This document shows, one piece after another, positions 1 through 48,441 of a stretch of 48,441 bases of DNA. Location: positions 1 through 48,441 of the forward strand of contig JAUVIV010000005.1 of assembly GCA_030592575.1 (NCBI GenBank), given 5' to 3'. The DNA is from a bacterium (lineage in GTDB: Bacteria; Hydrothermota; UBA3073; JACQXS01). Under the pieces are notes generated by a model. That model was not told the origin of the DNA, ran no database searches, and worked only from the letters and a program-made list of their open reading frames with translations. Numbering within the stretch: position 1 is the first letter of the stretch; the number at the start of each line of letters is the position of its first letter. The position numbers were made by a program, and so were the translations under genes.

Positions 1-1
1 A

Positions 2-1132
2 ACGAGTTGGTCAAATGCAGCATCTTTGAGCAATGCAAGATGTTTTCATACTGCAATACTTTTACAATCCGGTAAAGTATTAGTTATAGGAGGAGAAGGT
101 TCCGGTAGTACAGCTCTTGCAAGTTGTGAGATTTATGACCCTGTAGCTGATACATGGAGTCCTGAGGGTAATTTGAATACTGCTCGTTATTGTCATAATG
201 CTACATTGCTTTATTCCGGACTTGTTCTCGTAACGGGAGGAAAACCTGATGCTACTAACTATCTCTCGTCTTGTGAGATTTGGGATCCTGCTGCAAACTG
301 GAGTTCAGCGACAAGTACACACGCTTGGAAACCCGATACTTCAGCAACTCTTATTCCTGCAAGAGCTTATCATTCATCTTTTCTTATCCCCGGGGAAAAA
401 CCTTACATCCTTGCAATAGGTGGAGAGAACAGTGGTGGAGAGCTTAATTCTATTGAGCAATATGATGTTGGACTTGGATATCGGAAGATATGGCAATCAA
501 CTATTACAAATTACCCATCTATGACTACTATTGCTGATTCAATGGATATAGATGGAATACTTTTTAGGGGAGTGTCGGAAGCGGATGGAGGTAATCATAG
601 TCACGTAGTTTCAAATGACCATCCGATTATATCGCTTCTTCGCGTAGGTGGAGGAAACTGGCAGGATAATGGAGGAGGCGCAATTCTTCATATGCCACAT
701 AGTACGTCATGGGATGCATCACATACAAATGTACATCCAGAGATTTCTGATTTTGAAGGGTATTATAGACTTTGGACAATAGTAAATGGTATTCCTTGTA
801 AATGGTATGTTACATGTTTATCGGTAGAGGAAGAAAAGCAAAGTTCGACGATGAAAGGACAAAGCATAAAAGTATATCCTAATCCTGCTATTCAGGGTTC
901 AGGTATTAAATTTCAGATATCGGGACTTAAGTCATCAAGTAAAATATCAATTTATAATTTAAGTGGACAATTGGTTCGTTCTATTGCAACTCACAACTCA
1001 CAATTCACGACTTATGAAATAACCTGGGATGGAAGAGATAGTGAAGGTACGAAAGTAAGGGCAGGGGTTTATTTCTATAAAATGAGTTCTGAAAAACACG
1101 AGAATGTAGGAAAATTTGTAATATTGTTTTAA
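2..1132 (+). CDS. Secreted kelch/galactose-oxidase-like beta-propeller protein with C-terminal sorting domain (5' partial)
   Basis: The frame is open from base 2, so the true start lies outside the window. At least three kelch-type blades are visible, each with an AR-x(3)-A-LL strand followed by VLV-x-GG and a W at the blade end. About the last 90 residues form a FlgD-like/type IX sorting domain: a YPNP motif, an IYNLSG strand, an ITWDGRDSEG turn and a final GVYFYKM strand. In FCB bacteria such domains send proteins across the outer membrane or attach them to the surface. The substrate is unknown. The gene is followed after 33 bases by purC, which is functionally unrelated. The architecture is clear, and the type IX assignment is family knowledge plus inference. 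Confidence 0.8.
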   Translation, partial: TSWSNAASLSNARCFHTAILLQSGKVLVIGGEGSGSTALASCEIYDPVADTWSPEGNLNTARYCHNATLLYSGLVLVTGGKPDATNYLSSCEIWDPAANWSSATSTHAWKPDTSATLIPARAYHSSFLIPGEKPYILAIGGENSGGELNSIEQYDVGLGYRKIWQSTITNYPSMTTIADSMDIDGILFRGVSEADGGNHSHVVSNDHPIISLLRVGGGNWQDNGGGAILHMPHSTSWDASHTNVHPEISDFEGYYRLWTIVNGIPCKWYVTCLSVEEEKQSSTMKGQSIKVYPNPAIQGSGIKFQISGLKSSSKISIYNLSGQLVRSIATHNSQFTTYEITWDGRDSEGTKVRAGVYFYKMSSEKHENVGKFVILF

Positions 1133-1165
1133 GGCTAATAACTATGGAGAAAAGGAGAAAAATTT

Positions 1166-2032
1166 ATGGAACCAATGATTGAGACCAAATTGACAGGTAG
1201 TTCAATTTTTAAACAGGGTAAGGTAAGAGATTTATATGACTTAGGAGATAAATTTCTTATAGTGGCTACTGATAGGATTTCTGCTTTTGACTGCATCCTA
1301 CCAACCGGAATACCAGAAAAAGGAGAAATACTTACTAAAATTTGCGAATTTTGGTTTAAATTAACTAATTCTATTGCCCCGAATCATTTAATAACAACTG
1401 AAATCCCCCCTGAATTACAAAAACATAGCGATATTCTTGCTGGCCGCTCTATGCTTGTAAAGAAAACCAAAGTATTGCCTGTGGAATGCATAGTAAGGGG
1501 ATGGTTAACCGGCTCGGGCTTAAAAGAATACAACGCTAAAGGCTCTGTTTGTGGAGTACAATTACCTCAAGGACTACTTGATTCCTCGAAACTCAATGAA
1601 CCGATTTTTACTCCCACTACTAAAGCAGAAGAGGGACATGATATGCCTATAACTTATACCGAACTTGAAAACATAGTAGGCAAGGAAACTGCACTATTTC
1701 TTAAAACAAAGAGTCTTGAAGTATATAAATTCGCCTCAGAATATGCTTTGAAAAAAGGAGTTATAATTGCAGATACGAAATTTGAATTTGGCAAGATAGA
1801 TAATGAGATTATTCTAATTGATGAAATTTTCACTCCTGATTCTTCAAGATTTTGGGAAGTCTCAAATTACAAACCGGGTAAATCGCAAAAGAGTTTTGAC
1901 AAGCAATTTGTAAGGGATTATCTGGAAAGCTTAGATTGGGACAAAAATCCTCCCGCTCCGGAACTTCCTTTAGAGATAACAAAAAAGACTCGTGAGAAAT
2001 ATCTTGAAGCTTACGATATGCTAACTCGTTAA
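1166..2032 (+). CDS. purC: Phosphoribosylaminoimidazole-succinocarboxamide synthase (SAICAR synthetase)
   Basis: This enzyme catalyses ATP-dependent joining of aspartate to CAIR in purine synthesis. The 288-residue product is the longer, yeast ADE1-like form. Near the N-terminus is the nucleotide-binding stretch GKVRDLYDLGDKFLIVATDR followed by ISAFD. The middle carries ECIVRGWLTGSG, and near residue 150 is FTPTTKAEEGHD. All are hallmark SAICAR synthetase segments. A GGAG-type ribosome site (aaaggag) precedes the ATG. No other purine gene lies nearby, so the gene is isolated from its pathway. Identification is very secure. Confidence 0.97.
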   Translation: MEPMIETKLTGSSIFKQGKVRDLYDLGDKFLIVATDRISAFDCILPTGIPEKGEILTKICEFWFKLTNSIAPNHLITTEIPPELQKHSDILAGRSMLVKKTKVLPVECIVRGWLTGSGLKEYNAKGSVCGVQLPQGLLDSSKLNEPIFTPTTKAEEGHDMPITYTELENIVGKETALFLKTKSLEVYKFASEYALKKGVIIADTKFEFGKIDNEIILIDEIFTPDSSRFWEVSNYKPGKSQKSFDKQFVRDYLESLDWDKNPPAPELPLEITKKTREKYLEAYDMLTR

Positions 2033-2173
2033 TTGGAATTCTCCACCACTTGCGGCATAGGATAATAAATTTTTGTTTTTTGAGATGCCTCATCTCTTGA
2101 GATGGGAAGATTCATTTGTCTTTATCAAAGGGATCTTAATAATTTAAGACTGTTAAAATATCATTCCGTCCTT

Positions 2174-2201
2174 TGTCATTCTGAACTTGGTTCAGAATCT
2201 C
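2174..2201 (+). repeat. Left arm of a 28-nt perfect inverted repeat flanking the GIY-YIG gene
   Basis: The arm begins TGTCATTCTGAAC and ends GTTCAGAATCTC. Its core is itself a palindrome of TTCTGAAC and GTTCAGAA around a TTG loop. It is the exact reverse complement of 2525-2552. The GIY-YIG start codon lies 8 bases beyond its end. Confidence 0.95.
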
Positions 2202-2209
2202 AAGTATAT

Positions 2210-2473
2210 ATGAACAGGCAATATTATGTGTACATTCTCACAAATAAATCTAATAAAGTTCTTTATATCAGGGTAACAAATAGTCTGGAACGTAGAGTAT
2301 TTGAACACAAAAATAAATTAGTAGAGGGATTTTCAAAAAAGTATAACCTGAAAAAACTTGTGTACTATGAGGCAACAGATGATGTAATAAGTGCGATAAG
2401 GAGAGAAAAACAGCTTAAAAACTGGCGTAGAGATTGGAAGATAAATCTAATAAAGGAGTTTAATCCTGATTGA
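2210..2473 (+). CDS. Small GIY-YIG endonuclease-like protein inside an inverted-repeat module
   Basis: The 87-residue protein has the GIY-YIG fold: YYVYILTN, then LYIRVTN, then LERRVFEHK, and a C-terminal EKQLKNWRRDWK. It is the length of the stand-alone single-domain family. I chose the ATG at 2210 because an upstream in-frame extension would only translate the repeat. Two oddities suggest decay. The conserved Gly of the YIG motif is Arg (AGG for GGG). The family C-terminus NPDWKDL appears here as NPD, then TGA, then codons for KDLSEEF and a TAG at 2495-2497, as if Trp became a stop. Nuclease activity is therefore uncertain. The flanking inverted repeats suggest the gene moves with, or acts on, them (inference). 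Confidence 0.85.
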   Translation: MNRQYYVYILTNKSNKVLYIRVTNSLERRVFEHKNKLVEGFSKKYNLKKLVYYEATDDVISAIRREKQLKNWRRDWKINLIKEFNPD

Positions 2474-2524
2474 AAAGATTTAAGTGAGGAGTTTTAGGAG
2501 ATGCTGAAACAAACCTGCCCTGAA

Positions 2525-2552
2525 GAGATTCTGAACCAAGTTCAGAATGACA
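2525..2552 (-). repeat. Right arm of the 28-nt perfect inverted repeat flanking the GIY-YIG gene
   Basis: Exact reverse complement of 2174-2201. It lies within a decayed outer palindrome at about 2499-2573, where a GATGCTGAAAC stretch faces GTTCAGCATGAC, so elements of the same superfamily appear nested. Confidence 0.95.
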
Positions 2553-2722
2553 CTTTCAGGGTTCAGCATGACAGACTTTGTTCGGCATAACATGCTTTTA
2601 AGCTTCTCTAAAAAAAACTTAACAAAAATTAGATTAGACTATAGAGTCTATTATCAAAGTATAAGCAGAACTATTTAGAAGATAAATCAACTTACAGTAG
2701 AAGTTTTGATAAACCAAGTCCT

Positions 2723-3763
2723 TTATTGTTTAAGTATTTCCTCCCAATTATACCAATCTATTTCTTCTTCAAATTCTTTTGGTATCGGAATTTTTGGATG
2801 AAACAAATGCAATAATGCAATTAAAGCGAGAAATCCACTTGCAGGAAAAAATATAGAATTAAACATTCCGACAACAAAAGTAGCCAAACTTGCAATAAGA
2901 AAAAAGATAAAAAGAGTTTTTGAATAAGCATGAAATCTTCGATAATTATTGAGCAGATTCTTTTTTCTTAAAATTAAAGCGAGCAAAATAATCGATAATA
3001 AATTCGCCAAAAAAATTATTAAATACCCAAAAAATCCGATTCTACCATACGTAGAATACAAGATAGGTAAAGTAGGTGTTGTTATTACAATTTCCAATCT
3101 TGAGTAAAACTTGAATTTAGGAATAGCATCTGAGATAGAGTCAATTGCATATTTAAATTTTTCCAATAAAAGCTGTGGAGGAGAGTCGCGAGATATAATT
3201 GAAGACACTACTCCGATAGAAATCAAATGAGCAATATAAAATAGCAATTCTGAGCCAATATGTTTTGGTAAATTAATCAAAGCTAATTTCAGTGTATTGC
3301 ATTTGCCTTTGGTCAAGTTGGGGTCAAACAAAAGTGTTTTTGCCTCATCTTCTATTTTAAAATCCTGAACCATTTCTTTCATTTTTTCTAATTGATTTTT
3401 TATGTCTTCGGCATATTTCCTTGATTTATCCTGTTTGTCAGAGGGCAACAATTCTGCAATTTCTTTTTCGACGCTTAAGTGTGCGGAATAAGACTTTATT
3501 GGAATCAATCTATCAGCTATGTAATGCAGAACTACACCTATTTCAAAATAATATTTCGGGGAATTTTTTAAGAATAATTTTCTTGCTTTTAAAATTCTTT
3601 CTTTAATTGTTTTATCTAAATATTTACGATTATGATGATGAGAATGGTCTTGCCATTTGTCGGGTGTTATTGAGCCTTCTGCTAATTTTAATATATTTTC
3701 TTTACTAAACTCTAATTTGGAGCCAACAAGTTTTGCAATTTGAAGATGCGATTTCCATTTCAT
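2723..3763 (-). CDS. Zinc-dependent phospholipase C-like protein with C-terminal membrane helices
   Basis: The N-terminal ~150 residues resemble the zinc-dependent phospholipase C/S1-P1 nuclease fold: an early HLQIA helix, GSITPDKWQDHSHHHNRK with clustered metal-ligand-type Asp and His, and a FEIGVVLHYIADR helix. The C-terminal part has two or three hydrophobic segments (about residues 230-310) and an acidic tail. The substrate is unknown, and the domain is often annotated only as hypothetical. Its ATG overlaps the murB stop by four bases, so it is probably the last gene of the minus-strand envelope operon. Family assignment rests on the His/Asp pattern and is moderately confident. Confidence 0.6.
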   Translation of the reverse strand: MKWKSHLQIAKLVGSKLEFSKENILKLAEGSITPDKWQDHSHHHNRKYLDKTIKERILKARKLFLKNSPKYYFEIGVVLHYIADRLIPIKSYSAHLSVEKEIAELLPSDKQDKSRKYAEDIKNQLEKMKEMVQDFKIEDEAKTLLFDPNLTKGKCNTLKLALINLPKHIGSELLFYIAHLISIGVVSSIISRDSPPQLLLEKFKYAIDSISDAIPKFKFYSRLEIVITTPTLPILYSTYGRIGFFGYLIIFLANLLSIILLALILRKKNLLNNYRRFHAYSKTLFIFFLIASLATFVVGMFNSIFFPASGFLALIALLHLFHPKIPIPKEFEEEIDWYNWEEILKQ

Positions 3764-4689
3764 TTATATAATGTATCATTTATAATTATAAGTTCAGTCT
3801 CGAGTGAAACTTTAAACTTCTGATAAACTTTTTGCTGAACTTTTGATATAAGAGTTCTAACATCTTTGTAAGTAGCTTTCCCAACATTTATAATGAAATT
3901 TGCATGCTGAGTTGAAACTTGAGCATCACCAACTCTCAACCCCTTACATCCCGTAAGTTCTATAAGCTTACCGGCAAGTTTATCTTGAGTATTTTTGAAT
4001 ACACATCCGGCTGATGGAAACTCTAATGGCAAAGAAGATTCTCTGCTTTTCGTTATTTCTTGTATTCTTGTTTTGATTTTACTTGAATCGTTTTTTTTAA
4101 TTTTAATTTCAGCTTCTAATATAATCTCAAATTCTTTTTGCGGGAGATAAACACCTGTACTACATTTAAATCTTGACTCACGATATCCGAATCTAATGTC
4201 TGTTTGTCCAATCCAATAAATTTCTCCTTTTGTATTTATTACTTTTACTCGCTCTATAATTTCTCCAATTCTTTTCCTTTGAGCTCCTGCATTCATCGTA
4301 ATTGCTCCTCCAAGAGTACCAGGAATTCCACTCATAAATTCTAAACCTGACAATCCTTTATCAGTTGCAATCTCTAACAACTTTGAAATTGAGGTTCCTG
4401 ATTCTACTTGCAAAAACGATTCATTAATTACCTTAACCTCATGAAAGTAAGATTCTCCAATTTGCATAACAACTCCGGGAAATTTATCGTCTGGAAATAA
4501 AAGGTTAGTTCCATTTCCAATTACAAGCAAAGGAATTTCATTTTGCTCAACATAATTTATGACAGATTTAATTCCTTCTATGGTTTTAGGAATTACAAAA
4601 AAATCGCAAACTCCTCCAATTTTGAAATTCGTATGCAAACTCATTAATTCATTGGTTTTAAGCTCACAGAACTTCAAATCAGGGAGCAT
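3760..4689 (-). CDS. murB: UDP-N-acetylenolpyruvoylglucosamine reductase
   Basis: MurB reduces UDP-GlcNAc-enolpyruvate to UDP-MurNAc using FAD and NADPH in peptidoglycan precursor synthesis. Diagnostic segments are TNFKIGG near the N-terminus, VIGNGTNLLFPD (FAD binding), GLEFMSGIPGTLGGAITMNAG, the RESRF segment, PSAGCVFKN, and TQHANFIIN near the end. The catalytic position in SAGCVFKN is Cys rather than Ser, a substitution I believe occurs naturally in some MurB proteins. I chose the ATG at 4689; a TTG at 4713 would add eight residues. The gene lies 50-75 bases after the Wzz-like gene and overlaps the next gene by four bases, so co-transcription is likely. Confidence 0.94.
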   Translation of the reverse strand: MLPDLKFCELKTNELMSLHTNFKIGGVCDFFVIPKTIEGIKSVINYVEQNEIPLLVIGNGTNLLFPDDKFPGVVMQIGESYFHEVKVINESFLQVESGTSISKLLEIATDKGLSGLEFMSGIPGTLGGAITMNAGAQRKRIGEIIERVKVINTKGEIYWIGQTDIRFGYRESRFKCSTGVYLPQKEFEIILEAEIKIKKNDSSKIKTRIQEITKSRESSLPLEFPSAGCVFKNTQDKLAGKLIELTGCKGLRVGDAQVSTQHANFIINVGKATYKDVRTLISKVQQKVYQKFKVSLETELIIINDTLYK

Positions 4690-4763
4690 AATTTTCGGAT
4701 TATGTACCAACAACTCTCAAATTATTTATCTTTAAATTTATATTTGAGTCTTGATTTAATATT

Positions 4764-5447
4764 TTATTCGTTCAGTTTTTTAAGACTCTGGAGATAATTA
4801 ATAAAGAAAGACAAAAAGACTCCTATGAAGAGAGAAAACATTCCGGACATTATCAAGTTTAATTTGAGATTAGGAGATGAATAAGACTCCGCTGGTATTG
4901 CACGGTCAAGGAGAGTTGCAATAGGTTTTACGCTTGTAATTTTCAATTCATCATTTATACAATCAAGATTTTCCACATAAAAATTTGCAATCTTTGCAGA
5001 AAGCTCAGGATCTATTGAGCTAACTTTAATTAAAATCACTCCTTCTTTTGAAACAGAAATATTAGTTGAATTACGCAAGTTTCTAATTACCGGAGAAGAA
5101 GACTTAACACTATATAATTTTTTGAGTTTTAATTTCTCTACTACATCTCCTGCCATCTTTCTTGATTTAAGCATAGCTATAACTACCTGTGTAGCAGCTC
5201 CTCCTCCATATAAACCAGCTGGTAATGCCTCTTTTAACATATAAGGTAATCCACTTTGAAGAAGCAAAGCATTTTTCCCTTCAGTTATTTCTGATGTAAG
5301 AATTGATGCGGTGGATTCATAAATTTTAGGTGTTCTTAGAGTAATGATTAGAGTTACAATCTCTATTAACACAAAAATAGAGATTGTTAACTTCCATTTA
5401 TTCTTTATTACTCTAAAGTAATCAAGAATATTTATTTCTTCATCCAT
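4764..5447 (-). CDS. Wzz-type polysaccharide chain-length determinant/co-polymerase-like inner-membrane protein
   Basis: The 227-residue protein has the Wzz topology. A short cytosolic N-terminus (INILDYFRVIKNKWK) is followed by a transmembrane helix (about 18-36), a periplasmic region beginning YESTASILT, and a second helix near residue 200 followed by a short basic tail. There is no C-terminal tyrosine-kinase domain. It follows the SLBB export gene by 15 bases, the usual pairing of co-polymerase and outer-membrane export protein in polysaccharide export. No glycosyltransferase cluster is present here, so the exported polymer is unknown. Confidence 0.85.
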   Translation of the reverse strand: MDEEINILDYFRVIKNKWKLTISIFVLIEIVTLIITLRTPKIYESTASILTSEITEGKNALLLQSGLPYMLKEALPAGLYGGGAATQVVIAMLKSRKMAGDVVEKLKLKKLYSVKSSSPVIRNLRNSTNISVSKEGVILIKVSSIDPELSAKIANFYVENLDCINDELKITSVKPIATLLDRAIPAESYSSPNLKLNLIMSGMFSLFIGVFLSFFINYLQSLKKLNE

Positions 5448-5462
5448 AACTTATAAATAGAC

Positions 5463-7853
5463 TTATTCTGGTAGCAATGCTTTTATTGCCAATGCTGAAA
5501 ATCCAATTTGATAAAGAGTTTGAGCAATATCTTTAATTGTCTCACTCCTTGGACGGCGAATTGAAAACTTCTCCGGAACTATAATCGTATCTCCTCGCTT
5601 AATTTTACCACTCTTAGCTACTTTGCCAGACGCTTTCAGAATATATATCTCTTTTTTGTCCGCTTCTTTTGTTGCTCCACCTACTTGTGAAAGATACCAT
5701 CCAAGCGACTTACCATCTCTATAGGTAACTCCTAATGGATTATAGACACATCCAATAATTTGGACAGTACTTGGGATTTCAGGAATATATAAACTGTCTC
5801 CGTCTTCTATTACTATATTACATTCTTTAGAATTAAGTTTAGTCAAATCAACAATCATTCTACCGGGCACTTCCATCTCTACCATAATATCTATAAGTTC
5901 TTGTTGTCGTCGTATAATATCTTCCTGTTTTCTTTTTTCTTCTCCATCAGTCCCAGATGTCTCAATTACTGTTAGTTCCCCTAATAGTTTTTTCCGTGCA
6001 TTTGTTGCAAATTCTTTTACTGCAGATGTTTGTTTTTGTTTAACTGATTTCCTTGTAAAAACAGTTCCTGTAAGAAATGCATTTTTAGTAAATCCACCTG
6101 CACGTTCAATCACAGAGCTAATTCGCTCTTCACTATTTACCACATAGATACCAGGATGCACAACTTCACCCGCAAGTACGATTTTTGGTAAATGAGTCCA
6201 TTCCGTTCGTTCCCTAACAAACAACCAATCATCCGATTCTAATTTAATTGCTCTGTCTGATGAATCCGCAAGATTTATATTAATAATTTCAAGTGGAGCT
6301 TTGGAAGATTTTCTACACAGTTCAGTATGAGAAAAATCTGCTGTAGGAAAAGTACCTTTTGCCCTAAATACAAGGTCATCTACTGTCATATTCGGAGTAA
6401 GTTCATACTCTTCCGGATCATATACAGCTCCTGATATTTTTACATATAAGGTAGGCGTAACATCTGTTTTAGCATATACTGTAATTTCATCCCATTCTTG
6501 AAGTTTTATATTATGTATTGAATTTCCGGACATAGCAAGTTTAAGATTAATAGGAATAATTTCTCTGGTTTTATCATCTTTGAATCTTGAAATTTCAATA
6601 CGTTTAAAATAAGTACCCGGAAGAATTCCTTCAGCTTTTCCTATAAGATCAACTACTCTTAAATCTGTTTTAATCGCATAATCTCCCGGACGTTTAATAT
6701 TTCCAAATACTGATACATAATTATGTCGTTGTGAAAGTATTGGAGAAATAAGCACTAAATCCCCGTCTTGGAGCTTAAAAGCAGCTGTTTTCTTTTTGAA
6801 ATCTGAAAGGTTAGTAAACTCAATATCTATAACAACTTTACGTTCGTATTTATGAATACGTTCAACTTGAACTCGTTTTAAATAACCGACAGGAGTAATA
6901 CCACCAGCCATTTTAATAAGGTCGTTTAGTGTTTCGCGAGAATTGACTTCATAAATTGCCGGACGCTTCACACTACCTGCAATACCAACTACTTTTCCGA
7001 TTGGAGGAACATAAATTATATCTCCTGAGTTTAGCTTACAACTACCTTCCTTATTTCCATAAAGTAAAGTATTATAAAGGTCTATCTGTTTTTTCTTAGT
7101 ATTTACCAATTTTATATTTCTCATTGACCCCAGTTTTGTAGGACCGCCTGCAATACATAGGGCATGAAAAATAGTTGAAAGGGAGGAAATATCATATCCA
7201 CCCGGTTGTTTAACTTCCCCTAAAATGAACACACGAATGTTTCTAATCCTTCCCATCGTTATATTAACTTCAAGATTAGTATAATGTTTTGTAAGTTGCT
7301 TGGTTATAAGGGTTTGAGCATCTTCAAATTTAAGTCCCCAAACATAAACAACACCGGCTTTTGGCAAAATTATTTTACCATCACGGGCAACTTTAACTTT
7401 GAATGTTTCTTGGACTTTTCCCCATATATTAATTACCAGTTCATCATTGGGACCTAATATATAGGTTGGCGAAACAGGCCAAGATTCTGCCGGAGCAAAT
7501 GTAGTAACTGGAGCTTTAAATATATTATACCCAAATTGAAAGATAGGATTGGAAACTCCAATAGTAAATTTAGGTATAAACATTTGCTCAATAGTTGAGG
7601 GTTTTTCCAATTCATCATAAGCATCTTTTTCTGATAGAATTTTAGTAGTATCTTCTTTTTCATCCTTCTCTATTTTTCCTTTGGATTTTTCTACAACCTC
7701 GGATTTATCTTTAAATCTTTTAATAAAATCTTCTATTTTTTCTTCTTGAGCGAATGATTGAACAGAAACAAAAAGGAAAGAAGATAATATTATTACTTTT
7801 AGAGGAATTGTTACTCTCAATGAAAAATGATTCTGTAAAAATTTTATGTTCAT
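5463..7853 (-). CDS. Polysaccharide export protein with N-terminal export domain and about six SLBB domains
   Basis: The 796-residue protein starts with a signal peptide ending near VQSFAQ. A Lys/Glu-rich linker follows, then a poly-export domain (YILGPNDELVINIWG, ARDGKIILPKAGVVYVWG). About six SLBB repeats come next, recognised by ILGEVKQPGGY, IAGSVKRPAIY, VFGNIKRPGDY, ISGAVYDPEEY, LAGEVVHPGIY and IIGCVYNPLGV, each followed by a GG-containing helix. No lipobox Cys is seen, unlike classical Wza. It is longer than Wza and resembles the multi-SLBB proteins of FCB bacteria. First gene of the minus-strand operon with wzz-like, murB and the phospholipase-like gene. Confidence 0.9.
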   Translation of the reverse strand: MNIKFLQNHFSLRVTIPLKVIILSSFLFVSVQSFAQEEKIEDFIKRFKDKSEVVEKSKGKIEKDEKEDTTKILSEKDAYDELEKPSTIEQMFIPKFTIGVSNPIFQFGYNIFKAPVTTFAPAESWPVSPTYILGPNDELVINIWGKVQETFKVKVARDGKIILPKAGVVYVWGLKFEDAQTLITKQLTKHYTNLEVNITMGRIRNIRVFILGEVKQPGGYDISSLSTIFHALCIAGGPTKLGSMRNIKLVNTKKKQIDLYNTLLYGNKEGSCKLNSGDIIYVPPIGKVVGIAGSVKRPAIYEVNSRETLNDLIKMAGGITPVGYLKRVQVERIHKYERKVVIDIEFTNLSDFKKKTAAFKLQDGDLVLISPILSQRHNYVSVFGNIKRPGDYAIKTDLRVVDLIGKAEGILPGTYFKRIEISRFKDDKTREIIPINLKLAMSGNSIHNIKLQEWDEITVYAKTDVTPTLYVKISGAVYDPEEYELTPNMTVDDLVFRAKGTFPTADFSHTELCRKSSKAPLEIININLADSSDRAIKLESDDWLFVRERTEWTHLPKIVLAGEVVHPGIYVVNSEERISSVIERAGGFTKNAFLTGTVFTRKSVKQKQTSAVKEFATNARKKLLGELTVIETSGTDGEEKRKQEDIIRRQQELIDIMVEMEVPGRMIVDLTKLNSKECNIVIEDGDSLYIPEIPSTVQIIGCVYNPLGVTYRDGKSLGWYLSQVGGATKEADKKEIYILKASGKVAKSGKIKRGDTIIVPEKFSIRRPRSETIKDIAQTLYQIGFSALAIKALLPE

Positions 7854-7889
7854 ATTAAATTATATAACTTACATTGGTTATTTGTATGC

Positions 7890-7917
7890 AAGTTACCAAA
7901 TTTTTATGCAATGTCAA
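7890..7917 (-). promoter_or_regulatory. Predicted promoter for the SLBB-Wzz-murB operon
   Basis: On the minus strand TTGACA (7912-7917) is followed after 16 bases by TAACTT (7890-7895), about 37 bases before the SLBB gene start. Prediction from motif only. Confidence 0.5.
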
Positions 7918-7960
7918 GAAAAATAACTTGTAAGAGGGCAAAAATAGAAACAGGTTATTC

Positions 7961-7989
7961 TTGACAAAACAAATGAGCAATAATAAAAT
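7961..7989 (+). promoter_or_regulatory. Predicted promoter for the DUF6485-tldD-pmbA genes
   Basis: TTGACA (7961-7966), a 17-base spacer and TAAAAT (7984-7989) precede an AAAGGAGG ribosome site and the ATG at 8008. The stretch from one base before the -35 box to the A-run downstream is almost repeated at 11549-11585. Confidence 0.65.
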
Positions 7990-8007
7990 CAAAAAAAGGA
8001 GGTTGCT

Positions 8008-8211
8008 ATGTTAGAATGTAAACTTCAGGAAAATAAGCTCAAATGCAATTGCACATACGAACCTTGTGACAAAAAAGGTAAATGTTGTGAATGCATTCCT
8101 TATCACCGACAAAGAAGAGAATTGCCAGCTTGTTTTTTTCCTAATGATGTAGAAAAAACTTTTGACCGCAGTATAGAGAGATTTATTAAGATATACCAAG
8201 AAAGAAAATAA
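8008..8211 (+). CDS. Small cysteine-rich DUF6485-like protein
   Basis: The 67-residue protein has eight cysteines (positions 4, 13, 15, 20, 26, 27, 29, 42) in the pattern CNC-x(4)-C-x(5)-CCEC, followed by H33 and PACFFP. I recognise this as the DUF6485 pattern, whose role I do not know. The Cys/His spacing suggests a metal site, zinc or Fe-S, as an inference. A strong AAAGGAGG site fixes the start. It is the first gene before tldD, with 13 bases between them, so it is probably co-expressed with the TldD/PmbA protease. Confidence 0.85.
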
Positions 8212-8224
8212 AGGAGGAGGAGAA

Positions 8225-9667
8225 ATGAAAGAATTAGCAGAATTAGCATTAAATACTCTGAATCTAAAAGGAGTGAGCTATGGAGATATACGAATAGAAG
8301 ATGGTATTACGGAATCAATACATACGAAAAATGGGAATGTAAATGTGTTAACAAGGAGCGAAGATAGGGGTTTTGGGATTAGGGTTATAAAAAATGGTGC
8401 TTGGGGATTTGCAGCATCGTCAGACCTTTCGAAAGAAAGCATTCAAAGGACAGCTACTTTGGCAGTAAAAGTCGCTGAATCAAGTGCCCGATTAAAAAAC
8501 AAGGACATAGATTTAAAGGAAATTCCTAAAATCGTGGATAAATATGTATCTAAAGTCGAAATAGATCCGTTCACTATTCCAACGGAGGAAAAGATTGGTT
8601 TGCTATTACAAGTTGATGAACAAATACGTAAAGTGAAGGGTGTAAAAGTAGCGGAAGCCAAGCTTAACTTTTGGAGAACAAATAAGTTATTTGCTTCGTC
8701 CGAAGGATCATTTATTGAGCAAGAGATTACAGAAAGTGGGGGTAATATAAGTGCTACTTCAGTAAAAAATGGAGAAACAGGAAGCAGAAGTTATCCGGGT
8801 TTTTTGGGCGGACATTACAAAACAATGGGATATGAATTTATTAAGTCACTTAATTTTCTTGAAAATGCCGAAAAAATGGCAGAGGAATCAGTTGCTCTTC
8901 TTTCTGCACCGGAATTTGACGAAAAAGTTACAACTATCATAATTGACGGTCCAATGGTAGCAATTCAAGTTCATGAGACTGTAGGGCATCCGGTTGAACT
9001 TGACAGAGTATTTGGCACAGAAGTAAGTTGTGCCGGAACTTCTCACTTAACACCTGATAAACTTGGCAAGTTTCAATTTGCAACACCAATAGTTAACATA
9101 ACAGCAGATGCTACACTTCCTGGAGGATTAGGAAGCATTGGGTATGATGACGAAGGTATTCCTGCACAAAAATCTCATATTATTAAAAACGGATTGTTTA
9201 CAGGCTATCTTACATCCAGAGAGACAGCTCCTTTGATTGGACAAAAGAGTAACGGCACGATGCGTGCTGCCGGATGGAATAATATACCGCTTATTAGAAT
9301 GACAAATGTAAATCTTGAGCCGGGAAACTGGAAATTAGAAGATTTAATTGCTGATACTGACGATGGAATATATATTGTTTCTCCAACTATGCCAAGCATT
9401 GATGACAAGAGATTAAATTATCATATTAGCACAGAAGTCGGCTGGCGAATAAAAAATGGCAAACTCACAGAGATGGTAAAGAGACCTGTTTACAGTGGAA
9501 TATCTTATGAGATATGGCAAAATTGTGATGCAATATGTGGCAGAGACGAGTGGGAAATATGGGGAGTGCCGGGCTGTGGTAAAGGCGACCCAATGCAGTC
9601 AATGCATGTAGGACATGGCACCTCTCCTGCAAGATTTAGAAATATAAAAGTAGGGAGGAAAAAATGA
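8225..9667 (+). CDS. tldD: TldD metallopeptidase subunit
   Basis: TldD is the catalytic subunit of the TldD/TldE (PmbA) zinc protease, which digests unfolded peptides and in some bacteria matures peptide natural products. The 480-residue protein carries the HExxGH zinc motif at residues 250-255 (HETVGH), followed by PVELDRVFG. The C-terminal part has ISTEVGWRIKNGKL and MSMHVGHGTSP-like family segments. The ribosome site GGAGGAG lies just before the ATG. Its TGA stop overlaps the ATG of the partner gene by four bases, typical of translational coupling of the heterodimer. Confidence 0.94.
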   Translation: MKELAELALNTLNLKGVSYGDIRIEDGITESIHTKNGNVNVLTRSEDRGFGIRVIKNGAWGFAASSDLSKESIQRTATLAVKVAESSARLKNKDIDLKEIPKIVDKYVSKVEIDPFTIPTEEKIGLLLQVDEQIRKVKGVKVAEAKLNFWRTNKLFASSEGSFIEQEITESGGNISATSVKNGETGSRSYPGFLGGHYKTMGYEFIKSLNFLENAEKMAEESVALLSAPEFDEKVTTIIIDGPMVAIQVHETVGHPVELDRVFGTEVSCAGTSHLTPDKLGKFQFATPIVNITADATLPGGLGSIGYDDEGIPAQKSHIIKNGLFTGYLTSRETAPLIGQKSNGTMRAAGWNNIPLIRMTNVNLEPGNWKLEDLIADTDDGIYIVSPTMPSIDDKRLNYHISTEVGWRIKNGKLTEMVKRPVYSGISYEIWQNCDAICGRDEWEIWGVPGCGKGDPMQSMHVGHGTSPARFRNIKVGRKK

Positions 9668-10977
9668 AAACCAAAGAATACATTCAAAATATGGCTAATG
9701 CTGCTCTTAAATCAATTGAAGCAGACCAGATTGAAACTGGTATTTATAATTCCGAGAAAGGAGTTACGAGGTTTGCAAATTCTATAATCCATCAGAATAT
9801 TGCGACAGAATCTACTGAATTTTGGGCGAGAGTTATTCTCGGCAAAAAAATCGGTGGTATCTCAATGAGCTCCATTGATGAGGAGAGAATAGCAAGAGGA
9901 ATGCGTACAGCGTATGAACTCGCAAAACACCAAAAAGAAGACCCGAATTTCAAGACGCTTCCGGGAACTGAGCCTGTGGAACAAATAGAAGAAATACATC
10001 CTGTAAGTCCAGATGAAAGAGCTTGTTGTGTTGAAAAGATAGTTAGTGTTGCCAAGAAGCACGATTTAACAGCAGCAGGCGCAATTTATACCAATCAGAT
10101 AATGCTTGAAATAGCAAACTCTCTTGGCGTAAAATCACTTGGTAAAATGGAGTCCTCACATGTAGATGTAACGATTATGTCTGATAATAGTTCAGGTTTT
10201 GCAACGCAATATGCGAAAAATTTCTCGAATATAGACTGTGAGTCTTTAGCTGAAACCGCTTGTGAAAAAGCAATATTAAGTAAAAATCCTGTTGAAGTAC
10301 CTCCGGGTAAATACACAGTGTTACTGGAACCTTATGCAGTAGCTGAATTTCTGAGATTTTTGAGTTATCTCGGATTTGGGGCAAGAGCTTATCACGAAGG
10401 AAGAAGTTTTATGTCAGGAAAATTTGGCGAAAAGATAACAGGGGATAATATAACAATAGTTGATGATGCTCGTCATCCTGAAACTATTGGCTTTCATTTT
10501 GACTATGAAGGAGTACCAACAAATAAACTGGCACTAATCGAGAATGGAGTAGCCAGAAATGTAGTATATGATTCTTATTATGCAAATAAAGAGGGCAAGA
10601 AATCAACAGGGCATGCTATACCACAACCCAACTCATACGGTCCTTACCCGAGAAATATAGCACTTATGTCGGGAAATAGCACAAGAGACGAGATGCTTAA
10701 ATCAATTGACAAGGGAATACTTATAACAAGATTCTGGTACACTCGACTTGTCAACCCTGACAAAACTTTAATTACCGGTATGACAAGAGATGGCTTATTT
10801 CTTGTGGAGAATGGCAAAATTACAAAAGGGCTAAAGAATATGCGATATACAGCAAGTATTCTGGAAACTCTAAAGAATGTTCTTACGCTCTCAAAGGAAT
10901 GTAAATTAGTGAATGGTCTTGTCGTTCCTTCTCTTCTTATCAAGGATTTTAATTTCTCTGGCAAGACAGAATATTAG
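9664..10977 (+). CDS. pmbA: TldE/PmbA, non-catalytic partner of TldD
   Basis: The 437-residue protein is the PmbA/TldE partner. It has the same two-domain fold as TldD but no HExxGH; the corresponding part begins VLLEPYAVAEFLRFLSYLGF. It has SFMSGKFGEKI, the DYEGVPTNK segment and a C-terminal LITRFWYTRLVNPDKTLITG stretch shared by TldD/PmbA proteins. The ATG overlaps the tldD stop by four bases. The two proteins are expected to form a heterodimer in the cytoplasm. No natural-product precursor gene is visible nearby, so a housekeeping peptide-degrading role is the simplest reading. Confidence 0.93.
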   Translation: MKTKEYIQNMANAALKSIEADQIETGIYNSEKGVTRFANSIIHQNIATESTEFWARVILGKKIGGISMSSIDEERIARGMRTAYELAKHQKEDPNFKTLPGTEPVEQIEEIHPVSPDERACCVEKIVSVAKKHDLTAAGAIYTNQIMLEIANSLGVKSLGKMESSHVDVTIMSDNSSGFATQYAKNFSNIDCESLAETACEKAILSKNPVEVPPGKYTVLLEPYAVAEFLRFLSYLGFGARAYHEGRSFMSGKFGEKITGDNITIVDDARHPETIGFHFDYEGVPTNKLALIENGVARNVVYDSYYANKEGKKSTGHAIPQPNSYGPYPRNIALMSGNSTRDEMLKSIDKGILITRFWYTRLVNPDKTLITGMTRDGLFLVENGKITKGLKNMRYTASILETLKNVLTLSKECKLVNGLVVPSLLIKDFNFSGKTEY

Positions 10978-11017
10978 TCTATATCACACATAACTTGAGG
11001 GACTGTGTAAATTTTTC

Positions 11018-11527
11018 TTGTTAGTATTAATTAGTCCGTTAGCTAACGGATTCAAAAAGTTGAAGACAAAATTAACAAGCTCAAGATTCATACGGATTGG
11101 ATTCAGTGTTTTAGTAGTTATTGCAATAACTCTATTTGGTATCCGTTCCGTTGTGAACCGCTCGAAAAGCAAACCACTTATTACTATATGGATTAACGAA
11201 ACTCCTTTACGAGTAGAGGTAAAAGATACTCCTTCCGGATGGAGTCGTGGTTTGATGTATCGCAATGCTCTACCGAAAAATCAGGGAATGCTTTTTATCT
11301 TTGAAAACTCTGATTTCCATTCCTTCTGGATGAAAAATACTTATATACCACTATCTATTGCTTTTGTTTCGGCAAGTAAGGAAATTGTGCAGATTGATAG
11401 TATGTTTCCTCTTGATACCGTAACTTCTCATTTCCCCAAAGAGCCAATTAAGTATGCAATAGAAGTAAATCAGGGATGGTTCCGACAGCATAAAATAAAA
11501 GTCGGTGATAGAGTTAGGATTGAATGA
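11018..11527 (+). CDS. Membrane-anchored DUF192 protein
   Basis: After one N-terminal transmembrane helix (about residues 25-44 from the first possible start) comes a DUF192 domain: TPSGWSRGLMYRNALPKNQGMLFIFE, then SFWMKNTYIPLSIAFV, then YAIEVNQGWF near the C-terminus. The family is widespread, periplasmic or extracytoplasmic, and of unknown biochemical function. No ATG precedes the domain in frame. TTG at 11018 is the longest start, but its first residues are encoded by a perfect 16-base palindrome (11035-11050), so the TTG at 11060 or another start is possible. No clear ribosome site distinguishes them. Confidence 0.8.
   Translation: MLVLISPLANGFKKLKTKLTSSRFIRIGFSVLVVIAITLFGIRSVVNRSKSKPLITIWINETPLRVEVKDTPSGWSRGLMYRNALPKNQGMLFIFENSDFHSFWMKNTYIPLSIAFVSASKEIVQIDSMFPLDTVTSHFPKEPIKYAIEVNQGWFRQHKIKVGDRVRIE
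11035..11050. repeat. Perfect 16-base palindrome at the DUF192 gene start
   Basis: TCCGTTAG followed by its exact reverse complement. It either encodes part of the N-terminus of the DUF192 protein or lies in its leader. It resembles the other short palindromes in this window. Confidence 0.7.
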
Positions 11528-11549
11528 AAAATCTTGAAAAGAGTGTTTC

Positions 11550-11578
11550 TTGACAAATCAGCTAAGCAATAATAGAAT
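11550..11578 (+). promoter_or_regulatory. Predicted promoter for the coiled-coil membrane protein gene
   Basis: TTGACA (11550-11555), a 17-base spacer and TAGAAT (11573-11578). The element and its spacer closely match the promoter at 7961-7989. Confidence 0.6.
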
Positions 11579-11606
11579 CAAAAAATAAATAATAACAAAG
11601 TAGGAG

Positions 11607-12122
11607 ATGAGAAAAATGCTAAAATTTATGGTTATCGGAATGTATTTTTTAATAGTTGTTTCGCAAGGATGGGCTCAGGAAACCAAGAAAGAAGAAATAG
11701 AAAAGTTGAGACAAAAGTTACACGAAGAAATAGAAGAATTGAAAGAAGAAAAGCCAAAAGAAAACAAAAAAATAGAAGAAAAGAAAAAAATATCTTTAGA
11801 AACATATTTAGATGGAAAAAATGATGGAGAAAAAATTGTTAAGAGTGAGAATATTGTGTCGCTATATGGAGGAGGTGCTGGCTTGTTACTCGGTCCAATC
11901 GGGTATCTTGGGTACGTATTAGTTAAGACAGAACCACCTTATTCTACGATAGAATCCATAAAAGATAAGAGTGAAAATTATCAACTGGGATTTTGTGAAG
12001 GATACAAGAATAAACGCAAGAGTCAGTATCTAAACGCAGTGACTACTGGTATGATAGTTGGATTAGGAATAGGAGTTATTCGTATTTTGATATCAGGAGA
12101 ATTGTTTTATTTCTTAGATTAA
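11607..12122 (+). CDS. Exported coiled-coil/membrane protein of unknown function
   Basis: A signal peptide (MLKFMVIGMYFLIVVSQGWA) is followed by a Lys/Glu-rich coiled coil over about residues 27-65. Two glycine-rich hydrophobic segments follow (about 85-105 and 148-165), with YQLGFCEGYKNKRK between them. I do not recognise the family. The layout suggests a small envelope protein anchored at its C-terminal half. GGAG lies just before the ATG, and a good promoter lies 30 bases upstream. Neighbours (DUF192, miaB) give no functional clue. Confidence 0.75.
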   Translation: MRKMLKFMVIGMYFLIVVSQGWAQETKKEEIEKLRQKLHEEIEELKEEKPKENKKIEEKKKISLETYLDGKNDGEKIVKSENIVSLYGGGAGLLLGPIGYLGYVLVKTEPPYSTIESIKDKSENYQLGFCEGYKNKRKSQYLNAVTTGMIVGLGIGVIRILISGELFYFLD

Positions 12123-12193
12123 AAAGGAAGCATACAAGTATAATAGAACAATAGAATTAGAATTAAATGAAAAATATTGAAAGAGTATGATAT

Positions 12194-12243
12194 GGAGTGC
12201 AATGGCTCTGTCATTGCATGCAAAAACAGAGTTTTTGCACTCC
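12194..12243. repeat. Two-hairpin palindromic element upstream of miaB
   Basis: The outer ends GGAG and CTCC pair. Inside are two hairpins: TGCAATG with CATTGCA, and TGCAAAAAC with GTTTTTGCA. The shape is an outer stem holding two inner stems, like the elements at 30590 and 30914. Confidence 0.75.
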
Positions 12244-12295
12244 AAAAAACAATGAACTCCCAAAAAAGCATTCCAAAAGAATACTCTAAAATAAT

Positions 12296-13711
12296 ATGAG
12301 AAATATAACCTTCCACATAATCAGTTACGGTTGTCAGATGAATGTTTATGATTCAAGAATTATTGCAAGTATTTTATCCGAAAATGGATATAAAGAAACT
12401 GCCGATGAAAATAAAGCAGATATCGTTATTATGAATACTTGTAGTGTGAGAGAACACGCAGAGCAAAGAGCAATTGGGAGGATTGGTGATTTGCAGAAAT
12501 TCAGAGAGAAAAAACCAAATTTCCTTATTGGAGTAGTTGGTTGTATGGCACAAAATTTAGGCAATTCTATTAAAGGAGCAGATTTTGTAGTTGGTCCATC
12601 AGGTTATAGAAAATTACCGGAAATTATAGAATCAATATTCAAGACCAAAAACTCAAGCTCCAAAAAGTCTAATGCCTATACTCTAACATCTAATACCTCT
12701 CTTGAGCTTTATTCTGATATATTCCCTGAACCCGTTCCTGCACAGGTCAGAATGCCAGCATCTACCCTTCATCCTACTGCTTTTGTTTCTGTGATGCGGG
12801 GATGTAATAATTTTTGTTCCTATTGTATAGTTCCTTACGTAAGAGGACGGGCAAGGTCAAGACCTTCAAGCGATATTCTAAAAGAAATTGAGTTGCTTGC
12901 AAATAAAGGCGTAAAAGAAATAACTCTTCTTGGGCAATCTGTGAATGAATACTCATATAACGGAATTAACTTTTCTCAACTTTTAATGCTTACCGATGAG
13001 ATGCTGAAACAAGTTCAGCATGACAGTGTTCCCTGGATAAAATTTACAACTTCGCATCCTAAAGATATGAGTCAAGAATTGATAGATGCGATTAGAGATG
13101 GAGAAAAAATCTGCGAATGGATTCATTTGCCTATACAATCCGGATCTAATGAAGTTCTTAAAAAAATGGGCAGAGGATATACCAAAGAAAAATATCTCGA
13201 TTGGATTTATAAAATAAGGAAATCTATCCCAAACATTGCCATAACTACAGATATTCTGGTAGGTTTTCATGGGGAGAGTGACAAAAATTTCCAGGAAACA
13301 CTTGAGGTAATCAAAGAGGTAAGATTTGATTTTGCCTATATGTTTAAATATTCCGAACGACCTCGTACTAAGGCATATACTATGAAACCTATCGTTCCGG
13401 AAAAAATAAGAATTGAAAGATTGGAGAAATTAATAAACATTCAAAATGAAATAAGTTACGAGAAAAGCTCTGAACTCATAGGAACAACACAAGAAGTTTT
13501 AGTTCTTGGCAAAAGCAAGAAAGGCAATTCATTATACGGAAAAACAAGACAGAACAAAACGATAGTATTCGATAGTAGTAGCAAAATAACCCTACCCCTA
13601 CAAGGAGATTTCGTTGAAGTAAAAATAAAAGAACTACGCGGCTGGACACCTTACGGAAAACTCCTGTCAAAAAAAATTGAACCACAGAGAACACAGAGAA
13701 AAACTTCTTAA
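12296..13711 (+). CDS. miaB: tRNA-2-methylthio-N6-dimethylallyladenosine synthase (radical SAM)
   Basis: MiaB adds a methylthio group to i6A37 of tRNAs reading UNN codons. The 471-residue protein has the three MTTase-domain cysteines (SYGCQMN, NTCSVRE, VVGCMAQ), the radical SAM motif CNNFCSYC followed by IVPYVRGR, HPKDMS, LPIQSGS, and a C-terminal TRAM-like region. A 27-base palindromic repeat (12998-13024) is inserted in frame, adding EMLKQVQHD between LLMLTD and the conserved IKFTTSHPKDM. The last ten or so residues (EPQRTQRKTS) come from a second repeat family that also supplies the stop. Both additions are absent from typical MiaB. MiaB rather than MtaB/RimO is chosen from length and motif wording. 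Confidence 0.92.
   Translation: MRNITFHIISYGCQMNVYDSRIIASILSENGYKETADENKADIVIMNTCSVREHAEQRAIGRIGDLQKFREKKPNFLIGVVGCMAQNLGNSIKGADFVVGPSGYRKLPEIIESIFKTKNSSSKKSNAYTLTSNTSLELYSDIFPEPVPAQVRMPASTLHPTAFVSVMRGCNNFCSYCIVPYVRGRARSRPSSDILKEIELLANKGVKEITLLGQSVNEYSYNGINFSQLLMLTDEMLKQVQHDSVPWIKFTTSHPKDMSQELIDAIRDGEKICEWIHLPIQSGSNEVLKKMGRGYTKEKYLDWIYKIRKSIPNIAITTDILVGFHGESDKNFQETLEVIKEVRFDFAYMFKYSERPRTKAYTMKPIVPEKIRIERLEKLINIQNEISYEKSSELIGTTQEVLVLGKSKKGNSLYGKTRQNKTIVFDSSSKITLPLQGDFVEVKIKELRGWTPYGKLLSKKIEPQRTQRKTS
12998..13024 (+). repeat. 27-nt palindromic repeat inserted in frame within miaB
   Basis: Starts GAGATGCTGAAAC and ends GTTCAGCATGAC; nine codons, so the reading frame is preserved. The same 27-base form occurs outside genes at 38067-38093, and its mirror-type relatives flank the GIY-YIG gene. 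Confidence 0.92.
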
Positions 13712-14010
13712 CCGCAGATTACGCGGATGACACAGATAAAATATTTTTGAACTACTTTTAAGATTAAAGATTAGAAGATTCAAAGATTGGAAAGCATTTG
13801 CACACAGATTAACACAGATTGGAAGGATTACCACAGAGAGCACAGAGAAAAGAAAAAAATAGATAAAATTTATTTTTAAAAGTTTAACACAAATCAAATT
13901 TATTAGGGGAAAAGCTTTTCTGTTCGTGATAAGTTCGTGTTTATATTTTTATTCGTTTATTTGTGTCATTAGTGGTTAATGTATTATATATGAAAAACTG
14001 CAAAGAAAAT
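13680..14010. repeat. Composite ACACAGAG/ACACAGATT-type repeat patch between miaB and hutU
   Basis: This gene-free stretch holds several short related units of ACACAGAG, CGCAGATT and ACACAGATT type. The part at 13680-13755 recurs in inverted orientation at 38301-38365 and partly at 41475-41505. A 38-base unit at 13918-13955 recurs, inverted and with two mismatches, at 21024-21061. The first 32 bases encode the MiaB tail. Confidence 0.85.
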
Positions 14011-14015
14011 CTGGC

Positions 14016-14043
14016 TTGACATTCCAGAACACCTTGATATACT
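14016..14043 (+). promoter_or_regulatory. Predicted promoter for hutU
   Basis: TTGACA (14016-14021), a 16-base spacer and TATACT (14038-14043). The GAAGGAGGG ribosome site begins only about five bases later, implying a very short leader. Confidence 0.65.
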
Positions 14044-14061
14044 TATTGAAGGAGGGAGAAA

Positions 14062-15705
14062 ATGAGAACTATTAAAGCACCGAGAGGCAACCATATATCC
14101 TGTAAATCATGGGGAGCTGAAGCGGCTATGAGAATGCTTATGAATAATTTGGATCCTGAAGTTGCCGAGCTTCCTGAACAACTTATAATTTACGGTGGCT
14201 CAGGAAAAGCAGCACGCAACTGGGAATGTTTTGATAAGATTGTAGAAAGCTTAAAAAAATTAGAAGAAGACGAAACACTTCTTATACAATCAGGCAAACC
14301 CGTCGGAATTTTCAAGACTTTTACTCATGCCCCAAGAGTGCTTATCGCCAATTCTTTGTTGGTTCCTAAATATGCTACCTGGGATTATTTCAGAAAACTT
14401 GAGGCAATGGGATTAATAATGTATGGGCAAATGACTGCTGGCTCGTGGATATACATAGGAACACAGGGTATCATTCAAGGAACTTATGAAACATTTGCTG
14501 CCTGTGCTTCCAAGCATTTTGGCGGCTCACTTCGTGGCAAATTTGTCCTCACCGCAGGAATGGGAGCAATGAGTAGTGCACAGCCACTTTCTGTAACTAT
14601 GAATGGTGGTGTAATTCTTGATGTTGAAGTAGATGAAAGCAAAATTGACCGCAGAATCGAAAAAGGATTTTGCGAACTAAAAGCTACATCCCTTGACGAG
14701 GCGTTAAAGCTTGTAGATGAGGCAGTTAAGAAAGAAATTCCTCGCTCAATTGGACTTGTTGGCAATGCAGCAGAAATTCACCCCGAGCTTGTAAGTCGTG
14801 GAATTATTCCGGATATTGTAACTGACCAAACATCTGCTCATGATGAACTAAATGGATATGTTCCAAACAATATGACATTAGAAGAAGCAACTGAATTAAG
14901 AAGCAAAAATCCTGACGATTATATAAAACGGAGCTTTGAATCAATGGCTCGACATATGCGTGCAATGCTTGATATGCAAGCCAAAGGAGTGATTGCATTT
15001 GATTATGGAAATAATATAAGAGGACAAGCAAAGAATGCGGGAGTGGAAGATGCATTTAAAGTTCCCGGATTTGTGCCTGAATATATAAGACCTCATTTTT
15101 GCAAAGGGAGAGGTCCATTCAGATGGGTAGCTCTTTCAGGAGATCCAAAAGATATTTATGTAACCGATGAAATGCTTCTCCGCGAATTTCCAGAGGATAA
15201 AATTCTTGAAAAATGGATACAGCTTGCACAAAAACAAGTTCCATTTCAAGGATTACCTGCTCGGATATGCTGGCTTGGATATGGGGAGCGAGCAAGATTT
15301 GGAAAAGTACTAAATAAATTAGTGAGAGATGGAAAAGTCTCTGCTCCTATAGTGATAGGCAGAGACCATCTTGATGCCGGCTCGGTCGCTTCACCGCATC
15401 GTGAAACAGAAGGAATGATGGACGGCTCAGATGCTATAGCAGATTGGCCTATTTTGAACGCTCTCTTGAATACTGCATCAGGAGCAACCTGGGTATCGGT
15501 TCATCACGGTGGCGGAGTAGGAATTGGCAATTCAATTCATGCAGGACAAGTAATCGTGGCAGATGGAACAGAGGAAATGGATGCTCGGCTTGATAGAGTT
15601 TTGACAAATGATCCGGGAACAGGAGTAGCTCGTCATGCAGATGCAGGTTATGAGGATGCAATCAAGGAAGCTAAGGGAAAAGGTGTAAAAATTCCTATGC
15701 TTTGA
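14062..15705 (+). CDS. hutU: Urocanate hydratase (urocanase)
   Basis: Urocanase converts urocanate to imidazolone propionate, the second step of histidine breakdown, using tightly bound NAD+. The 547-residue length is normal. Visible family segments include [11 protein letters not shown] near the N-terminus, [32 protein letters not shown] (NAD+ region), and the signature [18 protein letters not shown] with the conserved Cys at residue 403. The C-terminal [18 protein letters not shown] is also typical. It has its own promoter and strong ribosome site. hutH, hutI and the later hut genes are not in the window, so the gene is isolated here. Confidence 0.96.
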
Positions 15706-15763
15706 AACTATTGTAATATTGCATAAAAAAGTTTACAACAATGCTTACTATGAACCTTTTACC

Positions 15764-15863
15764 TGTCATTCTGAAGGAGCAAAGCAACTGAAGAATCTTG
15801 TTTTGGGTAAACTTTGTGAAGAGTCTTTTAGAGCGAGATTCTTCGCTATCGCTCAGAATGACA
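15764..15863. repeat. Inverted-pair palindromic element upstream of selA
   Basis: A left arm starting TGTCATTCTGA and ending AAGAATCT, a spacer of about 35 bases, and a right arm starting AGATTCTT and ending TCAGAATGACA. A close copy lies at 22164-22259. It ends 16 bases before the selA start codon, so the selA leader is repeat-derived. Confidence 0.9.
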
Positions 15864-15879
15864 AAAAATATTGGATATT

Positions 15880-17391
15880 ATGAAAGATATTCGTAGAGAG
15901 ATTCCGAGTATTGATAAATTGATAAAAAATAGTTGTTTTAAGGAGCATCCTCATAAATTGGTTCGTGAAATTCTTCGTAATACCACAGATAAATGGCGAG
16001 AAAAAATGAGAAAGACAGGTAACAATCAACAGTTGACAGTTAACGACTTGCAAAAGATTATAATACAGGAGACGCTTGTTGAATTAGAAAAAGTAGGGGC
16101 ATCTTGCGATACACCCAATTTCAAAAGAGTTATCAATGCTACTGGAGTTATTTTAAATACTAACCTCGGCAGAGCTCCTATTTCGAAACCTATATTGAAA
16201 TCTTTTGTACAAATCGGAAGTTCGTATTCTAATTTGGAATTTTCTCTTGAAACAGGTGAAAGAGGTAATAGGCACTCTCATATTGAAGAGCTTTTGAAAA
16301 AACTTACAGGAGCAGAGGCAGGCATTGTAGTTAATAATAACGCATTCGCACTGCTTCTAATTTTGGATACATTTGCAAAAGGTAAAGAAGTAATTGCTTC
16401 ACGAGGCGAATTAATAGAAATAGGTGGTTCGTTCAGATTGCCTGATATTTTGAACAAAAGCGGATGCAAACTCATAGAAGTAGGAACAACGAATCGTACT
16501 TATATTGAGGACTATGAAAAAAGCATTACAAAAAACACCGCATTATTGTTGAAAGCTCACACTTCCAATTATAAAATTATAGGTTTTACTCATACTTCCT
16601 CATTCAAAGAAATAGCAGCATTGGGCAAAAAACATAATATCTTAACTGTGGAAGATTTGGGTAGTGGACTACTTGTTGACCTACAGAATATAGGAGCACG
16701 CTATGGCGTGTCTTTACCGTATGAGCCAACGATTCAAGAAGCAGTTAAATCAGGTATAGATATTGTGAGTTTTAGTGGAGATAAATTATTAGGAGGTCCG
16801 CAATGTGGGATTATAATTGGTAAGGAAAAATATATAACTTTGCTTAAAAAGAATCCATTGTTTAGGGCTTTGCGTGTCGGGAAATTTACATTAGCTTGTT
16901 TGGAATCAATACTGCGAATTTATTTATACGAAGATGCTCCTGTTAGCAAAATCCCGCATCTGTCTATGATTACAGAGCCAGTTGCGAGCGTAAAAAAACG
17001 TGCAGAAAAATTATACAATAAACTTTCTAAAACATTAGGAAATGTAGGGGCGGTTCGCGAACCGCCCGTACTAAAATTAGAAGAATCAGAAGCAGAAATA
17101 GGTGGTGGAGCTTATCCCGGAGTAAAAATTCCAAGCTTTGCTGTAACTATCTCTTTGCCGGATGACAGGTCAGGAGACCTGTCCCTACCCGAAAAGGAAA
17201 ATTATTCTCCAGATTCTATAGCCAAAAAATTAAGAGAATGTAACCCACCAATTATCTCTCGTATAGCAAATAATAAAGTATGGTTAGATTTAAAAACAAT
17301 ATTTGAAGACGATATTGATTTGATTGTAGAGTGTTTTAAAAAATTATCACGAAACTCAGAAAATTCAGAAAGCATGAAAAATTGTAATTAA
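15880..17391 (+). CDS. selA: L-seryl-tRNA(Sec) selenium transferase
   Basis: SelA uses pyridoxal phosphate to convert seryl-tRNA(Sec) to selenocysteinyl-tRNA(Sec) with selenophosphate. Family segments are IPSIDKLIKN at the start, RVINATGVILNTNLGRAP, EDLGSGLLVD, and FSGDKLLGGPQ with the PLP lysine at about residue 302, followed by the C-terminal NPPIISRI. I chose ATG 15880; a TTG nine bases upstream is also possible. At 503 residues it is somewhat longer than usual, partly from two in-frame palindromic repeats (VGAVREPPV and the segment starting DDRSGDLSLP) in the C-terminal domain. selB and tRNA-Sec lie downstream. The leader is a repeat and no good ribosome site is visible. Confidence 0.95.
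   Translation: MKDIRREIPSIDKLIKNSCFKEHPHKLVREILRNTTDKWREKMRKTGNNQQLTVNDLQKIIIQETLVELEKVGASCDTPNFKRVINATGVILNTNLGRAPISKPILKSFVQIGSSYSNLEFSLETGERGNRHSHIEELLKKLTGAEAGIVVNNNAFALLLILDTFAKGKEVIASRGELIEIGGSFRLPDILNKSGCKLIEVGTTNRTYIEDYEKSITKNTALLLKAHTSNYKIIGFTHTSSFKEIAALGKKHNILTVEDLGSGLLVDLQNIGARYGVSLPYEPTIQEAVKSGIDIVSFSGDKLLGGPQCGIIIGKEKYITLLKKNPLFRALRVGKFTLACLESILRIYLYEDAPVSKIPHLSMITEPVASVKKRAEKLYNKLSKTLGNVGAVREPPVLKLEESEAEIGGGAYPGVKIPSFAVTISLPDDRSGDLSLPEKENYSPDSIAKKLRECNPPIISRIANNKVWLDLKTIFEDDIDLIVECFKKLSRNSENSESMKNCN
17044..17070 (+). repeat. 27-nt palindromic repeat in frame within selA (first)
   Basis: Core GGGCGGTTCGCGAACCGCCC is a perfect 20-base palindrome, bounded by GTAG and GTA. Nine codons (VGAVREPPV). 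It belongs to the same group as the GTAGGGGC elements at 30914 and 37863. Confidence 0.9.
17161..17188 (+). repeat. 28-nt palindromic repeat in frame within selA (second)
   Basis: GACAGGTC and GACCTGTC arms around AGGA, followed by CCTAC. It encodes DDRSGDLSLP in a part of SelA that is shorter in typical homologues. Confidence 0.8.
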
Positions 17392-17440
17392 ATAATTTCG
17401 TGTTTTCGTGATGGGTTTATTAAAGCAGTAAAAAAATGGG
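17376..17440 (+). repeat. Direct repeat, copy 1, after selA
   Basis: Starts GAAAAATTGTAATTAAATAA, continues TTTCGTG, and ends in an A-run followed by TGGG. It matches 18991-19048 apart from an extra 8-base TTTTCGTG unit and a few substitutions. Copy 1 contains the selA stop; copy 2 contains the stop of the 209-residue gene and the selB start. Confidence 0.85.
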
Positions 17441-17483
17441 TTTAACTAAATTCTACCGCAAAGACGCAGCAGAGATTGCAGAG

Positions 17484-17511
17484 TGTCATTCTGAGCGAAG
17501 CGAAGGAATCT
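17484..17511. repeat. Single arm of the GTCATT/AATCT palindromic family
   Basis: Starts TGTCATTCTGAGCGAAGCG and ends GGAATCT. It is embedded in ACGCAG/TTGTGTTC-type repeat sequence between selA and the cyclase-like gene. Confidence 0.8.
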
Positions 17512-17557
17512 TGTTTTTCTTTGTGTTCTTTGTGGTGAAATTTTTTGTGTTTTCGTG

Positions 17558-18316
17558 ATGAGTTTTTTTGATGTGATGAAAAATAAATGGTCATTGTTTA
17601 TTGATATAGAGGGTTTTTCTTCTATGTATCGGAAAGGTGAAGAAGAGAAAGCATTGAAACTTCTTTCTGATCTTATGTGTGATTCGTACAGGATTGGGAA
17701 AATTCGTTCAGATGATTCTAACAGACTTTTTATTTATCAATTTGGCGACGGTTTTCTTTTTTGCCCAGACTTTGAGGAGTCCGATTTAGAGAGACCTATA
17801 TCAATTGCTATTGCGTTAATGCAATTGACCATTTTGAAAGATGGATTTGTAAGAGTTGCTATTTCTTGTGGTGAAATGGCAGATATTCTTGGTTGTTATC
17901 ACAAAGAGATACGAGATAATGTTAAGGATGGTAACATAGGACTTGGTGCGGGAATTATGACTATCAATCAAGTAATGGGAACTGCACTTATCAATGCCCA
18001 TAAATTATCAAAGGATGGACCTAAGGGTCCACTATTGTTATTAGACAGTGAGTTGGACGCTCAGGTAAAACAGGTAGAAAATATAAAAGTTTATAAATGT
18101 GATAATCATATCTTGATTGACTGGATTCATTCTGAAGTTGCATCGGTAGATAAGATTTTCGAGAAGATAGGTTTAGGTGTGCCTTCTTCAGAAACCCTTG
18201 AAGAAAAAGTTAAGACCTATACTGATGAATTACCTGATAAATTGAAAGCATGGAAGAAAAACGCAGAGATTTTGATTAGAGGAGGAAAACTCTGTCCCAA
18301 TATGAACATCTGTTGA
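17558..18316 (+). CDS. Class III nucleotide-cyclase-like domain protein inserted between selA and selB
   Basis: The ~250-residue protein has the outline of a class III adenylate/guanylate cyclase homology domain: LFIDIEGFSSMYRKG near residue 15 and QFGDGFLFCPDF near residue 65, each holding a potential metal-binding Asp, then RVAISCGEMADI. No receiver, HAMP or membrane segment is seen. The usual transition-state Asn/Arg pair is not obvious, so catalysis is doubtful and it may be a degenerate sensor. ATG 17558 is chosen (GTG 17555 precedes it). Together with the next gene it separates selA from selB between direct repeats, so it is probably a later insertion with no proven tie to selenium. Confidence 0.55.
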   Translation: MSFFDVMKNKWSLFIDIEGFSSMYRKGEEEKALKLLSDLMCDSYRIGKIRSDDSNRLFIYQFGDGFLFCPDFEESDLERPISIAIALMQLTILKDGFVRVAISCGEMADILGCYHKEIRDNVKDGNIGLGAGIMTINQVMGTALINAHKLSKDGPKGPLLLLDSELDAQVKQVENIKVYKCDNHILIDWIHSEVASVDKIFEKIGLGVPSSETLEEKVKTYTDELPDKLKAWKKNAEILIRGGKLCPNMNIC

Positions 18317-18372
18317 TTTACTTAGTTTTACACGATTGAAGTCTGGTAAAATATGAATTATTAGGAGGTAAA

Positions 18373-19002
18373 ATGATACTTTGTATTTTTATGTTTCTTT
18401 TGTTGCCAGATATTGCTGAAATTACAGATTTTAGAAACACAAGATGGGGAATGAGCATAGAAGAAGTAAGAGGGATTGAAGATGATTCAGCATTTATAGA
18501 CAGTTCCAAATGGAAAGAAAACATAGATAGATTGAGTTATTATGAAAATCCGCTTGTATCGGGCAATGCGAGAAATTATTATTTCTTTGATAATAGGTTA
18601 TTTTGTGGGAGCTATGACTTGGAAACAGAATACTGTTATAAAAATCTCTATGGCGACCGTTATTGCAAAAGAGATCATGAAGAAGAACTTTATGACTATG
18701 AACGGATAAAGGAACTATTGACCAAAAAATACGGTAATCCAAGTGAAGATAAACATATTTGGGAAATTGATTCAATGGTAAAGTACTATGGCTTTGATGG
18801 TGGTCCTTATGATGGTAAAGTACCACTTTATTATGAAGTGCCTGAAATTGCTATTAGAGAAGGATATTTGGAATATTATACAATATGGGAAACCCAAAGG
18901 ACAGATATTGACTTACTTCTTAATAGTGAGTGGTTCAGACTAAGATATGGAAGCATTGAGTTGCAAAAGTTAAAGAAAGAAAAGTTATTAGAAAAATTGT
19001 AA
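18373..19002 (+). CDS. Secreted protein of unknown function (FRNTRWGMS motif)
   Basis: A short hydrophobic N-terminus (ILCIFMFLLLPDIAE) suggests a signal peptide. The mature part starts FRNTRWGMSIEEVR, a pattern seen at the start of many small exported proteins, and is rich in Tyr, Asp and Glu, with two Cys pairs in CGSYDLETEYC and the following DRYC. An AGGAGG site fixes the start. The C-terminal codons and stop (GAAAAATTGTAA) are part of the direct repeat found again at the end of selA. I do not recognise a function. Confidence 0.7.
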   Translation: MILCIFMFLLLPDIAEITDFRNTRWGMSIEEVRGIEDDSAFIDSSKWKENIDRLSYYENPLVSGNARNYYFFDNRLFCGSYDLETEYCYKNLYGDRYCKRDHEEELYDYERIKELLTKKYGNPSEDKHIWEIDSMVKYYGFDGGPYDGKVPLYYEVPEIAIREGYLEYYTIWETQRTDIDLLLNSEWFRLRYGSIELQKLKKEKLLEKL

Positions 19003-19048
19003 TTAAATAATTTCGTGATGGTTTTGTTGAGGCAATAAAAAAAATGGG
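18991..19048 (+). repeat. Direct repeat, copy 2, before selB
   Basis: Second copy of the selA-end/selB-start sequence at 17376-17440. The copies bracket a 1.6-kb insert carrying two genes. Confidence 0.85.
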
Positions 19049-20858
19049 ATTAATTATTGGAACAGCAGGTCATGTAGATCATGGCAAGACAGAACTTATA
19101 AAAGCACTTACAGGAATAGACACTGATAGACTTCCGGAAGAAAAAGAGAGAAAAATGACTATCGTGCTTGGCTTTGCTTTTATAGATTTCCCAAAATACG
19201 GGAGAATCGGAATAATAGATGTGCCTGGTCATGAAAGATATTTGAAAAATATGGTTACCGGAGTAAGCGGGATAGATTTAGCTCTACTTGTCATTGCCGC
19301 AGATGAAGGGATAATGCCACAAACTAAGGAGCATTTTGAAATCTTGGGCTTTGCTGGAATAGAAAAAATAATAATAGTATTGACTAAGATTGACCTTGTA
19401 GATGAGGAGTTAATGGAATCTGCTATTATGGAAATTCAAGATTTACTTGAAGGCACCCCGTATGCTGATAGCAAAATCATAAAAGTCTCTTCCAAAACCG
19501 GCAAAGGACTATCGGAACTCAAGCAAACATTAGATGAAACGGTTTGTAGTATGCCAATAAAAAAGACATCAGGAATACCCATTTTACCAATTGACCGTAC
19601 TTTTATGCTTAAAGGTGTGGGTACTGTAGCTACCGGCAGTGTTATGAATGGAACTTTAAAAGTTGGAAATAAAATTTATATCTACCCACAGAAATTAACC
19701 TCAAAAATAAAACAAATACAAGTTCATAACAAACTTGAAAACGAGATAGGAGCAGGACATAGAGTTGGAGCAAATCTTGCAAATATAAAAGTTAGTGAAG
19801 TTAATATAGGGGATGTAATATCAGAGGAAGGAAGCTTATTCACCACAAGAATAATTGATACAAAGTTAGAACTTCGACCCGGTATGACTGTAAAACATTG
19901 GACGAGAGTGAGAGTACATATTTTAACTAATGAAGTTTTGGGAAGAATTAGACTATTGAAAAACGAGAAATATTGTCAGATATTATTGGAAAAACCTGTA
20001 GTAGCTTGGTTTAAAAATAAATTTATAATAAGAAACTATTCCCCTGTGTATTTAATTGGAAGTGGGACAGCACTAAATCCAAGAGCATCCGGACATAAAA
20101 GAAAAGACGAGAAAATTATTCAATTGCTGGAATTTAGAGAAAAACATAATATGGAAGAAATAATAACCGAAGAGATTAAACATAAATATTGGAAAATAGA
20201 AAACTTCAAAAAAACTTTATTTACCCCCGATAATGAATTTGATAATACATTGAAAAAACTAATAGATTCAGGAACTGTTAAAATAATTTCACAGTATATT
20301 ATTGGTAAATCTACTTCTGAAAAAATAAAGAATAAAATTATTGCTGAATTAGAAAGTTTTTATAAGATGAGTAATGAGATGAAAATTGGCGTACCCAAAG
20401 AAGAATTAAGAAAAAAAGTTGATATAGAACAAAAGTTATTTGATTCCTTTATTCCTGAATTGGATGAGATTGAAATCACAAAAGATAAAGTGCGGCTTAG
20501 AAGTTGGAAATCATCATTAAACGAGACACAACTACTGGAATTAAAAAAAGTGGAAGAAAATGCACGAGCTGGGTTTTGTTCTTTCAAAGAATTCAATAGG
20601 GAAACAATAGGAATATTATTAGAAGAAAAGAAAATAATAAATATAAAAAGTGAATTTTTTGTGCATAAAGATGTTGTAGAAATGTGGAAAAATGATATAA
20701 AAAAATACATAGAGAATAATCAAGGAATAAGTATAGGAGATATAAAAAGAATTTTAAATGCTACAAGAAAATATGTTGTTCCCTTTGCAGAATACCTTGA
20801 TGGAATAAGTTTTACGAAAAGGGTAGGAGATAAAAGAGTACTATATGGAGGTGGATAG
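19044..20858 (+). CDS. selB: Selenocysteine-specific elongation factor SelB
   Basis: SelB delivers Sec-tRNA(Sec) to UGA codons and binds the SECIS hairpin of selenoprotein mRNAs. The 604-residue protein has an EF-Tu-like GTPase with G1 GHVDHGKT (residues 9-16), G2 ERKMTIVLGFAF, G3 DVPGH and G4 TKID. Beta-barrel domains follow, then C-terminal winged-helix domains for RNA binding. The expected GIT of the G2 region reads KMT here, a mild variation. The last codons (GGA GGT GGA TAG) are also the 5' strand of the tRNA-Sec acceptor stem. No selD or selenoprotein gene is visible in the window. Confidence 0.96.
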   Translation: MGLIIGTAGHVDHGKTELIKALTGIDTDRLPEEKERKMTIVLGFAFIDFPKYGRIGIIDVPGHERYLKNMVTGVSGIDLALLVIAADEGIMPQTKEHFEILGFAGIEKIIIVLTKIDLVDEELMESAIMEIQDLLEGTPYADSKIIKVSSKTGKGLSELKQTLDETVCSMPIKKTSGIPILPIDRTFMLKGVGTVATGSVMNGTLKVGNKIYIYPQKLTSKIKQIQVHNKLENEIGAGHRVGANLANIKVSEVNIGDVISEEGSLFTTRIIDTKLELRPGMTVKHWTRVRVHILTNEVLGRIRLLKNEKYCQILLEKPVVAWFKNKFIIRNYSPVYLIGSGTALNPRASGHKRKDEKIIQLLEFREKHNMEEIITEEIKHKYWKIENFKKTLFTPDNEFDNTLKKLIDSGTVKIISQYIIGKSTSEKIKNKIIAELESFYKMSNEMKIGVPKEELRKKVDIEQKLFDSFIPELDEIEITKDKVRLRSWKSSLNETQLLELKKVEENARAGFCSFKEFNRETIGILLEEKKIINIKSEFFVHKDVVEMWKNDIKKYIENNQGISIGDIKRILNATRKYVVPFAEYLDGISFTKRVGDKRVLYGGG

Positions 20859-20941
20859 GGGCTGGTGTCCCTGCTGGACTTCAAATCCAGTTTCTCGTCC
20901 AAAAGGCGGGAGGTAGGTTCGATTCCTACACACCTCCGCCA
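20847..20941 (+). tRNA. selC: tRNA-Sec (anticodon TCA), overlapping the 3' end of selB
   Basis: The 95-base gene shows all the features of selenocysteine tRNA. The acceptor GGAGGTG pairs with CACCTCC, with an eighth position that is not a standard pair. The D-stem has six base pairs (AGGGGC/GTCCCT) with a TGGT loop. The anticodon arm is CTGGA-CTTCAAA-TCCAG with TCA centred. A long variable arm spans about 20891-20912, the T-arm is GTAGG-TTCGATT-CCTAC, and the end is G plus encoded CCA. Its first 12 bases overlap the selB coding end and stop. Very secure from structure. Confidence 0.96.
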
Positions 20942-21023
20942 TTTTTTAAGTCACTAAGAATTGTCCAATATACTTAAATAATTTTACGGAATTACAAGTT
21001 AATACAAAATTTTTCAAGGTACG

Positions 21024-21140
21024 CGAATAAAAACATAAACACGAATTTATCACGAACAGAATTTCTTTTGTTGGTTTTATACCGAACTGTCGTCAAAATA
21101 CTTAAAAGGTTTGCGTGCGAGGATACCCGCAAGAGCATCG
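21024..21140. repeat. Repeat-bearing intergenic stretch between tRNA-Sec and the LysR gene
   Basis: Bases 21024-21061 are an inverted 38-base copy of 13918-13955. Bases 21106-21140 (GGTTTGCGTGCGAGGA onwards) are an inverted relative of 30780-30813. No gene is seen here. Confidence 0.8.
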
Positions 21141-21189
21141 TAGAGTGGTTTCATTTCTTATTGTGTTAATCCGGTATAATCTTATATTT

Positions 21190-22092
21190 TTAATTAAATG
21201 GATATTTTATGAAAGATTGAACGGCACGACTTTTTGTACCTGCTTTTAAAAATACCATATAGAAGCAGCGGGAAATATTCAAATTACCTGAATCTAACTT
21301 AACATTTACTTTTCGTAGAGTAGAGACATATTGCAATATACCTTTGCCTTTAATCGCCCATTCTGACAAGAATGATATACCTAATCCGGTTTCTACACCT
21401 TGTTTCACTGCCTCTGTACTTCCAAGTTCCATAACGATATTGAGCCCTTTTATTCCTTTGTTTTTCAATGTTTTCTCTATCGTATCCCTTGTGCCCGAAC
21501 CTTCTTCACGCCAAATAAATTTACCTGTTTTCAATTCTTTAAGGGTAATATTTTTCTTTATCACCCACGGATGACGAAAATTAACTGCAAGCACTATTTT
21601 ATCTTTTGCTAACTCAATATATTCTAATTTCTTATCTTTTATTTTCTCGCCAACTACTCCTATTTCAAGTCTATGCTCAAGGATTTTGGTAATTATGTCT
21701 TTGCTGTTTGAAATTCTGACGGATACATTTACATCAGGATATTGTTGCTTAAAATTATTTAAAACTCTTGGCAGGATATAAGTTCCGGGAATTGTGCTTG
21801 CACCAATAATCAGATGTCCCTTTACGTCATCGTTTAATTCATTAACCTTATCTTTGGACTCATCAACAAGTTTAAGGATTCTTTTTGCATAAGTATAAAG
21901 TATTTTCCCGCTCTCGGTAAGCATGACCTCTCTTTGTGAACGGTCAAAAAGTGTAGTATCATAAAATTTTTCTAATGCTGAGATTTGACTACTTATTGTA
22001 GATTGAGTGCGATATACCAGTTCACCGGCTTTAGTGAAACTCTTTTTATCCGCTACCGCACAGAATGTCCTAAGATTTTGTAATTCTATCAT
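21190..22092 (-). CDS. LysR-family transcriptional regulator, possibly selenium-metabolism associated
   Basis: The 300-residue protein has an N-terminal winged helix-turn-helix (LRTFCAVADKKSFTKAGELV, then QSTISSQISALE) and a CysB-type effector domain (GHLIIGASTIPGTYILPRVL, GLGISFLSEWAI). It is convergent with selA-selB-tRNA-Sec. LysR regulators of the subgroup often annotated as selenium-metabolism associated occur in this context, so it may respond to selenium or sulfur status (inference from context). Targets are not visible. It has no close divergent partner gene; the 400 bases upstream hold a repeat. Confidence 0.88.
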   Translation of the reverse strand: MIELQNLRTFCAVADKKSFTKAGELVYRTQSTISSQISALEKFYDTTLFDRSQREVMLTESGKILYTYAKRILKLVDESKDKVNELNDDVKGHLIIGASTIPGTYILPRVLNNFKQQYPDVNVSVRISNSKDIITKILEHRLEIGVVGEKIKDKKLEYIELAKDKIVLAVNFRHPWVIKKNITLKELKTGKFIWREEGSGTRDTIEKTLKNKGIKGLNIVMELGSTEAVKQGVETGLGISFLSEWAIKGKGILQYVSTLRKVNVKLDSGNLNISRCFYMVFLKAGTKSRAVQSFIKYPFN

Positions 22093-22163
22093 AGTGCTAT
22101 GTTACTCTAAATCTCTTAAAGTCATTCTATAACCCTTTTATTTGTTACTCTGAATCCTTTGTT

Positions 22164-22259
22164 TGTCATTCTGAAGGAACGAAGCAACTGAAGAATCTCA
22201 TTCATGAGTAAACTCCGTGAAGAGTCTTGAAAGATTCTTCACTATCGCTCAGAATGACA
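22164..22259. repeat. Inverted-pair palindromic element upstream of the LysR gene
   Basis: Close copy of 15764-15863: a left arm from TGTCATTCTGAAGG to GAAGAATCT and a right arm from AGATTCTTC to CAGAATGACA. The rest of the 22093-22500 gap is AT-rich and shows nothing else I can name. Confidence 0.9.
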
Positions 22260-22500
22260 AAGAGCGCATTCATAATAATGAAAATGTATAATGTAAAGAA
22301 TTTATGGTATTACACCATTATTCAAATACTTAACTATTAAATAGGGCACCTTTTGATTTATATCAACAGTTGGCAGTATGTATATTGCAAGATTTTATTG
22401 CACATAGCTGTTTAAGTTATTACTAAATTTCATTACTTGCATTTGCTTTCAATTTGCTACTAAAATCCATATTACATATATATCTTGTTATATTCTGTTT

Positions 22501-23481
22501 TTAAAATAACATATAGCTAACCTCTGTTTTTATATTTTCCAATCCTTTTTTTGCTATTTCGAAATAATCTTTTTTTAATTCATATCCAACAAAATTACGT
22601 TTCAATTTCAAACAAGCAATTCCTGTGCTTCCACTTCCTATAAAAGGGTCTATAACTGTTTGCCCTTCAAATGAAACTAATTTGACCAAATGATACATCA
22701 GGTCTACAGGTTTTAAAGTTGGATGAAAATTAAAATCTTCCTTTTTTTGTCTAACCTTTGGTATTAAAAAGAATTTATCAAAACCATCATTAAATTCTTC
22801 GGTTCTTACTATATTTGAAGCTACCCTACCTTTAGAATGAGGATTATGCCCTACAGTTTTTTCACCATTTGCATATGAAATTCTTGTTTCTTCAATATTT
22901 AATGATCCAGTTGAATATTTAATTATATTTTGTGCAACATTTAATTTTTTTTCAATAGATTTTTGAATTAAAATAATTGGTTCAAAAGCAGGTTTTAATC
23001 CTAATCCAGAACCTTGATACTTTTTGCCCAATTCCGAAGTAGGCTCATATTTAAATTTTTCTTTATTGGCATAATAATTATCTGCACCGTTTTTTTTGTA
23101 GCCTTGGACATATTTGTACTTCCCAATCACTTTACTTTCAATACCCAATTCTTTATCAATATCCAAAGCAACATCTCTACTTTTTGGCATACCATTTAAA
23201 TATGACCAAAACAACACATCTTTAATAATAAATCCACTGTCTTCCAAATCTACCATTAATCTGTGCATCAAGCGTATGGAAGAAAAAACCAAACCAAAAG
23301 CACCTGGTTTTAGAACTCTCAAACTATCTTCCCAAATCTGCCTCTTGGGTAAATCCTTATCCCAATAATGATTTTGATATGAAATGCCATAAGGTGGGTC
23401 AGTAACAATTGCATCGATTGAATTACCAGAAAGTTCTTGCAATTCATAGCAAGATTTATTATATATTTTAAATTCTGACAT
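22501..23481 (-). CDS. Type II DNA methyltransferase (N4-cytosine/N6-adenine, beta class)
   Basis: The 326-residue enzyme carries motif IV DPPY at residues 28-31 before the AdoMet-binding motif DPFIGSGSTG near the C-terminus, the motif order of beta-class amino-methyltransferases. A LKPVDLMYHLVKL segment (motif X) precedes the AdoMet motif. The central region is the likely target-recognition part. It overlaps the upstream nuclease gene by 14 bases, forming a compact restriction-modification pair. The recognised sequence cannot be read from the protein. The pair lies between a LysR gene and a HAD gene and was probably acquired as a unit. Confidence 0.9.
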   Translation of the reverse strand: MSEFKIYNKSCYELQELSGNSIDAIVTDPPYGISYQNHYWDKDLPKRQIWEDSLRVLKPGAFGLVFSSIRLMHRLMVDLEDSGFIIKDVLFWSYLNGMPKSRDVALDIDKELGIESKVIGKYKYVQGYKKNGADNYYANKEKFKYEPTSELGKKYQGSGLGLKPAFEPIILIQKSIEKKLNVAQNIIKYSTGSLNIEETRISYANGEKTVGHNPHSKGRVASNIVRTEEFNDGFDKFFLIPKVRQKKEDFNFHPTLKPVDLMYHLVKLVSFEGQTVIDPFIGSGSTGIACLKLKRNFVGYELKKDYFEIAKKGLENIKTEVSYMLF

Positions 23482-24094
23482 CTTTGGGGCTTTTTAAATC
23501 AGTTAAGGTTAGAATACTTTCAAAAGAAGGTTTGTAACTTATTAGCAGTTTATAAACAAAATGTTTTGTTTTATCTGGTGGAACAACAACATTAAATCCC
23601 CATTCTTTAATCAGTTTTGTAATATCTATATTTTGTGTTGAACGAGTGCTTGTATTTGCTACTGCTCTAACTCTTTTCAACAAATATTTTCCTAATTCAA
23701 TATGTTGACCAAAAACTATAAATTGTAAATCACTTGCACCTTTCCAAATACCAACAGTTGTATATAATCTTTTATCAGAAAATGCTTTAGCTTTTTCCTC
23801 ATTAGTATCATTCCAAGTTCCACCTAAACGATTTGAAAATATGCTACATTGCTTTACTTCTAAAAATTTTATTTTTTTACTATTTTTAGCATCAAATCCG
23901 TGTTTTTCAAAATTTAGTAAATCAAAACCTAAATAATTAGCAACGATTGCATCTCTAATCGTATTAATTGTTGTATCAGTATCATAATTATCAAATTCTG
24001 TTTGAAATTTCGTTAATTCCTCAAGAGCAAAAATACCTTTTGCTCTAAATGATGACGGAATTGGTTTGTAATTTCCTTTTTTAAAAATATTCAT
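23468..24094 (-). CDS. Putative type II restriction endonuclease (PD-(D/E)xK type)
   Basis: The 208-residue protein has a plausible PD-(D/E)xK core: Asp68 in HGFDAKN, then hydrophobic IKFLEVK with Glu79 and Lys81. Its 3' end overlaps the methyltransferase start by 14 bases, which supports a restriction role; nuclease-first order with immediate coupling is common. No close family name is recognised. Its start lies 8 bases after a 15-base imperfect dyad. It could alternatively be another partner protein of the methyltransferase, but the ExK strand favours a nuclease. Confidence 0.7.
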   Translation of the reverse strand: MNIFKKGNYKPIPSSFRAKGIFALEELTKFQTEFDNYDTDTTINTIRDAIVANYLGFDLLNFEKHGFDAKNSKKIKFLEVKQCSIFSNRLGGTWNDTNEEKAKAFSDKRLYTTVGIWKGASDLQFIVFGQHIELGKYLLKRVRAVANTSTRSTQNIDITKLIKEWGFNVVVPPDKTKHFVYKLLISYKPSFESILTLTDLKSPKDVRI

Positions 24095-24102
24095 TGTTCC
24101 TA

Positions 24103-24119
24103 CACCGCCAAATTGGTGG
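24103..24119 (-). promoter_or_regulatory. Dyad over the ribosome-binding region of the restriction endonuclease gene
   Basis: CCGCCAA and TTGGTGG form a near-perfect dyad immediately upstream of the endonuclease start, between promoter and start codon. It could be a regulator or methyltransferase-binding site. No controller-protein gene is present. Confidence 0.4.
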
Positions 24120-24157
24120 AATATAAATAATTGTTTATATTTTTTACCTATTACTTC

Positions 24158-24185
24158 ATCTTAATATAAAAATATAGCTTGTCAA
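24158..24185 (-). promoter_or_regulatory. Predicted promoter of the restriction-modification operon
   Basis: On the minus strand TTGACA (24180-24185), a 16-base spacer and TAAGAT (24158-24163), about 64 bases upstream of the nuclease start. Confidence 0.5.
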
Positions 24186-24240
24186 ATTCTTTCTTGTATC
24201 TGACTATATTACTTAATTGGGATGAGGATGTGGCTCGGGT

Positions 24241-24711
24241 TTATTGCCTCAGAGTTGATGCAATACGAATTGGATTTAAGAGTAAATCTAATGCATCATC
24301 AATATTCCGAACCATTAAGTCTGCATTAAGAATCGCATTTTGGGAAGCCCCTTCCTTTTCAATAACAGCTATTCCGATTTTTGCCTCCTTGAGCATTAGA
24401 GCATCATTTGCTCCGTTACCAATAGCAATCGTTTTCTCTTTTCCTATTTTAAGAATAAAATCTCGCTTTTTTTGAGCTTCATTAACAGGAGAAATTTTTA
24501 CAAGTTCAAGAGTAATATCAGAAATCAGTTTCTCCGCAGTTCCATAAATATCAGCGGTAAGCAAATAAATATTCAGATTTTCCGAAAGCTTATTAAGTTT
24601 TGATTTGACTTTATCGGCAATCTTTCCATTCACAGCAATTGTGCCGTTCAGGTCAAAAACCGCATTCTCTAATTCTATTTTTCCTATTCCTGAAATGTTA
24701 AACGATAACAT
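24241..24711 (-). CDS. HAD-superfamily hydrolase, soluble P-type-ATPase-like
   Basis: The 156-residue protein has HAD motifs: I as FDLNGTIAV (second Asp replaced by Asn), II as LLTAD, and IV as IGNGANDALML. There is no cap domain. It resembles the family annotated as soluble P-type ATPase-like or HAD family IC phosphatases, whose substrates are unknown. The Asp-x-Asn variant in motif I recurs in that family but differs from classical HAD phosphatases, so the reaction is uncertain. It lies 28 bases after dprA on the same strand. Confidence 0.75.
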   Translation of the reverse strand: MLSFNISGIGKIELENAVFDLNGTIAVNGKIADKVKSKLNKLSENLNIYLLTADIYGTAEKLISDITLELVKISPVNEAQKKRDFILKIGKEKTIAIGNGANDALMLKEAKIGIAVIEKEGASQNAILNADLMVRNIDDALDLLLNPIRIASTLRQ

Positions 24712-24739
24712 AATATTCCTCTATTTATCCGACAAGCTG

Positions 24740-25813
24740 TTATATACCTCTCACGAAATTTCTTCCGGGAAGTTGTTTCACTATTCCTTTTAGTTCAAGG
24801 GTAAGAAGAGTATTAAGTATTTGGGGGACTTTCAATTCAAGTTTTTCAGCTAATACATCAGCATGCATAGGGTCATAAGAAAGAAGTTCCCATATTTTGT
24901 TTTCTTCTTCGGAAAGGTTAAGATTTCTTTCAACTGTATCAACTGCTTCAATGCCCAAATACTCCATAATGTCTTGAGCTGAAGTTGCTATTCGTGCACC
25001 TTCTGAGATTAAACGATTAACACCCTTACTTGTTTCGGAAGTTATATTTCCCGGTACAGCAAATACTTCCTTGTTTTGTTCAAGAGCCCATTCCACAGTA
25101 GAAAAAATCCCACTTTTTGAAGTTGCTTCTATTACAACAATTGCTTTAGAAAGTCCTGATATTAATCTATTTCTCGTAGGGAAATTTCCCTTCCATGGTT
25201 GTGTTCCAAGAGGAAATTCAGAAACACAAGCTCCGTTTGTACAAATCTCTTCAAACAAATCTCCATTTTCAGGAGGATATATTACATCAATTCCTGAGCC
25301 AAGAACTGCAATCGTTCTTCCACCTGCTCTTAATGTTTCACGATGTGCACAGCTATCAATTCCTCTTGCAAGCCCGGAAACAACAGTAATTCCGAACTTT
25401 GCAAATTCACAAGCAAATTTTTCAGCAATAAGCCGTCCGTATTGACTTGCTCTACGCGCACCAATAATCGCAATTGAGAGAACATCTTGAGGCAATATTT
25501 TTCCTTTTACATAAATAAGAGGGGAAACATCCGGTAATTTTTTTAAGTTTTCAGGATATGAAGGATCTTTAAAATTTATGAGTTGAATTCCAAGCTTTTT
25601 TAAAACTGCAAGTTCCGGCTCAACATTATTTTTTTTAGCACTTCTGATAACCGAAATAAGCTTTTCGCCTACGATTTCAGAAAGTTCATAAGGAGGAGCA
25701 TCAAATACATTTGAAATAGGATTGAATTGCAGAATAAGCTTTTTAAGCTTTGCTTCTCCAATTCCTTTTATACTGGATAACTTAATAAGAGTTTCAATTT
25801 TTTCTCTTATCAT
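24740..25813 (-). CDS. dprA: DNA processing protein DprA
   Basis: DprA binds incoming single-stranded DNA and loads RecA during natural transformation. The 357-residue protein has an N-terminal helix-hairpin-helix region (SSIKGIGEAKLKKL), the Rossmann-like DprA core (IIGARRASQYGR, VVSGLARGIDSCAHRETL, FPTRNRLISGLS, AVPGN, GVNRLISEGA) and a C-terminal winged-helix DML1-like domain. Length and domain order are typical. No other competence gene is nearby. tRNA-Asp lies 19 bases upstream on the same strand. Confidence 0.95.
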   Translation of the reverse strand: MIREKIETLIKLSSIKGIGEAKLKKLILQFNPISNVFDAPPYELSEIVGEKLISVIRSAKKNNVEPELAVLKKLGIQLINFKDPSYPENLKKLPDVSPLIYVKGKILPQDVLSIAIIGARRASQYGRLIAEKFACEFAKFGITVVSGLARGIDSCAHRETLRAGGRTIAVLGSGIDVIYPPENGDLFEEICTNGACVSEFPLGTQPWKGNFPTRNRLISGLSKAIVVIEATSKSGIFSTVEWALEQNKEVFAVPGNITSETSKGVNRLISEGARIATSAQDIMEYLGIEAVDTVERNLNLSEEENKIWELLSYDPMHADVLAEKLELKVPQILNTLLTLELKGIVKQLPGRNFVRGI

Positions 25814-25831
25814 TGATTAGCGGAATAAAAA

Positions 25832-25909
25832 TGGCGGGGTCGACCAGATTTGAACTGGCGATCTTCGGCTTGACAGGCCGACGTGTTAACCAGGCTACAC
25901 CACGACCCC
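25832..25909 (-). tRNA. tRNA-Asp (anticodon GTC), CCA encoded
   Basis: Minus-strand cloverleaf: acceptor GGGGTCG/CGACCCC, anticodon arm TCGGC-CTGTCAA-GCCGA with GTC centred, T-arm GCCAG-TTCAAAT-CTGGT, discriminator G and encoded CCA; 78 bases. Confidence 0.95.
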
Positions 25910-25921
25910 CATTAATAAGAA

Positions 25922-25963
25922 CATAGAAGCGAGAAACAAACATTGACTATCCTCGCTTCTATG
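25922..25963 (-). terminator. Hairpin downstream of groEL
   Basis: A perfect 12-base-pair stem (CATAGAAGCGAG with CTCGCTTCTATG) around an 18-base loop lies between groEL and tRNA-Asp. On the minus strand it is followed by TTCTTATT, a weak T-run. Terminator or processing hairpin. Confidence 0.55.
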
Positions 25964-25979
25964 CTATCATTTTCTTCTT

Positions 25980-27912
<1,933 letters not shown>

Positions 27913-28029
27913 CTCGTCCTCCTTAAATTAAACCTATAAAATAAAACACCTACTCTCCATCTTTATATAAGATGCAATGAGTTACAAAAAGATTCAAAAA
28001 ATGTCAAATTATTTATATATTGTTTTATT

Positions 28030-28103
28030 TGGGCGAAAGAGGGCTCGAACCTCTGGCCTCCTGCTTGTAAGGCAGGCGCTCTCACCATCTGAGCTACTCG
28101 CCC
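28030..28103 (-). tRNA. tRNA-Val (anticodon TAC), CCA not encoded
   Basis: Minus-strand cloverleaf: acceptor GGGCGAG/TTCGCCC, anticodon arm CCTGC-CTTACAA-GCAGG with TAC, T-arm AGAGG-TTCGAGC-CCTCT, discriminator A followed by AAT instead of CCA; 74 bases. Confidence 0.95.
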
Positions 28104-28261
28104 ATTTAAATCATCCAATCATCTAAATTATTCGTTTACTCTGTATAATATTGATTTTTAAACTTGTCAAGAGCAATTTTTGCTGAATTTTTGACATTTT
28201 GGTAGATTGCCTTAAATATTTTAAAAAAATTGAATAAGCAGATAACTTTTTTATTTTATTC

Positions 28262-28289
28262 TTGACAGAGTAAAAATTCAAAATACAAT
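28262..28289 (+). promoter_or_regulatory. Predicted promoter for tpiA
   Basis: TTGACA (28262-28267), a 16-base spacer and TACAAT (28284-28289). The start codon follows only nine bases after the -10 box, so the transcript would be nearly leaderless unless another promoter exists. Confidence 0.6.
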
Positions 28290-28298
28290 GGAGCTAAT

Positions 28299-29048
28299 AT
28301 GAGACGTTATCTTATTGCAGGGAACTGGAAGATGAACAAAACAATCCAGAAAGCATGCGAACTTGTAAATGGATTGGCAACCGAATCAAAGAATATAAAC
28401 GATGTTGATATTGCTGTTTTCCCTCCGTTTACCGCTCTTTACGAGGTTTATAAAATAACAAAAGAAACAAATATCGATTTAGGAGCTCAAAATCTTTGGT
28501 ATGAAACTAAAGGTGCATATACTGGGGAAATCTCACCTGAATTTATTGTCGATGTTGGATGCAAGTATGTGATTGTAGGGCATTCAGAGCGGAGAAAATA
28601 TTTTCAGGAGAAAGATGAGCTTATAAATCGTAAAACAAAATTAGCAATTGAGAAAAATCTTATTCCAATTGTATGTGTGGGAGAAACTCTTGAGCAAAGA
28701 GAAAATGGAGAAACCCGTAAAGTAATTGAATATAAAATAAATGAACTTGAAAACATTGATTTTTCTAAAATAGTTTTAGCTTATGAACCACTATGGGCAA
28801 TTGGAACAGGTAAGACTGCAACTCCCGAAGTTGCGGAAGAAGCCCATAAATTCATAAGGGACTTGGTTCAAACAAAATATGGTTCTGAGGTTGCATCTAA
28901 TATTCGCATTCTGTATGGTGGAAGTGTAAAGCCGGACAATGTAAAGATTCTTATGAATCAACCTGACATAGACGGGGCTCTTGTCGGAGGTGCGTCACTT
29001 GATGTAAACTCATTTATGGGAATAATTAAAGGCAGTATTTCGCTTTAA
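28299..29048 (+). CDS. tpiA: Triosephosphate isomerase
   Basis: TpiA interconverts dihydroxyacetone phosphate and glyceraldehyde 3-phosphate in glycolysis. The 249-residue protein has the full TIM barrel set: IAGNWKMNKT with the catalytic Asn and Lys, VIVGHSERR with the catalytic His, AYEPLWAIGTG with the catalytic Glu and loop 6, and the phosphate-binding ILYGGSVKPDN and DGALVGGASL. secG follows after 11 bases and then rplU, so the three are probably co-transcribed. Confidence 0.98.
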   Translation: MRRYLIAGNWKMNKTIQKACELVNGLATESKNINDVDIAVFPPFTALYEVYKITKETNIDLGAQNLWYETKGAYTGEISPEFIVDVGCKYVIVGHSERRKYFQEKDELINRKTKLAIEKNLIPIVCVGETLEQRENGETRKVIEYKINELENIDFSKIVLAYEPLWAIGTGKTATPEVAEEAHKFIRDLVQTKYGSEVASNIRILYGGSVKPDNVKILMNQPDIDGALVGGASLDVNSFMGIIKGSISL

Positions 29049-29059
29049 CGAGGTATTAA

Positions 29060-29386
29060 ATGTACGGAATTTTACTTGCAATTCATGCAATAGTTTCTAT
29101 TCTTTTGATTCTTATAATATTAATGCAACAAAAAGGTGGAGGAATGGGAGCAGCATTTGGTGGTGGTGGACAATCAGTATTTGGAGGAAGAGGAGCTAAT
29201 CCATTCCTTACAAAGACAACAGTAGTACTTTTTGCAATGTTTATTATAATTTCTTTTAGTATCGCTTTTATGTCAAGAGGTAGAGCAGTTAGAAAGAAAG
29301 AGTCTGCTATAGAAAAAGCAATTAATAAAGGGGATATAACTCCTCCTACTCAATCCTATCCTGCTCAGCCTTATGAAGGAGAATAA
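29060..29386 (+). CDS. secG: Protein translocase subunit SecG
   Basis: The 108-residue protein has the two transmembrane helices of SecG (about residues 3-20 and 55-73), separated by the characteristic glycine-rich QQKGGGMGAAFGGGGQSVFG and GRGANPFLTKTT. It assists the SecYE channel. A charged C-terminal tail is Pro-rich. The tpiA-secG order is common in bacteria. Its stop directly abuts the rplU start. Confidence 0.95.
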   Translation: MYGILLAIHAIVSILLILIILMQQKGGGMGAAFGGGGQSVFGGRGANPFLTKTTVVLFAMFIIISFSIAFMSRGRAVRKKESAIEKAINKGDITPPTQSYPAQPYEGE

Positions 29387-29701
29387 ATGGAAGCAATCGT
29401 AGAAATCGCTGGATTCCAATATACAGTAAAGGAACAGGATAAAGTAAAAGTTCCAAAGCTTAAAGGAGAAAAAGGAGACAAGCTTAAATTCCCGATTTTG
29501 ATGTTAATGGGAGAGAAAAAGACTTCAATAGGAACTCCTTATGTAGAAAAAGCACAGTGTGAAGCAGAAATTCTTGAGTTTGGTAGATACCCGAAGATAA
29601 TCGTATATAAATACAAATCCAAGAAACGTTACCGCAGGAAAAAAGGACATCGTCAGGATTATACCCACCTCCTGATAAATAAGATAACAGAGAAATCATA
29701 A
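29387..29701 (+). CDS. rplU: Large-subunit ribosomal protein bL21
   Basis: The 104-residue protein is bL21: AIVEIAGFQYTVKEQDKVKVPKL at the start, then IGTPYVEKAQCEAEILE, and a basic end with KYKSKKRYRRKKGHRQDYT and HLLINKI. It starts immediately after the secG stop. The usual partner rpmA (bL27) does not follow; an unrelated TPR gene is next, so the common rplU-rpmA pair is broken here. Confidence 0.97.
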   Translation: MEAIVEIAGFQYTVKEQDKVKVPKLKGEKGDKLKFPILMLMGEKKTSIGTPYVEKAQCEAEILEFGRYPKIIVYKYKSKKRYRRKKGHRQDYTHLLINKITEKS

Positions 29702-29780
29702 TTCTCTTTCGAGTTGGAACATCATCACGCATATCCTGTAAAAATGCTGTTGAGAATAAAACCTGATAAATTGTGGTGAT

Positions 29781-30587
29781 ATGAATAAAGTAAACAAATT
29801 TTTAATCTCGCTATTATTAATAGTTATTATTTCCATTCTGGCTTATCCATCTTGGGCACAGGAAAATGATACAGTAATTGCACATCTTCCTTTAAGTTCA
29901 AATGACACAATAAGTACCGCTCTTCCTTCAAGTCCAATAATAAAAAATGAAGTTAGTCAAGTTGATATTTTAGGAGAGTCCCAAAGAAATCTGGATAGGT
30001 CTATAAATATTCTTAACATAGTTGCTACTTCAATGGGAATTCTGGTCGGATTATTCACAGCGATTCTTGTTGTAGGTGGTATTTTTGGATTTTCGGAATT
30101 AAGAAAGTTGAAGGAAATTAGAGAAAAAGCCGAAAAAGATATGAAAGTTATCAAAGATATCAAGAAAAAAGTTGAAGAGGAACCGAAAGGACTTATAAAA
30201 AGAGTGACAGAACTGGAAAGAAGAATGGAAGAATTATTAGAGAAGTCAGATAAATCTCAAATTAAAAAGTCTGCGAGAACCCCTGCTGACTATATGAAGC
30301 TTGGAGAGACAGAATATTCAAAAGGGAATTACGAAACAGCAATAAAACATTATGAAAAGGCAATAAAATCAAAGGATTATGTTTATGCATGGGTTAACAA
30401 ATGTTATGCACTTCGCAAGCTTGGTCGGCATGAGGAAGCGCTTGAATCAATTAATAGGGCACTAAAATTAAAAGCTGATCGTGCTTGGATATGGGATATA
30501 AAAGGTTATATACTTCGCAAGCTTGGTAATCATGAGGAATTACTCAAAGTTCGTAAAAAGGCAGAGGTATTAAGGAGTCAGGAATAA
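29781..30587 (+). CDS. TPR-repeat membrane protein
   Basis: A hydrophobic N-terminal signal or anchor (about residues 6-26, ending SWAQ) is followed by a Ser/Thr-rich linker and a transmembrane helix near residues 78-104 (NIVATSMGILVGLFTAIL). A Lys/Glu coiled coil follows (about 110-155). The C-terminal half has two to three TPR units (ADYMKLGETEYSKGNYETAIKHYEKA, AWVNKCYALRKLGRHEEALES). TPRs usually bind other proteins; the partner is unknown. It lies 79 bases after rplU, just before the palindrome cluster. Confidence 0.8.
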   Translation: MNKVNKFLISLLLIVIISILAYPSWAQENDTVIAHLPLSSNDTISTALPSSPIIKNEVSQVDILGESQRNLDRSINILNIVATSMGILVGLFTAILVVGGIFGFSELRKLKEIREKAEKDMKVIKDIKKKVEEEPKGLIKRVTELERRMEELLEKSDKSQIKKSARTPADYMKLGETEYSKGNYETAIKHYEKAIKSKDYVYAWVNKCYALRKLGRHEEALESINRALKLKADRAWIWDIKGYILRKLGNHEELLKVRKKAEVLRSQE

Positions 30588-30589
30588 CT

Positions 30590-30644
30590 GGGTAGGCAAG
30601 GCTTTAATGCCTTGCCATAATGGGCATAAAAGCCCATTATACCC
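30590..30644. repeat. Three-stem palindromic element A of the cluster
   Basis: Outer GGGTA and TACCC pair and enclose two hairpins: GGCAAGGC/GCCTTGCC and AATGGGC/GCCCATT. It begins three bases after the TPR gene stop. Confidence 0.85.
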
Positions 30645-30681
30645 AAAGAATGCTAAGGAAAGAAATGAATGAGATAGTAAC

Positions 30682-30911
30682 GCCGAGGTTAAAAAAATCC
30701 TTGGCAGATGAAGAGGGGGATACCTCCCCTCGCTACAATGGTTCAGGAAAAGGAATGAATAATTTAAAAGCAGTCTTACTGCTCTTGTGGGCGTCCTCGC
30801 ACGCAAACCTTTGCGAAGACGCAAAGGAGAGCTTTTAATGATGGCTATATACGAAAGTGAAAAAAATACAGATGCCTTTATGTAGTGCCGAGGTCAAAAA
30901 AATCCTCGGCA
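30682..30911. repeat. Palindromic repeats B of the cluster
   Basis: Contains GCCGAGG/CCTTGGC (30682-30705), a GGGGGATACCTCCCC hairpin (30715-30729), a copy of the TCCTCGCACGCAAACC unit near 30794 that also occurs inverted near 21106, and TGCCGAGG/CCTCGGCA (30886-30911). Short open frames here are spurious. Confidence 0.8.
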
Positions 30912-30913
30912 AA

Positions 30914-30977
30914 TGTAGGGGCGAACCTGCGTGTTCGCCCAAATTATCAGGGCAGACACATAGGTCATACTCCTACA
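30914..30977. repeat. Three-stem palindromic element C of the cluster
   Basis: Outer TGTAGG and CCTACA pair; the first inner hairpin is GGGCGAAC/GTTCGCCC. The second inner hairpin (GGGCAGACACATAGGTC onwards) is decayed. It is related to the GTAGGGGC repeat inside selA and to 37863-37890. Confidence 0.8.
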
Positions 30978-31030
30978 AAAACAGGTAGGGACAAGGGTTT
31001 ATCGTGTCCGAATATGGAGTCATAACAGAA

Positions 31031-31085
31031 GGGTAGATTGAGGCTCTCACTTTAACTTGATGAGAGCAAGGGCTCTCATCTACCC
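31031..31085. repeat. Three-stem palindromic element D, just before acpS
   Basis: Outer GGGTAGAT and ATCTACCC enclose GCTCTC/GAGAGC. It ends 13 bases before the acpS ATG and forms its leader. Confidence 0.75.
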
Positions 31086-31098
31086 AATACGAAAAAAA

Positions 31099-31434
31099 AT
31101 GGGAATAGGAATTGATATTTTAGAAATTAACAGAATTGACAAGATGGTTGAGCAATGGGGAGAAAGGTTTTTAACCCGTGTATTCACTGATGGAGAGTTG
31201 AAAGAATGGAATATACGTGGAAAAAGAATATCTTTTCTTGCCGGAAGATTTGCCACAAAAGAAGCTTTCGTAAAAGCAACTTCTTCTAAGGTATCCGGCT
31301 GGAAAGATATAGAAGTACTTGGTGTTCCTTTTGAATCTCCAACCATTAGATTTCAAGGAAAGAATATGAAAGAAGCTCAATTATCAATTTCGCATACCGA
31401 CCAACTTGCAGTTGCGGTTGTTATAACTCAATGA
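31099..31434 (+). CDS. acpS: Holo-[acyl-carrier-protein] synthase
   Basis: AcpS transfers phosphopantetheine from CoA to acyl carrier protein. The 111-residue product has GIGIDILEINRI with the metal-binding Asp at residue 6, RVFTDGEL, the FLAGRFATKEAFVKA helix with the conserved Glu, and LSISHTDQLAVAVV near the end. I chose ATG 31099, since earlier in-frame starts would translate the adjacent palindrome. No ribosome site stands out. Confidence 0.94.
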   Translation: MGIGIDILEINRIDKMVEQWGERFLTRVFTDGELKEWNIRGKRISFLAGRFATKEAFVKATSSKVSGWKDIEVLGVPFESPTIRFQGKNMKEAQLSISHTDQLAVAVVITQ

Positions 31435-31503
31435 AAATTAAAACAACATACAGATTTATATGCAGAGATATTATTGCAAGCAACAAGAACGTAATAATCT
31501 ATG

Positions 31504-31537
31504 GAGATTGCTTCATCGCTTTGCTTCTCGCAATGAC
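31504..31537. repeat. Single palindromic arm, GAGATTGC...GCAATGAC type
   Basis: 34 bases starting GAGATTGC and ending GCAATGAC. It shares the termini GAGAT and ATGAC with the elements inside miaB and beside the GIY-YIG gene. Confidence 0.85.
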
Positions 31538-31566
31538 ATTTGTGTTAGTAGAATGTTTTTTACATT

Positions 31567-32061
31567 ATGAATATTTTTAAAAAACTTGCGGCTCTGAGTT
31601 ACAGGAAAGATATTCTTCCGCTTCAGGTATTGAAAGAGCCGAAAAAGATATTTGTTTTTCTTCCTCTTGAACCGTATAAGCCATTATCATTTATCTCGGC
31701 AATTGAGCTTTTAAGAAAAAATTTTAAATCTACAGAAATCATAGGTATTGTTAAAATTGAATACAAACCATTATTTGAAGAAAAGAACTTATTTGACAAA
31801 ATTGTATCTTATGAGTCAACTCCCTTTTTCTTCTCTCGTCAATTTTTCAGACTAAGAAGTACACTAAGAAATATATCAGCTTCTATGTCACTTGATTTTA
31901 ATGTAGAAAGTGATTTACTTAGCTGGATTGGAGGAGCTTCGTTAAGAATAGGATCTCAAACTTCTCCTTTTATAAATTATAAGGTAAAGTTAAAGTCATC
32001 GTCTAATAATCAATCACAAGACGCTATTAAACTTGTTCGTGCAATATGTATAGGTCTCTAA
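31567..32061 (+). CDS. Half-length glycosyltransferase family 9-like protein
   Basis: The 164-residue protein resembles the N-terminal Rossmann domain of heptosyltransferase-like GT9 enzymes: KKIFVFLPLEPYKPLSFISAIELLRKNF, then TEIIGIVKIEYKPLFEE and a SLDFNVESDLLSWIGGASLRIG segment. The C-terminal donor-binding domain is missing, so it is unlikely to be an active glycosyltransferase; it may be a repurposed or truncated domain. Its last 16 bases overlap the start of the PorY-like kinase gene, which argues that it is expressed and translationally coupled. Confidence 0.55.
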   Translation: MNIFKKLAALSYRKDILPLQVLKEPKKIFVFLPLEPYKPLSFISAIELLRKNFKSTEIIGIVKIEYKPLFEEKNLFDKIVSYESTPFFFSRQFFRLRSTLRNISASMSLDFNVESDLLSWIGGASLRIGSQTSPFINYKVKLKSSSNNQSQDAIKLVRAICIGL

Positions 32062-33119
32062 AAAATTATTTGATTTTTGCCGGCTTAGGAATTATTATTG
32101 TCTTTTTAATCTATTCCCAATATATGGTTAAAGAGATTGACCGCGAAACAGCCACCATAACCAAAATATATGGAAAATTTTGTGCCAGTGCTACTGAAGA
32201 TGAGACTTCTGTTATATTTGATGAAATTATTACGAAAATAAATTTCCCGGTTATAGTTACCTCACCTACAGGAGAAATAATTAGCTCAAGAAATGTAGAT
32301 TCTCCAAGTCTTAAGTTCGTACAAAAACTTGATAATGAACACGAGTCGGTTAAAATTGAATATAACAATAAACTGCTTGCACAGGTTCATTATGGGGATT
32401 CTATGACAAGAAAACTTTTAAAGTTTGCTCCCATTGCTGAAATTTCTTTCGGAGCATTACTACTTATAATTGGAATAATATGGCTCTACACTTTAAAAAA
32501 GAGCGAAGAAAATGCTCTCTTTGCTGGAATAGCAAGAGAAACTGCACATCAACTCGGAACACCAATTTCTTCACTTATGGGTTGGGGAGAATTTATAAAA
32601 GACAAAGAGCTTAAATCCTCTTTTCAGGAGGATCTTAATCGTCTCTCTGCAATTGCAACACGGTTTCATAAAATTGGTTCTCCTCCTGAATTTCATCTTC
32701 AATCTATAGACAATGTGCTAAAATCAACCGTAACCTATGTAAAAGAGAGAATCTCAAAAAAGATAAAAATCATAGAAGATTACTCAGAGCATTCACAAGT
32801 AAGCATAGATCCTGAACTCTTTTCGTGGGCTATTGAAAACCTAATTAAAAATTCAGTAGATGCAGGAAGTACCGAAATTAAAATCTCAACCAAGGAGAAC
32901 AAACAACTTGAAATAATAGTAAAAGATAATGGAAAAGGAATTCCTAAACATTTTACGAGAAGAATTTTCTCACCCGGTTATACTACCAAAGAATATGGGT
33001 GGGGTATTGGACTTTCTCTTGTAAGGAGAATTATATTGATGCATCATGGGAAAATATTTTACAAACCAAATAAGACAGAGATTGGTTCAAGCTTTATAAT
33101 TTCTCTGCCACTAAAATAA
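32046..33119 (+). CDS. porY: PorY-like sensor histidine kinase
   Basis: The 357-residue kinase has two transmembrane helices (about residues 7-24 and 133-150) around a small extracytoplasmic domain. A HisKA segment ARETAHQLGTPISSLMGW carries the phospho-accepting His168. A HATPase domain follows, with N-box ENLIKNSVDAG, G1 VKDNGKGIP and G2 GWGIGLSLV. The ETAHQLGTP wording and lack of HAMP match PorY-type kinases of Bacteroidota, which act on PorX and type IX secretion. It is followed after 13 bases by a PorX-like regulator, supporting a cognate pair. The PorY name is inferred from motif wording and the neighbour. Confidence 0.8.
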   Translation: MYRSLKNYLIFAGLGIIIVFLIYSQYMVKEIDRETATITKIYGKFCASATEDETSVIFDEIITKINFPVIVTSPTGEIISSRNVDSPSLKFVQKLDNEHESVKIEYNNKLLAQVHYGDSMTRKLLKFAPIAEISFGALLLIIGIIWLYTLKKSEENALFAGIARETAHQLGTPISSLMGWGEFIKDKELKSSFQEDLNRLSAIATRFHKIGSPPEFHLQSIDNVLKSTVTYVKERISKKIKIIEDYSEHSQVSIDPELFSWAIENLIKNSVDAGSTEIKISTKENKQLEIIVKDNGKGIPKHFTRRIFSPGYTTKEYGWGIGLSLVRRIILMHHGKIFYKPNKTEIGSSFIISLPLK

Positions 33120-33132
33120 ATTTAAAAAACTT

Positions 33133-34641
33133 ATGAAACGTATTCTATGGATAGATGATGAAATAGTATCTTTGAAATCACTTGTCTTTTTACTCAGAAA
33201 TCGTAGCTATTATGTGCGAGAAGTTTCAAGCGGAGATGATGGATGTGACATTCTTCAGAAAGAACATTATGACCTCGTACTATTAGATGAGATAATGCCG
33301 GGCAAGGATGGACTTGCTACTCTTAAAGATATAAGAAAAATTGATGCATCTATTCCTGTAGTTATGGTTACAAAATCGGAAGAACTCTCTATGATTGATA
33401 AAGCTTATACACAAGGTGTCAGTGACTTCCTTGTAAAGCCGTTAAAGCCCAATCAACTTATTGCTACTTGCAAACGATTGCTTGAAAGAGAAGATCTTAT
33501 TGGTTCTGAAATTCCAAAAGATTATACACAATTTTATCAACAAGTAACTCAAAAAATGAATACCTCTCTTGATTGGAAAGGCTGGAAGCTTCTTTATAAA
33601 TCTATTGTTTCTTGGGGAATTAAGATAGATAAATATCCTGAATTTAGAACTCTCCATGAAGAGATTCTTAACCAATGTGAACATGAATTTACAAAGTTTT
33701 TTGAGTCAAATTACTTAGATTGGCTTTATCACGAATCTTCAGCCCCTCCTCTTTCTGTCGATATAGTACCTGATTTTGTAGTGCCTCATACGGTTGATCA
33801 CAAAAGAGTATATCTTATTGTATTGGATTGTCTCAGATTTGACCAATATCTTTCTATTCGTCCGATGCTTCAGGAACTTTTCAAGCTTGAAGAGGATTTT
33901 TACTCTTCAATAATTCCTTCTGCTACTCCGTTTGCAAGAAATGCTATTTATAGTGGTTTATTTCCACGTGAAATAGCTACAAAATATCCTGAATTATGGA
34001 ATCCTGAAGAAAATAAACATGAAGCTGAATTGCTTGAAATTCAACTTCGTAAATTTAATCTCCAATCTGCTTACCTAAAAGTCAAAAACCTTGGTGACGA
34101 ATTAAACTTAATAAAAAATATTAGAAATTTTAAATCTCAACAAATAGTTTCCATTGTTGTTAATTTTCTTGATTATTTAATTCATGCTAAATACGAATCG
34201 TCTGTAGTTAATGAACTTATCCCAGATGAGCAATCACTTTGTTCTCTTACTAAGCTCTGGTTTTTAAAATCTTCTCTCTATGAGCTTTTGCGGGGACTTG
34301 CGAAAGAAGGGAATCCAATTATTCTTACAACGGATCACGGTGCTCTACTTGTTCGCCATCCGAGCATTATATATGGAAGCAGAGTAATATCTCATAACTT
34401 AAGATATAAATATGGTCCTGCTCTCCGATGCGACCCGAAACATGCTCTCTTTATTCAAAATCCGGAAGAATATAAATTGCCGGGAAATATAAGATATGGA
34501 ATAGCAAAAGAAAGTTCCTATTTTATCTATCCAACTCACCCTCAGGAATATGCCTCCAGATATCAATCCTCTTTTCAGCATGGAGGAATTTCTATGCAGG
34601 AAATGATTATCCCTTGCATTACCCTTCTTCCTAAGACCTAA
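33133..34641 (+). CDS. porX: PorX-like response regulator with PglZ/alkaline-phosphatase-type effector domain
   Basis: The 502-residue protein starts with a receiver domain (acidic Asp8/Asp9, phospho-acceptor Asp52 in LLDEIMPG, VMVTKS and FLVKPLKP). A helical linker follows, then a PglZ/alkaline-phosphatase-superfamily domain: Asp232 in IVLDCLRFDQY, the candidate nucleophile Thr265 in SATPFARNAIYSG, Asp401/His402 in TTDHGA, and a late QHGGIS. These metal-site residues are all present, so the domain looks catalytically competent. In Bacteroidota PorX controls type IX secretion genes and hydrolyses phosphodiesters (family knowledge). Adjacent to porY; cargo-type proteins are at both window ends. 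Confidence 0.88.
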   Translation: MKRILWIDDEIVSLKSLVFLLRNRSYYVREVSSGDDGCDILQKEHYDLVLLDEIMPGKDGLATLKDIRKIDASIPVVMVTKSEELSMIDKAYTQGVSDFLVKPLKPNQLIATCKRLLEREDLIGSEIPKDYTQFYQQVTQKMNTSLDWKGWKLLYKSIVSWGIKIDKYPEFRTLHEEILNQCEHEFTKFFESNYLDWLYHESSAPPLSVDIVPDFVVPHTVDHKRVYLIVLDCLRFDQYLSIRPMLQELFKLEEDFYSSIIPSATPFARNAIYSGLFPREIATKYPELWNPEENKHEAELLEIQLRKFNLQSAYLKVKNLGDELNLIKNIRNFKSQQIVSIVVNFLDYLIHAKYESSVVNELIPDEQSLCSLTKLWFLKSSLYELLRGLAKEGNPIILTTDHGALLVRHPSIIYGSRVISHNLRYKYGPALRCDPKHALFIQNPEEYKLPGNIRYGIAKESSYFIYPTHPQEYASRYQSSFQHGGISMQEMIIPCITLLPKT

Positions 34642-34950
34642 TAAGTTTTGTAATCTTGTCAAGTTTCTGTTTATTACAAAAGTATTTATTATTATACCTT
34701 CACGCATATTTACCTTCACTTAGAATTTCTATGTAAACGGATTCAACAGATACAGCAGATTAAAAAGACAATTTGTTTTAATTTATTAAATCAGCTTAAT
34801 CCGTTTACTAATATTTATTTTTCAAAAGAACATTTAGGATAAATTTTCTTAGTCATTATATCTAATCCTAAACATTTTCTGGTATCTAAATCAATACATT
34901 CTCTCCATACAAAAAAACTTTTAAAATTCAAAAAATTGCAAAGAAAATTG

Positions 34951-34980
34951 TTGACATAAGAGCATTCTGCGGTGTAATTT
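34951..34980 (+). promoter_or_regulatory. Predicted promoter for the paralogous TPR/membrane genes
   Basis: TTGACA (34951-34956), an 18-base spacer and TAATTT. The rest of the 34642-35026 gap is AT-rich; I see no gene, tRNA or recognisable repeat in it apart from a CAGATACAGCAGATTA stretch near 34749. Confidence 0.5.
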
Positions 34981-35026
34981 AATGGACGATGTTTCTTTTG
35001 TCATTGATGAAAACAACTAAAGGATT

Positions 35027-35710
35027 ATGAATATATTCTTATTGATAATTACCCTTGCTCTCACAAGTCATATAAGTGATTCTCAAAAAGCTATTGATTT
35101 TGCAAATTACCTCTATAAATCCCATAATTACAAAGAAGCTATTACGGAATACGAACGTGCTCTGTTTCTTGGTACAGACACATCGCAAGTTTTTTTTCAG
35201 CTTGGAAAAACTCATTCCATTCTCGGTAATTGTGAACTCACACGAAAATACCTACTTGAAGTATTAAACGATACTTCCTTTATTCTTATTGGTTTTTCAT
35301 GGTTGGAGCAAAAAAATATAGAAAAAGCTCAATCTGTTTTTTCTCAGGTAAAAGATAAACTACAACAAGAAAAAATCAAAAAACATTATTCAAAACTTTT
35401 GGACTTACCTCATAAAAACTCCTTTCTTGCCGGAATCTCAAGTACTATAATTCCTGGCTTGGGAAGAGCATATTCAGACCGATTAGGAGATGGAGTTTTT
35501 TCCTTTATTTTCACCATAGGAAGTTCCGCAATCAGTTATTATTACTACAAGAAAGGGAATCGTGGAGTAGCCATAGGATTCGGAACTCTTGGAGTTCTCT
35601 TCCATTTTGGGAATATTTATGGAAGTGTACAGAGTGCCAAATTATTTAATGAAAGAGTATATCAAGAGGAGTTATATCTATTCAGAAAAGACTTTTATGA
35701 ACTTTATTAG
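35027..35710 (+). CDS. TPR protein with C-terminal PGLG membrane domain (paralogue 1)
   Basis: The 227-residue protein has a signal peptide, one to two TPR-like helices (SQKAIDFANYLYKSHNYKEAITEYERAL, FFQLGKTHSILGN), then a hydrophobic domain starting SSTIIPGLGRAYSDRLGDGVFSFI with two membrane helices and ending GNIYGSVQSAKLFNERVYQEEL. The PGxGxxY plus GxIYGA-x(2)-S pattern recurs in FCB membrane proteins of unknown function (DUF5683-like at best). The next gene is a diverged copy. I do not know its role. Confidence 0.7.
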   Translation: MNIFLLIITLALTSHISDSQKAIDFANYLYKSHNYKEAITEYERALFLGTDTSQVFFQLGKTHSILGNCELTRKYLLEVLNDTSFILIGFSWLEQKNIEKAQSVFSQVKDKLQQEKIKKHYSKLLDLPHKNSFLAGISSTIIPGLGRAYSDRLGDGVFSFIFTIGSSAISYYYYKKGNRGVAIGFGTLGVLFHFGNIYGSVQSAKLFNERVYQEELYLFRKDFYELY

Positions 35711-35767
35711 AATATGCTTACAAATTCCAAAAAGCTTTAACTGTTTTTAAAACAAAAATTTACTAAA

Positions 35768-36496
35768 ATGATTTTTTTTATGTTTTTTTCTCTCTTCTGT
35801 AATTCCATAACAAAAGATAAAAATACTTACTTTGCTGATGAGTTGTTTGATAAAAAAATTTATAATACTGCACTCACAGAATATAAAAGACTGAATTTTT
35901 TTTCACCCAATGATTACTTCAAATACCAAACAGCATTATGTTATAAAGAGTTAGGAGATTTGCAGCAATCTGCGCTAATATTCAAAAAACTTGGTGCTAA
36001 CGAAGAAGTACTTCAAATTTATCTCCAAATGGAAGAATATGCTTTGGCTCGTTTTGTAGCTCAGGATTTAGATAAAAATCTTGTCGGTTGGCTCTATCTT
36101 ATTGAAGGTAAATGGGAGCTTGCCGGGGAAAATTTCACAAACCAAGCTTTGCAATTTGACGCCAGAAATGGAGAAAACCTTCCATATAAATCTATTTCAG
36201 TAGCTTCTTTTTTATCTACAATAGCTCCCGGTACAGGTGAAATGTATGCGAAAAGTTTTTGGCAAGGAGCTATTACATTTGCACTTAATGCCATTTCATT
36301 TACATTTGCCGTTAAATCATTTAAAGAAAAAGAATATCTTGGAACCGCACTTATTACTACATTTCTGTGTAGTAGATTTTATCAAGGAGGAATTTATAAC
36401 GCAATAAGCTCAACCGAAAAATACAACGAAAATTTAAAAGAGGAATATATAAAATCAATTAGAAAAAGATACAACTGTCCATTTACAGATGAATGA
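35768..36496 (+). CDS. TPR protein with C-terminal PGTG membrane domain (paralogue 2)
   Basis: The 242-residue protein repeats the plan of its neighbour: signal peptide, TPR-like helices (ADELFDKKIYNTALTEYKRLNF, ALCYKELGDLQQSALIFKKLG), then SFLSTIAPGTGEMYAKSFWQGAITF, two hydrophobic helices and GGIYNAISSTEKYNENLKEEY. The shared architecture and the 57-base gap indicate tandem duplication and divergence. Function unknown, probably membrane assembly or scaffolding (inference). Confidence 0.7.
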   Translation: MIFFMFFSLFCNSITKDKNTYFADELFDKKIYNTALTEYKRLNFFSPNDYFKYQTALCYKELGDLQQSALIFKKLGANEEVLQIYLQMEEYALARFVAQDLDKNLVGWLYLIEGKWELAGENFTNQALQFDARNGENLPYKSISVASFLSTIAPGTGEMYAKSFWQGAITFALNAISFTFAVKSFKEKEYLGTALITTFLCSRFYQGGIYNAISSTEKYNENLKEEYIKSIRKRYNCPFTDE

Positions 36497-36514
36497 ATTA
36501 CAGGTTAAACAAAA

Positions 36515-36625
36515 AACATTAGTACGCAGATTTACACAGATTGAAAAAAATATTACAGATAATATAATCTCACACATAAATTTATGTGTGAATCTGTTTT
36601 ATCTGTGAATATCTGTGTGCAATTT
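36515..36625. repeat. ACACAGATT-type repeat between the TPR pair and the oxidoreductase
   Basis: Contains GTACGCAGATTTACACAGA, a CACACATAAATTTATGTGTG hairpin, and the inverted ATCTGTGAATATCTGTGTGC. Member of the dispersed ACACAGA family also at 13680 and 38160. Confidence 0.75.
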
Positions 36626-36665
36626 TTATTTGTTAATTTTGCGAGTTTCGTGATAAAAACTTAAA

Positions 36666-37787
36666 ATGAAAACTTATGACTCCATAGTAATTGGTGGTGG
36701 GATTTTTGGTTGTGCAACTGCCTACGAACTCACAAAACTTGGGCAAAAAGTGCTTCTTATTGAAAAAGAATATCTTGGTTCAGGTTCAACCGGAAGATGC
36801 ATATCCGGAATACGACAACAATTCTCAACTCCCGAAACTATAAAACTTTCTATGTTGAGTGTCCATATTTTCAAAGAACTACACGAAAAGTTTGGAATTG
36901 AATGGCATCAAGGAGGGTATTTATTTCTTGCTTCTTCTCAATCACAGAAAGAAAAATATCTTGAACTTATAAAAATCCAGCACCAAATGGGATTGCAAGT
37001 TAATTTCATTGACCCTAAAGAGATATTAGAACTTGTTTCCTGCTTTCAATTGAAAAATATTGTCGGAGCTTCGTATTGCCCAACAGACGGACAAGCAAAT
37101 CCTTTCCTTGTAATCCAGAGATATGTTGAACAAATTAAAAAACTTAAAAGTGAAATTTCAACTTTTACAAAAGTAATAAAAATACAAAAAAATCATACTT
37201 TTTCAGTTTTTACCGACACCAATGATGCATACGAAACTCCTGTCATTGTAAATGCCGGAGGAGCTTGGGCTCAAGAAATAAATAAACTTGTAGGGGCAAT
37301 TAGCGAATTGCCTTTACAGCCTGAACGACACGAAGCTCTTGTTACTGAACCGACAAAACCACTATTTGACCCGATGATAGTAAGTTATGATCCCAGTTGT
37401 TATTTTCAACAACTTCATAGCACCGGTCAAATAATAGGATGTTATACTCCGGATTCTTCCGATAAAGGAATAAATCGTGATTCTTCGTTTGAATTTGCAC
37501 CTGAGTTTTCTTCTCGTGCATTAAAAATCATACCAAAACTTGCCGAGCTAAAAGTAATACGAAGTTGGGCAGGATGGTACACAATGACTCCTGATGGCAA
37601 TCCGATTATTGGTGAGACTCAAGTACCCGGATTCTTTTTAATTGGAGGAGGAAGTGGGCACGGTTTTATGCTTGGACCTGCACTCGGTAAAGTACTTGCA
37701 GAACTTATCTGTAAAAAACCTACGAGCATCTCAATAGATGAGTTTTCAATTAATCGCTCATTTGAAGGAAAAGAAGCTCTCAAATAG
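36666..37787 (+). CDS. FAD-dependent amino-acid/sarcosine oxidase-type oxidoreductase
   Basis: The 373-residue protein belongs to the DAO family (glycine oxidase, sarcosine oxidase beta). It has the FAD motif IVIGGGIFGCATAYELTKLG at the N-terminus with IEKEYLGSGSTGR, NAGGAWAQEIN in the middle, and the C-terminal GWYTMTPDGNPIIGE and IGGGSGHGFMLGPALGK. The substrate cannot be read; a secondary or tertiary amine or amino acid is likely. A 27-base GTAGGGGC-type palindrome lies in frame at residues 209-217 (VGAISELPL). The adjacent convergent genes catabolise lysine, but no direct link is evident. Confidence 0.85.
   Translation: MKTYDSIVIGGGIFGCATAYELTKLGQKVLLIEKEYLGSGSTGRCISGIRQQFSTPETIKLSMLSVHIFKELHEKFGIEWHQGGYLFLASSQSQKEKYLELIKIQHQMGLQVNFIDPKEILELVSCFQLKNIVGASYCPTDGQANPFLVIQRYVEQIKKLKSEISTFTKVIKIQKNHTFSVFTDTNDAYETPVIVNAGGAWAQEINKLVGAISELPLQPERHEALVTEPTKPLFDPMIVSYDPSCYFQQLHSTGQIIGCYTPDSSDKGINRDSSFEFAPEFSSRALKIIPKLAELKVIRSWAGWYTMTPDGNPIIGETQVPGFFLIGGGSGHGFMLGPALGKVLAELICKKPTSISIDEFSINRSFEGKEALK
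37290..37316 (+). repeat. Possible 27-nt palindrome in frame in the FAD oxidoreductase gene
   Basis: Starts GTAGGGGC, with GGCAATT and AATTGCC around AGCG. Exactly nine codons and the same terminal GTAGGGGC as the selA copy, but the protein aligns with its family with only about two extra residues, so chance or replacement is possible. Confidence 0.5.
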
Positions 37788-37849
37788 AAACATTTATTCT
37801 GAACAAGAAGTACAAATAAGCAGGGATTTAAAAATTGTTCGCAAATAAA

Positions 37850-38365
37850 ACAGATTTGTACAGTAGAGGCGTTTAATTAAACGCCCCTACAATCTCAGAC
37901 AGAAGCAAGCTTCTGCAATCCAAAATATCGCCGAGATTTATCCTCGGCAAAAACAAATATGGGGGATAAACCCCCACGCTACGAAGAATTAAGGATTTGA
38001 GGAGATTTGCAAAAGAAATGTCATTCCGAACTTGTTTCGGAATCTCAAAAAGAAGAAAGTCTTTAAGAGATGCTGAAATAAATTCAGCATGACACTTGGG
38101 GGAGTTCTATAAACAAATCAAGGAAGGCAATGAATGAGTCAGAGAGTTCTTTGAATCTTCAATTTTGAATCTTCAATCTATAGTTTCTTTGTGTTCTCCA
38201 TATTCTTTATGGTTCATTTTTTTGTAGTTAAAAAGTTTTTATTCTATGATTCTTCTTTTCTCCGTGTTCTCTGCGGTGAGAATTTTTTTAGTGTTCTTTG
38301 TAGTTTAAAATATTTTATCTGTGTCATCTGCGGTTAAGAAGTTTTCCTCTGTGTTCTCTGTGGTT
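37850..38365. repeat. Gene-free repeat patch between the FAD oxidoreductase and saccharopine dehydrogenase genes
   Basis: Holds a GTAGAGGCGTTTAATTAAAC palindrome (37863-37890), GCCGAGATTTATCCTCGGC (37930-37948), GGGGGATAAACCCCC (37961-37975), the inverted-pair element 38020-38093, and a run of TTGTGTTC/CTGTGGTT units from about 38175. The last part (38301-38365) is an inverted copy of 13680-13755 and abuts the dehydrogenase stop. Confidence 0.85.
38020..38093. repeat. Short inverted-pair element, a gene-less counterpart of the GIY-YIG module
   Basis: Left arm 38020-38046 (GTCATTCCGAAC to GGAATCTC), a 20-base spacer, right arm 38067-38093 (GAGATGCTGAAA to CAGCATGAC). Both arms are 27 bases and inward-facing, as at the GIY-YIG gene, but no gene lies between them. 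Confidence 0.85.
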
Positions 38366-39645
38366 TAAAAATCTTTGCTCCGTTTACATTCCTGAGTTTT
38401 TTCGTTAAAAGTTATTCCTTGTTGTTCAAGTTCTTTTAACATTATTTCATAAATTTCTGGTAATGTTGGAATACAAACTCCTTTGGAATTTATTTTTCCT
38501 TCTAAAATCAATTTAGTTCCAATTGCGGCTGGCAATCCTACTGTACTTGACATTGACGAATCTCCTCCCGGAATCCCAAAATCTACAAGAGTGGAAGTGA
38601 TTTTTTTCTTCCGTTCACTGAAACTTGCAAGGAATTCGTGGTGCAAAATAATCATATCCCTCTCCTTTGGCTCGTATTGAAGTTTCTCAAATAACCGACT
38701 TGACAAAACATCAAGTGCAGATCCTTTCTTAAGTGGCAAAGTTTTTTCGCTTAAAAGTCCCAGCCACTCAAATTTACGCATAACCTCAGAATCCGTTTCT
38801 AACTCTCCGTTGACAAATTCCTTGTATGTAAGTCCTTCAAGTTTTTTTTCTTCTTCATCAAGCAAACCGATTTTCCCTATTAATCGCCAAATTTTACACC
38901 ATCCAAGATTCCGAAGAGTTCCCCTGTACATTGTTTTCACTCCAGAAATACCATATTTTTCAATATAAGGAATAGAGTCCCGATTTGGATAAGCTTCGAA
39001 TTCGCCAAATTCTCCTATTTTGACAATTGAATAATCATCAAAAAGGTGCTCTCCTGAAATTTCTATTTTCTCCCCATCTTTAAGATATCTGGCATTGTTT
39101 TTCAAGGCAAGAACAGCTCCTTTTGGACTCCATGAAAACTTATATCCCCAAGGATTTGTGTTTGCCTCCGGAGCTAGAAGCCCACCACAATAACTACAGA
39201 AACTTGTAATCTTTCCGCCAGAATTTTGAACCTTATGAATTATCTGCATTGCAGACATATGGTCAATTCCGGGGTCAAGTCCTATTTCATTTAATATAAG
39301 TACACCTGCATTCTTTGCTTGATTATCAAGAGCTTGCATTTTGGCACTCACATAAGAAGTCGTTACCATTGGTTTTTTATGCTTAATACAAAGCTCTGCT
39401 ATCATTGGATGATAAATATAAGGTAGTAAACTTATCACAATATCAACATCTGGTATCTCATTATTTAATTTTAATAACTCGGTTGATACATCCAGTTTCC
39501 CAAATTTGCCTCTTGGATGACCTGCAATCACCTTCTCTGCATCACTAACAGTTCTGGTAAGTATTTTTACCTGAAAATCGTTAAGCAGATAGCGAATCAA
39601 TGGTTTTATAACCATTCCCGCTCCAAGAACCAAAACTTTCTTCAC
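38365..39645 (-). CDS. Saccharopine dehydrogenase (glutamate-forming), SDH half of LKR/SDH type
   Basis: The enzyme oxidises saccharopine to glutamate and aminoadipate semialdehyde. The 426-residue protein has an NAD(P) Rossmann motif (VLVLGAGMVIKPLIRYL), ISLLPYIYHPMIAELCI, NEIGLDPGIDHMSAM, SYCGGLLAPEANTNPWGYKFSWSP, YPNRDS and YRGTLRNLGW. These match the C-terminal half of plant and animal LKR/SDH (AASS) more closely than fungal LYS9 alone (from memory). Four-base overlap with the preceding membrane gene; the LKR partner is two genes upstream. Its stop codon lies at the edge of a dispersed repeat. Confidence 0.9.
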   Translation of the reverse strand: MKKVLVLGAGMVIKPLIRYLLNDFQVKILTRTVSDAEKVIAGHPRGKFGKLDVSTELLKLNNEIPDVDIVISLLPYIYHPMIAELCIKHKKPMVTTSYVSAKMQALDNQAKNAGVLILNEIGLDPGIDHMSAMQIIHKVQNSGGKITSFCSYCGGLLAPEANTNPWGYKFSWSPKGAVLALKNNARYLKDGEKIEISGEHLFDDYSIVKIGEFGEFEAYPNRDSIPYIEKYGISGVKTMYRGTLRNLGWCKIWRLIGKIGLLDEEEKKLEGLTYKEFVNGELETDSEVMRKFEWLGLLSEKTLPLKKGSALDVLSSRLFEKLQYEPKERDMIILHHEFLASFSERKKKITSTLVDFGIPGGDSSMSSTVGLPAAIGTKLILEGKINSKGVCIPTLPEIYEIMLKELEQQGITFNEKTQECKRSKDF

Positions 39646-40124
39646 TTTTCCTCCTTGCTTAGGTTATATCCAATAGTTGCTCCAATCGGAATTGAAACAA
39701 AATTAACAAACATAGTTCCAAATGCAACATCTGTCCAGTACTCAGAATATTTGCGGTCATTGAAAAATATATAGATGATAGCAAAGCCGGTAAACCCTGT
39801 AATCAGACCACTCCAGAAAGTAGTTTTGAAATTCCCTTTTCTTTTCCCTACCCAATTTCCTATACCATAAATTGATAGAGTACTACTAACAGCTTCTCCA
39901 ACTGTAAGTCCAGTTATTATAAGTGATGGGTGGAGCTGTCCAGCCGTACATAACGCTCCTGTAATACTACCTCCATAGATTCCTGCTATAAATTCTCCTG
40001 CAAGTTCCGGAACAATCCAAGGGTCCATAGATTTCCGTTTATGTCCTCTCTGTTTATATCCTCCATCAACAGATAAAGGAGTTAAAATAAGAAACAAAGA
40101 AAGTATGCAAATGGGACATTTCAT
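39642..40124 (-). CDS. Small membrane protein between the LKR and SDH genes
   Basis: The 160-residue protein has an N-terminal hydrophobic signal (CILSLFLILTPLSVDG), a basic stretch YKQRGHKRKSMDPWIVPELAGEFIAG, and about three glycine-rich membrane segments (GSITGALCTAG, FWSGLITGFTGFAIIYIFF, FVNFVSIPIGATIGY). Four-base overlaps on both sides place it firmly in the operon. I do not recognise the family. Its position would allow a transport or membrane-tethering role, but its architecture also resembles generic FCB envelope proteins. Confidence 0.7.
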   Translation of the reverse strand: MKCPICILSLFLILTPLSVDGGYKQRGHKRKSMDPWIVPELAGEFIAGIYGGSITGALCTAGQLHPSLIITGLTVGEAVSSTLSIYGIGNWVGKRKGNFKTTFWSGLITGFTGFAIIYIFFNDRKYSEYWTDVAFGTMFVNFVSIPIGATIGYNLSKEEK

Positions 40125-41434
40125 TTTTTTTGCAAAAATTTCTCCAGATATTCATAGTTTGGAGTAAGTTTGCCATGATAGACAATGACTGCATTTTTGA
40201 TTTCAGGAGAAAGGTTGCATTGCTCAAAATTTCGAGTAAAATCAGCATTCACAATATCCGGCACAAACTTTTTAAGCATTTCACTGAAATAAGTAGATGA
40301 TTCTCTTGGTAGTTCGCAAGGAAGATTATCCACTGCCAATACAACTGGTCCTTCCTCTTCAACCCCATGAGTTGTTTTTCCATCAAGTGGGTTATAAGTA
40401 AAGACCGGATTGCCGGAATCTGTAGTATAAAGAGTGCACTCAATGGCTCCTTCAACATCACAACTTATATCTCCAATAACCCGTAAACGAGGTGAGGGCG
40501 ATTCGTGAATCGTTTCTGCAAGGTATTTTTTTGTAAGTAATCTTGGATATCGTGATTCCCAATATATACAATTCATAAGTATCGTCAAGTGCGGAATATA
40601 TTTTTCAAACATCCCCTTATAGTTTTCAGGATAGTCATAATAATCCTGTAACTCAAATTCAGTATTTGGCAGTTGGTATTTAGTCTTTAACTCTACCATA
40701 TGCTTTTTCTTAAAAACTACTTTGTAAATTACTTTATTGTTTTTATTTACCTTATCAAGTTCATTTGGCTCAATTTCTTGGACGGGCAATAAATCAAGAA
40801 TTTTCTGGGCTCCTTGAGATACATTTCCATATCCAGTAAATCCACAAATGAAAGGAGTTACTAAGTTTGGGAGCCCCATAGTTGATATTTTTTTGCCAAT
40901 TTTAATTATTTCATCCTCTGCTTCTTTCAGATTTTCGTATTGATAGGCTTTCTTTATATCGGAAAAAGGAGTCTCAATCCCTTCGTATTGAAATCTCTTC
41001 CCAAGAGCCCACAGAGTATTAATCATACCGACAATCCCTGCATATTTACCAAAAAAGATAAGTCGTCTGCCTTTTTCATCCACTACTTTTTCATAATCTA
41101 TAAGCTGACATCCAAGTTCAAGTACTCGTCTTAGCGTAGGCATACTTTCTGCTTGTCCCTTAATAGTATGGGAGAAAAATACATAGGTTTTCTTTGGCTC
41201 AAAAAACTCCACAGGAATTTCCTTGACTGCAAAAATAATAGGACAGGACGAAAGGTCTTCTTGAACACTTGCTCCTGCTTCTATATATTCACTATCTGAG
41301 AAAATGCGGATTTTAGAGGGTTGTACCTGGGTTGAAATAGAATACTTTTCTTTTAACTCTTTTACATCAGTTGGAGTTAATGGAACTCTTCGTTCCCATT
41401 CATTCTTATCTTCTCGTCTAATTCCTATGACCAT
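40121..41434 (-). CDS. Lysine-ketoglutarate reductase (saccharopine dehydrogenase, lysine-forming type), LKR half
   Basis: LKR condenses lysine and 2-oxoglutarate to saccharopine. The 437-residue protein has the AlaDH/PNT-like N-terminal domain in its LKR form: IGIRREDKNEWERRVPLTP, VQPSKIRIFSDSEY, FFSHTIKGQAESMPTL, then DYEKVVDEKGRRLIFFGKYAG. The middle has LVTPFICGFTGYGNVSQGAQ, and the end VIGDISCDVEGAIECT. This is the organisation of the plant and animal N-terminal LKR domain. It is the first gene of a three-gene operon with the membrane protein and SDH genes. Confidence 0.88.
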   Translation of the reverse strand: MVIGIRREDKNEWERRVPLTPTDVKELKEKYSISTQVQPSKIRIFSDSEYIEAGASVQEDLSSCPIIFAVKEIPVEFFEPKKTYVFFSHTIKGQAESMPTLRRVLELGCQLIDYEKVVDEKGRRLIFFGKYAGIVGMINTLWALGKRFQYEGIETPFSDIKKAYQYENLKEAEDEIIKIGKKISTMGLPNLVTPFICGFTGYGNVSQGAQKILDLLPVQEIEPNELDKVNKNNKVIYKVVFKKKHMVELKTKYQLPNTEFELQDYYDYPENYKGMFEKYIPHLTILMNCIYWESRYPRLLTKKYLAETIHESPSPRLRVIGDISCDVEGAIECTLYTTDSGNPVFTYNPLDGKTTHGVEEEGPVVLAVDNLPCELPRESSTYFSEMLKKFVPDIVNADFTRNFEQCNLSPEIKNAVIVYHGKLTPNYEYLEKFLQKK

Positions 41435-41474
41435 ATTATAAGCTTGATAGTCTATGGTTACTCGCGTTGCTATT

Positions 41475-41605
41475 CAAAAATATTTTATCTGTGTCATCTG
41501 TGGTTAAAAATCCTTATTCGTGTCCATTCGTGGTTAATACTATTTTTTCTTTGCGTCCTCTGCGTCTCTGCGGTAAAAATTCTTTTTTAGTGTCCTTTGT
41601 AGTTC
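41475..41605. repeat. Dispersed repeat patch at the 3' end of folC
   Basis: Contains the ATTTTATCTGTGTCATCTG unit shared with 38301-38365 and, inverted, with 13680-13755, then ATTCGTGTCCATTCGTGG and TTGCGTCCTCTGCGTCTCTG units. Bases 41540-41605 are translated as the FolC tail. Confidence 0.85.
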
Positions 41606-42847
41606 AAGTGATGCTAAAAGCTCTCCCACAAGATACAAAGAGCCGGATGCTAATATAAGGTCTCGTGAACCTGCTTTTTCGCGTGCTTTTTTAAGTGCAG
41701 TCGTAGAATCTTTAACAATCTTGGCTTTAACTCCGACTCGGTTGAAAATTTTAAGAAGCTCTTTGGGGTCTGCTGAGCGAGGAGACTGCAGAGGAGTTAT
41801 AAAAACATAATTCATAATTGGCCCAAAAATCTCAATCAATCCTTCTTTGTCTTTATCTTTTAACATTCCAAAAATAAAAATCAAATTTCTAAAATCAAAC
41901 AATTCAATGACAGACCTTCTCAATACCCAAGCTGATGCTGTATTATGAGCCCCATCTAATACTACCCAAGGATTTTTAGCAACAACATCTAATCTTCCGG
42001 GAAAACGAACTTGAGAAATTCCTTTTTTGATAATATTATAAGGAATACCGTAAATTTGAGATGCACAAATCGCAGTGAGAGCATTTATTACTTGATGCCT
42101 TCCTAAAAGAGAAAGCGAATATTTTTTATTATCTACACTAAATCTTGCTCCTTTGATATCGCATCGTAAATTCTCACAAAACATATCTTCTCCGATTATC
42201 CAAAGTTTTGCTTTCTTAAACTTGCATACTTCTTTAATTATTTCTAATGCTTCAGGAGGTTGAGGTGCTGACACAACCTTCCCTTTTTCTCTTATTATCC
42301 CGCATTTTTCACGAGCTATTGATTCTAAGGTATTGCCCAAGATGTCCGTATGGTCAAAACTTATGGGCATTATTACTGAAATTTCAGGATTTAACACATT
42401 GGTTGCATCAAGCCTTCCTCCAAGCCCAACTTCAAAAACAGCACTATCTACATTTTCTCTCGCAAAATACACAAATGCAATACTTGTAATAATTTCAAAT
42501 GTTGAAAGCTTATTACCCATCAATGGCTTTATTTCTTCAAGAATTTTAATGAAGTTAGCTTCTGAAATTGGCTCGTCATTTATTTTTATTCTCTCACGAA
42601 TATTTATTAAGTGCGGAGAAGTAAAAGTTCCTGTTTTTCCTGTAAGTCCCAATATTGAAGAAAGAATACAAGCGGTAGAACCTTTTCCTTTGGTGCCTGC
42701 TACTAATATCGGACGTTTGATTTTAGAATGAGGAGAATCAATTTTCTTGAGAAATTCGTTAATATTTGATAGATCAAATCGGTATCGCGAACCTCGCTCC
42801 CAGTCTCTAAAACTATAAATAAATTCTATTGCTTCTTTAAAATTCAT
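41540..42847 (-). CDS. folC: Folylpolyglutamate synthase/dihydrofolate synthase
   Basis: FolC joins glutamate to dihydropteroate and extends folate polyglutamates. The 435-residue Mur-ligase-type protein has a P-loop VAGTKGKGSTACILSSIL near residue 48, FTSPHLINIRERIKIND, FEVGLGGRLDATN, ISFDHTDILG, KCGIIREKG, and LDGAHNTASA in the C-terminal domain. The natural end appears to be LASGSLYLVGELLASLE. The last 20 or so residues (including RRDAEDAKKK) are encoded by a dispersed repeat, which also supplies the stop. Confidence 0.94.
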   Translation of the reverse strand: MNFKEAIEFIYSFRDWERGSRYRFDLSNINEFLKKIDSPHSKIKRPILVAGTKGKGSTACILSSILGLTGKTGTFTSPHLINIRERIKINDEPISEANFIKILEEIKPLMGNKLSTFEIITSIAFVYFARENVDSAVFEVGLGGRLDATNVLNPEISVIMPISFDHTDILGNTLESIAREKCGIIREKGKVVSAPQPPEALEIIKEVCKFKKAKLWIIGEDMFCENLRCDIKGARFSVDNKKYSLSLLGRHQVINALTAICASQIYGIPYNIIKKGISQVRFPGRLDVVAKNPWVVLDGAHNTASAWVLRRSVIELFDFRNLIFIFGMLKDKDKEGLIEIFGPIMNYVFITPLQSPRSADPKELLKIFNRVGVKAKIVKDSTTALKKAREKAGSRDLILASGSLYLVGELLASLELQRTLKKNFYRRDAEDAKKK

Positions 42848-42883
42848 TTCACAAATATAAACATTGAAAAGTTTTGTTATCTA

Positions 42884-43924
42884 CTATTTTATAATGATTT
42901 TTTTGCCTTTATCAAGTTTTATTCTTCCAAGAGCTTCAAATTTCGCAGGATTTATTGTTATCATTTCTTTCGAAGTAAGACAATATACCCTTGAATCGCC
43001 TAAACTCGTGGTTATATCAGATACTTTCAATTTCAAACTTTTTATTATTTTATCTGTACTTGCATCAAAAAAACTAATTATAGAATCCCTTAACACAGCA
43101 CCGTATTCACCTTTTCGTGAGAACCAGATACTCTTTCCATTGCTGATTTCTAAGCTTCGTTCAATCCGATTAGTCATCCTATTTATAACATAAAGATTAG
43201 ATTCGGTAAGGCAGTAAAGTTTATTCCCTAAATATTCAAATTTAAGTGCTCTTGAAATCCCTTTTATAGGAATACTTGTTACACAATCTCCACTTTGTGT
43301 ATCAAAAATATCTAAGCAATTGAAGCGTCCGATATATACCCTGAGTCCATATTCACTAAGTGCAAAATCCAAAGGACTTTCCGCTGGAATACGATGCTCT
43401 TCTTTGAAATTAGAAGTCTTATAAATAGAAAGTCCTCCTTGGTCAAGAACCCATATTCGTCCATAGCAAACCATAAATTTCGTCGGTAGCTCAGGAAGCG
43501 TAATTGTTCTTTCGCTGGGAAGTTCTAATATTTCGTTTCCTGCTAATACATAAAATTTGTTTTCTCTTTTTATCACTTTTTTATGATTAATAGGTAGCCA
43601 ATCTCGAAACTCAATTCCGTTATCAGTCAACCAACATAAAGAATCCCCTGCAAGCCAAACCGTATCTCTTGACAGAAAAATATCACGTAAATGTGGAAAC
43701 GATTCTGTCTTATCAATCACATTTTTCTTAAGATTAACACTGTACAACTTATTTTCTGTTATTACATAAGCTCGCATCTTACTGAAACCTTCTTTCTTTG
43801 CAAATGACTTTCTTTGTTTCTTTTTTATTGGAGTTTTCTCTTTACACCCGGAGATAGCTAATAAACAAAAGCAAACAGACAATAAACAAGGAAGAAGAAT
43901 CTGCTTCAATTTTATGTTTTTCAT
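42884..43924 (-). CDS. Beta-propeller-like lipoprotein
   Basis: The 346-residue protein has a lipoprotein signal with lipobox LAISGC (Cys about residue 27), then a basic linker. Repeated short strands of propeller type follow: VNLKKNVIDKTESFP, YIGRFNCLDIFDTQSGDCVTSIP, LYVINRMTNRIERSLEISN, ISFFDASTDKIIKSLKLKVS. It probably sits on a membrane surface and binds a partner or ligand. No enzyme motif is seen. It lies between pdxJ and folC on the same strand; the link to them is unclear. Confidence 0.75.
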   Translation of the reverse strand: MKNIKLKQILLPCLLSVCFCLLAISGCKEKTPIKKKQRKSFAKKEGFSKMRAYVITENKLYSVNLKKNVIDKTESFPHLRDIFLSRDTVWLAGDSLCWLTDNGIEFRDWLPINHKKVIKRENKFYVLAGNEILELPSERTITLPELPTKFMVCYGRIWVLDQGGLSIYKTSNFKEEHRIPAESPLDFALSEYGLRVYIGRFNCLDIFDTQSGDCVTSIPIKGISRALKFEYLGNKLYCLTESNLYVINRMTNRIERSLEISNGKSIWFSRKGEYGAVLRDSIISFFDASTDKIIKSLKLKVSDITTSLGDSRVYCLTSKEMITINPAKFEALGRIKLDKGKKIIIK

Positions 43925-43939
43925 CTTAGTTTTGCATTT

Positions 43940-44638
43940 CTATATAAGCTCTATCATTTCTTTTACTGCTCTTTCTAACCCTACAAATACAGCTCTTCCA
44001 ATGATAGAATGTCCTATATTAAGTTCTTCAATCTCAGAGATTTCTGCAATAGGTTTTGCATTATAATAGTTGAGTCCATGACCTGCATGAACTTCAAGTC
44101 CGAAAGATTTTGCAAGTACAGCAGCATTCTTAATTCGTTTAACTTCATTAGTAATATCTTTGCATTCAGAGTATTTATTTGTATTTATTTCTATTGCATC
44201 TACTTCAAACTCAGGAACTCTTTTTATTAGTTCTTCATCTGGCTCTATAAAGAGAGTTGTCTTAATCCCGTTTTCTTTAAGTTCTTTCACTACCTTTTTT
44301 ATTGGCTCTATGAATTTTATAATATTCAATCCACCTTCGGTAGTTATTTCTTCAATTCTTTCAGGAACAAGACAACAAGCCCCCGGTTTAATTGATGTTA
44401 TAATTTCCAGAATTTCCTTATTCAATGAAATTTCTACATTTAAATGTGTCTTCAAAGTAGCATTAAGAAGTTTAACATCTCTTTCTTTTATATGTCTTCT
44501 ATCTTGCCTGAGATGAACGGTAATTCCATAAGCTCCGGCAAGTTCGACAAATACCGCTGCTTGCACAGGGTCAGGAGAATCTATTCCCCTTGCTTCTCTA
44601 ATTGTTGCGATATGATCTATATTTACTCCGAGTCTCAT
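43940..44638 (-). CDS. pdxJ: Pyridoxine 5'-phosphate synthase
   Basis: PdxJ condenses deoxyxylulose phosphate with 3-amino-2-oxopropyl phosphate to give pyridoxine phosphate, the last step of DXP-dependent vitamin B6 synthesis. The 232-residue protein shows LGVNIDHIATIREARG at the start, HLRQDRRHI, CCLVPERIEEITTEGGLN, SLFIEPDEE-like FIEPDEELI, and HAGHGLNYYNAKPIA near the end. It is first in a minus-strand run with the lipoprotein and folC. PLP is the cofactor of SelA, but that is only a general connection. Confidence 0.96.
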   Translation of the reverse strand: MRLGVNIDHIATIREARGIDSPDPVQAAVFVELAGAYGITVHLRQDRRHIKERDVKLLNATLKTHLNVEISLNKEILEIITSIKPGACCLVPERIEEITTEGGLNIIKFIEPIKKVVKELKENGIKTTLFIEPDEELIKRVPEFEVDAIEINTNKYSECKDITNEVKRIKNAAVLAKSFGLEVHAGHGLNYYNAKPIAEISEIEELNIGHSIIGRAVFVGLERAVKEMIELI

Positions 44639-44863
44639 AATTCCTCCTATCTTGCTTTAAACAAATTGAACTGTATCATTATATTTATAATTTTGCCAAA
44701 TGCAAGCTAAATTTTAAGAATTTTATGACAAGATAGAAAAGTTTTACCAACTACGGAATTGTAAATAGATAGAAAATTGCATCTTAATCGCAGATATGTA
44801 AATGGTTAATTGTACATCACAAGAAGAAGCAGAAAGTGATTTGAGAGAAAATTGAAATAAAAC

Positions 44864-44890
44864 TTGACTTTTAAAAGAAACCACTATAAC
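44864..44890 (+). promoter_or_regulatory. Predicted promoter for the Lys/Glu/Val-rich protein gene
   Basis: TTGACT (44864-44869), a 15-base spacer and TATAAC (44885-44890), followed by AAAGGAG and ATG 44915. Confidence 0.5.
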
Positions 44891-44914
44891 TTTTCAATCA
44901 AAGGAGAAATTATT

Positions 44915-45397
44915 ATGGATAAAGAAAAAGTTGTAAAAGACACTTCGGAAAAGAAAGAAAAAATGGTAGAAGATAAACCTGTCGTTACAAAAACCGTAAA
45001 AGATATCCCCGAGAAAACAGAAACAATAGCAAAAGATAAACCCGAAGAAAAAAAGGCCGTAGAAGATAAACCTGTTGTTGAAGAAGCCAAGAAAGAAGAG
45101 CCGAAAAAAGAAGAAAAAGAAGTTACTAAACCACCAATCGTTGAGAAAACTACAGAAAGCTCTCCGGATAAAGAAAAAGTAGTAGAAGAAAAACCCGTAG
45201 CAGAAAAGACAGTTAAAGTTGAACCTACTGTTGAGAAGAAAGAAGAAACAGTTCCTGAAAAAAGGAAGAAAATAAGAAAATTAACTTTAAAAGAAGTGGA
45301 AGATAAATTGAAAGCAGTAGAAAAAATGATGGGTGGTTTCAATTCGAAATATGCTAAACATCTTCTTGTTAAAAAAGCTAAATTGACAAGAAAATAA
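44915..45397 (+). CDS. Low-complexity Lys/Glu/Val/Pro-rich protein with basic C-terminal domain
   Basis: The 160-residue protein consists of degenerate repeats around EDKPVV, EKTVK and PEK over residues 1-110, which should be disordered and strongly charged. A conserved-looking helical end follows (KIRKLTLKEVEDKLKAVEKM, then SKYAKHLLVKKAKL). The AAAGGAG site decides the ATG at 44915. No signal peptide is seen, so it is probably cytoplasmic. It could bind nucleic acid or ribosomes through the basic end (inference). A strong terminator follows, so it is a single-gene transcript. Confidence 0.75.
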   Translation: MDKEKVVKDTSEKKEKMVEDKPVVTKTVKDIPEKTETIAKDKPEEKKAVEDKPVVEEAKKEEPKKEEKEVTKPPIVEKTTESSPDKEKVVEEKPVAEKTVKVEPTVEKKEETVPEKRKKIRKLTLKEVEDKLKAVEKMMGGFNSKYAKHLLVKKAKLTRK

Positions 45398-45429
45398 AAA
45401 TACAAACTCAACCTTATAGAAATATTTTA

Positions 45430-45463
45430 GAGTGTATTGACTATGTCAATGCACTCTTTTTTT
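45430..45463 (+). terminator. Rho-independent terminator
   Basis: A 12-base-pair stem (GAGTGTATTGAC with GTCAATGCACTC, one G-U pair) with a TAT loop, directly followed by seven T. It ends the Lys/Glu/Val-rich gene. Confidence 0.9.
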
Positions 45464-45536
45464 GTAATTGGCTACTGATTTTATAGAGGGTAATTACTCT
45501 ATTAAGTCCTTAGTCAAGTTTTTTGAAATTTTTCTA

Positions 45537-45564
45537 TTGACAGGTGTAAATAAAGAGCTACATA
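45537..45564 (+). promoter_or_regulatory. Possible promoter for the C-terminally sorted beta-propeller gene
   Basis: TTGACA (45537-45542), a 16-base spacer and TACATA (45559-45564), leaving a leader of about 170 bases. Otherwise the 45464-45740 gap shows nothing I can name. Confidence 0.4.
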
Positions 45565-45740
45565 AAAATGTGAGAGTAACCAAGTAGAAATATTAAATAC
45601 TTCTATCCGTGTTTTTTGTTTTATGAAGTGATTTTTAGAAAAAAAGAAGTGTAAAAAAGATGGAAAATTCTCAGATAATCTCCATATGAGTGTGAAGAAT
45701 TACAAAAGTAATTAAGCTTTAAATTACAAGAGAGAAGAAG

Positions 45741-47189
45741 ATGAAAAAGATATTTAAACAATTAATGAAGAGGCTCTGGATAATAATGTTACTTAGTATA
45801 CCACAAATTTTGTTTGCACAACCAGATACTCTCTGGACAAGAACTTTTGGGGGGGATCAATTTGATGGCGGTTATTGTGTTCAAGAGACATCCGATAGTG
45901 GCTATATTATTGTGGGAAGCACAAGTTTATTTAGTGCATCTCCTGACACAAACGATATTTGGCTTATAAAGACAGACAAGAATGGTAATACTCTCTGGAC
46001 AAAAACCTATGGAGATACTGACGTTGAATCAGGAAGATTCGTCCAAGAAACTCAAGACGGAGGATTTATTATAACCGGTGAAAAGACAGGGTTAGAAACC
46101 AATGTTTATCTTGTAAGAACAAATTCAATAGGAGATACACTTTGGACAAGAATTTATGTAGGAGATGTCGGAAAGTGTGTTCAAGAAACTAATGATGGAG
46201 GATTTATTATAATTGACCGAGATATGCAACTTATAAAAACGGACTCTTTAGGAAATTTACTCTGGGCAAAAACTTATGGGAAAGTACTTGATAAAGCAGG
46301 GTCTTCTGTTCAGCAAATTTTTGATGGCGGATTCATTCTCACCGGGTTTACAAGTGAAGATGCTCAAGGATACTACGATATCTGGCTTGTAAAGACAAAT
46401 GCAAACGGGGATTCCCTCTGGGCAAAAACTTATGGAGGTACCGGCTGGGACTCCGGGCGATTTGGTTGTCAGACATCTGATAGTGGATTTATTGTAGTTG
46501 GTTATACGGATTCATATGGAGCAGGTGAAGATGATGTCTGGATTGTAAAGGTAGATAAAAACGGAACTAAACTTTGGGATACAACATTTGGAGGAATGGG
46601 GTACGATAGTGGCTCTTTTGTTCAAGAAACTTCAGATGAAGGATTTATCATTACAGGAAGGACAGATTCTTACGGGGTAGGTGGATTTGATATGTGGGTT
46701 ATAAGAACAGACAAGAACGGAAAGAAACTTTGGGATACAACATTTGGAGGAACTGCTATGAGTTACGAACGGGGACATTGTATCCGACAAACGTCTGATG
46801 GTGGATTTATCGTACTTGGAGAAAAAGAGCAAAATATATGGCTAATAAGATTGGAAACGGAAGAAAGTGTAGAAGAAGTAAATTCTCAATTATATAGTTA
46901 CCAATTGTATCAAAATATTCCTAATCCATTTAACCAGAAAACTATAATCAAATATAAATTAAGTAATGAGAAAAATGTTTTAAATAGCTATTCTAAACTG
47001 GAGATTTATAATATTAGTGGAAGATTTGTGAGAACATTAGAGCTATCTCATAATGCTCAATTATTGGTCAACGAGGTGATTTGGGATGGGTCAAATAATA
47101 AAGGTGAAAAAGTAAGGAATGGTGTGTATTTTTATAGATTAGAAACAGATGGGTATGTACTAACTAAAAAGATGTATTTGATAAGATAG
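45741..47189 (+). CDS. Secreted beta-propeller protein with C-terminal FlgD-like/type IX sorting domain
   Basis: The 482-residue protein has a signal peptide ending ILFAQ. About seven repeats of roughly 50 residues follow the pattern LW-x-KT(Y/F)GG, D-x-G-x(2)-VQET-x-DGGFII-x-G-T, then W-x(2)-KTD-x-NG. This is a family of secreted propeller-like repeats common in FCB and archaeal genomes. The C-terminal ~90 residues form a sorting domain: YQNIPNPFNQKT, KLEIYNISGRFVRTLE, VIWDGSNNKGEKVRNGVYFYRL, and a final KKMYLIR. It is a likely type IX substrate, consistent with the PorX/PorY pair. Ligand unknown. Confidence 0.85.
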   Translation: MKKIFKQLMKRLWIIMLLSIPQILFAQPDTLWTRTFGGDQFDGGYCVQETSDSGYIIVGSTSLFSASPDTNDIWLIKTDKNGNTLWTKTYGDTDVESGRFVQETQDGGFIITGEKTGLETNVYLVRTNSIGDTLWTRIYVGDVGKCVQETNDGGFIIIDRDMQLIKTDSLGNLLWAKTYGKVLDKAGSSVQQIFDGGFILTGFTSEDAQGYYDIWLVKTNANGDSLWAKTYGGTGWDSGRFGCQTSDSGFIVVGYTDSYGAGEDDVWIVKVDKNGTKLWDTTFGGMGYDSGSFVQETSDEGFIITGRTDSYGVGGFDMWVIRTDKNGKKLWDTTFGGTAMSYERGHCIRQTSDGGFIVLGEKEQNIWLIRLETEESVEEVNSQLYSYQLYQNIPNPFNQKTIIKYKLSNEKNVLNSYSKLEIYNISGRFVRTLELSHNAQLLVNEVIWDGSNNKGEKVRNGVYFYRLETDGYVLTKKMYLIR

Positions 47190-47225
47190 TATATGTAATA
47201 TAGTATTTTAAAATGGAGGAAAAAT

Positions 47226-48314
47226 ATGTTGAATAGAAATAAAATGATAAAATTGATAGTAGGATTTATCTTTGTGGGAGTTATAGCATTTAATGCTAAT
47301 AGTTCTGCCGTTGATAGTTTACGGGTAGAAAATTTATTTGCTGATTTAGACTCTTTCTATATTCAATATGAAGAGAGGACATTTGGAGAGTTTATAGTAG
47401 ATACCTCAAATACTGCGATAAAAAAAGAATATGTGAAAATTGAATCTTTATTTCAAGAAGGGAACATAGATACTTTCCAACTTATGAATGCAATAGCTGA
47501 TACACATAAGTCATGGATTGCAAGAATGGTTGGAATGTGGATAATTAGGTCTGCATCTGTAAATGTGTTATCTCAAATAGGACGAGAAATACTTCCTGTA
47601 ACTACCGAACATCTGGAATTGCGGAGGTTAAGCATTGCTTTTCTTGCCACTGACACAACCCAAGAAGCAAGAGATATACTTTTTGATATATCTGACGAGT
47701 CTGAATTTTGGTTTTTAATTATGGAGACACTTGCACAACGCAATGACAATAGAGTTTTTCCCTTGGCTATAGATAGTCTTCAAAGCATTGATTTTACAAG
47801 AAAGATAAGAGCGGTAATGATTTTGGCTGACCTTGGGGACCCAAATGCATATCAACCACTACTTTCTCTTTACAACGAATTAGATTCATTAAGATTACAA
47901 TCTGATAACATTGATACAACTGAATGGTTTAAAGACATAGAAGCAAGAATAATAACTACCTTAGGAGCAATTGGAAATTACAATACATTAAACTTTCTCA
48001 TAGATAAAGCACAAGATGAAAGTTATTATTTCTCTATGAATGCTATAGAATCCCTTGGAGAATTAGGAAGTACAGATGCGGTTTCGATTCTTATAGAAAT
48101 AATGATTCAACCAAATCCTGAGATGAATAAGGTAAGTGTTTTTAAACGGTTGAAATGTGCAAAAGCACTGAACAAGATTGGAGATAATAGACAAGAAGTA
48201 TTGAGTGCGATAGAACAAGCAATAGATATTGTTCATCAAGATTGTATTGAACAAGGTATGGAAATATACGTGGAAGAGCAAATGTTGGAAGCATATAATC
48301 AACTGAAGAAATAG
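47226..48314 (+). CDS. Exported HEAT-repeat-like protein
   Basis: The 362-residue protein has a signal peptide (MIKLIVGFIFVGVIAFNANSSA). It is built of paired helices with HEAT/PBS-lyase-like repeats in the C-terminal two thirds (KIRAVMILADLGDPNAYQPLLSLY, RIITTLGAIGNYNTLNFLIDKA, SMNAIESLGELGSTDAVSILIEI, CAKALNKIGDNRQEVLSAIEQA). A GGAGG-type site precedes the ATG. It follows the propeller gene by 36 bases and may be co-expressed. Probably a protein-binding scaffold outside the cytoplasm. Confidence 0.8.
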   Translation: MLNRNKMIKLIVGFIFVGVIAFNANSSAVDSLRVENLFADLDSFYIQYEERTFGEFIVDTSNTAIKKEYVKIESLFQEGNIDTFQLMNAIADTHKSWIARMVGMWIIRSASVNVLSQIGREILPVTTEHLELRRLSIAFLATDTTQEARDILFDISDESEFWFLIMETLAQRNDNRVFPLAIDSLQSIDFTRKIRAVMILADLGDPNAYQPLLSLYNELDSLRLQSDNIDTTEWFKDIEARIITTLGAIGNYNTLNFLIDKAQDESYYFSMNAIESLGELGSTDAVSILIEIMIQPNPEMNKVSVFKRLKCAKALNKIGDNRQEVLSAIEQAIDIVHQDCIEQGMEIYVEEQMLEAYNQLKK

Positions 48315-48386
48315 TAAATCACAAGTTCAATGACAAAGTGCAACGCTCTGATATAATGACAAGAGAAGAAAGGAGGTCAGAGCAAA

Positions 48387-48441
48387 ATGCACAGGAAATA
48401 CAAACATTTAACAAAAGAGGAGCGAGATATACTTGCTGTCC
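48387..48441 (+). CDS. IS30-family transposase, N-terminal fragment at the window edge
   Basis: Eighteen codons are visible: MHRKYKHLTKEERDILAV, matching the N-terminal helix-turn-helix start of IS30 transposases. An AGGAGG site lies just upstream of the ATG. The rest is outside the window. The left end of the element is probably within 48330-48380, but its terminal repeat cannot be confirmed without the right end. Confidence 0.75.
   Translation, partial: MHRKYKHLTKEERDILAV

Follow-up and report, generated by a model that had tools for sequence, protein, structure and literature searches.

A GIY-YIG nuclease gene framed by CGTC/TGTC-tagged REP hairpins: a likely mobile REP-nuclease module

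Results and discussion

Organization of the nuclease locus

The window analysed here, i.e. the whole 48,441-nucleotide stretch of contig JAUVIV010000005.1 from a bacterium of the phylum Hydrothermota, contains near its start a small nuclease gene that is framed on both sides by tagged hairpin repeats (REPs). The features of this locus are as follows:

2174..2201, + strand: left arm, tagged hairpin TGTC-ATTCTGAAC-TTG-GTTCAGAAT-CTC with its tail towards the gene (exact inverted repeat; family found genome-wide)
2210..2473, + strand: GIY-YIG nuclease gene, 87 aa, with TGA at 2471-2473 (Pfam PF01541, 51 bits; translation; family alignment)
2474..2497, + strand: remnant of the original C-terminus (KDLSEEF), with the original stop TAG at 2495-2497 (frame as in relatives, which read WKDLYEEL)
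2498..2573, - strand: right arm, a nested compound of an outer REP (2498-2510 + 2561-2573) with a second REP unit (2511-2560) in its loop
2525..2552, - strand: right-side inner REP, exact reverse complement of the left arm

The initial annotation had described a GIY-YIG nuclease gene bracketed by perfect 28-nt inverted palindromic repeats. Both parts of this description held, given the Pfam match and the 28/28 reverse-complement match between 2174-2201 (+) and 2525-2552 (-), with two corrections: the gene copy is probably inactive, and the right side is nested rather than one simple arm. The window protein carries Arg in place of the near-invariant glycine of the YIG motif (YIR; position G21 lost), and the TGA at 2471-2473 falls at the position of a conserved Trp88, which makes it a premature stop, with KDLSEEF still readable downstream in frame. 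We infer from sequence alone that this copy is likely a dead, decaying member of its family that is probably no longer autonomous.

Each window arm consists of an unpaired four-base TGTC tag, a 9-bp stem, a 3-nt loop and an unpaired CTC tail, and folds as single-stranded DNA at -6.5 kcal/mol compared with a shuffled mean of -1.3 (z = -4.5). Among 16 distinct sequences of the 28-nt family (15 from a genome-wide search and one from window positions 38019-38046), both-side changes were found at 4 of the 9 stem pairs, and the covariation score exceeded those of all 500 shuffles and all slid controls; the palindrome is therefore maintained.

On the minus strand, 2498-2573 reads TGTCATGCTGAAC[...]GTTTCAGCATCTC, i.e. 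an outer REP whose loop holds the 2525-2552 arm with short flanks, and the inner tail of the outer REP lies directly after the TAG at 2495-2497, in frame with the nuclease. A 93% identical copy of this 76-nt compound occurs at a non-orthologous place in a genome of the same genus, G134 (C3:35906-35981), and it is possible that REP loops are favoured insertion sites. A clean empty site at the window locus itself was sought in G134 and rejected, as the region downstream of purC is unrelated sequence; G134 is moreover only 81% identical to the window, too diverged for junctions to be resolved at the level of single bases. The G134 region downstream of purC contains a degenerate tandem array with units like GAGTTCCCCGAGTGACTTAGAGACATCCCTGAATGA.

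Gene-less REP pairs and the genome-wide REP population

Elsewhere in the window, REPs occur without the gene, as pairs and as single units:

38019..38046, + strand: left REP of a gene-less pair, TGTCATTCCGAACTTGTTTCGGAATCTC (motif scan)
38067..38094, - strand: right REP of the same pair, TGTCATGCTGAATTTATTTCAGCATCTC (motif scan)
15764..15863, no strand assigned: gene-less REP pair (15764-15799 +, 15835-15863 -; relatives elsewhere in the genome)
22164..22259, no strand assigned: gene-less REP pair, subfamily of 15764-15863 (motif scan and genome relatives)
12998..13025, - strand: single REP within the coding sequence of miaB (in-frame insertion of net 21 bp compared with G134)
17484..17512, + strand: single REP with imperfect stem (sequence comparison)
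31504..31538, - strand: single REP of GCGAG type (motif scan)

All three pairs and all three single arms had been proposed previously and were confirmed; what is added is the position of 12998-13025 within miaB, where seven codons have been gained in frame (DEMLKQVQHDSVPW vs DGTGVPW in G134). Relatives of the pair at 15764-15863, approximately 115 bp long and 77-81% identical, are present at three further places in the genome.

A scan for perfect stems returned too few REPs, since internal mismatches are frequent among them, and was replaced by a motif anchored on the tag and 3 bp of stem. This motif gave 11 matches in the window vs 0-7 (mean 2.4) in Markov shuffles and none in the reversed sequence. 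The pattern TGTCATNCTGA...TCTC was found at approximately 70 distinct places in the 2.49-Mb genome from which the window comes (G000) vs none for the reversed pattern, and a second REP pattern at 133 places in G000. REPs here are thus present in many copies, as singles and as pairs with outward tags, with one unit inside miaB.

Two further interspersed repeat families were observed. One (ATCTGTGTCATCTGCGGTTAA type), which has no sequence relationship to the REPs, lies at window positions 13668-13840, 38304-38377 and 41473-41510; G133 and G134 contain dozens of copies of it. The other, built around TTTCGTGATAAA, is present in several copies and both orientations (13910-13955, 17334-17421, 17543-17568, 18991-19028, 21024-21069 and 36629-36666).

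The nuclease family

The clade to which the window gene belongs consists of single-domain proteins of about 95 aa, in which Y8, Y19, H33, E66 and N85 are invariant (N85 in 58 sequences) and G21 and R29 near-invariant. The clade thereby satisfies the criterion of a GIY-YIG fold with catalytic Tyr, Arg and Glu; the window copy lacks G21. Values of dN/dS between 0.08 and 0.13 in eight close pairs indicate that the nuclease is under selection as a protein. An AlphaFold2 model (pLDDT 94.9) is most similar to the UPF0213 protein BH0048 (1zg2), followed by Slx1 and UvrC nuclease domains. Since Slx1 cleaves branched DNA in a structure-selective manner, recognition of extruded hairpins by the enzymes studied here is plausible, although this remains an inference. 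The nuclease matched no NCBIfam model over its cut-off, with only a weak sub-threshold match of a relative to TIGR01453 (group I intron endonuclease), and no PADLOC defence family.

Bracketing of the nuclease across phyla

Homologues were gathered by protein similarity alone, and a gene was counted as bracketed when an inward-tailed REP was present within 250 bp on both sides. Enrichment of arms beside the gene in other genomes, which the initial annotation had proposed as a check, was favourable at both scales. Thirty genomes of the window's phylum carry a close homologue; in 20 fetched regions of 9-20 kb, 13 of the 20 homologues were bracketed vs 2 of 340 other genes in the same stretches. 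The 80 best matches from a collection of 84,980 species genomes belong to about 20 phylum-level groups, including Chloroflexota, Cyanobacteriota, Omnitrophota, Elusimicrobiota, Ignavibacteriota, Bacillota, Planctomycetota, Melainabacteria, Pseudomonadota and several Patescibacteria lineages, and 52 of these were bracketed vs 6 of 589 neighbouring control genes (p = 7e-50). Control genes on the same contigs are thus bracketed some 60-100 times more rarely than the nuclease.

The arrangement of the arms is also fixed. Where both arms were present, the nearest ones pointed their tags outward at 41 loci vs 5 with the reverse orientation (control genes, 3 vs 9). Modules are compact, with a size of approximately 330-400 bp and median distances of 24.5 bp from start codon to arm and 21.5 bp from stop codon to arm. 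At many loci the right arm adjoins the stop codon or overlaps it, with overlap at 10 of the 52 bracketed loci. Nearly all arms surveyed carry the TGTC/CGTC tag. The tail is CTC, CTT or CTA at most loci and CCA at alphaproteobacterial loci, and some families have stems with internal mismatches and longer apical parts.

Bracketing is specific to this clade. Genes of the other small GIY-YIG subfamily in the window's phylum (~30-47% identical, lacking the C-terminal Asn and resembling UPF0213/YhbQ/Slx1-like proteins) were bracketed in 0 of 21 cases, and of 30 genes for Y1 (RAYT-type) transposases, a common kind in the phylum, none had such REPs on either side. Among 147 genomes of the phylum, the nuclease is carried by 29 of the 73 that contain at least five REPs vs 1 of the 74 that contain fewer, and the single exception has no arms at its nuclease locus. 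The remaining 44 REP-rich genomes have no close nuclease, so REPs persist without it. Four of the genomes without a close nuclease (G121, G131, G119 and G075) contain 67-214 REPs; the enzyme may have been lost, the assemblies may be incomplete, or there may be another mobiliser.

It should be noted that about one third of the homologues have no arms on both sides that are detectable with the motif used. This motif is anchored on GTCAT and blind to diverged REP types, and bracketing is therefore underestimated. Control genes were taken from simple ORF calling, and many loci lie on contigs of metagenome-assembled genomes. A phage origin of the nuclease was rejected, as only 27 viral-contig homologues exceed 40% identity; 5 of these are bracketed.

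Matching of enzyme and repeat type

Modules vary in their stem core (GCGA, CTGA, CCGA, CCCG or CTCG), and the left and right arms of one module share it in 58 of 67 cases vs 26 expected. Mapped onto a tree of 106 nucleases, the arm core requires 20 changes, compared with 35.9 when shuffled (minimum 31 of 200) and 32.8 when shuffled within host phyla only (minimum 28 of 300). While the tree rests on few columns and most of its forks are unresolved, the fact that the arm core tracks the protein tree, also within phyla, indicates that the nuclease matches and travels with its REP type independently of the host. REPs more than 500 bp from the gene likewise match the module arms (46% vs 21% expected).

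Several loci depart from the simple module. The nucleases of Novosphingobium aromaticivorans (L236 4001-4327) and Sphingobium (L269 2513-2776) are bracketed by repeats, perfect or nearly so, in which (C)GTC is retained but the stems differ (CGTCGCCCCGTGCTTGACACGGGGCTTGGCT; GTCACCCCGGGCTTGACCCGGGGTCCC). The N. aromaticivorans module has a perfect 31-nt inverted repeat that starts with CGTC and has a wholly different stem, as would be expected if the tag, not the stem, were the fixed part. Modules of the CCCG type (Azospirillum, Neisseria dRS3) have REP pairs or arrays, not single arms, on the two sides of the gene, and on a Planktothrix agardhii plasmid the module is flanked by MmeI-type restriction and DISARM drmA genes, with at least eight REPs around it.

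Presence/absence sites and a gene-deleted derivative

Plasmid records searched at the protein level yielded homologues in Azospirillum lipoferum, Sinorhizobium meliloti, N. aromaticivorans and Neisseria gonorrhoeae; CGTC-type REPs have been published from A. lipoferum, S. meliloti, N. aromaticivorans and Neisseria (PMC3733652). The nuclease gene of A. lipoferum 4B, flanked on either side by a REP pair, lies between sufB and sufC, and the 95-96% identical sufB-sufC operons of A. ramasamyi, A. oryzae and B510 contain neither module nor REPs. In S. meliloti Ak57 the module lies on pSymB between gltA and lpxB. The 95.5% identical site of Sinorhizobium K101 lacks the module and has in its place a single symmetric hairpin with GTC/GAC tags at its two sides, built as though the left arm had contributed its left half and the right arm its right half. 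This hairpin may be an excision scar or the original target, and we cannot decide between the two. Between S. meliloti and two Shinella plasmids, homology extends from the first base of the left arm to the right arm with unrelated flanks, and Shinella H4-D48 lacks module and REPs at the corresponding Shinella site.

S. meliloti Ak57 also carries, beside the intact module, a copy that has kept both arms, has lost 213 bp internally, and is 95% identical over the rest; it is a gene-less derivative in the making. Genomes usually contain one to four gene-bearing modules, so the nuclease gene itself amplifies little.

No target-site duplication or flush junction was recognised in the Azospirillum, Sinorhizobium and Shinella comparisons, in which extra REPs and divergence blur the boundaries; insertions often take in extra REPs, and the Azospirillum and Shinella/H4-D48 boundaries are blurred in this way. 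A within-genus comparison of G079, G080, G081 and G082 was set aside, as several kb differ around the module. The search for empty sites that the initial annotation had called for was also favourable, with presence/absence sites in three named genera, although no flush junction with target duplication was found. Its reading of an autonomous element with non-autonomous derivatives is supported, directly so in S. meliloti Ak57, with the reservation made above for the window copy. That the nuclease moves or processes the repeats remains inference.

Relationship to known systems

The closest parallel is REP/BIME with RAYT (TnpA-REP), the 'REPtron' (PMC2817692, PMC3733652, PMC8266576), a likeness that had been suggested at the outset and is supported. 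In both systems tagged hairpins bracket a low-copy enzyme gene, enzyme and repeat type match, and many gene-less copies, single, paired or intragenic, accompany few gene-bearing ones, as with RAYT and REPINs. RAYT, however, is a Y1 HUH transposase associated with a GTAG tag, whereas the enzyme here is a GIY-YIG protein of about 95 aa with a CGTC/TGTC tag; the criteria of Y1 transposase and GTAG tag are not satisfied.

The repeats themselves fit the CGTC-tagged REP superfamily (Di Nocera 2013, PMC3733652), which includes Neisseria dRS3 and Rickettsia RPE-4/RPE-6 and is defined by an unpaired CGTC (variants TGTC, CCTC), an 8-9 bp stem starting with AT, and a 3-nt tail that is mostly CCA (PMC3733652). 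Shared features are the unpaired CGTC/TGTC tag, the A-T/T-A start of the stem (the 9-bp window stem begins with AT and satisfies this criterion), the 3-nt tail, dimers with outward tags and intragenic units. Hosts of the superfamily (Neisseria, N. aromaticivorans, A. lipoferum, S. meliloti) have the homologous nuclease beside such repeats or beside a tag-bearing variant. Unlike most published families, with a CCA tail, the window REPs end in CTC; no enzyme was reported in PMC3733652, where CGTC-type REPs were said in 2013 to be without a dedicated transposase. The GIY-YIG superfamily analysis does not mention such repeats (PMC1564403), and no literature joining GIY-YIG genes with REPs was found in the full text searched. 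The link between this nuclease and CGTC-type REPs appears to be new here; preprints and most subscription journals lay outside the search, and priority is therefore not certain.

Three other systems share some of these features. Free-standing GIY-YIG homing endonucleases (I-TevI group, Seg) have the nuclease domain with catalytic Tyr/Arg/Glu, but the REP nuclease has no NUMOD or other DNA-binding domain, is intergenic rather than intronic, is rare in viral contigs and is framed by hairpins. UPF0213/YhbQ and bacterial Slx1-like proteins have a similar fold and size and include the nearest solved structure (1zg2, BH0048), but lack the invariant C-terminal Asn85 of the REP nuclease (Slx1-like family, PMC1564403), and none of their members in the phylum is REP-bracketed (0/21). 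MITEs and their parent insertion sequences likewise combine inverted terminal repeats with autonomous copies and internally deleted derivatives, but the module ends are tagged palindromes, there is no DDE or HUH transposase, and no target-site duplication was seen.

Alternative explanations

The main rival, which we consider unlikely, is a homing variant, in which a free-standing homing endonuclease cuts gene-less REP pairs or hairpins and repair copies the gene in via arm homology, the REPs being targets that have spread otherwise. In its favour are the GIY-YIG fold, which is a classical homing nuclease fold, the weak TIGR01453 match of a relative, the REP within a REP loop in the window, and the gene-less K101 site, whose symmetric GTC..GAC hairpin fits either an uncut target or an excision scar. 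Against it, the deleted S. meliloti copy keeps both arms and internal sequence, and homologues are rare in viral contigs. The empty sister sites in Azospirillum and Shinella H4-D48 have no detectable REP, so insertion there was not into a pre-existing one. Neither the K101 site nor the nested arm excludes homing; that it is the only route is disfavoured by the sister sites without REPs.

Host regulation, in which the hairpins would act as RNA-level terminators or stabilisers insulating a gene whose nuclease serves unrelated repair or defence, is very unlikely. REPs do lie near start and stop codons, are able to act as RNA hairpins, and in the control set are also found downstream of ordinary genes. 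Insulation, however, does not predict homology from arm to arm at unrelated sites, internally deleted copies, or the correlation of arm core and protein across phyla, and no PADLOC family matches the nuclease.

Passive association, i.e. the gathering of REPs and acquired small genes in permissive intergenic DNA without functional link, would suit the general REP-richness of nuclease genomes and the several loci inside clusters of many REPs, but is already contradicted, and all but excluded, by the rarity of bracketing among same-contig control genes, its absence from the other small GIY-YIG and Y1 transposase genes of the phylum (0/21, 0/30), the fixed orientation, and an arm type that tracks the protein tree within and across phyla.

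Proposed model and significance

We conclude that the locus is likely a compact mobile REP-nuclease module and the GIY-YIG protein the cognate enzyme of CGTC/TGTC-type REPs; cleavage and movement are inferred, without an assay. Observed directly are the bracket, its specificity and spread, the co-inheritance of arm type, the presence/absence sites, the arm-to-arm unit at unrelated sites and the gene-deleted derivative: the REP-bracketed gene is gained or lost as a unit, matches the REPs of its host and yields gene-less derivatives.

In the proposed mechanism, the module comprises a tagged hairpin repeat, the GIY-YIG gene and an inverted second copy of the repeat. The enzyme would bind the tagged hairpin, single-stranded or extruded, and would nick or cut at or near the GTC tag, after which host repair or replication may copy the arms with the gene, or the arms alone, to new places. 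Internal deletion of the gene would leave arm pairs, and these pairs and the single arms would form the REP population of the genome. The logic would resemble that of RAYT and REP, with an unrelated nuclease fold.

Few small bacterial repeats are as common as the CGTC-type REPs, and there is now a specific candidate enzyme, found beside them in about 20 phyla and small enough to purify. If the mobile-module reading is true, the REP/RAYT paradigm would gain a second, unrelated enzyme class, the origin of the gene-less repeats would be explained, and a function could be assigned to a large clade whose members carry no annotation beyond 'GIY-YIG nuclease family protein' or 'excinuclease ABC subunit C'. 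A bolder reading, which we regard as equally likely to prove right or wrong, is that the clade represents a previously unrecognised class of REP-mobilising enzyme and that a hydrolytic, structure-selective hairpin nuclease disperses, or once dispersed, the CGTC-type REPs of about 20 phyla, Neisseria dRS3 and the alphaproteobacterial families among them, which would constitute a transposition route without HUH or DDE chemistry.

Follow-up and report, generated by a model that had tools for sequence, protein, structure and literature searches.

Can a mobile palindromic repeat enter the reading frame of a core enzyme and leave the gene intact, and if so, what moves it there? The question is raised by miaB in the window, by which we mean the whole 48,441-nt stretch of DNA analysed here (contig C17 of the 2.49-Mb draft genome G000). 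The initial annotation had pointed to a 27-base palindrome inside miaB, with a second copy between genes, and had seen in it a mobile repeat colonising the gene. We think it rather probable that the insert represents a mobile REP of the CGTC type, that the gene is intact, and that a GIY-YIG nuclease is the probable mover.

A palindromic repeat in the miaB reading frame

The sequence GAGATGCTGAAACAAGTTCAGCATGAC at 12998-13024 is an exact match to the palindrome consensus, and it differs from the intergenic copy at 38067-38093 in the loop alone. Both copies were thus correctly recognised at the outset. Read on the minus strand with one extra base, the element is TGTC-ATGCTGAA-CTTGT-TTCAGCAT-CTC. 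Five copies in the window (at 2175, 2525, 12998, 38020, and 38067) match the consensus, and there are 25 copies genome-wide, versus zero matches for the reversed control pattern. Given that only 0.01-0.04 consensus matches are expected in shuffles of the window, chance is excluded. The element is therefore a dispersed repeat, as initially annotated, and its copy number, together with its presence and absence among relatives, suggests that it is mobile. The features of the window are collected in Table 1. Two other repeats were observed there. At 37958-37983, adjoining the CGTC dimer, ATGGGGGATAAACCCCCACGCTAC resembles a GTAG-type REP, by eye only; and a longer repeat with GTCATTCTGAAGG, ending in AGAATCT, is present at 15745-15798 and at 22145-22198, and resembles a long-loop CGTC REP.

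Table 1. Repeat copies and associated genes in the window
Feature	Position	Strand	Remarks
REP copy just 5' of the GIY-YIG gene	2174..2201	+	28-nt arm, 100% complementary to 2525-2552
Small GIY-YIG nuclease gene, proposed cognate nuclease	2210..2473	+	87 aa from Met2210; PF01541 49.7 bits (cut-off 22.6)
REP copy just 3' of the GIY-YIG gene	2525..2552	-	Perfect inverted repeat of 2174-2201
miaB (tRNA-2-methylthio-N6-dimethylallyladenosine synthase)	12296..13711	+	471 aa, insert = residues 235-243; TIGR01574, PDB alignment, AlphaFold model
REP inside miaB, CGTC-type	12998..13025	-	TGTC tag, 8-bp stem ATGCTGAA/TTCAGCAT, 5-nt loop CTTGT, tail CTC
Intergenic REP copy, first half of tag-outward (head-head) dimer	38020..38046	+	
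Intergenic REP copy, second half of the 38020/38067 dimer	38067..38093	-	Copy cited in the initial annotation

The host gene is MiaB by the equivalog model TIGR01574 (476 bits, cut-off 355) and by alignment to the solved MiaB 7mjz (E 3e-107), and it has both the UPF0004 and the radical-SAM cysteines. Translated, the element reads EMLKQVQHD and is free of stops. The MiaB of the congener G002, the closest relative's (77% amino acid identity), does not carry the element, and the flanks align: the region reads LLRLIDGT-GVPWINFTTSHP in G002 and LLMLTDEMLKQVQHDSVPWIKFTTSHP in the window. Relative to G002 the net gain is 21 bp, or 7 aa, which falls inside 12998..13025, with about 6-7 bases of older sequence replaced. 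The simplest reading of the junction places a 28-base REP where about 7 bases had been, GATGGAACTGGTGTT becoming GAT[REP]GTGTT. No target-site duplication is evident in the comparison with G002, a relative too divergent to fix the junction. The initial annotation, according to which the repeat added nine residues and preserved the frame by being 27 bases long, was right that the insertion is in frame and without a stop; the gain is seven residues, however, and what preserved the frame is the net change of +21, which is divisible by three, rather than the 27-base length of the repeat.

The spacing between the GQxV and SHP motifs is 35 aa here. Of 36 MiaBs measured, most have 28-29 aa, and in the few with a spacing of 33-34 aa the insertion sits at another point. 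The residues of the element were found in no other MiaB examined (about 35, plus G002). The insertion is therefore lineage-specific, and the recent in-frame entry first proposed is supported. Distant orthologues with the same nine residues, encoded by a different and non-palindromic sequence, had been named as the observation that would speak against it, and none was present among those examined. A literature search for the peptide and for the repeat sequence returned no match. The gene differs elsewhere as well. A second stretch, at about 12738-12783 in the linker ahead of the radical-SAM domain, is 30 bases longer than in the congener, and the 3' end and stop of miaB (13668-13741) run into a repeat of ACCACAGAGAACACAGAG type, inverted at 38304-38377, so that the C-terminal residues of MiaB may also be repeat-derived.

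Effect on MiaB and copies in other genes

The six catalytic cysteines (13, 49, 83, 170, 174, and 177) are among the invariant columns of the alignment. Pairwise comparison with the congener gave dN 0.14 and dS 0.91, with a dN/dS of about 0.16 that describes the pair as a whole and is compatible with a very recent loss too. In the AlphaFold model (pLDDT 89.5; TM 0.87 to the solved MiaB 7mjy), a helix (226-239) and a strand (247-251) are predicted with good confidence, with the insert between them. The initial annotation had proposed to model whether the nine residues form a surface loop; in the model they lengthen the end of a barrel helix and the turn that follows, at a helix-to-strand connection of the radical-SAM barrel. 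Helix-to-strand turns of a (beta-alpha) barrel face away from the active site. We infer from these data that MiaB is still functional. Its description as an "essential-type" enzyme is doubtful, since miaB is dispensable in E. coli.

Two other readings of the insert have to be weighed. In favour of the first, that it has inactivated MiaB and the gene is decaying, one might count the second length difference with respect to the congener, at about residues 148-160, and the C-terminus that runs into another repeat; yet the frame is open, the catalytic cysteines are intact, and dN/dS is low, and we consider decay very improbable. The opposite reading treats the nine residues as an ancestral or functional trait of MiaB in this lineage that only resembles the repeat, and it would fit with their being in frame and with the predicted helix extension. 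Its probability seems next to negligible to us: the residues are missing in the congener and in all other MiaBs examined, which already contradicts an ancestral trait, and the DNA of the insert is near-identical to the genomic repeats. The miaB insertion is a clean lineage-specific case of selfish DNA lengthening a core enzyme.

Such insertions are not confined to miaB. We read the flanks of 154 distinct copies from this genome and its relatives. After three weak matches within ORFs (two rows of L150 and one of L177) had been set aside as spurious, eight credible in-frame in-gene copies remained, miaB included. Two copies lie in secreted proteins, in the linkers just ahead of a T9SS sorting domain (L019, L187), one in a MinD-like/ferredoxin protein between iron-sulfur motifs (L155), and one in a hydrogenase or sulfite-reductase-like subunit (L213). 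The remaining three are in UvrC (L200), TruB (L202), and Der (L203) of a related genome, G008. When compared with solved structures, UvrC and TruB have clear extra segments; in Der the element seems to be a substitution, not a lengthening. Six of the eight copies encode peptides of the xxLKQVQxD type and two of the CHAExxSAS type, and none uses the third open frame of the element, VMLNLFQHL. The excinuclease and truB genes have likewise been named as REP targets (PMC3733652).

A GIY-YIG nuclease gene between inverted REP copies

The small GIY-YIG gene at 2210-2473 lies between two inverted copies of the repeat (Table 1); apart from it and uvrC, the genome has no gene of this kind. Its YIG motif reads YIR, where relatives have YxG, and the window's own nuclease may accordingly be impaired, weak, or dead, to judge from the motif. 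We collected close homologues of this gene from 147 genomes of the phylum and tested 30 loci for a tagged palindrome within 120 bp, using a test that was loosened post hoc, after the flanks had shown palindromes with longer loops. A palindrome was present upstream in 21 loci, downstream in 19, on both sides in 14, and on at least one side in 26. The controls were clean in the same test (0/29 miaB loci, 0/19 small GIY-YIG genes of other kinds, a mean of 0.002 for shuffled flanks). A stricter scan, for exact palindromes with an 8-bp stem within 100 bp, recovered nine loci, a minority of the nucleases; in a slightly stricter version there was one match in 125 kb of miaB loci. A search for the nuclease in viral contigs gave no match.

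Palindromes grouped by core sequence follow the nuclease tree, with a mean identity of 0.67 within and 0.54 between groups. None of 5000 label permutations was as extreme, a procedure that does not fully remove shared ancestry. The four type-A loci nearest to the window's gene belong to different host families (f1, f4, f19, and f36), and in family f12 types B and C occur together, either type with its matching nuclease. Hosts of an A-type nuclease (G000, G049, G103, and G006) have type-A REP counts of 25, 27, 19, and 5 and lack type-C REPs, and hosts of a C-type nuclease (G007, G037, G112, G113, and G018) carry 63, 25, 8, 6, and 3 type-C REPs, versus 0, 0, 5, 0, and 0 of type A. Type-A copies also occur without a close nuclease in G008, G041, G059, and G057 (42, 34, 30, and 40 copies; all drafts, some incomplete), and the gene is therefore unneeded for persistence of the REP. 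Type-A copy number is not predicted by genome-level presence of the nuclease; we therefore claim no more than the association at the locus and the matching of types.

In the explanation that we favour, a hairpin of 27-28 nt with a TGTC tag entered miaB after the split from the congener, replacing 6-7 bases. One strand of the palindrome offers an open frame, and the landing site was the turn from a barrel helix to the next strand, which gave MiaB a longer helix end and a loop away from the catalytic cysteines, with purifying selection retaining the gene. A GIY-YIG nuclease of the 2210-2473 type, the probable mover, would cleave the hairpin as a single strand, at the tag or close to it, and so start copying or re-insertion; the association makes it plausible that such an enzyme recognises the REP and mobilises it. 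A broader hypothesis, to which we give slightly less than an even chance, is that CGTC-type REPs are non-autonomous partners of this nuclease family, each clade having its own palindrome type and lying between inverted copies of it, and that this pairing seeds hairpins genome-wide, including in frame into miaB, truB, and uvrC.

The mover could also be of another kind, or there could be none. If REPs were spread passively, by recombination or by replication template switching, which short hairpins favour, the GIY-YIG genes would be separate mobile genes that insert in or between REPs. Genomes with high copy numbers and no close nuclease are in keeping with such a process, which carries real weight for us though we hold it unlikely; the matching of palindrome type to nuclease clade argues against it, as does the inverted, tag-outward arrangement of palindromes on both sides of the nuclease. 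It is improbable, on the other hand, that the REP in miaB is mobilised, like GTAG REPs, by a RAYT (REP-associated tyrosine transposase). The genome does have six Y1_Tnp matches, two of the three scanned (C52 and C144) match NF047646 REP_Tyr_transpos, and on C108 a REP copy is found some 1.5 kb away from the Y1_Tnp match. However, none of the six genes is immediately flanked by the REP family, with a distant relative of TCTGAG type near L139 only, and the RAYT of C52 has two GTAG-type palindromes upstream (L137 1307-1389), that is, a different and separate REP system. Moreover, G041, which is 97% complete, combines its 34 copies with zero Y1_Tnp, REP copy number does not follow Y1_Tnp count (rho 0.12, p 0.37), and no RAYT or other IS200 transposase gene flanked by CGTC REPs was found in the hosts surveyed in PMC3733652. 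We rejected a RAYT as the likeliest mover because RAYT genes have other repeats or none of the REP family, and because the tag is TGTC, not GTAG. The link between the GIY-YIG nuclease and the REP is a strong lead, short of a discovery.

Relation to CGTC-type REPs and other hairpin systems

CGTC REPs are described as having a CGTC tag or its TGTC or CCTC variant, a stem of 8-9 bp starting with complementary AT, a loop of 4-5 nt, and a short unpaired tail, CCA in most, not all; their dimers are mainly tag-outward (HH) (PMC3733652). They are mostly intergenic, with some intragenic copies, including in tRNA pseudouridine synthase genes, and Rickettsia RPE-4 and RPE-6 were equated with CGTC-4 and CGTC-1 repeats inside genes (PMC3733652). 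They seemingly have no dedicated transposase, and the mechanism of their spread is a stated open question (PMC3733652). Here, the TGTC tag is found at 13025-13022 (minus strand) and in the copies flanking the GIY-YIG gene, the 8-bp stem starts with AT, and tag-outward dimers comprise the 38020/38067 pair and more pairs in C27, C6, C70, and C94. The GIY-YIG gene is immediately flanked by the REP family, and the Y1_Tnp genes are not. By these features the element fits the CGTC-tagged REP superfamily, apart from its 3-nt tail, which is CTC versus the usual CCA. Intragenic insertion of CGTC-type REPs is already known, and the miaB case is a further member. The wider value lies in a link of CGTC REPs to a specific GIY-YIG nuclease clade that can be tested and that bears on the question of how these REPs spread (PMC3733652).

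The closest resemblance is to CGTC REPs with an 8-bp stem and a 5-nt loop, which share with our element the TGTC variant, the stem starting with AT, the 3-nt tail, the HH dimers, and the occasional in-gene copy. Unlike the published CGTC REPs (PMC3733652), it has the tail CTC and an uncultivated host, and the authors knew no enzyme partner. RPE-4 and RPE-6 are likewise CGTC repeats within genes, but are rickettsial and have other stem sequences; RPE-1 is a separate, longer element. GTAG REPs with their RAYT are also short tagged hairpins, dispersed in the genome and flanking a nuclease gene, but they differ in the tag and in the class of enzyme (HUH tyrosine versus GIY-YIG). The Ssn family reportedly consists of small GIY-YIG site-specific single-strand nucleases that cut repeat sequences; the repeat cut in Neisseria reportedly numbers hundreds of copies. 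We take it to be the nearest described system to the REP-nuclease pairing, and it may already include this association. Work on Ssn is said to concern transformation, not in-gene insertion; both systems have small GIY-YIG proteins in common, and the GIY-YIG domain is recognised in the 2210-2473 product (PF01541, 49.7 bits), with YIG as YIR.
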